The position numbers and the translations under genes were made by a program. The notes beneath the pieces are model-generated. The model saw only the letters and a program-made list of their open reading frames with translations. It was not told where the DNA came from and made no database searches. This document shows positions 1 through 64,000 of a stretch of DNA of 64,000 bases, piece by piece. Position 1 is the first letter of the stretch; each line of letters begins with the position of its first letter. Source of the stretch: Seiridium cupressi (lineage: Eukaryota; Ascomycota; Sordariomycetes; Amphisphaeriales; Sporocadaceae); the NCBI GenBank assembly GCA_036674765.1, contig JARVKI010000017.1:434001-498000 (forward strand), written 5' to 3'.

Positions 1-1
1 C

Positions 2-844
2 CAGATCTCCAAGTCTGCGCGAGAGCAGGCGAGCATCAAGCTTGGCATGAAGGTGGTGTCCGTGCAAACCCCGACCATAAGGTCATCTAACCAGTCGCTG
101 CTTATTGCCACAGAGGACGGTTCTAAGTTTGAGTTCGACGAAGTAGTCATGACCACTCCTCTCGGGTGGCTGCAAACACATCTTGATTGTTTTAGTCCTC
201 CCTTGCCGTCCAGACTAGATTCTGCTATCAACAATCTGAAACTCTCTCAGCTCGAAAAGGTCTTCATCACATTTCCCTCTGCATTCTGGATATCAGATCG
301 GACTCAAGACTCCTTTCCAAGCTATACTAACTGGCTTGCACCTGAATATGCTCCAGACACGAATCCCAAGCACTGGCCGCAAGAAATCTGGAATCTTGCA
401 TCATTCAAAGAGCCCAACACACACCCAACAATCCTGTTCTATCTCTATGGCGACTGCTCACGGCACATTGTAAACTCAATATACGGCAAGACAAAAGCGG
501 CGAAAGACAGCTTCGTCAACGACTTCTTCTACCCTTATTACTCGCGACTCCCAGGATTTGATCCAAACAATCCAGGTTGCAGTCCGAAAGCAATCTTGGC
601 CTCGGAATGGTTGAAAGATGAACTGAACGGCTATGGAAGCTACTGCAACTTCCAGGTCGGTATCGAAGAGGCGGACAAGGACGTCGAGACGATCAGGGAG
701 GGATGTGCTGAAAGGAGACTATGGTTCTGCGGAGAGCATGCCGCACCATTTGAGGAATGTGGCACCGTTGCGGGTGCTTACTTGTCTGGAGAGTCCGTGG
801 GCAAGAAAGTGGTTGAAGTATATAAATCCAGCAGCCTTTCTTAA
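2..844 (+). CDS. Flavin-containing amine oxidase, C-terminal part (5' end outside window)
   Basis: The frame is already open at base 2 and runs to a TAA at 842-844, so this is the 3' part of a gene that begins upstream; the first in-frame ATG (47) is probably internal. Near the C-terminus the residues W-F-C-G-E-H followed by G-T-V-A-G-A-Y-L-S-G match the FAD-binding end of the flavin amine oxidase superfamily (polyamine oxidase / monoamine oxidase / LSD1-like), where this strand-helix closes over the isoalloxazine ring. These enzymes oxidise amines with release of H2O2. The N-terminal Rossmann GxGxxG motif must lie outside the window, so substrate and localisation cannot be judged. It converges on the next gene, leaving 75 bp between stop codons. 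Confidence 0.8.
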   Translation, partial: QISKSAREQASIKLGMKVVSVQTPTIRSSNQSLLIATEDGSKFEFDEVVMTTPLGWLQTHLDCFSPPLPSRLDSAINNLKLSQLEKVFITFPSAFWISDRTQDSFPSYTNWLAPEYAPDTNPKHWPQEIWNLASFKEPNTHPTILFYLYGDCSRHIVNSIYGKTKAAKDSFVNDFFYPYYSRLPGFDPNNPGCSPKAILASEWLKDELNGYGSYCNFQVGIEEADKDVETIREGCAERRLWFCGEHAAPFEECGTVAGAYLSGESVGKKVVEVYKSSSLS

Positions 845-919
845 GAAGTCCTAGATATACCTTAAAGTCAACAGACAACAGGAGTTCAGTCTCGACTACC
901 GGTCCAAGTTCCATCCGTG

Positions 920-1816
920 TCAACTCCCTTGACGTGTAGCTTTCTGGGCATATTTCTCTTGCACTCGATCGAGGCCCTTGATGCCGTCTTCCAAGATCTC
1001 GCCCAGCCCATAAATCCATGGTGACTCGGGCCGCCAGTGAATGACGATGGACTTGGTTTCTGTCAAACCTCCTGAGAACACTTTCTGGTCTGAACTGAGA
1101 TTAAATATCTCAACCTCTATATTGCGGCATCCAATCTCTAGGAGAAGTTCTTGGAACATGGGGTGAAGCCCTTGCTGGCCTCCTCCGAGGACAAGAGCAA
1201 TGTAACTACCGTCAGACTCAGCTATGGTATCAGGTAGAGACTCCAAGTAGAGGTTGTGTTGTCTAAGCATCTTCAACTTCAGGTGCTTTACGTGCTTGAA
1301 TAGATGGAGCTTCTGACGGAAGTCTTCGAAGCGTGAATTACGCAACTGCATCGGACAGGTGCACACAACTCTCGTCAAGCGATCTGCTGCCCAGCCCAAG
1401 TACTCTGGGCGCATGGTCTCCAGAAAGTCGTCAAAAAAGAGAAAGTGGAACGAATAGAACTGCGCTGAGGCCTCGACATAGACCTTGCGGCAGGTGCGGA
1501 AGAGATTGGTCGGGCCGGGCAATTGTTGCGAGTCATCGGGGGGACAACTCAAATGCCCATTGCGGAGCGGCCTTGTCGACCAAAGTGTCAATCGCCGCCT
1601 CGCCAGCGCCGACTCTGGAGATAATATTCTGCGCAAGACGCAGTGGTCTGCTTCTGTATGGCAAGGGTAACGAATTAAGGCGTCGGGGAATCGGCGCTTA
1701 TGAATGTGCTGCACGCGTTGGCCATTGAGGAGGAATTGTTGGTAGATTGAGTCGCGGAGCTCGGGAGGCAGCCTGAAAAGTACTGACTGGAGTTGTTCAT
1801 TCATGCTTTGAGTCAT
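920..1816 (-). CDS. Fungal F-box/DUF7730-like hypothetical protein
   Basis: A single-exon 298-residue protein. Residues 13-27 (F-R-L-P-P-E-L-R-D-S-I-Y) are the LPxELRxxIY opening typical of the large fungal F-box-like / DUF7730 / 2EXR family, and L-F-R-T-C-R-K-V-Y-V-E-A (about 106-117) is the second helix usually seen in these proteins. There is no signal peptide or membrane segment. The family is expanded and mostly uncharacterised in Pezizomycotina; some members are thought to act as substrate adaptors in SCF ubiquitin ligases, which is only inference here. A second Met at residue 5 is an alternative start. It is convergent with the amine oxidase gene. Confidence 0.65.
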   Translation of the reverse strand: MTQSMNEQLQSVLFRLPPELRDSIYQQFLLNGQRVQHIHKRRFPDALIRYPCHTEADHCVLRRILSPESALARRRLTLWSTRPLRNGHLSCPPDDSQQLPGPTNLFRTCRKVYVEASAQFYSFHFLFFDDFLETMRPEYLGWAADRLTRVVCTCPMQLRNSRFEDFRQKLHLFKHVKHLKLKMLRQHNLYLESLPDTIAESDGSYIALVLGGGQQGLHPMFQELLLEIGCRNIEVEIFNLSSDQKVFSGGLTETKSIVIHWRPESPWIYGLGEILEDGIKGLDRVQEKYAQKATRQGS

Positions 1817-2291
1817 GACTCTATATTCAAGGAGAGATCAATAGTGTGCCAACTTTCGGAATGTACGTCGCAATTCTGTAATAGCAATGCCTGTGGGCGT
1901 GGGATCGTTGGGGAAGCAACTTGCATGTCAGACGGATAGGTTGTGTAACCTAAACCCTTCTTGAAATTCTTATTTCAGGAGCAAGACAGCTATGAGCATC
2001 ATCATACTTCACATTGAATAATACCTCATGTGAAATAATGCGAGAGATAATATACATATGGCATCCTCAAGTTTTGATAATGATAGAATAGAAGCGTTCC
2101 TTTATAATGCTAGTGCCACGAGGTAAACGGAAGCCATTAGTTAGTGCAGCTTAGCCATAGCCAACGGTCCGGTGCCGACTGACAACTACAGCCATCATAT
2201 TGTCCTCACGCTATAGCAACGGGGCCAACTTAATGCAAACCAGCGACAACGAAAACCATTTTATGGCCAGGCCGGCAAAACTCTTGTATAC

Positions 2292-2334
<43 letters not shown>

Positions 2335-2378
2335 ATGCAGACACAGCTAGTGTAATAGTGCCATATTCGTGAGGCAGG
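1817..2378. promoter_or_regulatory. Divergent intergenic region between the F-box-like and SET genes
   Basis: 562 bp separating two divergently oriented genes, so it must hold both promoters. The only clear structure is the AG microsatellite at 2295-2330, just ahead of the SET start codon. No open frame or RNA gene was recognised. Confidence 0.5.
2295..2330. repeat. (AG)18 microsatellite
   Basis: Eighteen uninterrupted AG dinucleotides ending 48 bp upstream of the SET-protein ATG. It probably lies in the core promoter or 5' leader. Purine/pyrimidine tracts of this kind are common near fungal transcription starts and are length-polymorphic. Confidence 0.97.
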
Positions 2379-3044
2379 ATGGGGAAGAGCACGGCGTCTG
2401 TCCCCTCGAACTGGCCCGCAAATTTTCCCTATCTCTTACAGCCGTCCCACGCGAACCATCTAAGCAAGTCCCAAATCACAGCTCTAAAAACCCGGCCGGC
2501 CGATCTGACCACGGAGATCCCCTCGAACCTCCCGAGGGGCCCTTCGGCTTTGGTCAAGATAACGCCCATCGCCATCCCCACCCACCCCGCCAACGGCCAA
2601 TCCGGGCTGTTTGCTGCCCGCCCTCTGCCCCCGGGCTCACTCATCCTCCCGTACTATGGCATTGTGCACTCGGCAAGCTCGCCGCACAGCCTGGAGCACG
2701 AGAAGAGCGACTACGATCTCTGGCTGGACCGGGAGGCGGAAGTCGCGGTGGACGCGGACAAGGCGGGCAATGAGGCGCGATTCGTCAACGATTACCGGGG
2801 CGTGAGGGATAGGCCAAACGCTGAGTTCAGGGAGTGCTGGGACCCGAGAATCGGACAGAGGTGCATGGGCGTCTTCGTCCTGCCAGCCGGCAAGAACGCT
2901 GCAAAGGGCAAGGGGAAGGGGGACGGGGGTATCGCCAAGGGAGAGGAGATCTGTGTTAGTTACGGAAGGGGGTTCTGGGGGAAGAGAAAGGCTGAAGAAG
3001 AGACATACGACAACTCTGGTGCTGAAGGAGAGCCCGTGGAGTGA
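2379..3044 (+). CDS. Small SET-domain protein
   Basis: A 221-residue single-exon protein. The SET signature can be read in order: G-L-F-A-A-R-P-L-P-P-G (about 78-88), S-L-I-L-P-Y-Y-G-I-V (the G-E/Y-x turn), then A-R-F-V-N-D-Y-R-G (about 132-140) in place of the usual R-F-x-N-H-x-C, the strand A-E-F-R-E-C-W, and G-E-E-I-C-V-S-Y-G-R-G-F-W (about 187-199), the E-E-x-x-x-x-Y-G closing motif. SET proteins transfer methyl groups from S-adenosylmethionine to lysine of histones or other proteins. The Asn-Asp replacing Asn-His and the absence of Cys-rich pre/post-SET modules suggest a stand-alone, possibly non-histone methyltransferase. A Gly/Lys-rich insert (A-K-G-K-G-K-G-D-G-G) precedes the last motif. 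It converges on the rhamnosidase gene. Confidence 0.75.
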   Translation: MGKSTASVPSNWPANFPYLLQPSHANHLSKSQITALKTRPADLTTEIPSNLPRGPSALVKITPIAIPTHPANGQSGLFAARPLPPGSLILPYYGIVHSASSPHSLEHEKSDYDLWLDREAEVAVDADKAGNEARFVNDYRGVRDRPNAEFRECWDPRIGQRCMGVFVLPAGKNAAKGKGKGDGGIAKGEEICVSYGRGFWGKRKAEEETYDNSGAEGEPVE

Positions 3045-3440
3045 CGCCGATTCAAGAGTCTGACTGGAGAACACGTCCAATGTAGTGCACGACTCTATAA
3101 GCTTAATATGATGTTCGCGTGAATTGTCGTTGCCCACGTACCAGGGTCGCGGCTGCAGCTGACTGAGGCCGGTATCAATGATAGCTGGCAATTAATCGAC
3201 TCGATAATATGGGTCTCCTTGCAATATCTTACAGCTCAAACACATAAGCATGACATGGTCCTGCAACATTCCGCTTGTCTACATGTATTTATGGTGAGAA
3301 CGGACCAATCCTTCAGACCAAGGGGCCTGCATAGTTCATTCGGTAGTCGACCTGGTATATTCGAGTCAATAGATTATTACTACCCGCTATAGCCAAGGGC
3401 CCAAGAGTGTTGTCGACAACTCCTAAGGTTTCGTTTATAT
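3045..3440. other. Short convergent intergenic region
   Basis: About 400 bp between the stop codons of the SET and GH78 genes. It should contain both 3' UTRs; no further gene or repeat is visible. Confidence 0.5.
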
Positions 3441-5674
3441 TTAGCGGAACACATAACTGTGCTTCCCCCCGCCGCTCTTAATCACAACGGCCCTTCCACC
3501 ACCACTTCCCTGAATAATCTGAAATGCTCTTCCTCTCATCATATCTCCATCGTTCCTCTTCGACACCACATCGGCTGCATCAATCTGAACGACGACATCG
3601 CCAGTGGTGCCCTCGGGGACATCGTACTCGAGATTGATCGTCCCATCAGCTTCCTTGGTCCATCCCGCACTAAACTTGCCCAACCTCGTCGTGAAACCAC
3701 CCTCCACTTGGGTCAAGTCTCCGATCTGTGGGGCCAACCTCCACGTCGCGCCAGCACGCCCAGTGATGCTAAGTCCCAGTACACGTTCCGTCAAAGCAGT
3801 TACAGGCCCCGTTGCCCAGCCATGCGCATGCGACGTGTACGAAAAGTCGTTTTGATACCCAGCATCCCAGCGATATCCCCAGGTCCCGTTGACCAGATAA
3901 CCTTCGACCATGGTACTTTGAGTGCCGTTCGGGTGATCGAGATACCAGCCCCAGGCACTGCGAATCAGGTCAAGGGCGCGTTGTGTGTTACCTGTCAAGA
4001 GATGCGCTTGAATCTCAAATGAGGATATAAAGGGCGATATCTCGCCGGGAAGCTCCTCGCACTCTGCCCCAATGGGCGTCCAGTTCCGTATGAGATAGTC
4101 GGAGATATTCCGTGCTTCGTTCGATGTTGCGTTCACGATGCCAAAGTAGACTGCAAGGGAGTTGCCGTCCTGGGGGTGAATATCAGGACGATCGGTAACG
4201 TCAAAAAAAGCGCCTGCTGAATCGTCCCAATTAATGGCATTGGTCCGAGTTTGGAGACCCTCTGCATCTTCCAGCCATTGGACTCCCAAGCCCGTCTTGT
4301 CGCCAACCCAGTCAGCGAGTTGGGCACCTGTGACTAAGGCGCGATAAAATGTCGCTTGGAGCGAAGTAAGGGTGCCATTAGCATGCAACCGACCCCAGTC
4401 ATTAGAAGAACTATCACTGTTGATAAGTCCTGTCGTGCCGTCGATCTGGCTGAATACATATGACATGGCAAGTTTGTATTTGTCCCAGTTGCTCGACAGG
4501 AAGTCGAGGTCATCTGAATAGAGCACATAATTGTATGTGCCAATCATGGTCCACCTGCCGCCAAGTTAATGATACGGTTGTACATAAGCATTGGTGCCTC
4601 ACATATGGTACGAAATGCAATGAGTTGCCTCCAGGGGCACCCCGGAAAACGGGAGCTCGCCTGTAGTCGGGTCCTTCGGTTAAGTCAGCATACGAACCAC
4701 GTGTTTTGAGGGGTCTGATATGTCACATACTTGATAGTCGTACAGGGACTGCAAGCCATTTTTGGTGCTCCTGCGAGAAAAAGGTGAGCCGTGTGACAAA
4801 TTGCTGCTACGGATACATACTCTAAATCACCGGTGCTGTAAAACGAAGCTGGCACGGCAACTCCTAGATCCCCAGGCCAAACTGTCCTGTCTCTCTTCGC
4901 GCCGTCGGTGAGAATCGTATCCCCCGGGCCCAGAAACCCGTCGTTTGCCCACTCTGTCTCAGGCGGCGGCCATGCCCGGCCGGTAGACGGATGGACTGCA
5001 TCTGTCTGGAGCGTATAGGCGCCACTGTACCAGATACGGTTCAACAAGTCGTCGTTGCTGTGGAAGTATCCCTGGTAAGCCCTCAAGTTGGCCCATGTCG
5101 GCTGAAACGCGATCTCGAGGGAAATGTTACGTATTTCTATGGCAACACTTCCAGGTTGAAGGAACAGGGTCATATATCGAAAACCACCACGAAGCTGCGC
5201 GTCTGGCATCACATAGGTGAAGTTGCCCGCTTGCGAGAAATTCGCATATAAAGCTCCATCAGGCCTGGCATAGTTTCCTGTTGTGCTGTCTGAATTTGGC
5301 CCGATAAAATCCTTGGCTTCGCTAAACGCCAGTCCCACAGCATTACTGCCCTCGACTGAGGCGACGACGTAGTCGAGGGTTATGATGCCTCCGACCTCCA
5401 ACCCAAAGTCGACGACCACGCTAGGTTGGCTTACATCTAACCTTAAAGCGTTGAGCGGTACGTCCATTTGCCGTCCCGAGCCTTCAAGATAAGCGGAAGG
5501 GTGTACAGTTCTCGATGGAGGGGCGAATATGTTCTCATCCCATTCTCCAGGGAATGAAGGGTCTTGAGGTCCGTTGCATGGTGTATCCCGCCAGCATGTC
5601 TGGGCAAGGGTTGGATGTGCACCAACCACGAGCCACAAGACCAGGACACCGAGAAAAGGTACAGAGAATGCCAT
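3441..5674 (-). CDS. Secreted alpha-L-rhamnosidase, GH78 (four exons)
   Basis: Exons: 5674-4821, 4770-4731, 4673-4603 and 4554-3441 (introns of 50, 57 and 48 bp), giving 692 residues in one frame. The start at 5674 is preferred over an in-frame ATG at 5776 because it puts a clear signal peptide first (M-A-F-S-V-P-F-L-G-V-L-V-L-W-L-V-V-G-A-H). Family evidence is the (alpha/alpha)6 core: P-P-P-E-T-E-W-A-N-D, then T-D-G-A-K-R-D-R-T-V-W-P-G-D, the conserved acidic loop of fungal GH78 enzymes, joining to Y-Q-D-P-T-T-G-E-L-P-F-S across exons 2-3. Further on are W-G-W-Y-L-D-H-P-N-G-T-Q-S-T-M-V-E-G and S-H-A-H-G-W-A-T-G-P, typical of the C-terminal half. It releases terminal L-rhamnose from plant rhamnogalacturonan or flavonoid glycosides. 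Several N-x-S/T sites agree with secretion. It is the only enzyme of this class in the window. Confidence 0.88.
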
Positions 5675-8600
5675 AAGTGTTATATAAGATATCAAACACC
5701 GATGCTGGCTAGAAGATACGTCGATGTGTGGAATTGGCAAGACATGGGAAGAGTTGCCGTACAAATGACTATTCATGCGGGCCGTGTTTTGTTGCCATTA
5801 CAAAGTTTGCGGCAAGCATACGCCTTTTGCGAACGCCTGGAGCTAAAACTATATAATGAAAGCTGCCTCACATATAGAGTTGCAATGCGGTGCTCCCGTG
5901 CTTGCACATGTCTGAGACACGATGGAACAAAAAGAAGAAGACTGACTAACGGCTGCTGGCTCGCATCAGTAACAGTGGACCCAAATGCAGTAGGTCGTAT
6001 CGTACGTATTTCTTGCCAATCACATATCCTCGGCCACGAACATGGGGGTTGCGGGGTGAATGTGAGCGTGTGGCTGAAATGATATGCCAGATCCTGGGGG
6101 ATTTGTATTCTAGCATCGAACATGTCGGGTCTTTGACTATGAGGGGCCGAATAAGTGGGCAGTTATCGGCGATAGATGGGGTGAACATCGAGGCACGCCC
6201 TTGCTTCGCGGCGTAATCTCTATCAGGCTAGACGTCGTGATGAGCTTTAAAAATGTTCCAGTATTGAAACTCATGTATTGGAGAGGCTCTTCCTGCGAGT
6301 GAATTGGAGCATCAAAACTTGAATGTAGTAGAATGCAGCGGGCTCCAAGACGCTTGCAAGATCTACGCGGGAGGGTGCAGATCCCTTGACTTGGTGGCCG
6401 AGGTGGCCGTGAACAGCAATTCAAGGTGCCTCCAGACGAGGCAGAAGATGGTGCACATAGTCTGGTGGTCTAGACTGACATCCACGCCGTTGGGCCATAA
6501 GTGGAGGTGTATGTGTTCAGATGTGTTGATGGATCCATTTGGCTGATGCATTTTGGATCAAGTGGTCTGGATGCGTGATAGAATTAGTCCTGCAGCTAGG
6601 AGAGGTCTGGGGGATTTGAGGCTGATGTTACCCAACGATATGGTAGCCAGAGAACGGGGTCGCATGAATGGGTGTCTACATTGTAGTGGAGGGCCGTCAA
6701 CTGCCGTGGCACGCGGCACCCGACCACATGCGGAAAGAAAACACTACATCGTAGCCGTCTCTCGTTCTGCGTGGTCTGCGTGGCGTTATGGAAGGGAATG
6801 TGAGGTGCGCGGCGACCTTGGTGTTCACAGAGATCATTTAGGGATATACGTTGAAAATAAGGTGCTTAATTGCTTGTCATGCGTGAGGAGGAACAGGGTG
6901 AGGAAAGCCGGCCGATTTCTTACCCGGATATATGTTGATCGCACTTCGTCCCTCCTGTTATGAACGTAGCCAAGTGAGACCTCACAGTGCCATCCTGCGG
7001 TTTGTCTTTTCTGAACGCAGTATTGTTGAGCATTCGCCTGAGCTGATTATGTTTCTCAACGCCGATGAATGCGTTAGGCGCTACCCCTCAATGATAAGCC
7101 ATCGAAGGGCAGATGAAGATGGCGGTTCGCTAAAGAAACCTTGCCGCGACCAATGAGAAGTACCCTGAAATCTCAAGAATATGCCTATTGCCCGCCACAG
7201 GCCAATGCCCACCAATGAGGAGAATGATGTCTGGTTTCAGCGGGATGACGGCATAACATTACGTTGTAGTTGGCGGGCGCACCTGGGCAGTTTCACGCTG
7301 CGTGTACTTGTGTGCGGTTCAAAAAACCACCCGACATTTCGAGGATGAGCCCGCGAGTCCCAGCTTATGTCCAAAAAGTGAGTTTACAAGTAAATTCAAT
7401 GCCATGGCTTACGAAACGGAACATGTCAATTTGGCTCCTTCCACAGTATACAAATATAAAAGATAGGCAATATTCGGATTGCGTGCATGACGGTCAGTGG
7501 GCGAAATCATGTAAGTTGAGTCATCAATCGGTGATGAACCCTACATACTACGCAGGATGACGTTATTCGCTCTCGAATTGGCGATAATGTAATATCCTGG
7601 TTACCCTCCGAGATCCAATCCAGCTTTGGGGGGTCAGGGAACGGCCGAGAGATGAAAAAACACGCGAAGACGATGAGATAAAAACTCTGAACATGTAGGG
7701 AAAAGTTGTGCAGAGTTACGTTTTATGGAAATATGCTATAATTAAGTCGGGTTCTAATTTGAGAAAACCATATTGGATAATTTTGGGCCAGAGGGGCCCA
7801 TTACTGACTGGAGCTCTCGTCAATGCGAACAGCTCCACTGTTGGTACGTACAACAGCGAAAGGTTCCAATTATAGCGAGCGATGCGGCAACATAATAAGT
7901 CGAGGCTAACTAAGCTCCTTGTCCAAGCACTGACTAAAAAGGCTTATGAAAGAAGAACTTGGCACAAAGCAAAGGAAGCTGTGCCCGCATCGACGTTGAC
8001 TGCAAGAACCTCTCTGTTGATCCATTCACCGATGATTAGCTAGGGGCCGTACCTCTGGTGTATCGCCTGAATTGTATTGAAGGACGTTGAAGGTGCGGAT
8101 GCCAAAGCCAAACAGGGCTAGAATCACTAAAGCCGCGGGCGGTCGACGCCACTAAAACCGTCTACACGTGACAGGCCCAGGGGTGCTGTAGGGGTGCAGC
8201 AGAGACGAGCTGGGCACTTTAATTGCACTAATGCACTGGGCCAAGGCGAGGAAACCACCGACTGAGAAAGACAGGAAGGGCAAGTCCCAAGGCCCAATCC
8301 TGACCGTCGACTACCACCAAGTACCAGGAAGCGAGAGAATGACAGACTGACGAGTGCACACCATGACCTGGACCTCAACCACGACTTCACCTCTACATCC
8401 ACAGTAGCGACTTTACCGGCCCTGGCAGCTATCGCCTCTGCATCCGGCTTACATCGCGCCTGTTTTCGCCACCCCTTAATCGCGAGTACTCAATCCCAGC
8501 GGCTGGAACGAAAGCAGGAGACGGATCTCAGCAGCGACTGGGGATCGACATCGAGGCCACGCAGAACCGCATCCCACCGTCGACAACCACTGCTTCGCTC

Positions 8601-8702
8601 GACGCTTCCCCCCTCTAACCGATTGCGAGCGGCCGTCACTCCACGTTATACAGGGCGACGAACTCCCCGATCGGCCGACGCCCTCCGCGGCCTTGCGCCC
8701 TC
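5675..8702. other. Gene-poor intergenic region
   Basis: About 3 kb. It contains the GH78 promoter on its left and the leader of the Zds-like gene on its right (the stretch after about 8100 is C-rich with pyrimidine tracts). Open frames here are short, Arg/Cys/Trp-rich and lack motifs or splice-linked extensions, so none is called. Confidence 0.45.
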
Positions 8703-8720
8703 ATGGTAGCTCTGCAATAA
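8703..8720 (+). promoter_or_regulatory. Possible upstream ORF in the leader of the Zds-like gene
   Basis: A five-codon ATG...TAA lies 111 bp before the proposed start codon at 8814. If transcription begins upstream of 8700 it would be a short uORF able to damp translation. The transcript start is unknown, so this is a possibility only. Confidence 0.2.
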
Positions 8721-8813
8721 GTCGAGATCGTGCCTTGTGCCACCCGACACCATCATTTAGGGGATAATTATGTGCCTTGGGCCTCATCTGTGAGGCCACA
8801 CCACACGACATAG

Positions 8814-11751
8814 ATGATGGTGAGTTACTTCCGATTTCTGGCAGCGGCGCATAGTTATGGGACCCCGGCCCCCAGATGGATGACGGCATGAGTCTCGATA
8901 ACACGAACCTATTGATATACTGCTGCCCCATATTCCCTCATGCCCATATGCTTAGTTGCGGCGACTAACTTGTCTCGCTTGTTAGACCTCGTCTCGTCCC
9001 CGCGATGTCGGTAGCAGTTTCGCGAGTCGGCGTGGCCACGCCAACCAGCTCTCCATATCCGACTCGAGCCACCACATCACCGAAACGATAGGCACCCTGT
9101 ACGGCGACGATGACGACTATCAGGCAAACGATTCACGGCCCATGAGCTTTATTGCCTCCCCATATGGAGGCGAGCAGATATCGCGCCATCGCCAGGAGAT
9201 GGCTTCCGCAGAGGAGCACCGACTACGGATAGTGCGCTCGCACTCGGACAACACCGCCGAAGAGCCCCCTCCGTCACCCACCATGAACGGAAGCGCCGTG
9301 AAGAAATCCAATACGCTCCCCAACCGAATGCCAAGTGAGAGGAGCACCGGAGGCCCAAACTCGCCTAGATCACCCATGTCTCCCACCCTGCGCGAGATGA
9401 CGGGGGAAGATACTTCGCAGTTTCCCATGGGCAATATTGAGAATGCAAGTGACATTACGCAAGAGCTCCGCAATTTGCAGGCTCTGAGGCGCATGTCCAT
9501 GGATGTGTCCAACACCCATGATCCAGATCTACTGCCCTACCAAGGAATGTCTTTGATGGCCATGCCGTCAATTGCGCCACAAGGAGACGACGATGAAGCA
9601 GACCCATCCAGGCTCTTGTGGGTGCCTGCTGGTGTGCATCCCGAGTTGGCGCCTACAGAGTTCAAGAATTTTCTCGAAAAACGTGTGCAGTCGATAAAGA
9701 GGAGGTCTAGCGAATCCGTTTCATCGTCCCTCTCCGTAGATGGGCTGGAAAGGAGCAACAGCGGGCTGAGGAGGAAAAAGTCCATGCTATCTCGACAGAT
9801 CGATAACGCCGGAGGGCGTGGGGCTGATGGCTACATGGACGGGGCCGAGCGATTAGAAAGAAAATATTCAGCCAATGAGCCGGACAATGTGGCACCCGAG
9901 GGTTTGAGTCTGGATGAGCTTGTGAACGACCCATCAAAGGCTGTCCAGAGGCTCACTCTGGAGTCTCAGCAGTCCGGCGGTGATAGTCCGGATGATATGC
10001 CTATATTACCCGTGGCACCGGGTATGGGTCTTCGCCGTTCGACCCGGACAACATACCGAAAAGGCGGAAGTTTCAAGGACCGCCATGGAGGGTCTGTCAG
10101 AGGCGAGAGGCTTCCATTCTCGAAACGAATCGCGGCTCGCAAAGCCGAGGAAGCCGATGGTGATGGGAGTAATATCGCAGATTCGCCCATGGATGCCCCT
10201 AAAGGTTATGGACTCTCTCGTGTTCAATCCGAACCGGTCGGGGCAGCCGCTGATAACTATGCACGCCCCCCGCGCGCCGTGAGAAGACAGCAAACATTTA
10301 CACGTGAGACTGGTGACAGCCAACAGGATGCATCACAACAAGAATATCAAGACTCGGCACCCGAACCGCTTGGAAATCTCAGACATGCATCTTCCTACGA
10401 AGATACACATGCCTCTCGTTCATCAGTGCCGCAAATAATCGAGACCTCTGCTGCCGACGATACCCTCGAATCAGCCGCATCACAATATCAGTCAAGACCC
10501 TTTCCTGAAAGATCATCCTCACAGCAAGCTCAAGCGCAGTCTTCCTCGCAGTACAATCAAATTCCGGAAGAGCCTCCAGCTCGATCAAGCAGACGGCCAA
10601 ATTACGGCCAGCCTTCACAACCACAACAGCCGCAGCAAGCCCAACAGGCGCCACAAGCGCAGCAAAGTACGCGGCCTCAGAGAACAGAAACGCTCAATGA
10701 GATGACTCAGCAGCCATCACCACTACCTGGAGGCAACTCCACTAGGACCGATAGTTTGACTTTCATTCCAACATTTGCTGCTCCTGAAGAACGAAAGACT
10801 GAGAAGAAGGGCAAGAAGGATTCGGAGAGCAAAGCCACAAGCTGGAAATGGTTCAAGAGCGATGACAAGGACAAGAAAAAGAAGGAGGAGAAAAAGGAAA
10901 GGGAAGACGAAGGCAAGAGGTCCAAGGCGAAGGCTCTAGTTGAGAAGGCACACGACAACGTACGCCTAGATGTTCTGCAAACTTCGATCGACAACGTCAA
11001 ACAGAAAGGCCGGGAGAGTCTCCTCTTGGATCGCGAGAGCGTGGATGATAAGCTGGAAGAGGAGAGGCGAAAGGAGAACAACCGCAAAAGCGAACCCAAG
11101 AAAGAGAAGGATGGGCTTTTTGCCAATCTTTTCGGCGGCAAAAAGAAAGGTGATAGAGATTCTGGAGGAAGGAAATCGCACAGCCAGCGGCCACTCTCTC
11201 CGGAGCCAGCGCCATATCGGCCACTCGTGCCAGACACAGACTATCACTGGACCCGGTTTCCCATCCTGGAGGAGCGTGCCATCTACAGAATGGCGCATAT
11301 CAAACTGGCTAATCCCCGACGTGCCCTGTATAGCCAGGTCCTCCTCAGCAATTTCATGTACGCCTATCTCGCCAAGGTCCAAGCAATGCATCCCCAAATC
11401 CAAGTGCCGCAGTCGCCACAACAGAAACGGCTGCAGGAAGAGGAGAGGAGGCGCCGAGAACAAGAGCAGCAGCAAGAGTATCTGGAGCAGCAACAAGCAG
11501 CTCAAGAAAGCATGGATCAGTACAACTTTGAGTATCACCGAGTAAGTAATGATTTCTGGCGTTGAGGCTTGGGGCACTAACGGAAACTACAGTCATCAAA
11601 CCAGTATGGTGATTCACAAACTCAACAAACGGGAGATTATCCCGAGGACGCCGAAGTTTACGACTACGAGCATGGCCGAGATCAGTACGATGACAATGGT
11701 GGCTATCAGCATGACAACAGGCGGCATGACGATCAAAATGATATGTGGTGA
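8814..11751 (+). CDS. Zds1/Zds2 homologue (Zds_C domain protein, PP2A-Cdc55/mitotic exit regulator)
   Basis: Proposed exons: 8814-8819 (ATG ATG only), 8986-11541 and 11593-11751, 906 residues. The last intron (51 bp, GTAAGT, branch CACTAAC, acceptor CTACAG) is strong; it extends the protein past an in-intron stop at 11563-11565. The first intron (GTGAGT...GACTAAC...GTTAG) is probable: the frame is open back to 8986 and encodes I-T-E-T-I-G-T-L-Y-G-D-D-D, which looks conserved, upstream of the ATG at 9142. The family is set by a C-terminal domain at about residues 749-803 (R-F-P-I-L-E-E-R-A-I-Y-R-M-A-H-I-K-L-A-N-...-L-L-S-N-F-M-Y-A-Y-L-A-K-V-Q), the Zds_C domain. In yeast, Zds1/2 bind PP2A-Cdc55 and promote Cdc14 release and polarity. 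A second conserved block is L-L-W-V-P-A-G-V-H-P-E-L-A-P. The rest is disordered: Gln/Pro repeats (10600-10680) and a Lys/Glu-rich stretch. Confidence 0.85.
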
Positions 11752-12809
11752 TCCAAGGAAGGATGCAAATAGCCATTGCATTGCACACGAAGCAGCCAGG
11801 TCCCGAGCCTTCAAGACGACAATTTAATGCCCGATGGATCATGGCTATTTCAGTACATAACACTCTAGAGGTCGGCCGGTATTGGATACCCTGAAAACGG
11901 GGGGGCTTTCTGCCCAGCTTGTTACAGCATGGATGTTTCAGCGCATAGACGGAGTTCAGGAAGGAAAGCGATCGCCACATATTTTCTGCCGCATTTGCGA
12001 GCCACCATCATGAGGCAGTTCATCCATGGTCAGAACGGTCCAGCAAAAGTCCGCAGCACAACCCAGTGCTTGAGGACTGGACGTAATCCAAGCGCTTTCG
12101 ATGGACCATGGGCCCTATGCCAGGCGACACCAAGCGCCAGTGCGTACGGGGCGCGAAGTTCACGACGGGCCGGCCTGTAATGTATGATAGTATTGGGTAC
12201 ATTCACGCTGGGACATAGCATGCGTGGGTAAGAGAGAACGGGGTCTTTGAGCGGAGGATCCTTGGAGGCATCCAATATTTCAATCCACAAGAAATAAATA
12301 ACTACAATGTCCCCTCAAGTGTGTTATGGGGTTGTCATGCAACGTGTGATTCACTCAAATCTTAGGCCATAGAAGGATGTGCTAAATATGAAGAGGATGA
12401 CAACTTGTACACCCTACGAGGCTGCTCGGGATGGTTTTGTCTTGCATTGTTTTGAACCCCTTTTTTGCCTGTTCTCTGGGATTCTTAGTTTTAATAGACG
12501 TCATCGCTGAGATTTGACTGCTCGCTGACCTGGTTACCTGATCCTGGCTAGCACTAGGCTTGATATCCCTTCCATAAAACTCCAATAAAATGCTACAGTC
12601 TACCGTCTACCGTCTACCTTTGCGAACGCCGTGCTAAAATAATAACTTTTCCAAGCACCTGTGGGGGGATATAATGGGATACGGTACAAACAAATGACAT
12701 CTATTACCCGCACTGTGTGGTGCAGTGGTTCTTACACCACCTTACAAACCCCTCACTTACAAGAACTTATAAGAATAAATCGAGACTCGACAAAGCATGC
12801 TGCCCGTTA
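11752..12809. other. Convergent intergenic region
   Basis: About 1 kb between the ends of the Zds-like and APH-like genes. It should contain both 3' UTRs. No gene-like frame, repeat or RNA was recognised. Confidence 0.5.
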
Positions 12810-13799
12810 TCAGTCATCACTGTGGCCCCATACTTTCCTATAAGCTCTCCTGAACGCCCGCGCTTCGACGGGGAAATGGTCCTCAAGCAGATGGTCTGGC
12901 ATCTCATCTCTCAGAAACCCCGGCTCGGCAGGCCTGAGCTGGCCGGTCGCTTTCATGGCAACTTCGACCTGCTCGCAGCAGGACATCTTGACGTACTCCC
13001 AGTATGCCGGATAATAACCCGCCTGGCTCCAGTCCAGGACTCCGACGACCTGGGGCCCTCCTTCGTCTATGGTCGTAGGCCGAATCACGATGTTCCGCGG
13101 CGTGAAGTTTCCGTGCGTGAACATGAGGCTGTCCGGCTGCTCTGGCGTCAAGTCGTGGATTTCCCGTGCGATGGCGTTGATCTCGACGTCTCCATCCTCT
13201 TTGACGCCCTCTTCTTGCTCCGCCTCCCCGGCGCGGTCCAGGAATCCGTCAATGATGTGTTCCCGGAAGGTCTCCTCCGTGGCGTAGGTCCGCTGGTGCT
13301 GCTGTAGCATCTGATCGCACGACGGCTTGCCATCGGCGGCCGCGATGGGGCCCCGGTGCTTTCTTATCATTTGCGTCTGCGCCAGATAACCCCTTAGCTG
13401 GCTGGCAAGATGGCTCTTTTCCGCGTCATTCAGGAATTCGTACTGATCGGTCAAAAGGACTCCCTCGACGCACGACATCCAGATGCACCACCAGCCGGAC
13501 TCGGGGTCTTCCCAGCAGTCGTAGACTTTTGGAACCGGGATCGTGGTTCGTGACCTGATGAGCGCCATGTTCTCCACCTCACTTGGGGTAACATACGGCC
13601 CGGTCTTTACTATAGTCGGTACCGGAGTGGGCAGGCGGAAGATCATGGACCAGCGTGGTCGGTACCCTGTCAGGGGGCAGTGCTTGTAGTAGTCTTTGAC
13701 ACAGAGGGTGGTTCCATCAACCATGGTTCCTTGGCTCGCCAATGTGAGCAGCGCCTTAGCCGCCTCGGATTTGATTTGCAGGTTCTGCGAGGATGTCAT
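12810..13799 (-). CDS. APH-like phosphotransferase/kinase with altered catalytic loop
   Basis: A single-exon 329-residue protein of the fungal aminoglycoside-phosphotransferase-like (APH, protein-kinase-fold) superfamily. Order of motifs: V-E-N-M-A-L-I-R-S-R-T-T-I-P-V-P-K-V-Y (about 75-93) with the N-lobe Glu, the hinge region W-W-C-I-W-M-S-C-V-E-G-V-L-L (about 103-116), the catalytic loop F-T-H-G-N-F-T-P-R-N-I-V-I (227-239), the metal-binding V-L-D-W-S-Q-A-G-Y-Y-P (254-264), and A-Y-W-E-Y-V-K. In active members the loop reads H-G-D; here the Asp position is Asn231. Asn236 and Asp256, which bind metal/ATP, are kept. Such proteins phosphorylate small molecules, or act as pseudokinases. Substrate unknown. 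It lies tail to tail with the Zds-like gene. Confidence 0.82.
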   Translation of the reverse strand: MTSSQNLQIKSEAAKALLTLASQGTMVDGTTLCVKDYYKHCPLTGYRPRWSMIFRLPTPVPTIVKTGPYVTPSEVENMALIRSRTTIPVPKVYDCWEDPESGWWCIWMSCVEGVLLTDQYEFLNDAEKSHLASQLRGYLAQTQMIRKHRGPIAAADGKPSCDQMLQQHQRTYATEETFREHIIDGFLDRAGEAEQEEGVKEDGDVEINAIAREIHDLTPEQPDSLMFTHGNFTPRNIVIRPTTIDEGGPQVVGVLDWSQAGYYPAYWEYVKMSCCEQVEVAMKATGQLRPAEPGFLRDEMPDHLLEDHFPVEARAFRRAYRKVWGHSDD

Positions 13800-16390
13800 T
13801 TCTTGGAGTTTGTGAATAATTTTAGGCGTCTTCGGTCTGAGTACAGGAGTGAGGTTAGCCTCTTTGATGCTCTCTTCGATGACTTTTTTTCAACAAACTC
13901 TTCTCAAGTTCCCGGAGGAAATACCATGGTGTTATAAGAGTCGCAAAACCTTGTTATTTTATGAAATAATGTGTTCACGGGAATGTTTGGGAAATCCTGA
14001 TGGATCTCCAATGCTATTCCAAAAAAGGGAAAACGAAAGTGTGAATTATCATTGCACTTACGGATTTTTAATGGCATCGTGTTGATGCATGATATTGGGC
14101 TGGAACAAATTTATGTTGCACCGAAACGTGTCTGGCCCAGGGGGAAATTTCAAATAGTCTAACGGATGCAGGTGCAAACCTGACAACGTAAGATGATGCA
14201 ATATGATGATGAAAAAAGCAAGATAAGTCGTATGCACGCCCATCGGGACGGTCGCTATGCAGGTCTAGAATACGGGATGCGCGGCATATGGCCAGTGAAG
14301 ATTTGGCACATGGTGTGCCAGACAATTATATATTTCCTGCGCTGAGATGAGAGTGTGTTGGTACGTGAATATCTGCCCACACGCTTCATGATAGCGTTGG
14401 CTTGATCCAGACCACATGTGCCTGAAAGGCAGATCGGAGGAAAAACTTACTTGGTTCAGCCTTAGGCACCCCCGAAGCCAGCTCCAGATCCGATAGCTTT
14501 CGGGTCTCACAGCTTCCATGATTTAGGTTTGGCAGCCGTTTGGGCGGCCACGGGTCGGCGTGTACCTGGAAGCCAATCACCTGACACTGACTCGACACAC
14601 GGAAACCATCAGCTCGGCAGCTGCGGGAAGAGAATTGCAGCCCTCGTTGGGCTCACCGGCGTATGAATTCTGCCTTCGCACGTAAGCGACCTGTGAATCA
14701 CGTCAGCTTCGACCGTGCAGCTTTCTGTACCTCGTTCGCCATTTGAGTGGGCAGCAGCATCGCTTGGCTTTGGGTTTGGCTGGCTACCTAGGTATGTGAG
14801 ATATGGAGACCAAAACCCTTCCCTGCATGAGCTTAAGTACGCCGTACATATCCGCTCTCGTCTTGGAGTCGTTAGGCTATGGGAGACATGCCAGTCGCAT
14901 TGGTATGACAGTGGCGCATCCTCGGGCATCCCAAATAAATTCTACTTCGTTCTCACGCCACTGAGGATTCTATATCGTCTGTGCAGCAGTTCGGTTTGTT
15001 GAGAAGCGCTGAGTCATCGGTGTAGGTTTTGCTGTGCCTGGTTATCAAAATATTGATGCTATGCATTCTGCTCCACAGGCGAAAACATCCAAACTTATTG
15101 GAAACCACTATCACAGGAAGCAGAGACGCGTAATCTGTCTTCCCTACTTATAATTCGCCGCGGAACAAACGTGGATGGAAAGAGAAATTAGGAAAATACT
15201 CATTTCCACAGCTTTCGTGAAAGTGTTGCACGCATGCAGAGCTCAGTTAGTTATCTGGTCATTACCCAACTTAACAAACTCATCATAACCAGACCCCGAA
15301 CTAACATATCGTACTCTAGACCATTCCATGAAAACCCTTCAGGGCAACTCACAGAGAAATGTCCGCGAGCGATGAGTCGGGATTCCTTCTAGGTAGGTGC
15401 CAGTTAGACAAAGCATCATCTATCGAGATCATCACGCCTATATTTACACTTCGGTAGGAGCGATTGTGGGATCGCTGGAGCTGTAAGCCACAAACAACGC
15501 CAGCGCTATATTCCGATCACAGGGCTGCGACTACATCTCTCACTAATCACCGGATCACTAGGATGACAGAGATGGTTCGTTTCTGGTTATCGTGGCACTT
15601 CGAAGGTGCAAAGACGTTCGGCCACAGTGCGTGAATACTGACTTCGTGCTTGTATCAGGCCATGCATCCATGGCCACCCGCCAATTCTGGCGTGGGACAT
15701 GAGTGAGCGAATTTGTTTGAATCAAATTTCTAGTTTCACCCGAGATAAGATGTTGTTAGGTTGTCTTACAATGAGTATTCTTTGGTGGCTGGATTGATGC
15801 CTATTTCGTGCCTCACTGACAGCATGCAGTGCAGCAGTTTCCATTTTATTATCCAGGATCAACTTATTCGTCCCATCGAAAAGACATAGCCTCGAACGGA
15901 AAAAGTTTTAAATCTCCATCGCGTGATTCTCCATCCAAGGAATGAGATGTAGATAAGTTCGTTTCTGGTACGCTAATACATAAGCTTTGCACCGATTGCG
16001 CCAGTCAGAATTCCGGGGTAACCGCCTGATAACAGTCCCTGGACAAAGGTAGCCTCGGGTAAAGCATTGTGTATCCTCGGTATCGAGAGCCTGGTGCAAT
16101 ATACATAGCATGCAGGTTCTGGTACCGCCTCGTCCTCGCTATGAATGAGCAGACTCGGTCAGTCCGCCGAGCTACTAAGCTTTGAGACCGTCGACCGCAA
16201 TAATGTTGGTGATAAGTATAGGTCTGTACAACGTTGTTAAATTTCTGACCCGCATTTCTGTTTCTCAGTCTCAAGTAGACCAACTCTTGTCCCTTTAGAA
16301 TGTGCCGCCAGATCCGGCTCACCAAGTAATAATATTCGGAATAAGCAGAGACAGACTCGAGCTCCTTGGCCTGCCGAGTTCTTTTGCTCA
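13800..16390. other. Gene-poor intergenic region
   Basis: 2.6 kb between the APH-like start and the sulfatase stop. Small frames on both strands show no motif, signal peptide or splice continuity. Nothing supportable seen. Confidence 0.45.
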
Positions 16391-19150
<2,760 letters not shown>

Positions 19151-19512
19151 ATGAAGTGTTTCTACCCAAGTTTTGTACTTGCCATACTACCGATTGAAAT
19201 TTTCACCTCTCTCGGCATTGCCTTCGAGATGCTCGAGCCTCCAGTATGCAACGTAAGTCATTGGCGAGATGTCTTTGCTAGTTGATTCTCGATTACTGAT
19301 CTATGTTTCTTGAGCCTTGACGCATACTCTCCACGATCCTGTGCTGACGCTATCTCGAGATCGGCGGGGAATCCGAGCTCGCGATGATTCGTAGACTAAG
19401 GGATGCCAATAAATTACACGAATGCTTGGAAGATATGTGCATCCCAGCTTACACGGATTGCGGCCCAGGATGTGAGTGCTTTGGGCTCTATATGGGATAT
19501 TACTGTGTGTAG
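19151..19512 (+). CDS. Small cysteine-rich secreted peptide with knottin-like cysteine spacing
   Basis: Two exons: 19151-19252 and 19360-19512. The intron (107 bp) has donor GTAAGT, branch TGCTGAC at 19341 and a less usual GAG acceptor; an in-frame alternative acceptor exists 18 bp downstream. The product is 84 residues. Residues 1-25 form a signal-peptide-like N-terminus (Lys2, then the hydrophobic stretch F-V-L-A-I-L-P-I-...-L-G-I-A), although Glu16 interrupts it. The C-terminal 28 residues have six cysteines spaced C-x4-C-x6-C-x3-C-x1-C-x8-C (Cys56, 61, 68, 72, 74, 83), plus Cys33 near the presumed cleavage site. This spacing resembles the inhibitor cystine knot, a fold used by protease inhibitors, antimicrobial and channel-acting peptides. 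No homologue is recognised, so function is open; a secreted effector or inhibitor is an inference from size, cysteines and signal. It is too short and split to appear as an ordinary gene call. Confidence 0.6.
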
Positions 19513-22500
19513 GAAATAGTACACGTGTATTTGGTCAAATAGTCGTCAGAGTCCGTAATCCAAGGCTCTCAAGTCTTGGCAAAAGGCTAGAATGAATACC
19601 TCATTGGAATTCCACTATGCGCGTAATTGATAAGTATGCATTCCGAGAAAGAAATTCCATAAATGGGTGAGTTGCCATTGCCCTGTCGGATGATAAACCC
19701 GCCCAGACTTGACTTCTGAGATCCAAGTTAGGCAGGCTATCCTGCATCTAGCTTCACACCACCACGACTGAAGACGTAAAAAGATGCATTTGAGATGGAA
19801 GCATTATGAAGACTACACTGCTGGAGAAGGCAGAGTGGAGATGGTAGCCGCAAAGGAAATGTCGAGATCTTTAGGAAGCCCAAACTAGCCAAGCCACGGG
19901 GGGGTCATGTCTTGGAAATCAAGACTAGAGACGTAGACGAAATGAACGGTCCACGAAGGTATTCATAGGGATATCTGAGGCCAAAAACTTTGAAGGAAAG
20001 AACACAAGCGATAAAGCTTAGCGTTACGACGCGGTTGATCCATTAGACTGGCAAAATATGCCTTCAAAGTGTATACATCCATTCAGAAGAAGCAATGTAG
20101 TTATAGTTAGTCAAGGAGTCAGGCCATTATGTCAAGTAAACACGGACCACATTATGCACCCCGCCATAAAAAACTCACAAACAGAAATCTCGAATCAGAA
20201 GCATTTGAACAACCAAAAAGGGTAAGTCAGTATGGTAGGTCGCTGTGCCGAGCTAAGTCAACCCTATACATACTAGTATGATTACTTCCCAGGGTATGCA
20301 GCACGCATGGACGATTCCACTCTCATAGCTATGGCTGTGGGAGATTACTTGATAATTTGGCCGGGGTTGGAAGTCCAAGGACATAATGTCAGGAGATGCA
20401 GTCTCGGACCCGAAAACACCCGATGCCTCAACGGAGTGATAGTATACCATCGGCCGCAGATATTTGCTTACATACACGCCAAGTCCAACGCTAATTTGAT
20501 AATTCTCAAGCGTATCCTCTAAGGCTAAGTGAAGATGAGATGAAATAGCTCTTGCATATATGTTGAGCGGCACGTCAGGCTGCGAGCAATGCTATCCATT
20601 CCTGACGACAAGCGGACGGCTTGGGGAGTCGTCGACGTAGGAGCGAAAACACAGAGAGGATTTGGGGTTGTGAATACATAAAGATGATACAATCACTCCC
20701 TAGTGGTCTCGAATGTATTTGAGTGGGTTTTCTGGGGTACTGCGCTGCCTTTTTCCTAGTCACGGCGGGCGGGCGGGCTTGTCCAGACTTGCAGTCGATG
20801 TAGGCCACAACGTGTAAATTTTTCCCATACCACCCCTAGAGTGATAAGCAGTGCGCCAGTCATCATATATTCATACTCCCATCCGGTGTTGTGGAATGAG
20901 CATATGTCCCATATGGTTCGTCGATGCACCGCCCTTCGACGCGAGCGTGACATGGACGCCCGGTTTCCTTACCAACACGGAATCTTACGACATTTCTAAT
21001 CCTGTCTGAAAAGAGTCGGACAAATCGGGCATTGTAACGTTTAAAGTCCGGCTCAAAAGCGCACATTGCAACTTGATGCCGGCTCGCCTATGCAGTCACA
21101 CCCACATGGGCTTTGGGGTTATTATCTATCCATAAGAGAGGCATGCAGCGCACGGTTGAGCGGTTTTCCTTCTCTATTTGACTCAACACTTCTGCATCTC
21201 ATAAACGAGATAGGAATATTTTTTTCCCTCTTGGTATTTTCCTCTTCACCTGCTCCGATCCATTTTCGTGGGCCAGGCTGACAATCAGATGGTTTCTCAA
21301 CAGAAAAAGAAAGAAAATGCCTCAAAACATGACGTTTGATTCCAGTCTGACAAAAAGCCTAGCGCCGCAATAAACTTGCGCGTGTTTTGGAAACGGCTTA
21401 TATAGGGCCCTCCCCCTTTTGCTTCTTTCTGGAGTATGCTCTTGAGGTCCCCTTTCTGACGCGGATTGGTCGGTATATAAGAGGAGAATGTTGATACCCC
21501 CGGATAACTCGCAGTACTGGTGCGAGAACACAGCACTACGATACCGGATATCCCAATGGACCTCGGCATCCCGATGAGGGGGAACAAATCCACACAATGG
21601 CTAGACCCGCGCAAACCCAGGAAAGCGATCGGTGTTCGACCTCGCCTGCGCGCATCCGGGACATGGAGCGAGTCGTGTGCCGGAAGGGATGGCGATGGCA
21701 CGGAGTGTGATCCTTCAATGAGTAGTCGCAGCAAGAGATGAAGGGATCAACTGTTCACCGCCAATGGCGGCCGCCTCAGCCCTATCCAACTAGCCATGGC
21801 CGGCGCACCCGGTTGTGAAGCGACGGATTCGATCGATCGTGTCCTCTTCATTTTCCGCTGAAATTGAACCCGTATCTCGGCTCGCGCTCGCGCAGTTCAC
21901 TCGTTTGCTGCTGGGCCGGCCCCCACTCGAGGCAGACCTTCCCATTCTGCCGACCGACTCGTTGCTGAGCTATTGGCTGACCCAGGCCAAGTGGGCAAAA
22001 CCCCCCGCCTCGCGTTGCGATCCCTCATTTCCTGGTCTCTGCAATCGCGATTCGACCGGGCTGCGCCGACTTACCAAGACACCTTACTAAGTCGTACATA
22101 ATCAAAACCCTTCTCCATGCCAAACGGCCCCGCTCTCCTGGGCGCACGCGAGTCGTTGCACCTGGGCGATTGCCAAATTGCGACATCGGGCGGCAAGGAA
22201 CAGGCTTCCAAATCATTTTGCAGGGCCGTCGGCGCAAAAAGACAAATCGCTAAACCACACTCACTCAAATCGGACAATTCTTCACCAGGGTGCAGTCCGG
22301 ACATCTTAACCACAAAGAGCATGGCCATGCCCCTCGAAAGCCAGCAGCATAGCCCGCAATGTCGTCATTGAAAACTTTGTCGCTTTGCAGTTACATGCAG
22401 GGTTCGGCGAACCATAACGGTATACCTAATGCGGAAAGTATGTGTGGAAAACATCATGAAATTCCTCTCGCGAGACTGGAAAGCCTCGTACATGCCCGCT

Positions 22501-22866
22501 TTCCCGGGACCAAGACGCCTCTGTATCCGTCTATCTCTAAAAATATGTGCAGCGGAAAGGATCCACGTCGTTCTTCTATCCCCAAAATTTTTAGGTCTAG
22601 CAACCCAATTGCGACGAGGCGGAGCCAAGGAATATGTACGGGTGGCAGGAGACGAGCTCGGTAATAGCCGCCGTCGTGTAGAATAATGTCAACCCCCAAC
22701 GCCTCTCCCCCAAATGACCCTTCACCAGTCACCATGAAATATGAACTGAGCCGTCTCTTTTTTTGTGCCCACGCCTGACCGTGATCATGATCATGTGAAA
22801 ATGTAACCGTTAAACGATAATGAACCCATCGAAGGGGTATAATATGCAGAAATCTTGGTGGAAAGG
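19513..22866. other. Gene-poor intergenic region
   Basis: About 3.4 kb downstream of the secreted-peptide gene. Several open frames of 60-145 codons exist at 20.2-22.7 kb, but none has a motif, a signal peptide or splice-linked partner exons. TATATA elements at about 21410 and 21473 are isolated. Nothing supportable. Confidence 0.4.
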
Positions 22867-22890
22867 AAAAAAAAAAAAAAAAAAAAAAAA
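22867..22890. repeat. Poly(A) homopolymer (24 nt)
   Basis: Twenty-four consecutive A on the plus strand, 56 bp beyond the stop of the copper-fist gene. On the transcribed strand this is a T-run in the likely 3' UTR. It is not a retroposon tail, as no target duplication is visible. Confidence 0.9.
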
Positions 22891-22945
22891 CATGTGCATC
22901 ATGGTATCATGAGCAATCCGAACTCCGATGCTTGACTGAAATGTT

Positions 22946-24670
22946 TCACTGCGTGTCCCAGAATGTAGACGCCACGGGGTCGGGGGAGTTGGTGATCCCG
23001 TCGGCAAAGCTGTTCATTGACCAGTACGACTCTTCCTCGAGCATGGGGAAACCTCCATTCGTATCTTCCAGGGATCCAAGATTGGGCAAGAACTTGTTCG
23101 CAGCTGCAGTGCCCTTGAACGAGTCAAAGTCGGCGTTGCCGAAATCGCTTTCCGCAATCGCGCTCTGCTGGACATTCATGTAATCTGTAGCGGCACTCAT
23201 TCGGAATCCCTCGATCTGAGCCTCGCTGAAAGCAGGCACAAAGTCCTCTGTTTCTGATACGTCGCCCGAGTTGGAAGTCAGGGTAGGCTCTGTCGAGCCA
23301 AAGTCAAAGGCCGCGTATGGTTGAGACTGATCGTAGCTGGAAGGCGCGAAGTTATCGGCCTTCATGTCCAGCCCGTCGTATTGAGCCCAATCGACCGAGG
23401 GCGCACTGAGACCGGCACTGAACATTGGCTGCTCGTCTAAGCCATGAAACAGCTCGAAGGCGGGCGTGTACTCGGGATATTGAATATTGGACAGGTCTAG
23501 CGGCGGTAGCTGGCCGTTCAGCTGCTGGAAAGCCGAGTTGCCAGTGATCAGAGGAGAGGTCTGTTCGGACTTGGCCTTCCGAGACTCGAGATCCTGAGCT
23601 ACCAGATCCTTGCTCCGGGATCGACTTGGGACCTTGTGAAGAAGGTTGTCCACCGAGCGGTTCCCCATACTGCCTGTGCTGGAAGTGCTGTGCATCGAAT
23701 GCCCGCGGGTCAGCGTGTAAGGCCCACACTTCTGCGAGAGCTTGTTGTGTTTGTGCGGCGGCTTGTGGTGGCCATTCTCGTCGAAGCTCAGCACGGGCTC
23801 GGAATGGGTCGTGTTTGCTCGTCGGCGGCGGGCTGTCGCTTTGGCTTTGCTCTGCATGGTCTCTTGGTCGTCCGAATCCGATTCGGGAACAGTATCCAGA
23901 GCTGGCTCCTTCTTGTGGGAGCAGGTGCAGCGCCCTCCATGATTACAACAGCAACTGTCTGTGTCCAAGGCTCAGAATTCATGGTCCTTAACAGGTCCTT
24001 TTCCAATGAGTATAAGCTTACCCGAGTGGCCCGGAACCGTGGGCTGCAGGTGCTGGCATTTGTGTGTCTTCTCACCGCAGTCGCACTTTACGTGAGACGA
24101 TCGCGATTTGCGCATCGAGCGGCAATGCTGACATTGCGACACTGGGCGTCCCTGAGAGCATGCGCGTTAGCAGGCGGTGTAGGATGGTGGCCTGGATAGG
24201 CTTGGTAATTACCTTTTTGTTGATGTGTTGGAGTGGGCGATCTAGCACACAGAATAGTTAGTTTCGCAATTCCTCTTTTTTCGACAATTTGTTATGATTT
24301 CCCCCGAGCTCGCCAGCCAGCTTCATGACGCTCCCCACGAGCTCGCGGTGCCCCTGCAAGTTGCCCCGCGGTAGTGTCACAAGGCTAGGATCGGGATATG
24401 AAATAAAGGAAGCGGCAATAATCGCTCACCATGATGATTGCAGTTGCTCACGCGGTGTCTGTTGCGGTCAATTAGTCAAGTTGCACCAAGTTTAAAGTTC
24501 AAGTCATCGGAAATATAGAGAAAAAGAAAGAAGAAAAAGCAAATAGAAGCGGCTTACCCTCGCACGCAGGCTTCGCAGGCCCTGTAGTAGAATGTGTTAG
24601 TGATTGGCTCTTGTCTCAAGTGGGAAGACAATTGGGTGTAGAATTACCATTTTTCGCCGTCTATCAGCAT
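22946..24670 (-). CDS. Copper-fist transcription factor (Mac1/Ace1/Cuf1/GRISEA family), six exons
   Basis: Exons: 24670-24648, 24581-24558, 24458-24430, 24241-24213, 24151-24022 and 23958-22946; introns 66, 99, 188, 61 and 63 bp; 415 residues. The joined N-terminus is a complete copper fist: M-L-I-D-G-E-K-W-A-C-E-A-C-V-R-G-H-R (1-18), with zinc ligands C10, C13, C22 and H24, the minor-groove K-K-G-R-P (34-38), and Cys pairs C42/C45, C58/C60 and C67 for Cu(I). A second cysteine cluster, C-C-C-N-H-G-G-R-C-T-C (81-91), follows. The rest is Ser/acidic-rich and probably activating, and no Cys-rich C-terminal sensor motif of Mac1 type is seen. These factors bind copper-response elements and control copper uptake or detoxification genes. 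Whether this is the uptake or the resistance regulator cannot be decided here. The largest exon alone has no ATG start; the real start lies four tiny exons upstream. Confidence 0.9.
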
Positions 24671-27600
24671 TGTGCAAGGTAGGTGCCCTCAAGGGTCCTG
24701 ACAAGGTATAGGGAGTCGCGGGAGAGGGGTGGAAAAAAGGTCGAAATAAAAAAAATAAAAAAGCACGAGAAAGAGCTCTTTGTCGGCTCGAGCTTGTGTC
24801 CAAAGTCGCAAGTGTGAGCTCTGAGGCGGGCGACCTGACTGACACGCCGAGTGTGTCGCAGATCTGAATGAGGGTTGGTGCGTAACGCTTTGCGGGAAAC
24901 GCGCCGAAGCCCCAAGGGTGACCAAGAGTGACCGGGGGTGGGATAAAGGGCCGAGTGCAGAGAAGCTGGCTACTTGTGCTAAGCGGCTGGGGCACAATAA
25001 AAAGACGGAGAAAGACAGCAGCGGTAAAAGCGGCCCTATGCGCGCATCGTTCCTCTCCAAGGGCGCCAAGGGTTGTGTTCTCAATATAGTCGCTGCAACT
25101 TTGTCGAAACCAAACGGGGCCCTCTGATTGGTATGGCCCTGACGAGAACGCTGCAAAATGCAGTCCGACCGACAAGCGAGGACGAAATATGCAGTTGGGA
25201 AAAGGACGGAGTGGAGATTTCTGGGAGTCTGGGAATAAGGGTTTAGAACCTCTCGGGCCTTGGCCGCCGAACGAGGTCAAGTTGCGAGGACCACAGCAAT
25301 AAGCCCGGAGTGGACTGGAGTCAGGAGTTGGAGATGGCGGGCCTCGGCGAACTTTAGAGCATTGCAGGCGTCAATGTAGCGTATACGGAGCTGGGGCAGG
25401 TAGATACTGTAGGATTGGGACGTCCAATGGACCCGTGTAACTTAGGTCTGGAGATGCAGCTGATCTCAGACTGTGGAAACCTGCCAAATGTCGTGTTCTC
25501 CCGTCGGCACCGTTGAGCAGCACTGCAGCTTGCGGCTAGCGGAGCCCGTCCCAGTGGGATCGACTGCCTGGCTCGCTGCTGTTGGCTTGGTAGGTGTTGG
25601 CTCGCAGCTCGAAGCAGCTCTAGCACCAGCCTTCAGCAGCAACTTTGAGAGTGGTGGCCGGGAGACTAGCGCGTCAACAGACTTGTCTCTTTCAACGGCC
25701 TTGTCTCGTCCGAGAGACCGAGAGGGCAAGACACGACAGAAATCCTGGGACCCGGCAACGCCTCGAGTGCGGAAGCAGCTTTCCTCAGAGCTCAGGCAAC
25801 AACAAAATACCCATCAAGCAGGTGTGTGGCCATGAAATGGGACGGGGGAAGGGAAGTGGGAGAAGCGTTCAGGCGTCCGGTGTCTAGGGCGTGGGCCGGC
25901 CGAGGGACGGGAGCCTTTTTAAGAAGAAAAAGTCAATTGCTGTTGGATTAACCCCCGTAAATATGATTTGTGTCTGTCGAGGTATCAATGTAACTTTAGT
26001 CACGGAAATATTATATGAAACTAGCGCTCACAGCTAGAGCGAAAGACTTATCGATCCTGGCTGCCAGCCCACGTCCAGGATAGTCACCACCAGAAAGAGA
26101 CATCCGTGGCGACGGCCAGGAGCTGGAGCGTAGGTACATAACTACATGTAGGCAGTTAGCCCGTCTTCTGCTCGAGGCGCGCCCCAGGGATGGGTGGGAC
26201 CGGAGGAGTTCGCGGACAAGGCCTCGCAACGACAATGGGGGGAGAGAGGAGCTCCCATCCATGGTTGCAACAACGGCCAGGTGGTTGGCTGGGTATTTCC
26301 TGCCAGCCCGAGGTACCCAAGTACTTGGACCTCTCCTTCCAAGGCCCAGAGATAGAGATGGTGGGCACGCGAATGGAGACCCCGGAAATGGGAGTCTCCA
26401 GACAAATGCTGCTAGCAGACCCAGCCAGCCAGGACGACAGTCGCCCGTGGTGGGTTGGCCGTAACCCCCGTCTTCCCCAAGACTGGCAAATCTCGCTGGG
26501 CGTGCGTGATGGGCTCTGGCTCTCAGTCATCGTGTTGACAAGCGCTGGTCGAAACCGCCCGTCGATTTCCAGCTCCAGCCTAGCCTGGGATTCGTGCGGG
26601 AGGACGAGGAAGCTAGGCGAAAGGCGGGATCATCTACAGCATCCTAGCAGGGGAGCCATGCCACGATTCCATCATCGACGGCGTGGGACGGCTTGGGTGC
26701 CAGCGTGTGGTGGGATGGGAGGATCATTGGGGAGTGAAACAGTCTCTTTGCCCAGGTCGAGGGCCACAGAGAGGATTGGAGGTTACCGGTTGTGTGGCCC
26801 AGCTTGTTGCACAACTTCTAGCGAGCAGGCTTTCTCCGACTATTCGGCACTTTCCTACCACCATCACTCTAGCACCATCAATGGTGAAGGATATGTGGCT
26901 TCGTACTGGCTGCTTGTACATGAAAGCATCCCCCGTGCACGCACGTATCTTGATCGGGACTTGCCTGCATCCATAACAATCACAGCCGCCCAGCCTGCCA
27001 GGTCATGGATGTCCACTGTGTCCTGTGCTCCTGCGGTGGAGCCGGCATAATGGAGACCGATCTGATAGAGTTTGTGCATACTTGGATCATCGCCAATCTG
27101 TTTTGAGCAAGAAGGGAAAGAATGTATGCCATCCATTAACATGGTTGATGACACGAAAAGCTTTCAGACGTTATGCTTCTCACGGCAGGTATCTACACAA
27201 AAGAAGTCGCCACCCAACTCACCGCAGCCTACGACTTTTGGTACTGTATTGGGACATGGACATGCAGGAAAGCCACTTACACAAATCTCACGCTTACCTC
27301 GAGCCTCGTCTTTTCATGATTACCAAAAGAAATTGCTCATACGGTGTGACTGGAACTGGCGGCCCAAGTAATCATGGCGGCCTCGTGATAATATACGGGC
27401 GGTTGAGCACCCATTGGCCCTATACGGCCTGTACTCCCCCGAGTATGACCTGCACTGACGATCGCTTACATGGCTTGCTAACTGCTGCGGGAAGAACTGC
27501 CCCTTTACGGACCGAGGAAAATCCAAAAGCTGACGAAGGCAATCTCAACCAAAGTTCCATACTGCCTTGCATCCGATGCACCTTGGATGCTCTCGCAGCG

Positions 27601-30600
27601 CTGGTTTTCCAACTTGGGCCCGAGGTTGAGTAAGAGATGCCATTTTACTGGCGGAATATAGAGCACCCACAGCCTAAGCCCGTCCGTCCGTGTTAAGGTA
27701 TTACGGTTCAGCGGCCACGAGACATCTGATGAACTACACATTGCACCCGTTCCCAACTCACCACGTATGCATGTCATAATATGTCTGCATTAAGCTACCA
27801 TGGCGGTCCCAGTGCACAGCGCTGAGTTGGGATCATGTGCTGACATGCTGGTGTCTCTCGGTACAGTAGGTGTCTGAGTAGCAAGCTGAGTGGACCTGCA
27901 TCTTGTTGCAGCAGGTGTATTTCTACGGCAAGGATAAAGGTCCTTTCTGGCACAAGACCACGAGCTGCACGTCGACTTTCCAAGCTTCCCACCGGCCCGA
28001 CAAGACTTCCACATTTTTCCCTCCTCTTCCCACGCTTGAGACCCTTGCTGCAGCAGCTCTCCAACCCCGTGTCCCCAATTGCCCCAGCCGTGCTCTAGTG
28101 CTGCGAGACGGCCCATGGGCACGCTTGGGATCGCTGTAGCAAAAAGTCTAAAGCACCGTAAAGCACTGCTAAGATGCATCTCCCGATGTCGCCTACCCCG
28201 ACGTGGTGACGGGCAAAATTTTCTCATTCATCCACGAGGTCTTGGGATTCCTTCCAACCCGCGCGAATCAGCAGGTGCATACCGCAAGGTACTGAGGGCA
28301 ATTCCCTCCCAAATCTGCACATTGGGCCCCCTCCCTTCGAGCGTGCCGCATCTACGATTCCATCCCATCTATGTATCACGCTTCCCTCTTTGCTCTGACC
28401 TCAAATTGACGTCCAGCCCCGACTTTCTCCGGCCACCACCGAGCCTACATGCTGCCACTGCCTCGCCAATGTCGTTGTCGCACCGGCGGCAATGCCAATT
28501 CTGCCCTTTTGGGCCCATGCCAGAGCCAACATCTTCTAGAGCCATGGTGATCTTCGATTTGGCATATTGTTTCTCGGTCGCGCCGTCTCGTTGCACCGTT
28601 AACCGAAATCCTGCATGGGCCGACTAAACTAACTGCTGCATTAAGCCGAACAAAGTCGCGAACCAATTGTCAATTTCCTGATTTGCTGTACTGGATGAAG
28701 AAGGAAAAAGAAAGAATAAGAACCTGCACACGGCGGCATTAGTTCGCTTTCGTGGTGCTCAGGTACAGCGCCTTTCAATAGCAGCCCACGCCAGCAACAC
28801 TGGCACACATTTGATCCATGGCGCGTTCGAGACGAAGCCATTAAGCTTCCAGGCTTTGCAATGTGCTTGTCCACGGCTAACGGCAACGCTTTTGCGACCT
28901 GTCAGGTTAGATGGCTCGCTAGTCCGCTCTGGCCTGTATGACAATTGAGATTTGACTTCATTGCTCTCGGCCGGCTCAATACTGTTGAGCCGGCATGCAT
29001 GCTTACTACTACGGACTCCTAAGTTGCGAGGCAGATTAGAGTGGGAATGTACCTTGCAGTTCTAGCGGACAAGACAACTTCCGTTCTCAATCTCTGCGGA
29101 AGCATCTTAAGATCGCCGAGTAGCTAGGCTGAGGGCAAATCCGGCAACTCGAGAGTTTGTTCCAGGAATTTCCGACAGGCTTCGTTCGGGTCGGGACCGC
29201 ACATCTACTCGAATCAAAAACCTGGCGACTGCAAAACTCGACTGTTCCCTCTATTGCCACATTTCCAACACTAGCGCAAGCCTGCCGGTTAACATTGCAA
29301 AGAGCGTTGCCAACATGACCGACAGCTTCAGGACGGATCTTGGAGCGGTTTCGAGAGGAGATATTATCAATTGGAACCAACGGACCTGGCCCAACGAACC
29401 ATTCGTCCGGACGCCGGAATGGAGGGTGGTGACCGCGTAACAAGCATCGCTGTCCCCTACTATTTGCTACTCTCTGGGTTGCACTAGTGATGTGCGTTGG
29501 CGTCGAAAATTCAACGGGATCCAAGCGGAACCAGAGCGTCGGGCTTGTTAGGGTTTTCCATAAAGCTTCCAGAAGCTTACCAGCAGATGACCTGGCGTGG
29601 CTCACCGCTGCAGCTGCTATTGGTTGTACTTCGCTAAGCAGCACTAGTCACGCTTCCTGCATCCTGATGTCTCCGGCAGTTCAAGGCATACACTGCGGGA
29701 TGTGCGGTGCGTAGTTCACGTCTCTTCGCCCAGCTATTGACAAGGCGCTCCCTCGACCTGCCCTCTAGACAATCACGACATGAACCGGCTGCGGTTCCGC
29801 ATATCTCCTCTCTCAGACCGTAATCTAAGGTCGGCGACCAAATCCGTTACCGATGGAAGATTGCTTTTTTTCTCTGTGACCCATAATGCGGGAAGGGGTT
29901 GTACCTATTGCACTAAGCGCCTTGCGTGATGTGGACGAACGTCCAATACCCGGACACCCTCATGCAGGAATTGGCCGAGTCCTCTATCACCTTATTGGCT
30001 CCAACAGAGGGGCAACGCCAATTGACAGCGACAGTCATGAGAGCTAAACCCCCACGCCTACCGATTGCAGCTACCTATTGCATCAAGAAATTACATCCTT
30101 CAAAATAAACCTTTGGCTGCGAAGCTATACTAGTTTCTACATATCTCCGCATTCTCGGTCACGCCACCTCTGTGGCCCCTCTGCGGTGGTGTATTGACAG
30201 TTGAACCGACGCTGAATGCAAGTTTCCAATCATGAAGTATAACTTCACGACTGGGCGTCCTGCCACAGCGCCTGGTTGAGATCAGCGTTTACGAGCTCGA
30301 AACCACGGGCGCAGATTTTAGTAGCTCCGGCGATATTACATCTTTGGTTTTACAGTTGCTTTTCATTTATTTATTGTCAAGGATCAGCCGCCAAGGTTCA
30401 TAATAGCTCCAACTTGACCGGTTTCGTATGTGAGCGATCAATGGATTGTTGGACCAAATAACTGGCCCCTGGCGACATTTGATAATGGCATCACTAAAGG
30501 GTCGAACTTCGCAAAGTTCACTTTAAACTATAGAACGCCACTTTGACAGACACAGGCATTGCCCATACCTATCACAGTCTCGCTAGTAATCCAGGCCAGG

Positions 30601-33030
30601 CTGGGCCAATGTATTTGGGCCCGAACGCAGCCTCATTCGGGCACCCAAGAATTGGGCAAGATTGCGCCTGAAATGAACTATGGCCAATACAGGATGTTCG
30701 GTAGCTGGTCTGTATATTGTTTGGCCTCCAGCCGTGGCAAGTCTTATCACGCGCATAAGACTAGGTGCGGGACCCAGAACAGACTCCCGTGACGGATCTG
30801 ACCGATCCGCTAGAATAGGGCAACGGCACTTCTCCTCGGTCACAGAGCGGAGCCCTTCGAGCTGTATCTTGCTTTTCATCAGTCGATCTTGTCACCTAAT
30901 ACAATCGTCCTTCGACCCATTATGATTACGGCGCTTACGCCTTCTTTCAATACTCAAACTTTGAAGTATAGCCTAGGCCCCCAAAGATCTTCACACGTCG
31001 TCATCCAATCTTGCCGCTTGTTACGGTCGCCACCAATCACAACCTATAACGATCTACGACAGCCGAAGCTATAATGTGATACTAATAGCCTTAAGGGCAC
31101 CATATTGGGAGCGTCCGGACGTCGGCACCCAGTTATCGAGGCTTGTCTAGACGCCACTGCCCGCAACAAGCCGCAAGCTACGTGCTCTAGCACGTGTCGA
31201 CATCGAGCCCCCTGATTCCACCATCTCTAAAGATCTACGATTGCACGGGGGCCACATGGTCTTATCAGAGTCTACGAGAATGCAGCCCACGTGAACTATG
31301 GCAACAAAGCAATTCACCGGCTGGGGCTGTGAAGATCTCGAAGCCGCCAGACGGGAGACGTACTGAAACAGGCTCTCGGCTTGCCGTTTTGGCAGCAGAG
31401 GTGTGAACAACTGACGATCTATCCTAGCTTTTACGGCTATCGGTGACGTGCTTTCGATAGATCCGGCGGCTTTGGTTTAAGCTTCCCGGATCTACCACCC
31501 TAATGGGACCAAGTGCTATTGGCTCCCCTTTCTCCTGTAGAGCCCATGGGGGATGACTGGCGGAAAGCTTGGGTGCAGCCGCCAGGGAGTCGCCCTTGCT
31601 CACGCGCAGGCTGTTGCTGTTGCAGAATGCGGGTTTGATTGACGTGCTCGTCCACGCGATTGCGTCACGGAGAAAAGCAAAGATATCATATCATTGCGAC
31701 GGCCAATGCTTGGCGGAGAACTTCAGCCTCGTGAAATTGCACGGGGGTGCCCAATCGGCCTCGCTGCGCGTGAGCCTTGGCAGAGATGAATAAATCGACT
31801 GGAATATGCAATATCTGGTTTGACGACCCGGGTTGGCGCGCGACTATCGTGGGACCGCAAGCGTTCCGGGTTGACATTGCGATTGTATTCTCGTCCGCGC
31901 TCTGTCTGTCATATGCCCTGGCTGGCAAGGGGGATCCGTGCCAAAATACAGTGCGCACAAGGAATCCCGGAATATTGGAATCCAGTAAGAGTAGATCCAT
32001 GTCGAAAAGAAAAGAAGTAGAGCAAGGCAACAACCTCTCGCCGTCATTAGCCATACACGTGCTCGGGTCTAGACTTGCTATGGCTTCCAAAGCATGAATC
32101 CTACATGTTTCACTAGGACGTAGAACTTGTCAGGGCGAGTTTCCAGACCTTTCCGAGTCCATGTCACTAGTTTGGGGTAGAAATGTGTGGGCAACAAGGC
32201 AGGAGATGCCGTCTGCTCAACCTAGTTGCCGGTGCTCTCCGAAATAGCTGTTGGTACATGAGGCCAGACATGGATACCTAGGAATCCGAGTATATGACCG
32301 TCTATATCTTCAGATGGAAAGACAGAGCGTTGGCTTGAATCTGTGAACAAGGCAAGTCGTCTTCTTGATTTTTCCTATTGATTGTCCCGACTGATCTCCA
32401 TATATTGATCAGGATACACTCCCACGATTGTTATCAGGTAAGCCGTCGACTGCATACATACAAGGGGGGACGAAGGCATAGGCTGGGCCTCCTTGGATGT
32501 CGGGGACATGCCCACAAGTTTATGATCATGGGCTAATGAAGCGTAGGTGACAGAACATGTGTAAGGAAGATAGACATAGATAGACACCATACAAAACAGC
32601 GATCTGTAGTAAGACGAAATCTGTGAGTGAGAGATCTTTTTGATGACAAGTCATCCATGAGGGTTTGCCCTTTGTTCATTATATTATACTGTTATACACT
32701 TGAACGTACCCGCTCGGCCAACTCTAGCTAGAAGTAGCGACGTATTCCACTCCATCTCCGGGTTTTAATACATCAAGTCAGAAAAGAGAAGGGAATGTTT
32801 TTGATACAACTTGTCGAAAGACAAGAACATAAATCGCCAAGTCTCGTAAGAAACGCTCGAAGAACGTGTCGGGGTATTGGTTGGGCAGATAACGGGGAAC
32901 TGCACCTCTAGGCAATACAGGCAGAGAAGTCGAAATACAACTATTACAAGGAATAGTACTTTGTTGCTTAGTGCATGTCATCCGTAAGCCAGGGCATGAG
33001 GTCCGTCGCTGGCGAATGAGCATCAAGATT
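24671..33030. other. 8.4-kb gene-desert region
   Basis: Between the copper-fist start and the Rgt1-like stop. Base composition is ordinary (not AT-rich), so this is not a mutated transposon block. Open frames of up to 286 codons (for example 26190-27050) have spurious composition rich in Arg, Gly, Trp, Ser and Cys and no conserved motif on either strand. No tRNA, rRNA, LTR or terminal inverted repeat was recognised. Long 5' leaders or noncoding RNA could lie here but cannot be shown. Confidence 0.4.
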
Positions 33031-35640
33031 CTATCTTTCTGTTGGTGGTCGTGACACCAAGAGAGCATTGAGATAGCCTGTTCTCGTAAGATCCCGTGGG
33101 TCGAAACCGACCTGTTCGTAATTGTCACTTGTTCGAAGTCCATTTTCCGCCGACTTTTCGGGCTTTAGAGATTCCATTTCCGTAGTAGCAGTTGCCAAGT
33201 CAGCTAAGTGCTGAAGACTTTGGCTGGCAGTGGCTTCCACCGTAGCGTGCGAGGTTGAGGGCCGAATTTGTTCGGAGATGCGATCCCTGATGATGCTATC
33301 CCAGTTGGACGGCGCGATCTGGGTTTCGAGCAATTCCCTCAGAAGCGAATTCGCTGCCTCGCGTTCGGACTCGACCTTGACGAGCTCCAACAAGGACAAA
33401 GTTGTCAAACAGAAGAAGTGATGGTTCAGCGGGTTGAGCAGCTGGTTGTTCCCCACCAGGAGACCCACGAGTTCTTTGCACGGCCATAAGATATCGCTGG
33501 ACTTGGCGTTCGTCTGGAAGAGATAGGCTAATAGCCTGCTATGCCAGTACACTAAATGCAGAACCGGATAAGAGTCCGGAGTGATAGTTGGAGGTAGGAC
33601 CTCCCGGAACAGCTCCATGGACAAGTTCAGAAGCGAGCTCAGAATTGGCGCGGCGCCGGACGCGAAAGTCATCGTTTGGGGCGGAGCAAGAGCGACGGGA
33701 ACAAAGTGGCCAAGGATATTCGAAAGGCGTGCAAGATGATAGACGGTTTCACCAAGCAGGTTTTTGAGCCCTGGTAGGATCACCACGGCATCATTGGGAA
33801 TGAACGTCGTGGTAGCTGTGGAAATAGCATTCCAGCGATCCAACATAACCAGCGTCCACCAGGCCCGGATTGCCACGTTCTCATCCGAGTCCGAGTCGAT
33901 GTCGCCTTCCAGGTTAGCGCTTGCCTGAGACGTATGCAATCGCATGACTAGTGCTTCTCCAACAGCGCGCCCTAGGATTGCAGTCTTGGCCGGGCTCCCT
34001 TGTTCGCCTTTCAACGACGCTGGCCCGTAATTATCCGAGGCAATCGCAATTAATATGAGTGTCTGCAAATGCACGAGGTTCGGGACGAAGGAACGCGTTG
34101 CGTCTGCCTCCCACTCCAAGAGCGACCGATTTGCGTCTTTCAACGCCTCGCGATAAGTTCCTTCGAGATTGAAAGAGGGAAACGATTCGATGGTACCATG
34201 CAAAGCTGTGGTAAATGCATCCCGTAGAATGGAAGGGCATTGAGCCAGTTGGGTCTCCAAGCGAGACTTGTTAGCTGCCAAGACCGGGAAATAGGGGTGA
34301 ACCAGGGTCAGGTATCTATCTGAGTTAGCTATGTTATCGTTTAGCTACTGTAGGTTCACTTACGCTGCGAATATCGTTTCATCTAATTCATGGACCTGCT
34401 CGATATGGTCCAGGTCCAGTCCCATTGCGTCCATGACTGCCGCTGGCCGCGATGGTGTGTCGGTATCAGGCTTCGCAGCAATAGGTGTTGGTGCCAGTCC
34501 ATTCAACGAATAAGGAGGTCTGTACGTCTGGCTCGGCCTAGGTTCAGAGTTGAACGGACCAGTGGATGAAGGGGTTCCAAAATCTCCACCTGAGATACTA
34601 GAGTATGGTCTTTTGCGATTACTCGTGTCACCTGTCTGGAAAAGATCGCCAGAGTCCCTGCGTGACCCGTTGAGCAGCTCGCTCAAATCAGCATTGGCAC
34701 CTTCGCTAGCTAGCTTCCCTTCGATAGAGTGAATCCGATCAGCTAGCTCTTTGATATAACCTTTGCTGGGACCACGCTTCTGGGGGATCCGGCTGAACAA
34801 GCAGCGCATGTTGGAGCGGCGACAGTTCGAGCAAGGCTCCTCACCAGTCTCGGATGGAGCATCACATTTAACCTTCTTGCGCCGACACTCGTCACACGCG
34901 CGCGAGACCTTGGACCGTTTTCGGGGCGGTACATTGCTATCGGGCATCTGAAAGGGCGATGCCATAGGATCCATAGGAGCAGCAGGCTGCAAATGCGGCG
35001 GCTGCCGGTGTTGATCCGGAATGTACTGATGCTGCATATCCTGCTGAGATGGGCCATGGTGTTGTTGGTCATGCTGCAGGTGCTGTTCGTGTTGCACGTG
35101 AGCCATGGCTTGATCATGTTCGGGGATATGCTCGTGCATCTGATCGTGAATATGGTCTTGGACATGCTCGTGTTGATGCTGTAAATCGTCGTGGTGTTGT
35201 GGTAGAGAATCATGGTGCAACTGATCGTGACCATGATTCAGTTGACTCTCATGATGCTGCAGCTCATGCTCATGCTGATCGAGGTCGTGCTGGGCCATCA
35301 CATGTTGCAGGTTGGGATCTTCGGTGGGGTCCATTATGGGAAGACCATGTGCAAGACCCTGGCTGAGTTGCGCGGCGAGCTGAAGCTCCTCGGCGCTGCT
35401 GATAGCGCTTCTTCCATTTTGACGTGGAGTCGGAGGCTCTGCGAGCTGACCAGGATCATCTTGCGGTGCACCGAGGTCTGCCTGATGTTGCTGATCCTGA
35501 CGTGGTGTCGTGTGATAGAAAGGACCATTGTCCTGTGCCTCGACGGTGGGTGAAGGATAGGACTGCATCACTGCATCTGCTTCGGTATCCACCTCCGTCA
35601 CAGGTTCATGTTTCTCGAGCAAGGGATCTATATCCGGCAT
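33031..35640 (-). CDS. Zn2Cys6 transcription factor, Rgt1-like, with His/Gln-rich N-terminus
   Basis: Two exons, 35640-34364 and 34315-33031 (48-bp intron, GTAAGT...GATAG), 853 residues. The zinc cluster C249-x2-C252-x6-C259-x10-C270-x2-C273-x6-C280 is followed directly by Q-K-R-G-P-S-K-G-Y-I-K-E-L, the linker typical of the Rgt1/glucose-repressor-like subgroup. The intron joint yields T-I-F-A-A-Y-L-T-L-V-H-P-Y-F-P-V-L, the start of the fungal-specific regulatory domain, which runs through D-S-D-S-D-E-N-V-A-I-R-A-W-W-T-L-V-M-L-D-R-W. In yeast Rgt1 represses hexose-transporter genes without glucose; the same role is inferred, not shown. Residues 113-204 contain 27 histidines mixed with Gln, Asp and Glu. 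The gene lies in the same orientation as the redox chimera upstream, 1.6 kb away. Confidence 0.85.
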
Positions 35641-37238
35641 ATTGCATACGATTCACCCCGAGGCGCCTGGCCGACGAGGAGCAGAAAATTGTTCAACGGA
35701 ACGTGGAAGCCCCCAAGCTCCTGGGTTGCTGTGGTAATGGACGGCAGGCGCTGGTAAAACGCAAGATCCGCAACAAGATATCTAAACACTTCGTGTAGGC
35801 GCACTTCGGTTCCGAACGAGGCGAGTCTCGGAAGCGGAAAGATGGTGGTAGTGCGCGTCGCGTCGCAGCTTCAAGTGCGCAAGATTTTCGTCGAGAATCG
35901 AAGAGACCGATTTGAGCGACTGCAACAAATGTGATCGCGCGCGTTTGTTGGTTGGATGATGAAGAGATCGCTGCCTGTCATTCTTATTGTCAATACTCGG
36001 AAGATTCATAGGGAGCAAAAAGCTTTAGAGAAAAAATCATTTGACATTGTAGTGTCTCCTAAATTTAGGTACAAGACTGCGCGACAGCTCAGAATGCATG
36101 GCACAGCGGGGTGCTGTCGCGCTGGAAGGCATTCCCACAAGCTCTCGATGATATGGCTGCTTGATCTCCATGTTGTTGCTGTTGCGGATGTGTCAATTGG
36201 ACGATAATGTGAAAGTATTGCTCACCTTCGGAAAATCAATCATACGGCGATTTGCTTGCGGAAGCAGGAACAACTCGTTGCGCCGATGAACGAGGAACTC
36301 GCGCCTTTTCTGCGCTCGTGGCTGTCGGCTAAACCTCGGTCGGAGATGAGAAATATTTCGAGTCGTTGCATTGGTTACGTTAAGGGCGAACCAGGTGGGT
36401 GGTCACTTCCTAAGACCTGAACGCAATGGCTGCGGGCGACAAACCCCCACTGTCATTCCAGGTCCTATTGAATTTCTGTTTCCTTGAAAAGCTGTCCGAT
36501 CTTATCCCCTTGTATTCCATATTGACTCATATCGCCCTGGCGACATCCGGCAGTGGCTTGTTTTTAGTACACGCTAATTTCCATGCTGCATATCTGCCAG
36601 CGTTGCCAGTTTGTACACTACAAAGAATGAATGAAGTGCAGTGACGATGATCAGATTGCATCTACCATGGACTTGAAGATAGCTAGTTAGCTGCTATGCT
36701 GGTGTTACGTTTTATATTGTGAGTTATTGAGGCGTTGTGTTAGGACGGCCTTGTCGGAAACTACCAGGTTAGCCTGATTCACACATTGCATCTATTCTAA
36801 GTGCTTATCAAAACGACTAAAGCTATCGTCCTCCTCGTTTGCAGTACACAATCCGCGATTTTCACCTTTGCAACATACTATGAGTCTGCCTACAATGTAG
36901 TGTGGCCTTTTTCGAGGTGGTTCTGTCTGCACCAAGCCTTGCGATATGGTGTAAGTTGGATCCAGTCGTGGGTCAGCAGCCCCTGACGCATACTCACATT
37001 GTCATAGAGGAAGGTATATCACTCGCCTGTCACAGCAGAATGCACACCCAATCGGAAAAGGCGCTGGGCGATAGAGCGAATGTGTATTGATTCAAATCAT
37101 TTTTGTAACCCCCTTAATTGCCGGCGCCAGACACCAAACTACTTGAACGAATACAATGTATAAATGCAATGGGTATATATGTATGAGGGCCAACGAGTCC
37201 AGACTCAATACATCTTCACCCTTTTTTCTTCAATATTA
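35641..37238. other. Intergenic region upstream of the Rgt1-like gene
   Basis: 1.6 kb between two co-oriented genes: the Rgt1-like promoter and leader plus the 3' UTR of the redox chimera. Small frames (for example 36426-36644) lack support. Confidence 0.45.
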
Positions 37239-40200
37239 TCAAAACGTCGGAGCAATCTTGATCTCTGCCTGACCCTGCCCAATCCGCTGAGACAGCTTGA
37301 ACGATCTGAGCGAACTGCTCGTCGACGACCTCGCACGCGAGTGTGTCTGTGAAAAGGGGTGTGAGGTCTGTCGCATATGCATCATCTTCGCCCGTTCTTC
37401 CATACTAGGTCGACGAGCGCCGTTCATGCTAACAGGCGATGAAGCTCGAGTAGATGCCGACCTGGAGCGAACGTTGAGTTTGCCCATCATCGAGCCAATT
37501 GCTGCGGCTGCATCGAGCGGCGGCGAGGGTGGGGGACGTGCTGATGGGACTAAGGAGGATGACGCGCCCATGTTGCCTTGGCTATGAAGCAATGGAGGCG
37601 AGTAGTTGGGGCCTGTAGGCATTCTCTTGATATAGAGTCCACCCCCTCCTTGGGCTGCCATCATGCCACGGGTCGGTGAGCGACTGGACGATCGGCTCAA
37701 AGGAGGCGTGATGATGCCGTTGGGAAGCGCCGGGAGGGAGGCTTTGGCCATGATGTCGAAATTCGCCGGCATGGGAGGCAGTCTGCTGAGGCGCCTGATG
37801 GCTCGCATGTTCTTGTTCACGAAAGAGGACATGTTACGGAGTGCAGTGCCGTTGGTATGTGATTCGTATGCAGAGGCACCATTCTGAGGAGCTTGTGTGC
37901 GCTGGATGTGCATTTCATTCAACGTGGGCCGAGAGGACGTGGTCGTCGGCTGGGGCTGTGGTGCCTCCACGAGTGTTTGCTGGATGTGTGACATGACCCG
38001 GTCAAAGTCAACCGTGGTTTGCAGCTTCTCAGGCATGTACGAGGGTTCAGAGCCCATCACGGTACTTTGGGTCAAGATGAAGAACGAGCCATCCCGAATT
38101 CGTTGACGCAGGATATGCCAACGAGTTCTGGCTGGATTCCGTTCAATCGCCGGTTTGACGATTGTATGTTGTGCCAGATTCGAGTAGAACACCTCGAGTC
38201 TCTTAGCCATGCGCTCCATGATCTGGATCAGGAACGAAGCTAAGGTGGTCAAAGTTTGAGAATCAGAGTGATCAATGTCAGCAATGGATTCCAAGGCGTC
38301 GATGCCATAACAAGCTTCTTGCCGGATGTCCTCCAGTAGGGACATGTCCAGCTGCACTGATGAGCTTGCGTATGCGATGATACCTCGCTCATGGAAACGA
38401 GCGCCGCCAGTATCCCTGACGAACTGGCCGATCTGAGCGACCTGCTTTGAGATACGCACCGCATGCTCCGATGTCTTGGCTCTCGCAATCACACCTAGAA
38501 CATCAGGAAGTTTCGTTGATGCGCCATCGGTTGACGAATTGGCGAGGGCGAAGGAAAGCTTGAGGATCAACTCCTGGAACTGAGGGCCGAACATGGCCGA
38601 GAAACCACCCTGAAGCAATCTCGACTGATACTGGTAGAAGGAGCGGATTCCCTTTATGTTGATGAGATCAACGCCCTTGAGACTGTTCTGGAACCACCAG
38701 TTATCTGCGTCAATCGGGGTGCCCATGTCTGATCCCATGAACCTGTTCATCTCAAATTGCTGAGCCACGAGCGTTTCAACAACAGTTCGGAGGTATCCAA
38801 GCCACATATCATAGAGGCTGTTCAGTTCGTCGCTCGCATGGAAATCAGGCTTCGGTGTGATGTTGCCGATGAAGTACTTGGTCAAGAGACTTGAGACTTC
38901 AGGGTTGTTGGTGTGAGCAAGATTGTCGAATGATTGGGAGCAATCCACGCCAGCGTTGGACCGGATGATCAAGACACCGCCTGGGTGAATTGGTGCAAAG
39001 TCCGTGACGTCGTAAACTTTTCCATGAACGGTAATCCAGACCGCCGTGTTCGGGCGATGTCCGGTATGGAGCGCCAGTTCAGACTGGGGAATGGTTGGTA
39101 GGTTGCAAGGCAGAGGCTTTGGTGTCATGAAGACATCAAGCATGAAACGCCTCTCGGCGAATGCGGTGGCTAAAATGGCGTCGCTCGATTCCATGGTAGC
39201 GCTGCGATGGTCGTAGATGGCTTTGCGAATGCCAGTCATGACTGAGTCAAAGACAGACACGGAGCCGCAGATGTAGATGTAGCCTCCCAGTCCTCCTTGC
39301 TTCTTACTCATGACGAGATCGCACACGGTATCTCCTTGCTCCATTATGAGCGAGTCAATGTATCGTGGTGGCGTTTGCTTCTCAAAAAGCTGTCTCGAGT
39401 ATCTATCGAATGCAAGACCACGGGAGTCGCGGGAGAATGCGGTGTGGACTTCCATGTGCCCAGCATGGACAAGTTCCCGAAGCTCGTCTTCGTAGCAGAA
39501 CTTCTCACGAGATTGCACTCCCAAATACAGGATGTTGCGACCAATACTGCCATCAGCAAAGCGTTTCTGCCAAAAGCTTCTGAATGGTGCAATACCGCTG
39601 CCGCCGGCGAAGAAAGCACAGGGAGCAGCGTTGTCAAGAGGCAGCTGGAAACAGACCGGGCGAGACACGCCGATGAGGAGATCCTCCTCGACGATCATTG
39701 AGTCTTCGCCAGATGATAAGGGGGGATTGAGGAAGCCACTGCTGACGCCGCTCCTGACTGTGGGGATGTTGTTTGCAAAGGTGTCGCATAAGTCGTAATC
39801 CGCCCTCGAGATTGTCAAATCCAAAGTGCTAGGAAGGAATTCCTCCGGGTAGCTTGAGATCGAGTAAGTTCTTGGGACTTCGATTTGGACAAGCTCTGCA
39901 AGCCAACTAAGGTTGTGTGACAGATCAAAAGCCTGGTCCCAGATTTGTGAAGGCGTGTCGACCACAGCAGCTTGTAACAGGTCCCCCAGAGATCCCCGAA
40001 CAGGCCATTCATTCGTAGCGAGAACTTGCAGGACTACCGTCGATGATGCCCTCAGCATGGAATGGACCTTGAGAACGAGGTCCTTTGTCAAGGGCGCAAG
40101 ATGACCCCGTCGAATGATGTCTCGAACAGCGAGCTTGGGGGTAATTTCTCGTGAAACTGAACCTAGATGCTCTGCAAATCTGCCCCATTTCTGGTTCAGA

Positions 40201-42260
40201 TCCACTGGGATGTCCAACATCTCCTCCAGGCCCAAAGCCAGAGCCACCTTAGCACATTCCTCCCAGCTGTTGAGAGGCATCACTGCGAGTCGATCACCAG
40301 GCTGAAACGTGACGCCGGTGTCCCGGAGATCCAAAGTGACCCTGGCAATCGAACGTTTAGAATCATTGTCAACGAAGTTGCGGCTGAGAACCCTGGATCG
40401 AAACCGACACTCTTCGAAGGTACCACGAATTTCGTTGGGTTCACCGAGCATCTTGCCACGGTACGGCTCGAGTCTCTCCTTCATAGCATCGGAGAACTGC
40501 TTATGCGTCTCCTCCCATGGTCGCATCTTGACTCCACTCTGACCAGAGTTGCCGTTCGTCTCGGTACGGCCTGTCTTCGCCGCGATCTCCAGAATGCCGA
40601 AAACCTTGTAACGATGAACGCCCTACAGTAGGTCAGTAGGATGAAACAGACAAAGGTTGGTGATATTTCTCACCATGAAGCCCCTCTCGCCTGTATAGGC
40701 CTCAACAATGCCATCCAAAACACCGTGGAGTCTGGGGTCGTTCGACTGTGCCACAAATTCCGGAATTCGGTAGTGATACTCAATAGCGGCAATAAAAGCT
40801 CGCATATTCGATGGCGACCAGGCTCGTAGATGAAGGCCCTCCGCGCCAAGGAACGAGTCATACTTTTTCCGACCAAGGAAGGCGTCCATGACTAAATATG
40901 GAGGGAACTGTAAACCGGACGAGGCAGGACACCTCTTCGATAGAGGTGCAGAGAACTTGGCCCAACGAACCCACTCGTCGCCTGACACATAATTCTCGCC
41001 CGAGCTTGGATTGGGGGAAATTGAATGGAATGCATTAGGCATGAGCTCTAGGATCTCCTTCAGTCTAATCATCTCGCGTAGGAGACCCTCGACGTCCCTT
41101 TTCATGACAGCTTCCTGACAAGCTGCAATGGCATCGGGCCCATGCTGGAAGGAAGCTGTAACAGATTAGTCGGGCCATGACATGAAGTAAACATATCTAC
41201 TTACCACTCGTGTCAGAGACACCCTTCAGGAATGCTCTCTCGGCCTGGTCGCCAAATATAGGCCAACGTAGGTCGGTGTTGTCGAAGCGTCCAACATATG
41301 GATACCTTGATTTTGGGTCCTTGACGCTGACGTTGTAGCTGCTCTGGTCGACAAATGTCAGATGTGGGATAGGCCTTCCCATCCGCTTACAGATCTGCAC
41401 GTAGGGTCGGCCAATGCTGCGTGGAAGGCCCTTGACCTCTTCTAGGACATCCTCGCCCCAGTCACACATAAGGCTGCTCTTCGTTCCTGATGTGACGCTG
41501 ACTCCCTCATGGCCATCATGCTTCTCTTCGTATCGATAAAGAGAGCAGAGCAGACCCAACCCAACCAAGGCCGCCCATAGTGCGCTGTCAGGGATCACGT
41601 CCTCTGTCCCTTCGACGACAGGTAGTGCAGCAGCAGCTTCGCGGAAGCGACCTCTGGACACACATCCTGGCATCCTTTCGCAAAGGTCGCTCCATGTCCG
41701 GCCCGGTGAGTTTGCCAATGCCGAAACTGATTCCTCCATATCCGGTGGCACAAAGCCATACTCTGCACTGAGGAAACCATCTCTCCAACCAGTCTTTGGC
41801 CCTATTTCCTCGGCTCTTAGTAGCACTTGACGGGCTGGCGCCCCTAGTGCTACTGCAAGAAGGTCTTGCTCATTGGCAGTGAGTGAGTCAATGTTTTGTG
41901 TCTTGTTCAGCTCTCGGTCCGCCGGTACATCGGAGTAAAGAATTTCGTTGATGGCCTTCCGTTCTCTGTTCGGCCATTAGTAGAAATCCTTGCGTTTGCC
42001 CGCCTAGTTGCTTACCTCATGCGTAGCCAGTCATTAGTCTCGATTCCATTGGGTATCTGAACAGCCATGTTAGCCGTGTAGACCATCGAATTAGTATAAT
42101 TGCCACAACTCACGTTGAAAGCCGCTCTTATATCGCCCGGTTGAGCGAAGCCTGAAAATGAACAACCTCTTGGCCCCATTTGGCTGCCCCGAACACTAGA
42201 TTTCCCTGCCGGACAACGGCCGCCGGCAACACCGGACACTGGACATGAGAGCTCGGACAT
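37239..42260 (-). CDS. Multidomain redox chimera: IDO/PrnB-like heme domain + NADPH/FAD reductase + cytochrome b5
   Basis: Five exons: 42260-42114, 42056-42016, 41965-41205, 41155-40674 and 40622-37239 (introns 57, 50, 49 and 51 bp, all GT-AG), one frame of 1604 residues. Residues about 60-505: alpha-helical region resembling the indoleamine 2,3-dioxygenase/PrnB superfamily, with P-H-L-T-F-V-D-Q-S-S-Y-N-V-S-V-K-D-P (263-280), an S-S-G-L-Q...D-A-F-L-G-R-K-K segment (395-414), and G-F-M-G-V-H-R-Y-K-V-F-G-I (475-487), where His480 is the candidate proximal heme ligand. Residues about 530-970: CPR-like FAD/NADPH module with R-T-Y-S-I-S-S (728-734), G-G-S-G-I-A-P-F (817-824) and Y-I-C-G (927-930); there is no flavodoxin/FMN domain. 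Residues about 1001-1064: cytochrome b5 with H-P-G-G (His1023) and His1047. A helical region (about 1070-1330) and a Ser/Pro/Arg-rich tail follow. Inferred: a self-sufficient NADPH-driven heme oxygenase. Substrate unknown; no signal peptide. Confidence 0.85.
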
Positions 42261-44431
42261 GATGTAGTAGGGATAATTAATCGTATTAGCGTGGAAGGAA
42301 TGGTAGATAATGGCCTCCAGGGCGCAAGCCACAGATCTACTGGGAAAAGGGAAGAAAAGAAAGGAAACGATCGCCGGCGGTCAACTAGGAGTCACAAGCA
42401 AACGAAATGCTAGGTGGTAGGACAGTAGGCATGACTTTCTGTAAGGCCATCTTCACTTATAATCCAAAAGGGTTGCACGAGCCGCGATCACGGTCCACTC
42501 GTAGCCAAGGCACAACCCACAAGACCCAAAACAAACTCACATCCACAGCTTCCAAAGCAAATCCGGAGCCGCTGCCAGGTTTTGCCACCTAATCAGAGTG
42601 GCACCATCAGCGTTACAGTCGTTTGCAAGGCGGAGGGTCGTTCACGCAGGGAAAGGGGAGCCGCCTGAGTGGTACAGTGATCCACTGCCAAGTATGCCTG
42701 ATACAGTGTTGAAGGTTGCCAAGACTGCCAACTGACACTACATGTAGGAAACCAGATGATATTTGAAGTATTGTGGTGCTCCGGGATGTGGGAAGGCATT
42801 GAAAATGGGTCCGTCTATCCTAGTGCTAGTAAAACAGAAGCCAAGAGACCTGGACGAGGGCTGACCGGTGCCTTCAACGACCAAAGTACAGTATGTATTC
42901 GGTTCATATCCGCCTGTCGATGAGTGGTCTCTCTGGACGGCCTCGAGCTCAGTTATATTCTGAATTATTTCATCAAGTATACTTTCCTCTAGTTCTGTGA
43001 CGAAGCCATCTTGTTTGCATCTATCGCGACCTATCGTACATAGTTAGGTTGGTTGCTTGTCATCTAAAAATCCTCGATTGAGGCCATGCAGCACAGGCAC
43101 AACATCTCAGATCGGTCATTCTGTCGGCCATCACACCTTTGAACTTCGGCGTAACGCCATAACCTGTCACTCGAGAAGCGCAGTATTGCGTTTCGAATGA
43201 GCCAAGGTAGCCCACATTGAGAAGGAAAAAAAAGTCCAGCTTATTGATGGAGCTTGAAACAGTTTGGGATTCAAGGTTAATTTTAGTGATGCCCCACTAA
43301 TATTCTCGGCGACCACAACCCCTAGTCCAGCGTCTCCATCATGCTGAAGCGCCGATGGAGGCCGGGCTATTTCTTCCACGGACTTTTCTTTATTTGTCGT
43401 GCCAACCTGCCACATGGGTAATGGGCCATGGTTACATCTCAGCGTTCAGACGACAGGTGGCTGGCTGGCCCTGCCTCTGGAGCCTGGACACAGTGGTACT
43501 GGACTGTCCCTTGGCGGACATGGACTTCAGACAAACTGCTACTCAATGTTGGTTCTAGGCCCGATTCCCACTATGCGTAGCGCTTCTCAAACATTGGCCA
43601 GTTGTTTCCTCGATTGCAAACGTACAGCACGTGCGGACTGGAGACTATCCAACGTGCTCATGTTACTAGATCATCGCAAGATCTTAGATCGGAAAATCAT
43701 ACAGGAAACAAAGCATCCACATCAACCACTATTCATGATCCCTATATCGATTGGTTCAACAGAGTGCAATGCACCATGGATCTTCCGTGGACGGCTGCTC
43801 TTCACCGGCACACGGAAGCCGGTTCTAAACACGGACAGCACAATACGGAAGCAAAGCCGTAACCTCGACTGTTTTAGTGCCAGGCATGAAGCCTTGAGTA
43901 GCACGTGATCCTGGGCATAGTAAGTCATGCTAAAAATCTAGATACGCTTGCACCAGCCTATCCCCTATTTTTATTTTTATTTTCCCTTTCACGCCAAGCC
44001 TAGCGCGTGGTTTGATTATAGTATATTTTTAATAAGGTTTACAATAACTAAGCCTTCTCGACCGTGGCAATATTTAATTTCTCACAGCCTGACCGTTTGA
44101 CTTTTTCACCATCACCTTCCAACGTCCCCCAAATCACGAAACCTATCTATTATAAGATAGCTGGGGCCATTTATTTTATCGCTTTATCTTCCCCATTATA
44201 AAAAAGGAAGGACGAGCAACTTTGAGCGCCTTTTTGAGCTTTTTTTTTTTCCCCTTCTTGGATCCCCCCATCCTGCTGGCTTAGTCAGCGTAGACCTTGA
44301 AGTGCCAGGCAGTGCTTCGATTCTCCAAAAAGGACGGTGGCTCTAGCGCTCCAAGGCTTGGCTGAACCTGCCGAATAATCTACAACTCGAATCTGGTTAG
44401 GGCTTACTGAGCCACTTTCGCTTTGCAACCG
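42261..44431. promoter_or_regulatory. Divergent intergenic region, redox chimera / DEDDh nuclease
   Basis: 2.2 kb shared upstream region. The part near 43950-44260 is AT-rich with T-runs and pyrimidine tracts close to the nuclease start, as often seen in fungal promoters. No gene or repeat is supportable. Confidence 0.45.
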
Positions 44432-45472
44432 ATGGCATCAGCGCAGACGCAATTAACGAGTATCATGGAAGATAAGCCAATGCACGCAGGTCTACTCCGT
44501 GACGAACCGTTTTTTCTGAGGCAGATCTTTGGGTACGCGGACACTCGCGAGATTGGACGGAACCTATCTCTCTGTGGCTCGGCTTCGAAATTGCCGGCGT
44601 CGTCAATAAGCGACCTCCTACTGGTTGCCATTGATATCGACACGAGGGAAGGGTACGACCAAATTACCTCAAACCAACAATTTCATGTTGGCGTATCACT
44701 TTTTGATTCTCGGTCCGTGGAAACGTCAGGCGCCACCGTACAAGCCGACCACGAGCCGTCGGAGTCAGGGATCAAATCTCTTCAATTCACCATCGGCGAC
44801 TCCCCCTATTGCAAAAGAGCCGCAGACAAGTTCCTATTTGGGCAATCAGAGTCGATCCTTATTTCGGAGCTTAAGCCTCGGCTTGAACAAGCAGTGTCTG
44901 CAAGAGATGTGGTCCTCGTCTTGCATGGCGCAGAACAAGACCTGGAGGTCTTGAAGAACCTTCGCATCGATCTTCATCCTATCTTTGTCGTTGACACCGT
45001 AAAAGCCGCACAGCATCCTCTTGGACTGCATTATCGGTATAGTTTGGAGAAGCTGCTTGAGGCGTTGGGTATCCCCTTTACCAATCTGCATGCTGCTGGG
45101 AACGACGCACACTTTGCTCTTCGAGCGCTCTTGATGATCGTCGTAAAGGACGCGGAAAGCCAGCCTAGTACTCCGAGCATCACAACACTGACAGAGACCC
45201 TCAAATCCATTGCTCTCGGCCCTCGGCCTCCATCGCGTCGAGAGCTTCTTACCCCACAAGAGGAAGCACGACGACAAGGGAAACCGAAAGCGGAACAGAG
45301 CTCGGAATCAAAGAAAAACTACTGGCTGAAGAGACATGCCAAAGCAAAGCGAAAGGCGACTCGGCGTTTAGAGAGTGAGAATCAAGCCATTGGTCTTGCA
45401 GGTCCACCAAACAATTCACCGAATGAAATGGAGGAAGATAATACTGAGTCTGCCCTCTTCGAGGGCACTTAG
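44432..45472 (+). CDS. DEDDh 3'-5' exonuclease-like protein (Gfd2/YDR514C/QIP type)
   Basis: Single exon, 346 residues from the ATG at 44432 (the frame is open slightly further upstream without an ATG). The RNase H-like exonuclease core is visible in order: strand L-L-L-V-A-I-D-I-D-T-R-E (about 63-74; Exo I, Asp68 with Asp70 where Glu is usual), V-V-L-V-L-H-G-A-E-Q-D-L-E-V-L (160-174; Exo II Asp170), V-V-D-T-V (186-190), and L-H-A-A-G-N-D-A-H-F-A-L-R-A-L (219-233; Exo III His220 and Asp225). Family members trim or degrade RNA or DNA; Gfd2-like proteins are linked to mRNA export and Neurospora QIP to RNA silencing. Which applies is open. The C-terminus is Lys/Arg-rich (about 275-325). The stop codon lies only 10 bp before a run of homopolymers and an assembly gap. 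Confidence 0.78.
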   Translation: MASAQTQLTSIMEDKPMHAGLLRDEPFFLRQIFGYADTREIGRNLSLCGSASKLPASSISDLLLVAIDIDTREGYDQITSNQQFHVGVSLFDSRSVETSGATVQADHEPSESGIKSLQFTIGDSPYCKRAADKFLFGQSESILISELKPRLEQAVSARDVVLVLHGAEQDLEVLKNLRIDLHPIFVVDTVKAAQHPLGLHYRYSLEKLLEALGIPFTNLHAAGNDAHFALRALLMIVVKDAESQPSTPSITTLTETLKSIALGPRPPSRRELLTPQEEARRQGKPKAEQSSESKKNYWLKRHAKAKRKATRRLESENQAIGLAGPPNNSPNEMEEDNTESALFEGT

Positions 45473-45482
45473 TGCACCCGGA

Positions 45483-45616
45483 GGGGGGGGGGGGGGGGGG
45501 GGGGTTTTTTTTTTTACTTAATACCAAAAGGGGGGGGGGGTGTTGGTGTTTTTGCGAGTTGGGCACCCGAAAGTTTTTAATTTAATGGAACAGGATTTTT
45601 TATATANNNNNNNNNN

Positions 45617-45683
<67 letters not shown>
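45483..45683. other. Assembly gap with flanking homopolymers
   Basis: 22 G followed by 11 T, a further run of 11 G, then ten N (45607-45616) and 67 consecutive C (45617-45683). This is characteristic of a poorly resolved gap join and not of natural sequence. Sequence between about 45473 and 45690, and the distance across it, should not be trusted. Confidence 0.92.
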
Positions 45684-45687
<4 letters not shown>

Positions 45688-46733
45688 TTGGTACTCTCTT
45701 ACCGACAGTGTGCGGTGTGTAGTGTGGTCTTCCGAGTGTGGCAGCCGAATTGATTGAATTGACAGGACCAGGATTTTGAGCTATCTACGCCATAGCCACG
45801 ACGAGCAACAATTGGTCGTACCAGGCCCGGTGCTCACGACGATGACAACGATCCAGGTGTTGTTAAACAGCTTGATCAGGCTTCAGGGGCTTCAGTTGGT
45901 AGCAGTTGGGGCGTCAATTCGTGTGTATTCATCTGGGTTGCCACCGTGGCCATGGTATGAAAACTCTACATATATATCACTTAGCAGCTGCCACGCAGCT
46001 GCCCCGCTGGTTACCAGCTGTCTCCCACCATATACTTCGACACACCCCTTCAGCTTATAGCAATCTACAAGCTGGAAATCCACCAATTTGGCTTCAGGTT
46101 CTCGTGGAAAGCTTTTACGGCACCAAAAACTACGGCCTTATCGCCAATTTTATTACCTGCTACGCTTTTGATTACCACATCCGTCGATAATTCATTCAAT
46201 ACAACCCATTGATAACTCCCGCGAGTATCCATCGATAGCTCCCACCCCTTTTGGTGGCACACTGCTAACTCGCACCAGGTGCGCTGGAGAGCTGGACCAA
46301 CCAAGCTCTCTTTTGATACGAGGGCTCCTCACCCTCAGGCTCACGCCCCTCGATTCTACACCGAGATTTTCTAATCAGCTACTGGAACACACCTAGCACG
46401 CTGATAGGTCACCGGACTAACCAGGCTCCCTCTTATAACCCTTGCCAGTTAGTTGGCAGGACCTCCACACAAAAAACGCGACACTCCCGGTATTGGCCTG
46501 GCGTCGGAATTCCTCTAATTTCAATTATACGTAAACTAACAAAATATAACTAGAAATATTTAATTTTATCAGCTTTATTTAAGTCGGCATTTCTTAATAA
46601 TATAGCTTTTTTTAGATTTTTTATTTTCCTTTTAATTATTATGTTATAAGCCGGCCAAAACGGTAGGTTTTGGTAAAGAAAGCGTGAGATGTATCTCGTT
46701 TTTTGTGTGGGGGTCCTATTGGTTAGTATGGGG
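45684..46733. other. Transition region between the gap and the AT-rich island
   Basis: About 1 kb of near-normal composition becoming AT-rich after about 46510. It contains no supportable gene. Some short phrases recur (for example near 46290 and 46410), suggesting old repeat remnants. Confidence 0.4.
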
Positions 46734-46876
46734 TTAAGCTGCTCCCAACCCCGGGTCTGATTCTTCTAAATCAGTTAAGCAATCTTTCTGAAAATAACCT
46801 CTCCTCCCATACTTATAACATTTAGGGCGACCCTTTTGCTGGGTTGCCGACCGCTTTTTAGGCTGCTTGTAAGCTG
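46734..46876 (-). pseudogene. Degraded retrotransposon Gag fragment (CCHC zinc knuckle)
   Basis: On the minus strand a short frame reads K-G-R-P-K-C-Y-K-Y-G-R-R-G-Y-F-Q-K-D-C. This is the spacing of a Gag CCHC knuckle, C-x2-C-x4-H-x4-C, but the second Cys and the His are both Tyr, the changes expected from G-to-A (TGY to TAY) and C-to-T (CAY to TAY). The frame continues into the antisense of the LTR-like repeat at 46877. It is a remnant, not a functional gene. Confidence 0.6.
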
Positions 46877-47238
46877 TTGTAACGAATATACTATCGTCAG
46901 GATAAACCTTAGGATAATACACTGGTGTTGGGTTTATACTAACAGGGTACGTAATGTAAAATAGGAATACTAAATCTTAAGGATAAGAATATAATCGTTA
47001 AGGCTTAATAGGCCTTACTTATGGGTAGATAAATGCTTAGATTAATCACTAAGGTAATAACTATTTATATAAGAAACGTTTATTATATATATATCCATTT
47101 ATTTCCTTACTGATCTTGTTTGCTTATGTCTGCTTATGTCTGTTTAAAGTGTTGATCTTAAGCACTTTTAATTAAAGGCCCTACCGTTTAATTAGAACAG
47201 TGGTACCCACCACTGTTGGTACAAACATTCCTTTAGGC
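46877..47238. repeat. LTR-related repeat, weakly mutated copy
   Basis: Begins TGTAACGAATA and aligns without large gaps to the starts of both 475-bp LTRs (47244 and 54121) over about 260 bp, to about 47140, then diverges. It keeps TG, CA and CC dinucleotides that are TA, TA and TC/TT in the other two copies, so it approximates the unmutated LTR. The boundary at 47238 is set only by the target site of the next element. It may be a truncated or recombinant LTR. Confidence 0.7.
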
Positions 47239-47243
47239 CAGAG
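47239..47243. repeat. Target-site duplication, left copy (CAGAG)
   Basis: The five bases abutting the left LTR. The matching five bases right of the other LTR (54596-54600) are TAGAG, differing by one C-to-T change in a CpA context, as expected if the flank was also mutated. Confidence 0.7.
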
Positions 47244-47718
47244 TATAACGAATATATTATCGTTAAGATAAACCTTAGGATAATATATTAGTATTGGGTT
47301 TATATTAATAAGGTATGTAATATAAAATAGGAATATTAAGTTTTAAAAAATAAGAATATAATCGTTAAGGTTTAATAAGCCTTATTTATAAGTAAATAAA
47401 TATTTAAATTAATTATTAAGGTAATAATTTATTTATATAAAAAGTATTTATCGTATATATATTTATTTATTCCTTTATTAATCTTATTTATTTATATTTA
47501 TTTAGTAAGCGGAATTAATTACGGTTAATATTAATTAGTAAGTTTTATTAATTACTTTTAATCGTTAGCTTTAATTAGTTTTTATCGTTTGCTTTATTTT
47601 TACCGTATTAATATTTGGAATGTTTGCTTTTTACGCGTCCGTTTTTCTTTATTTTGGTCCGTATTCGCGGAATAAGGTTTATTCCGTTCCGGTTCTTTTT
47701 TAACTTATATTCGTAATA
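47244..47718 (-). repeat. 3' LTR (coding orientation minus), 475 bp
   Basis: Direct repeat of 54121-54595 with the same length and many scattered transitions. Ends TATAACGAATA and TTCGTAATA form a short inverted terminal repeat. It is flanked outside by the target duplication at 47239-47243. Confidence 0.88.
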
Positions 47719-47723
47719 TTAGG

Positions 47724-47736
47724 TCTTCTTTTTTTT
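47724..47736 (-). other. Probable polypurine tract
   Basis: An uninterrupted pyrimidine run on the plus strand (purines on the coding strand), five bases inside the 3' LTR, where plus-strand DNA synthesis of an LTR element is primed. Its position supports the minus orientation. Confidence 0.5.
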
Positions 47737-50621
47737 AGCTTAACCCTTTAAGCCCGAGGTTTTATAAATAAGTCGTCGTTATTTATTTCTTTAGTTTAAT
47801 ACGTTTCCCTTTTTTTTTATATTTTTATAATATATATTTATTATATTAAGTTGTATTTAGAAAATTAAATAAAAAAAAAATTCTTTATCGTTTTATTTTA
47901 CCGTTTATTATTATTTTTTTATAAATTCCTTTAATAAATTTAGTTTTAAAGTTATACTTTATATTCGTTATTTTCGTCGCGATTAAAAATATATAATAAT
48001 AAAAGGTTTAGTAAAATGTAAAAAATATATTTACGCTAATTATTTTTACGATAATAACGGGGTCCCGGTTTTTTCTTTTAAGCGTATTATAAAAAAGTAC
48101 CGTTGATTAATATAAGAAAAGCAGGCTATTAAAGGCCACCTTTTGGCTTTTTAATAATAAACGAACGAAGCCATTTCGAGGCTGGTTCGCTTACGAAAAT
48201 AGCGTAAATTTGTTCGTATAAAAGGTGCCGAATTAGTCCGTTAGGGTCTTCGATTTTTAAACGAGCTCGAAAAGCAAGAACGTATGGAGTTAAAAGCTGT
48301 AATCGTCGCGTAGTCGCACGAAGCTGTCGGTATCGTAAATTAAAGCGTTATAAGCTTATCCTTTAACCTTCTAGGCGGCTCTTTAGATTTTAAAAGTATT
48401 ATTTAAAAGCGATATAACCTTTAATATATTTTTTAAATTCTTAAATATTTTTTTTAAATAAGTAGTTTTTTTATTTAACTAGATATTAAAGGCCTTTACT
48501 TTTTTTATAATGCTTTAATATTTTTTTTACTTTATATTCTCGCTAATTTGCTTCGGTTTTTAACGTAATATCGATTTTAACGTTTTTAAACGCCGGTTTA
48601 AATAAGGATATATATACGGTAAAATAGTTCCGCATTATTTTTAATAACGATAATTTAAAATTAATTTTTAAAATAATTTTATCGATTTTAAATAATTTAA
48701 GTTTTTTAAAATTAAATTTATCGTTAAATCGCTTTATTTTAATATTTTTACGTAATAAATAAACTTTATCTCTTTTTATAAAAGTTAATTTTTTAATCCT
48801 TTTTTTATTATAATATTATTTTATTTATTATTAAAAAAATAAAAGTTTTTATTATAAGGATTATTATAATAATTAAAGCTTATCGACGTATTTAATAGCT
48901 TTAAGCGCTTATTTATTATAAAGTAATTCTTTAATAATATTAAAATTATACCCGAAATTAGCGTAAAATAATGTTATTTTAATAAATTTATTAATTACGT
49001 TATTATAAGCAAATTACGTAATTAATAATAATTATACTTAATTATTTTATTTATAATTAACGTAATATTATAAGTATTATTTAAATATTTAATTTATTTA
49101 TTTTATTTATTTATTTATTTATAAATAAAACGCCGTAAATAATTTATATTTAGTTTTTAATTATAATATAAAGAATTATTAAAATTTTAACGTAAAAAGT
49201 TTATTTTTATTAAAGATAAATTCGTTTAGCAGCTTATATTAATTAATTATAATTTTAAAAATAATATAAACGAGTTTTATAACGTCGCTTACTTTTTTAT
49301 ATAAGATAAAATATCCGTATTTTATAAATCGTTCCGTAATAACAAGGATATTATTATATTCCGCGTTTATTATTAATTTTTTTAATAATAATAATTTAAT
49401 AATAAAGTTTATAACGACCGATTTCTAAGCTTTATCGGGTAGTATTATTAATTATAATTCTTCGTACGGTTTATATTAGGATGCCTTAGCTTTATTATAA
49501 AGGTCGTAATTCTTAATAATTTTAAAAACACGCTATTTTAAGTTTTCGCAATTAAACTGCTATTAAATCCTTTTAATAATTTTAAAGATTTTTATATATC
49601 CGTTAAATAATAATTCGTAATATTTTTTAATAAGTTCTTTTCAGAATTTTTTAAAAAGGTATATTTTCTTTTAATATATTAAAACCTCCGTTTTTTAATA
49701 TTTATTATTAATTTTCTCGATTTATATTTTTTATATAGTTATACGGTTAATAACGTATAAGTTTATAATCGGTACGAGGTTTTTTTTTTCGTTAATCGTA
49801 AAGATAATATATATTTTTTTAAGCGCTTTTTAAAAATGGTCCGATTTACAACTTAACGCGTCGGTTTTTTTATTTTTTAATCCCTTTTAATAAATAATAA
49901 TAAAGTTAAAATCTATTAAAAACTTTAATTATCGTATTTATTATTTATTAAATTCTTTATTATTAATAAATAATATTAAATTTTTATAATTAATATAGAT
50001 TTTAATTTAATATATTATTTTATTAAAGTAGTATTTTTATTTTTTAAATGCTTTAATAATTATTATTAATTCTTTATCGTGGATTTAATAGTTAAGCTTT
50101 AGTTTGTTAAGTTTTTTAGAGTAATAAGCGATTAGGTACGATTTCCCGTCGTTTTTTCGCTGGCTGAGTTAACCGCTAATCGTATAATTCGACGCGTTAG
50201 TTTTAACCTCGAATTCTTTATCGGGGTTGGCTATCGCTATAATAAGTTTTTTCGTTATCTTTTTTTTAAGTTTTTTAAACGCTTATTATTCGATATAAAT
50301 TTATTAAAATAATAAGTCCTTTTTAGTTAAGTTCGTTAAAAAGCTTTTTACTTTTGCGAAGTTAAAGATAAATATTTTATAATAATTCGTTAACTTTAGA
50401 AAGGATCGTATATTTATAACGTTTTAAAGCGTTAACCATTTTTTAATTGCTATTATTTTAAAATCCTCTATTTAAACTTCTTTTAAAGATATTATATATC
50501 CTACGAAAGTGACTTTTCGCTAATAGAATTTACTTTTTTTTAAGTTTATTAAAAGGTTTATTTTTTATAGTTTTTTAAATATTATTATAACGTATTATTT
50601 ATATTTTTTAATTATATTTAA

Positions 50622-50711
50622 AAATATAAATATATTATTAAAATAAACTATTATAAACTTATTTAAAACGTTTCGTAATATTATATTAATTATATTTTAA
50701 AAGTTTATAAA
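50622..50711 (-). pseudogene. Reverse transcriptase core remnant
   Basis: Minus-strand translation gives N-V-L-N-K-F-I-I-V-Y-F-N-N-I-F-I-F, with a stop further upstream. It has the pattern of the RT catalytic box in Ty3/Gypsy elements (V-x-Y-x-D-D-I), the two catalytic Asp having become Asn by G-to-A change. No catalytic activity is possible. Confidence 0.65.
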
Positions 50712-53041
50712 TACGTTAATAAATTTAAAAAGTATAATTAAATATTCGAAATATTTATATTTATTACGGAATATTATTTTTTATTCGTCGCCTTTTTTAA
50801 TTTTAATTAATTTATATACGTTAAATAAGTTTAAAGTTATAAACTAATTAACACCGTGTAATTTATTTCGCAAGTTTTTAATTAATAATAAAGGGTATTT
50901 ATTTTTAATCGTAATTTTATTAAGTTTTTAATAATCGATATAAAGCTTTTAATTAAGCTTTTTATCCCTGCTTTTCTTTAATATAAAAAGTATTAAATAT
51001 TTTACGGGTAAAATAAATTCTTTAATTTATCCCTTTAATAATATCTCGTTAAAGTATTTTTTAAATGCTTCCTTATATTATAACCGTATTAAATAAATAA
51101 GTATAAAATATAGTTTTATACCTTTTTTTAAAGGTATTTCGTAATCGAACCTTATATATATTAATAATTTTATATTTAATTTTTTATTAAATAAATCGTT
51201 AAATTCTTTATATTCTTTAAGTATTTTATATATAAATTTCAGCTTAATATCCTTAATTATAACGTAAAATTTAAATATTTTAAACTTATTTAAAAGTCCT
51301 TTTATTAAATATTATTTAAAAGCTAAGTCTCTTTTTAATATATTTTATTAAAATTAGTTTATATTTTAATTTACTCGGGGATTACTCGCTTATAATTAAG
51401 GTATCTTTAAAATTAAATCGTAATTTATAATTTTTATAATATTATACGTAAATCTTTTATTATAATTTTAAATATAAATTTAAATATACGTAATTTTTAT
51501 ATTAACGATTTTATTATTATACGTTATTAATTTTTTATTTATAATTTTAAATTAATAAAGCGTTTTCTTCCGTTTTTATAATATTTAAAACTTATTAACG
51601 ATTTATAATAAAATAAAATTTCCTTAAGCTTTTATATTAATTAAAGCCTTAATATCCTAATTTATAATCCGCACTTTAATCGTAAAGTGGTTATATACGC
51701 TCGTTTTTATAGTATATAAAAACTTAATATTTAACCGTTATTATCCCGTTATATACGGTTTTAATCGTTTTTTAAACGCTTATCGCGTCGGTTATATCGT
51801 CGTCGCTTTTTTTTATTTTTAGCTTCTTAATAAATAAAAGCGTAATTTTCGTATAAATCTTCCCGGTTTTAATATATTAAGAATTTATTATATTTTTATT
51901 TATTAACTCTTTATTTTATTTTTAACTTTATAAAAACTTATAATATTATTCGCGTAAAAGGTATTAATCCTTCGTTTCGTCGTTATATTTAAATATAATC
52001 CGTAATTTTATAAATTTATAATTTAACTTTTTTATTACGTTATTTTTCGAATATTTCTTTAATTAATTTTTTAAAATTGTTTTCTTTTTCCTATTAACTT
52101 ATAATAATACTAGGTAAAAGGGGTTTTAGTTTAATTAAGAGTCGTTTTGCTTTATTATATTCCCTAATCTGTTTTTAAGCTGAGCTTTTCTCGTTAGCGT
52201 GGATTAAGTATTCGTCGATTTTATATTAGTTTTACGTTCGTAACTTTAAAGCGCACTCGCGTATTCTTTATAAGTCGCTGGTAATTACCGCGTATCCTTA
52301 AGGGTTTTTATAAGTAATAATAACGTTTTTTACTTACTTTTTATCTTATAATATCCCGATAAGGTTTAATTTTAGTTTTTCGGGAAAGAATTTATATTTT
52401 AGTTTCTTTTTAAAGTGTTAATTATATAACCGGTTAATATAGCTAATTTATAATAGGTTTATATAGTTTAAGTGTCCCGTTCCTAATTAGGCGTTGTTTT
52501 TAAATACTATATAAGGGGTATAAGCGTTTTTAAACCTATCCTTTATAATAGCTTCTATTAAGACGTTCTTAAGTTTTAAGGCGTTATAAAATGACTTTTT
52601 AAAGATAATTACCGTTTTAAAGTCGTTTTAATATCTAACGGATTACCGTATTATAACGGGAACCTTATTAATTCTTTCCTTAATTAGTCGTAGTTTTAAT
52701 ACGTCGGCTCGATTTAGGTTTTTTTCTTTTTTTTGCTATTATTCCGTACGGCGGATAATAACCTGGTTCTAGTCTAATTTATCTCCGCTTTCGTTGGAAT
52801 ACGCAAAATATCCGTAAATATTAATTCGTCGTTCCGCGGGGCTCCTTCCTATTACCGCGATAGTCTTAGTAGCCGGTATTATAAGGTATTATCCTGCTCC
52901 GTTCTTATTTAATTTATATATTTTATACTAGTCGTTATAATATGCCATTTAAGACAGGCTATCGTGCTTAGCTAGTTTTTTTATAATAAGATTAATTTGT
53001 CGTCTTTTTAAGATTAGTTTAAAAAATCGCTCCTTTTTAAG

Positions 53042-53089
53042 CGAGCGGTATTCGTTAGCAAAATATCCTATCTTTTTATAGTTATAATA
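53042..53089 (-). pseudogene. Gag zinc-knuckle remnant
   Basis: Minus-strand translation reads Y-Y-N-Y-K-K-I-G-Y-F-A-N-E-Y-R-S. The spacing is that of a CCHC knuckle in which all four zinc ligands are now Tyr (TGY or CAY changed to TAY). It lies about 1 kb inside the 5' LTR, as expected for the end of Gag. Confidence 0.65.
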
Positions 53090-54120
53090 CGTTACCGATT
53101 TTTTATCGTATTTACCGTTTTTTTACTTTATAACGTCGAGGTTTATAAATTTATTATATCCTTTATAAGATGTTTTCTCGCGTTATTCGTTTTTTGGGCG
53201 ATATTAATTATTTTATCGTAACCGGTTAGTATTAACTTAAGGCCGTATTTACATATTAATTCGTAGCTTTTTTAATTATCCTCGTTTTTCGAGTTATTTT
53301 TCGTATAAACAGTTATCGATTTTAATAATCCTCTTAATATAAATATTAAAATCGTTTAATCGATCTTTTTTAATAACTTCGTCTTTAATACCTTTTTTAA
53401 GCCTTATATAAAAGAGCGTTATAAAGGTATCGTCGTCGTTTTATTTAGTTTTAAAAGCGATTTATTTAAATTTTAATATATATTTAATTATAAAGTTTTT
53501 TTATTTAAGTTATATAAGCTTTCTTTTTATTATATAAACTTTATTTAAATTGTTAAAAGTAGTTTTAAAACGTCGTTTAAACTTATTATAATTAGCGAAG
53601 ACTTTTTTAATCTTTTCGTTTTTATTATTTTTATTATTATTAAAATAATCTTTTATAATTAGTTTAAATTATTTAAAAACGTTGTTTTTTAAGAATCCGG
53701 TAACGTATAATATTTTATTAGAATTATTATTAATATTATCTTTATAAAAACGTAGGTATATTTTTGCTTAAATGAAAAATCCCTGGACGTTACCGTCCTT
53801 ATTATTATAAAACTATAATGTTAATATTTTATAATTAGTTTTATAAGCGATAAGTGTTATAATAAGGATAACCGCGATTTATTTAACGAATTATTAATTA
53901 TCGTTATAAACACTATCGTAAGCCTATTAAAAGTTAGCTAATTATATTATTAACTCTTATTATTATTATTATATTTAATATATTATACGTAAAGCGTTAA
54001 GTCCGCTAATTGGATTTTTAACGTTATTTCCGTTAAGAGTTTAAAATGCTATTATCGCTTATAAAGTATTACTTAATAATTTTTAAACCGGAATACATAT
54101 TTAAATAAAAATAATTAAAA

Positions 54121-54595
54121 TATAACGAATATATTATCGTTAAAATAAACCTTAAAATAATATATTAATATTAAGTTTATATTAATAAAGTATATAATAT
54201 AAAATAGGAATATTAAGTTTTAAAAAATAAAAATATAATCGTTAAAACTTAATAAGCTTTATTTATAAATAGATAAATATTTAAATTAATTATTAAAATA
54301 ATAACTTATTTATATAAAAAGTATTTATTATATATATATCTATTTATTCTTTTATTAATCCTATTTATTTATATTTATTTAATAAGCGGAATTAATTACG
54401 GTTAGTATTAATTAGTAAGTTTTATTAATTATTTCTAATCGTTAGCTTTAATTAGTTCCTATCGTTTGCCTTATCTCCACCGTACTGGTGTTTAGAATGT
54501 TTGCTTTTTACGCGTCCGTCTTTCTTTATTTTAGTCCGTGCTCGCGGAGTAGGGTTTATTCCGTTCCGGTTCTCTTTTAACCCATGTTCGTAATA
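54121..54595 (-). repeat. 5' LTR (coding orientation minus), 475 bp
   Basis: Direct repeat of 47244-47718. The half nearest the right flank (about 54470-54595) is less mutated than the rest, retaining GC-rich words. It is followed by the right target-site copy. Confidence 0.88.
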
Positions 54596-54600
54596 TAGAG
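54596..54600. repeat. Target-site duplication, right copy (TAGAG)
   Basis: Matches CAGAG at 47239-47243 with one CpA-to-TpA change. Confidence 0.65.
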
Positions 54601-55330
54601 GTGCTGGGCACTTGTTTGTTACCTGCCGGTGTGGTCCGTGCTTCCCGACCGGGCTACGTTCGTAATAGCTGTTTCGTTAAAAAGGGGTATAAGGGGTTTA
54701 TTAATTTCAGGCCTTGCCGGCGTAGTTGTAATAAAGGTTAAATAAGTGGATTACGTCCTTTTAAACGGCTTTTTAACGCTTTTAATAACCTTTTCCCCAC
54801 CTTTTATACTCTTTTATTAGCTTGTTTATAACGTTAAAAATAATTTTATAATAATTATTAAAAAATATTAGATAATAAGTTTATAATATATAATAATTAT
54901 ATTTAAAAGATTTATTTTTAAGGAATTTAAATTAAAGTGCGGCGAAGCCGTAAAAAGTTTTCTACGATATAACTCCGTTACGTTAACGCTTTATTAACGT
55001 TATAACGGCTGCTTTAGCATAGTTATAAATTTATTTTAAATTATTTTTTAAAAATATTTTATTTTTAAGAAAATAATTTAAAACCTAATTATAAATAAAT
55101 TATAAATAATAAATAAAATATAATAAATTATAAAAAATAAACGAAATAAAATAAAATAAAATAAAATAAAATAAAATAAAATAAAATAAAATAAAATAAA
55201 AATAAATTTATAATAAATAAAATAAATTTATAAAATACAAATTAAAATAAAAATAAAAGGAAAAAAAAAGACGAAAAAAAAAGGTCTTTATAATATTCTT
55301 AAAATAGCGAGAACCCACTTTAAAAAGCGC
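54601..55330. other. AT-rich flank of the retrotransposon (older interrupted repeat)
   Basis: The first 250 bp are mixed in composition; from about 54840 the sequence is extremely AT-rich, like the element interior. The retrotransposon therefore appears nested in a previously mutated repeat. No coding remnant could be read. Confidence 0.5.
55144..55203. repeat. (AAAAT)n microsatellite
   Basis: About twelve tandem AAAAT/AAATA units near the right edge of the AT-rich island. Confidence 0.93.
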
Positions 55331-56779
55331 TATACCGGAAACAAAAGTGCCGTTAAACCGGCGGCGGATTGCCGGCCAACAACTTTACCCACCCAATAAG
55401 AGCAACGAAGACGTCGACCCTAACACCGACATTGAGTAGTGTTGAAGGCTAGCACCTCCTCCACCTATAGGTCGCTGGTGGCCAGCTGTTTGACAGCTGG
55501 CTGCCAGGAGGAGCCAGTCAGTGGAGCTTCAGGTACAAGATTTGCACTGGTCGCAATCACAGATTGCGGTCACAGATTCAATACAACACACATGCTAATC
55601 TACTGCTACCCAACTGTTTGACAAGTAGAACTAATGGAATGATATGCAAGGTGGGACAGTGGCCGACATTTTCAGTCGGTGCCTCGCCATTGATAGTTCA
55701 ATATGTGTTATGAAAAGCAATCATAACTGTTTTGAATTCATGCAATCGACGATCATATATTCCGCAATGAGCATTAACAACGCTCGCCGTCTGACCCGGG
55801 AGATCAGCACGCCTAGAAAGAAACATAGCTAGGCAGCGTACGTAATCCTTCCGTGCGGTTGCAGTCGATCCTCTGATCGCAGTCGCATCTATCATTCATC
55901 CCCCACAAAAGCTCCCCAGCTCTCAGCGCCGACCAGGGGTTCGTGTTTCATCGTCGCTCAAGTGCCGCGTCGCGGAAGTCAACCCACCCACTGCGAACCA
56001 TGGGGACCCAATCACCGGCGAAAGCCGCAAACGCGGAGACTAGCCCTTGGTTTGTAGGGATGTGATGGGTTGGCATTATGTAAGGAAACATGCTGGACAG
56101 GGCCTTGAGATGCCAAGCTGTTATAGGACGTTTCTGTATTGTGGATTTCGACCCTACCTAAAAATAAAGTCTATCGTCATTTGAGGATATGGCTTTCGAG
56201 GTGCACAACTTGTCGAGTTTCAGAGATCGGTCGACGAAGTCCGGAAAAGCGGCTTGGGGACATATGTGATTCCAGAACAGCTTGACGCCTGGGGGATAGG
56301 CATGACGAACTTCATGGGTCGATCATCGCGATTGTCGGATCGCTCCATGTCCACGAACCAAGCCGTGCAGGACCGGGCATGGCGATACCCCTCTGGTATG
56401 GCACAATGACCATGCTCAATTCACCTTCGGTGTTGTCTTAATCTCATCTCATTTACGTCCGGGTGTCACCGTACCCATTGTCTCGATACCACTTCGTCTG
56501 ATATTCGATGTGCCATATCGGTAATCATCGGCCGTCCAAGAAAATCCCAGAAGGTTCTCTACTACGCCGATGGTCAAGTCTCACGCGGCTTATGCCTAGG
56601 TAACCACTCCATATGCACGTCTGACGGCACCTTTCCTGCAGTTGGCATTTGCCAAGCACAACTAACCGACTATATCTGTTGCTACCAGTCATTCAAAAGC
56701 CGCTGTTTTCTGGCACCGAAAATCTAAAGGGCAGGTGAGGTTGATGAGATACAACCTAGCTCACCCAGGTAGAGACTCG
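55331..56779. other. Region right of the AT-rich island
   Basis: 1.45 kb of normal composition up to the GH92 stop. Short frames at 55439-55832 have no motif. Nothing supportable besides the GH92 3' UTR. Confidence 0.45.
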
Positions 56780-59471
56780 TTAGAATTCGCTATAGCTAGT
56801 CGATAGACTCGGTGGCAGATCACCATCTGCCGTTCCCCATGTGCTTTCGTCCTTGCCGAGTGTCAGCTCTAGCATGCCACCGTTCAAGAAAAAGTTATGT
56901 GTAATCCAATTCTTCGTGTATGGTTTTCCATCTAGCGTCGCGCTTTGTATGTAGATCGCCTTATAGGTTGGGTCGAAATTGCGGTTTCTGATGATAGCCT
57001 GCTTGCCCGTCGGCGTGTGCAGCCTCACTTCCCTGAAGAGTGGCGGCGTTATGAGGTACACATTCTGACCTGCGACAGGGAAGAAGCCCATGAAGGCAAA
57101 TGCGGTGAAAGCCCCCATGGCGCAGTCGTCGTTGCCGGGTATTCCATTAATACTGCTGTTGAACTGACTGGGAATGTATTGGTGAACCCAGTAGGAACTC
57201 AAGCCAGGTCTTCCTCCGTAATGGAACTGATAAGTTGGAAGGAAGGACTGCTCATTGCCCATGTATATGATACCGGATGAGTGGAAGTACTCCAACCTTC
57301 GAATAAAAGCTTCTTTTCCTCCCAAAATTCCGACCAACGATGCCATGTCTTGCGGCACGTAGAATGTGTATAGCCACGGATTTCCTTCGTACGTATCGTA
57401 ACGAGTGTCGAAATAGCAGACGTGTTGTTCGTAGATTGGACTACAGAGGCGCGTGTTTTGGCTTATAAAGCTGCCGTTGGTCAAACGCGGTTGGAGGAAA
57501 CCTTGAAAGGGACTGTCAATCACAGTCCCATCGGTTTGCACGTAGCGATCGACTTGCTCAGGGTTGTACAAGTTCCTCCAGTTCCTGCTTCTTTCGAGAT
57601 ATTTCTCCTCATCCGTGGTGTGTCCGAGTCCCCTAGCCATGAGTGCGATTGAGAAGTCGTCGTAGGCGTACTCGACAGTCCTGGAAATCGATCGTGACAT
57701 CGGCCCTGTACCGTTCCTATCTATATCATCATGCGGAATGTATCCATACTCTTTCCACGCCTCAGTGTTCCCTCTTCCTACGCTAGTCCAATCTCTTGGC
57801 TCGATTTCAGCATCTTTTACTACAGCTTCATAAGCCAGATTCCAATCAATTCCGTCGGTTGGGTTCTTGGCGAAAGCATCGGCCAGAACCACATCCGCAT
57901 TAGAGCCACCTTGTGTATAACCCTGAGAGAAGCTCATACGACAATCTGGCAGATAGCCTTCGTGCTTGTAGATATCCAACAAGGCCCGTATCATTCGAGT
58001 TTGCTCGCCGGGATCTATGATCGTCAGAAGAGGGTGTTGCGCTCTGAATGAATCCCAGATACAGTAGAAAGAGTCGAAATACGGCTCGCTCGAGTTCCAC
58101 AGTGGGTTCTCCCCTGTGTAGTCCTGAGGCGACAGGAGAGCACGGTAAAGCCCAGACCAGAAGGTCTTCAGCAGGTCATCGTTGACCCCAAAATGATCCA
58201 CTTCAATAACCGCCATTTTGTCGACCCAGGCTTCCTCAGCAGCCTTAACAGCTTGGCCGAATTCGAAAAAAGGAATTTCATCTTCGGCATTCTGACATGC
58301 CTGCTCCACCGAGATAAACGAGAGTCCCACTCTGGCAATCAGGCGATCCTTGGTAGGCACGTCAAAATGTATCCATGCGCCGACTGAGTTGCCAAAAAGA
58401 GGAGATGCGCTTGTTCCATCGCCTAATGACTTGACAGTCTCGTTCGCAGAAATATCTATAAATGTTCCCGTTTTGCGTATGGCAGCCCCTCGAAAGTCAG
58501 CGCAAAAGTGAGCTGTGTATTTCCCTCTGCCAAACGACGGACTGAAGGTACCATTTCCTACTATCCTTCCACTCTCTGGATCGACCTCAATATTTCCGCC
58601 ATACCTGGAGCCTGCAAGGTCGGTGAGGTCGATTAAAGCCAGCGGCTTGGGAGGCGCCGAAACCATATTCGATTGAGCCTCAGAATCAGTAGCTATGTTA
58701 AATCTGTAGAGAGTCGCGTGCTTCGTTGCAGCCATTTCAGCATGGACTGTATTGTCTAGTCCTATACTAAAATAGCCGGGCCGCGCCTCAGCAGATCCAT
58801 TCTCCCTGCTGGTAGCTCTGAGTATCTTGCTGAATTGGCACTGCTTGAAATCATCTTCCGGGCAACCTGGATGAACGAAGAGAGGAAAATTCCCTAATGA
58901 TGGCGACTAGGCTAGATTAACAATGCGCTCCGTTAGGGTCATACGATCACTTACGCCGCCGGTGCCTGAATACTCAATTAACGATAGACCACTCCATCAT
59001 AGACAATGAACACTTACCAGAGTCATGTAGATGTGAAAAGCCTGTTATCTTGGAATCGTCCGATACGAAACCAGCTGCAGCCTCTCCACTACTTACGTCG
59101 GCCACCGCCTTGGCCATGCCTGCATATTGAGTATCTGAGTATTGGGGGGAATATCGCACGATTGGAGTAGTGCTTCTCACCATAGGGAAGCGTCGCCCCA
59201 GGAAAAACATGACCTGCTTAGGTATCAGTATTCCCAATAGACCAGAGTTTTAGTGACCCAACTTACCCCCATTGACCGTTCCAATGAGCGGATCAATATA
59301 TCTCAGTATGTCTGCACCAGTGCTCATTCTTGTACCTACTATAGGTGAGAAGAAACTGCCGGAAGATCGTCCGTTACTAGACGATAGCAAAGTCCAGACG
59401 AAGAGCAAACACACGCTGGCAAATGCCAGTATCCGCTGCAAACGCGGTACACTTCTCAAGAAAGGCGCCAT
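56780..59471 (-). CDS. GH92 exo-alpha-mannosidase (five exons, one of 11 nt)
   Basis: Exons: 59471-59267, 59213-59181, 59119-59018, 58965-58955 and 58906-56780; introns 53, 61, 52 and 48 bp; 825 residues. An N-terminal hydrophobic segment at about residues 13-30 (L-A-F-A-S-V-C-L-L-F-V-W-T-L-L) is a signal peptide or type II anchor. Exon joints rebuild the GH92 signatures: Y-I-D-P-L-I-G-T-V-N-G-G-H-V-F-P-G-A-T-L-, then P-Y-G-M-A-K-A-V-A-D, and G-F-S-H-L-H-D-S-G-T-G-G-S-P-S-L-G-N-F-P. Later motifs include Y-L-P-D-C-R-M-S-F-S-Q-G-Y-T-Q-G-G-S-N-A-D and T-V-E-Y-A-Y-D-D-F. GH92 enzymes are calcium-dependent inverting alpha-mannosidases (1,2-, 1,3- and other linkages) acting on N-glycans or mannans. 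The GH125 gene lies 0.8 kb upstream in the same orientation, suggesting a joint role in mannan breakdown. Confidence 0.92.
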
Positions 59472-60273
59472 CTACGACAACCGACGCAACGAGCGTCGAA
59501 GTGTGCCCAAACACGCATCAAGAAGTAGCCTAAGTGACGGCGTTGCACAAAATTGTCACACCGTCTTTAGTCCTCCCTCACTGCCTTCATTCAGTCCTGC
59601 GATCCTTGGACTTATACGTAGACGAACGCGTGCTGTCGACTGCGTGGTTGAGCGATTCGGCTGGAAGTACTGGACTGTAGAGAAGCAAGCGCATTCAGGT
59701 CATCGTCGCTTTCCCAAAAGGAAGCGAACAGGCTATGTGTCCTTGGCTCAGCCAAGACTCGGAGTCACGGGGTCCACGGGTATATTCGACCCAAGAGATA
59801 CCTGTTGTGACACGGCAGAATGTGGCGTCAAGATCCGGCAAGTGTTGCGAAGAAGCAAACTGCCGTAGGTCAGGGTCGGCATGCTGCCAAGGCTTTACTG
59901 AAGCGGCGGACGAGGGATTCGGTCCTGAGAAACAATTTGGATTTAGGCTGTGAAGCTGAAAGAAGGTTGCTGTGCAGCTGATAGATATCAGGGGTGCATC
60001 GGCGAATCGGAGCAAGCGTTCGCATTACAGGCCTGCCCCATATAGTATAGTCCATTAATCGCATTTGGACACGCCCAAGACGAGCCCCAAGGCTTTTAGA
60101 TTTCCAGAATCCTGCCAACCTTTCTCGCTACAGCCAATGGTTTCAATAGATATTTCATAAGCAAACTCGCGACATCTGACGCAGAACGGAAGGAATGTTC
60201 ATAGTTCAGAAATATGCTTCGTTTCTCGGTATAGAGTTATATTTGCCAAGAGTCCAGTCCCACTTTCGCCTCC
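59472..60273. promoter_or_regulatory. Intergenic region GH125 to GH92
   Basis: About 800 bp containing the GH125 3' UTR and the GH92 promoter. Overlapping frames on both strands (59272-59868 extends into GH92 exon 1) lack motifs and are rejected. Confidence 0.45.
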
Positions 60274-61920
60274 TTACTGAAAGCTCGTTTGGAGCACTTC
60301 TGGCTTCCTGTCCTTCAGATCCAGGAGAAGTTGCCCGAACAAACCATTGGCCCACGAGAACCACTGCCGAGTCCATTGCGACTGATCGAATGTATCGATT
60401 GACTCATGAATAAGACCCAAACTGTCGGTGGAAGAAAGGATTTGGCGCAAGCCCGAGACGATCTCGGTATCGTCATTGGAGCTCAACAGAGAGACAATGA
60501 TGGACATTGGCCACGCTTTTCCAGGTCCAACGTGAGGGCCGCCAGTTCTGTATCATGTTATTGTAATGGAGCGCAAGATCATGGAGGCGGCTTACCCATT
60601 GAGTACTGGGCCGTGCATGTAATAGGGATCATTTGTGCTTAGGACGAAATGTCTCGTGTTCTGGTAAGTTTCATCACTAGCGTCCACATAGTCGATAATG
60701 GGAGCACTCAAGAGGCTCGGCACATTGGCGTCGTCCATCAAGTTGCTAGAGCCGAAACCGTCAATTTCATACGCGTAGATTTGACCGTATATTGGATGTT
60801 GAACTTTGCCGTACGTCTTAATGCCATTCCGTACACTCGTCGCAAGAGCACTCATACGCCCTGCGAGATTACTGTCGATTTTGTCCATAATCTCTGCGCA
60901 CTTTCCCAAGTAGCTTGAAAACATCATGTTGGCAGGGATGAAGAGCTGGAAGATAGTTGAGTCATCCGACGGCCGGAATGCGCTTCGTACAAGACCAGTT
61001 CCACCTTTTACTGGTGAACCAGCGCCTTTGTTGAGTAAAGTTTCAGACGCTGAAGTCGTTGTTCGCTGGAAGGTAAAAGGCGAGTCGTTCACATGGCCAT
61101 CGTCTGCGTAGGTGCCAACGAGAAGCGCTTCAGCCGTGTTCAAAACAGTTGTTATAGCGTTGGCCCACTGAAACTTCCCGAAGAAGTCCGCGTCTTGTGT
61201 CTTATTATAGTAGTCGTACGAAAGCTGTAGAAATGCGGATAGGCTATCCAGCTCATACTTGCACTCGAAGACAAAGTTCTTGTCGTACCCAGGGAAGACA
61301 ACGTCCGTGTCTGCTGCACTGTTGTCCTGGGGCGGTTTGCCCGATTCCACGGGTGCTTGGAAAGCATTGCAATGCGGACTAGTCAGAAGATATCGAGACT
61401 GAAGGTTGATGGCCCCCCGGAACAGCGATGCCAGTGAAGCGCTCGACGTGTTAGCTTCTAGGAGTTGCTTGTAGCTACGCATTTGATTTGCGCTATCACG
61501 CAGCCACATGGCGACGATGTCTCCAGTTGTAATGAAGGTGAGCTAAAAGATGGTCAACGTTACCCGCCGGACGAGTGATTATGATGGTAGTGATACCTCT
61601 TCGTCGGAGCTGCCATTTGCGAAACCATGCCAGGAAATTGTCGTATCTAATGTATTTGGGAAGGTATTTTCAAACAATCTGTACAAGTCTGGATCTTTGA
61701 TAGTTGTTTTCATATCCTGAATAGTCGACTCAACTTCCGAGAGGCTGAATGTGCGACAGGATGAATTAGGTCTCTGAAAACTGAGTTGATATTTCCCCTC
61801 TGATAGAGGAGCATGTATCTGAGTCGAGTATTCTGCATAATCAGGACACTGAGCTAGTGTATATCTCAAGCCGGAAAGTAGGAGGCCAATGCCAACTGCC
61901 CACGAAAATGTTGGTAGCAT
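60274..61920 (-). CDS. GH125 exo-alpha-1,6-mannosidase (three exons)
   Basis: Exons: 61920-61597, 61542-60596 and 60547-60274 (introns 54 and 48 bp), 514 residues. The signal peptide M-L-P-T-F-S-W-A-V-G-I-G-L-L-L-S-G-L is followed by the GH125 (formerly DUF1237) core. The first joint gives D-E-E-L-T-F-I-T-T-G-D-I-V-A-M-W-L-R-D-S, and the second N-G-T-G-G-P-H-V-G-P-G-K-A-W-P-M-S. Also seen are D-K-N-F-V-F-E-C-K-Y-E-L-D-S and E-S-I-D-T-F-D near the end, and W-F-S-W-A-N-G-L-F-G-Q. GH125 enzymes remove non-reducing alpha-1,6-mannose from N-glycan or mannan backbones by inversion. Its neighbour GH92 attacks other alpha-linkages, so the two could act in sequence. Seven or more N-glycosylation sequons agree with secretion. 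Confidence 0.92.
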
Positions 61921-64000
61921 TACGACAGCTTGATAATGGTGTCGCCGCCAGGGTTCGATTGGCCTCTGCAGCCAAGAATGTTTTTAGATAAAACTGAGAT
62001 GCGACCAGCTGTGTTGTACAAGGCTTGTAGTTCGAAGACCGCGGGCATGCAAAACCTTCCTGTGGCTACAGCAAGGTCGTCGGATGTGCTGAGCAAGTTG
62101 GTAGTAAGGAAGATTATCACGATGCAAAGCCGGATAGTGCGGAACTTGCAAAACTCTCGCAACTTAAAAACGCAAAGAGACACGGTTCAACCACATCATC
62201 TAGCGGAGTGGAATTCTTGGACGTAATATACATGTACGAACCATTGCTAACTGGGGTAGAGGCTAAGACAAATTCCGATCTCGAGTGGAGAGAAGCTGCA
62301 CGAAGCATGATGTGGTGCTTGAATACTGCAGATGCAAATGCAAGCGCAGGTACAGGGGCACGTCTGTAAGCAAATGACGTTGTCTTGAGCATCCATAAGA
62401 GAGGCAACGTTTGAGCTAGCACTGCCGGAAGGGATGGAGGCATGCGGGGAAATGCTCCTGGGGTCAATGGTAATCCTCAGATCGGAGCAGACGTTACATT
62501 GACAAGTTGAGCAGGTGAGTGTTGATGGGCGTGACTTGGTCACGGTCGCTTCCCATGATGGTGTCTTACAATTCCACCATGTAAGGTTAAAAGTTATGAT
62601 GCGCTGATAGGACAGGTTTTCCCCGGATTGTGAGAGGCGCCAGCATGGATCCGCATCCCCACTTGTGTACGACCTCCAATCTCCAAGTTTGGATTGCCGT
62701 GAGGGGATCGTCAAGGGTATGTGCAACTGATGCTGTAATGGTCGGTTTTTGACAAATAGACCGATGTCGCTCTAGTGCTGAGAAGTGACAGCTTAGTTGA
62801 ATATGAGCTGAACTATTATCACTAAAGACGAGATCCTAGTTTCAAGTCTGCAGATGCTGTTATTGCTGGCTGCGGAGCAATCGCGTACACTGAATACCGA
62901 AAAGGCAGTGTTTATTTGGTGTTACTCTTATGGGTAACACCAACACCATCTCTAAGCAACTTCACCTGCACCTGTCCGTTCCCGAGAATCCGCAGTGCAG
63001 AAGCAGTATATGTAGCCAATGCGCCGTGCCCGTTCTGAATAGTGGCGTTTTTGGCCAATAGACTGAGCAGATGTGCCAAGAGCTTCTGACTGGCTTTGCG
63101 CCAGAGATCGTGGCAGGGCGTAAATCGCCTGGAGGCGAACCCACGTGTTTCCCAAGCCAAAATATGCGCGCGCCCTAGTTAGTGTGTATATTGGTGGGAC
63201 ATCAAGGCAGGCAGTGCTTAATCGACTTGGGATACATGAGGGACGACATGCTGTAGATAGAAAGATATTACATGAATATTTCCCATGCCCTGGGTTGCAT
63301 TTGCATAACGGTTCCGCAGGCATTGGTCGGTCGGCATTGTTAGGTAGTGAATACGATGGACATATGGACATATGGACATGTCAAGGCCTGGCCTATCGTG
63401 TGCAGACGCTCCCTGAGCTGTGCAGGGACAGCCCTCGGCTTAATGCATCTGCAGGCACAGCCAAGATTTGAGGAAAGACAGACATGATCAATTCAAGACA
63501 AACTGCTTGCCTTCAGCCTTACCGGATTTCCATGAATCAAGCTATGCTGAGGAAGACAAGTCTGGCATGCCGGCTATCGTCACAGGAACTGTAGTTGCTC
63601 CAATACAAATACCCTCGATGTGCCGCTCATGCAGTCAGCCTGACTCTCGTCGAATGGTTAGCGCCGGGATTTGAGTCAAGGGCCTTCCGTTGCCAGGGTC
63701 CAAGCCAATGGGGCGACGCAAGAACAACAGTCCCACCAACTCCACTGAGCATGATGCACTCAGAGTCACCCGACCAGCGAGCTCCTGCACCTCCGAGTAA
63801 TGCTAGAGCAGCCAGTCAACAGAGGCCGTACTACAAGTCCTGGGTGCGTCCTGTGGTCCTTCTGGAACCCGAAATGCGCTGTTTCGATGGGCAGCCGCTA
63901 TACCATCATATCTAAATAGAAACTAGGTCTTCTTTTCCGGTAGAACATAGATGCACTCATTGTTGTTTCGCTTATTGAAAAGATCCGTCGAGACGTCATT
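61921..64000. other. Intergenic region to window end
   Basis: 2.1 kb upstream of GH125, presumably holding its promoter. Frames up to 159 codons on both strands show no recognisable motif or splice continuity. No tRNA or repeat was recognised. Confidence 0.4.

Follow-up and report, generated by a model that had tools for sequence, protein, structure and literature searches.

The window, a 64,000-nucleotide stretch of the Seiridium cupressi genome (contig JARVKI010000017.1, positions 434,001 to 498,000), carries on its minus strand, from 42260 to 37239, a single 1604-residue frame in which five exons are joined across four short canonical introns. The introns were called from sequence signals and frame continuity. 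All four contain a CTRAY branch-like site, and exon 5 is a 1127-codon frame without interruption. Splicing of the GT-AG introns reproduced exactly the five exons, four introns and 1604 residues given in an initial annotation of this DNA. The gene structure is as follows.

37239..42260, minus strand: whole gene, five exons, product of 1604 residues, from in-frame splicing
42114..42260, minus strand: exon 1, encoding the N-terminus, which has Cys-Pro motifs at residues 6 and 16, from splicing
42113-42057, minus strand: intron 1, GT-AG, 57 nt
42016..42056, minus strand: exon 2, from splicing
42015-41966, minus strand: intron 2, GT-AG, 50 nt
41205..41965, minus strand: exon 3, N-terminal part of the IDO-type domain, from splicing and Pfam
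41204-41156, minus strand: intron 3, GT-AG, 49 nt
40674..41155, minus strand: exon 4, middle part of the IDO-type domain, from splicing and a phmmer match to human IDO1
40673-40623, minus strand: intron 4, GT-AG, 51 nt
37239..40622 (stop included), minus strand: exon 5, carrying the presumed last part of the IDO-type domain ahead of reductase, b5 and C-terminal region

Pfam analysis of the spliced protein revealed IDO, FAD_binding_1, NAD_binding_1 and Cyt-b5 matches in that order, all exceeding their curated cut-offs, and so confirmed the earlier proposal of IDO-type, reductase and b5 modules in one frame. The domains and residues discussed below are located as follows.

41016..41769, minus strand: Pfam IDO match, residues 129-363, spanning intron 3, E 9.9e-9
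40995..40997, minus strand: Glu370, opposite human IDO1 Arg231 in the phmmer alignment
40614..40616, minus strand: His480, candidate proximal heme ligand by MAFFT register and spacing
39810..40403, minus strand: FAD_binding_1, residues 551-748, E 2.1e-9
39420..39611, minus strand: NAD_binding_1, residues 815-878, E 1e-8, also with PDB matches
38859..39083, minus strand: Cyt-b5, residues 991-1065, E 3.1e-15
38019..38831, minus strand: region without a known family, possibly helical, residues 1075-1345
37239..38018, minus strand: low-complexity Ser/Pro/Ala/Gln/Arg-rich tail and stop, residues 1346-1604

Residues 1-507 matched PF01231 (IDO) with 39 bits (E 5.5e-10) and the whole protein with 34.9 bits (cut-off 26); the match covered positions 8-211 of the 412-position profile, the second half of which was without a match. 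Exon 3 was also picked up by the IDO family in a search of the genome (29.4 bits, cut-off 26). For residues 231-476, phmmer identified human IDO1 as the top PDB relative (E 7.2e-6), and 25 of the 26 PDB sequences matched were IDO1 or IDO2, the remaining one being a MerR regulator (E 1.2). These Pfam and PDB matches bear out the initial assignment of the N-terminal domain to the IDO family. The relationship to PrnB suggested at the same time was not recovered: with residues 1-507 and an E limit of 10, at which filters drop most weak matches, Pfam listed IDO and no other family, and PrnB was not among the 26 PDB sequences to E 10. Passages of PMC11791213 describe PrnB, MarE and other heme-dependent aromatic oxygenases as superfamily relatives of IDO; no sequence match to any of them was listed for the window protein.

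Elsewhere in the genome we identified three near-full IDO genes (C5, C25 and C38, the last with a frame interrupted by two stops), whose main pieces scored 564, 359 and 340 bits with the IDO family compared with the 29.4 bits of the window gene. When an HMM of the genome's four other IDO copies or pieces was applied to residues 1-507, the score was 7.9 bits, a level reached by none of 500 shuffles (best reported shuffle, 0.9), and the alignment covered residues 133-184 and 232-274. Compared with IDO (PF01231), the window protein has an N-terminal extension of about 120 residues, and its heme domain is fused to a reductase, a b5 and a C-terminal region; to our knowledge, IDOs occur as stand-alone proteins. 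It resembles human IDO1 and fungal IDO alpha, beta and gamma in its family match and in a candidate proximal His in register.

This candidate, His480, lies in an F-x-x-x-H context, 49 residues after an R-x-x-x-P motif; the corresponding spacings in the four other IDOs of the genome are 48, 50, 50 and 57. The proximal His of the initial annotation agrees with MAFFT register and spacing, but this half of the domain matches weakly: residues 376-505 scored 1.7 bits with the paralogue HMM in an alignment that stops short of His480, and 4 of 500 shuffles scored at least as high, one of them at 15.5 bits. As judged from sequence, His480 is a likely candidate for the proximal heme ligand. In human IDO1, Arg231 binds the carboxylate of the substrate tryptophan. 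The window protein lacks an equivalent: MAFFT places Ser363 and phmmer Glu370 opposite Arg231, and no Arg occurs between residues 348 and 379. All four of the genome's further IDO copies or pieces keep an Arg there. Its absence weakens the indole or tryptophan substrate first suggested, and the substrate is probably something other than plain or free L-tryptophan. We also saw no clear C-terminal GTGGT loop, which is present in C5, C25 and C38, so oxygenase activity may be lost.

The reductase module contains the FAD and NADPH motifs quoted initially, RTYS (728), GGSGIAPF (817) and YICG (927). Its FAD_binding_1 match extends over positions 9-201 of the 222-position profile, connecting region included, and its PDB matches were the NOS reductase 1f20 (E 4.2e-16), the sulfite reductase flavoprotein and CPR. 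No flavodoxin (FMN) domain was listed for the spliced protein at a Pfam limit of E 5, a setting at which HMMER filters still drop most matches above E ~0.1, and none was detected at the window locus in a genome search to E 1; elsewhere in the genome the same model detected such a domain next to 8 of 10 further FAD_binding_1 places. The module is thus an FAD/NADPH reductase of the CPR/NOS/sulfite-reductase type with no detectable FMN domain, as had been claimed. FAD_binding_1 and NAD_binding_1 are common to NOS reductase, the sulfite reductase flavoprotein, CPR and P450 BM3, and NOS and P450 BM3 are heme oxygenases fused to their own reductase. Unlike the diflavin reductases, the window protein lacks a detectable flavodoxin domain and has a b5 that comes after the reductase. 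Another locus of the genome, C26, also encodes an FAD/NADPH module of CPR type beside which no flavodoxin domain was detected, there joined to pyruvate-oxidoreductase-type domains, whereas the window reductase is joined to heme domains; we take C26 to be probably a MET10-type sulfite reductase alpha subunit.

The cytochrome b5 placed after the reductase by the initial annotation was clearly recovered, with an HPGG His (His1023) and His1047 both present, presumably as the axial heme ligands. Nitrate reductase and flavohemoglobin also combine a fused FAD reductase with heme, and the one-electron carrier of nitrate reductase is a b5. The window protein differs from these two systems in the type of FAD module, the catalytic domain and the domain order.

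About 530 residues of no known family, absent from the initial annotation, continue beyond b5. For residues 1075-1345, nothing in Pfam, NCBIfam or the PDB scored above threshold, and single-sequence structure prediction of b5 and the C-terminal region gave a mean pLDDT of 36, insufficient for searching by fold. A C-terminal globin was considered and rejected: the protoglobin score was 15.7 bits against a cut-off of 25 (E 0.13 with the whole protein, 0.015 alone), and the locus was absent from genome searches with both globin families to E 10 (PMC3820574, in the part available, is on globins). Globin-like stretches had been seen by eye. A second IDO domain in this region was also rejected (best BLASTP E 0.43; IDO HMM, -2.3 bits). 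Among 25 genome matches, of which the best candidates were scored, there was no paralogue of the region.

Searches beyond the genome were made with exon 5. Scans with six 8-residue patterns each, drawn from one sequence and able to detect close relatives only, matched 2 stretches in viral contigs and 11 in prokaryote genome contigs, and no relative was confirmed in either set. By tblastn, 82 plasmid records matched; in the best 30 of these the matches were confined to exon-5 residues 38-540, which is essentially the reductase, and coverage was at most 41%. No description of an IDO-reductase-b5 fusion was found in the open-licence literature among the best matches listed, of which PMC10269595, PMC5371717 and PMC7341153 concern, in the portions available, other genes or domain lists.

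We favor, with somewhat better than even confidence, the view that the protein works as a self-sufficient oxygenase and belongs, within the His-ligated heme-dependent aromatic oxygenases, to the IDO branch. For this enzyme we infer the direction of electron flow, catalysis, the substrate and ligation by His480. Electrons would pass from NADPH to the FAD of the reductase module, then singly to the fused b5, acting in place of the missing FMN domain, and from b5 to the N-terminal IDO-type domain, whose ferric heme they would reduce; the reduced heme would bind O2 and oxidize an aromatic compound, which is probably something other than free L-tryptophan. A b5 has been suggested as the physiological reductant of IDO in a passage of PMC4191572, and according to part of PMC13142367 human IDO1 is supported in vitro by CPR, with or without b5. 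Counting against the proposal, PrnB is described in PMC11791213, in the passages available, as still inactive with b5 or CPR. More tentatively, and at less than even confidence, the protein could be a monooxygenase that is self-sufficient by nature and has a His-ligated heme, making it the IDO family's equivalent of P450 BM3. In this reading b5, placed after the CPR-type FAD module, would take the role of the FMN domain and power an electron-consuming oxygenation of a substrate other than tryptophan.

Three other explanations were weighed. That two neighboring genes were wrongly joined is very improbable. The join does depend on a single 51-nt intron called from sequence signals; however, exon 5 starts with the aligned end of the IDO domain and continues stop-free into the reductase, the exon 4 frame meets a stop if intron 4 is left unspliced, and GT-AG ends with a branch-like site occur in all four introns. 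Separate transcripts are also disfavored because the candidate ligand His480 lies on the same exon as the reductase and b5. It is unlikely, too, that the protein is a true tryptophan 2,3-dioxygenase of the kynurenine pathway, with the reductase and b5 merely holding the heme ferrous. The IDO-family match fits this role, as does the account in part of PMC12921851, in which dioxygenation by IDO, unlike the monooxygenase path, consumes no electron beyond an initial one, which suffices; Arg380, 10-17 residues downstream, could replace Arg231. Against it stand the carboxylate-binding Arg kept in all four other IDOs of the genome and missing from residues 348-379 here, the three near-full IDO genes already present, and a family score far below theirs.

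Less remote, though still improbable in our judgment, is an IDO-type domain that is no oxygenase, the protein being an NADPH-driven heme reductase, a protein that binds O2 or NO, or a redox sensor; alternatively, the C-terminal region could be what the reductase and b5 serve. The changed pocket positions and the large region without a known family directly after b5 are consistent with this, and a precedent exists in gastropods, where IDO turned into an oxygen-binding muscle protein (PMC1457004, in the part available). Yet the spacing of the candidate proximal His is kept, and a full NADPH-FAD-b5 chain suits an electron-consuming acceptor.

The cellular reductant of IDO is still called unclear in a passage of a 2026 preprint (PMC13142367), and a gene in which nature has joined such a heme domain to reductase and b5, the two partners that function in vitro, allows this question to be tested with a single purified protein. 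If the monooxygenase reading is true, the gene would provide genetic evidence for a CPR-type reductase and b5 as the physiological route of electrons to IDO-type hemes. Such a monooxygenase would also add a His-ligated class to the self-sufficient heme oxygenases and show b5 doing the job of FMN.

Splicing of the minus-strand gene gave one polypeptide whose coordinates, exon count and length matched exactly those of the initial annotation, and a Pfam search of the spliced protein (limit E 5) returned five families, four of them over the cut-off, in the predicted order:

42260-37239, minus strand: five-exon gene, one 1604-residue frame after GT-AG intron removal
Residues 129-363, minus-strand gene: IDO (Pfam E 9.9e-9, over cut-off)
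Residues 551-748, minus-strand gene: FAD_binding_1 (Pfam E 2.1e-9, over cut-off)
Residues 815-878, minus-strand gene: NAD_binding_1 (Pfam E 1e-8, over cut-off)
Residues 991-1065, minus-strand gene: Cyt-b5 (Pfam E 3.1e-15, over cut-off)

The fifth family, protoglobin (E 0.13), was under its cut-off and was rejected. The introns (57, 50, 49 and 51 nt, all GT-AG, from sequence signals and frame continuity) each contain a CTRAY branch-like site. Introns this short, like the Zn-cluster genes, suggest a filamentous fungus. Intron 4 lies immediately ahead of the residue aligned to the IDO proximal His; therefore a single uninterrupted exon, exon 5, by itself a 1127-codon open frame, holds the reductase, the b5 and the C-terminal region together with what is inferred to be the end of the IDO-type domain. 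If intron 4 is retained, the exon 4 frame reaches a stop. This stop and the common exon argue against separate mRNAs for the N-terminal part and the reductase, and at sequence level they support the single frame first proposed. No description of an IDO-reductase-b5 fusion was found among the open-licence literature matches listed, and no relative of exon 5 was confirmed in scans of viral and prokaryote contigs.

Analysis of residues 1-507 alone identified IDO as the sole Pfam family (39 bits against a cut-off of 26). Searching the PDB with phmmer, 25 of 26 sequences were IDO1 or IDO2, with human IDO1 aligned to residues 231-476 (best E 7.2e-6); the remaining match was a MerR regulator (E 1.2). 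PrnB was absent from these matches, and the PrnB likeness suggested initially was not upheld. A profile search of the genome (45.4 Mb, 228 contigs) revealed seven IDO-family matches. Two each come from the near-full genes C25 and C38 (the latter with in-frame stops), and one each from a third near-full gene, C5, from a divergent piece (C19) and from the gene studied here. The C19 piece (C19:451532-452341), a second atypical IDO, keeps the Arg231 equivalent and deviates in its C-terminal part. An HMM built from the four other copies scored residues 1-507 at 7.9 bits, covering residues 133-184 and 232-274; none of 500 shuffles reached this score (best reported, 0.9 bits). Residues 376-505 alone scored 1.7 bits; of 500 shuffles, 365 of which appeared in the program's output, 4 equalled or beat this, one at 15.5 bits, and the aligned stretch was an R-x-x-x-P region, stopping short of His480. 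MAFFT placed His480 at the proximal His; it sits in an F-x-x-x-H context, 49 residues from R-x-x-x-P, compared with 48, 50, 50 and 57 in the other copies. From this register, context and spacing, His480 is the likely proximal heme ligand.

The closest PDB relatives of the reductase were the nNOS reductase (1f20, E 4.2e-16), sulfite reductase flavoprotein and CPR. It carries RTYS, GGSGIAP, YICG and AFSR motifs, and the b5 His pair is at residues 1023 and 1047; we assume roles as in CPR and b5, respectively. No FMN domain was detected, with no Flavodoxin_1 found at the locus in the genome profile search. A flavodoxin match lay within 1.3 kb upstream in eight of the ten other FAD_binding_1 places and was missing from two, C26 and C40; four of the ten were scanned with Pfam. 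C26 has POR-type domains without flavodoxin by Pfam and presumably resembles MET10 of sulfite reductase; thus, FMN loss in a CPR-type reductase has precedent. Sulfite reductase alpha was also the nearest NCBIfam model to our reductase, although far under cut-offs. C40:144368-145072 lies in a 647-residue CPR-type FAD/NADPH reductase frame, the first 227 residues of which gave no flavodoxin match.

For residues 1075-1345, Pfam, NCBIfam and PDB gave nothing over threshold, and none of the genome matches was a paralogue of this region. A single-sequence model including this region was helical; with an overall pLDDT of 36, these helices are a guess. The approximately 270 residues after b5 (38019-38831, minus) could be a third functional domain. 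The tail to residue 1604 is low complexity, and hydropathy did not clearly point to a membrane anchor (top 19-residue mean 1.65, starting at residue 186). Two N-terminal Cys-Pro motifs (CPVSG...CPAG; 42162-42260, minus), which we take to be possible heme-regulatory motifs, have a similar CPVSG...CPV pair in an insert of the C25 paralogue.

Pfam analysis of ten chosen neighbouring open frames outside the 18-33 kb interval suggested no common pathway:

33-35.7 kb: Zn-cluster and fungal transcription factor pieces
44.4 kb: exonuclease-like gene
More distant: SET, rhamnosidase-C, Zds_C, APH, sulfatase, GH92 and GH125 matches

An AT-rich block at 46000-56000 (18-33% GC versus ~50% around it), with diverged direct repeats (e.g. 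47244-47543 and 54121-54420, 92%), looks like a RIP-mutated repeat island.

In the proposed mechanism, NADPH would give electrons to FAD, which would pass them to the b5 heme and from there to the IDO-type heme. b5 reductase and nitrate reductase are established cases of FAD passing electrons directly to b5. Excerpts of the literature propose b5 as the physiological IDO reductant (PMC4191572) and describe human IDO1 as supported in vitro by NADPH-CPR, with or without b5, and its in vivo reducing system as unclear (PMC13142367). PrnB was inactive with b5 and with CPR in the excerpt of PMC11791213, a caution for the electron-chain reading. IDO dioxygenation needs an electron only to start, unlike the monooxygenase path (PMC12921851, in part); a chain within the same polypeptide is compatible with re-reduction as well as with true monooxygenase turnover.

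The same excerpt describes binding of the Trp carboxylate by Arg231 in human IDO1 (PMC12921851). This position, read by eye, is Arg in all four other IDO copies; in our protein the two alignments differ, giving Glu370 (phmmer) or Ser363 (MAFFT), and no Arg occurs between residues 348 and 379. In principle, Arg380 could serve in place of Arg231. Because the Arg231 equivalent is missing, plain L-tryptophan is probably not the substrate, and the changed pocket leads us to favour an oxygenase acting on another aromatic compound. Taken together, and with the shuffle control for the His480 half and the split of the two alignments at the Arg231 position counting slightly against it, we lean towards a self-sufficient heme oxygenase of the IDO branch, in which electrons would run from NADPH through FAD and b5 to the IDO-type heme and the substrate would probably be an aromatic compound other than plain L-tryptophan.
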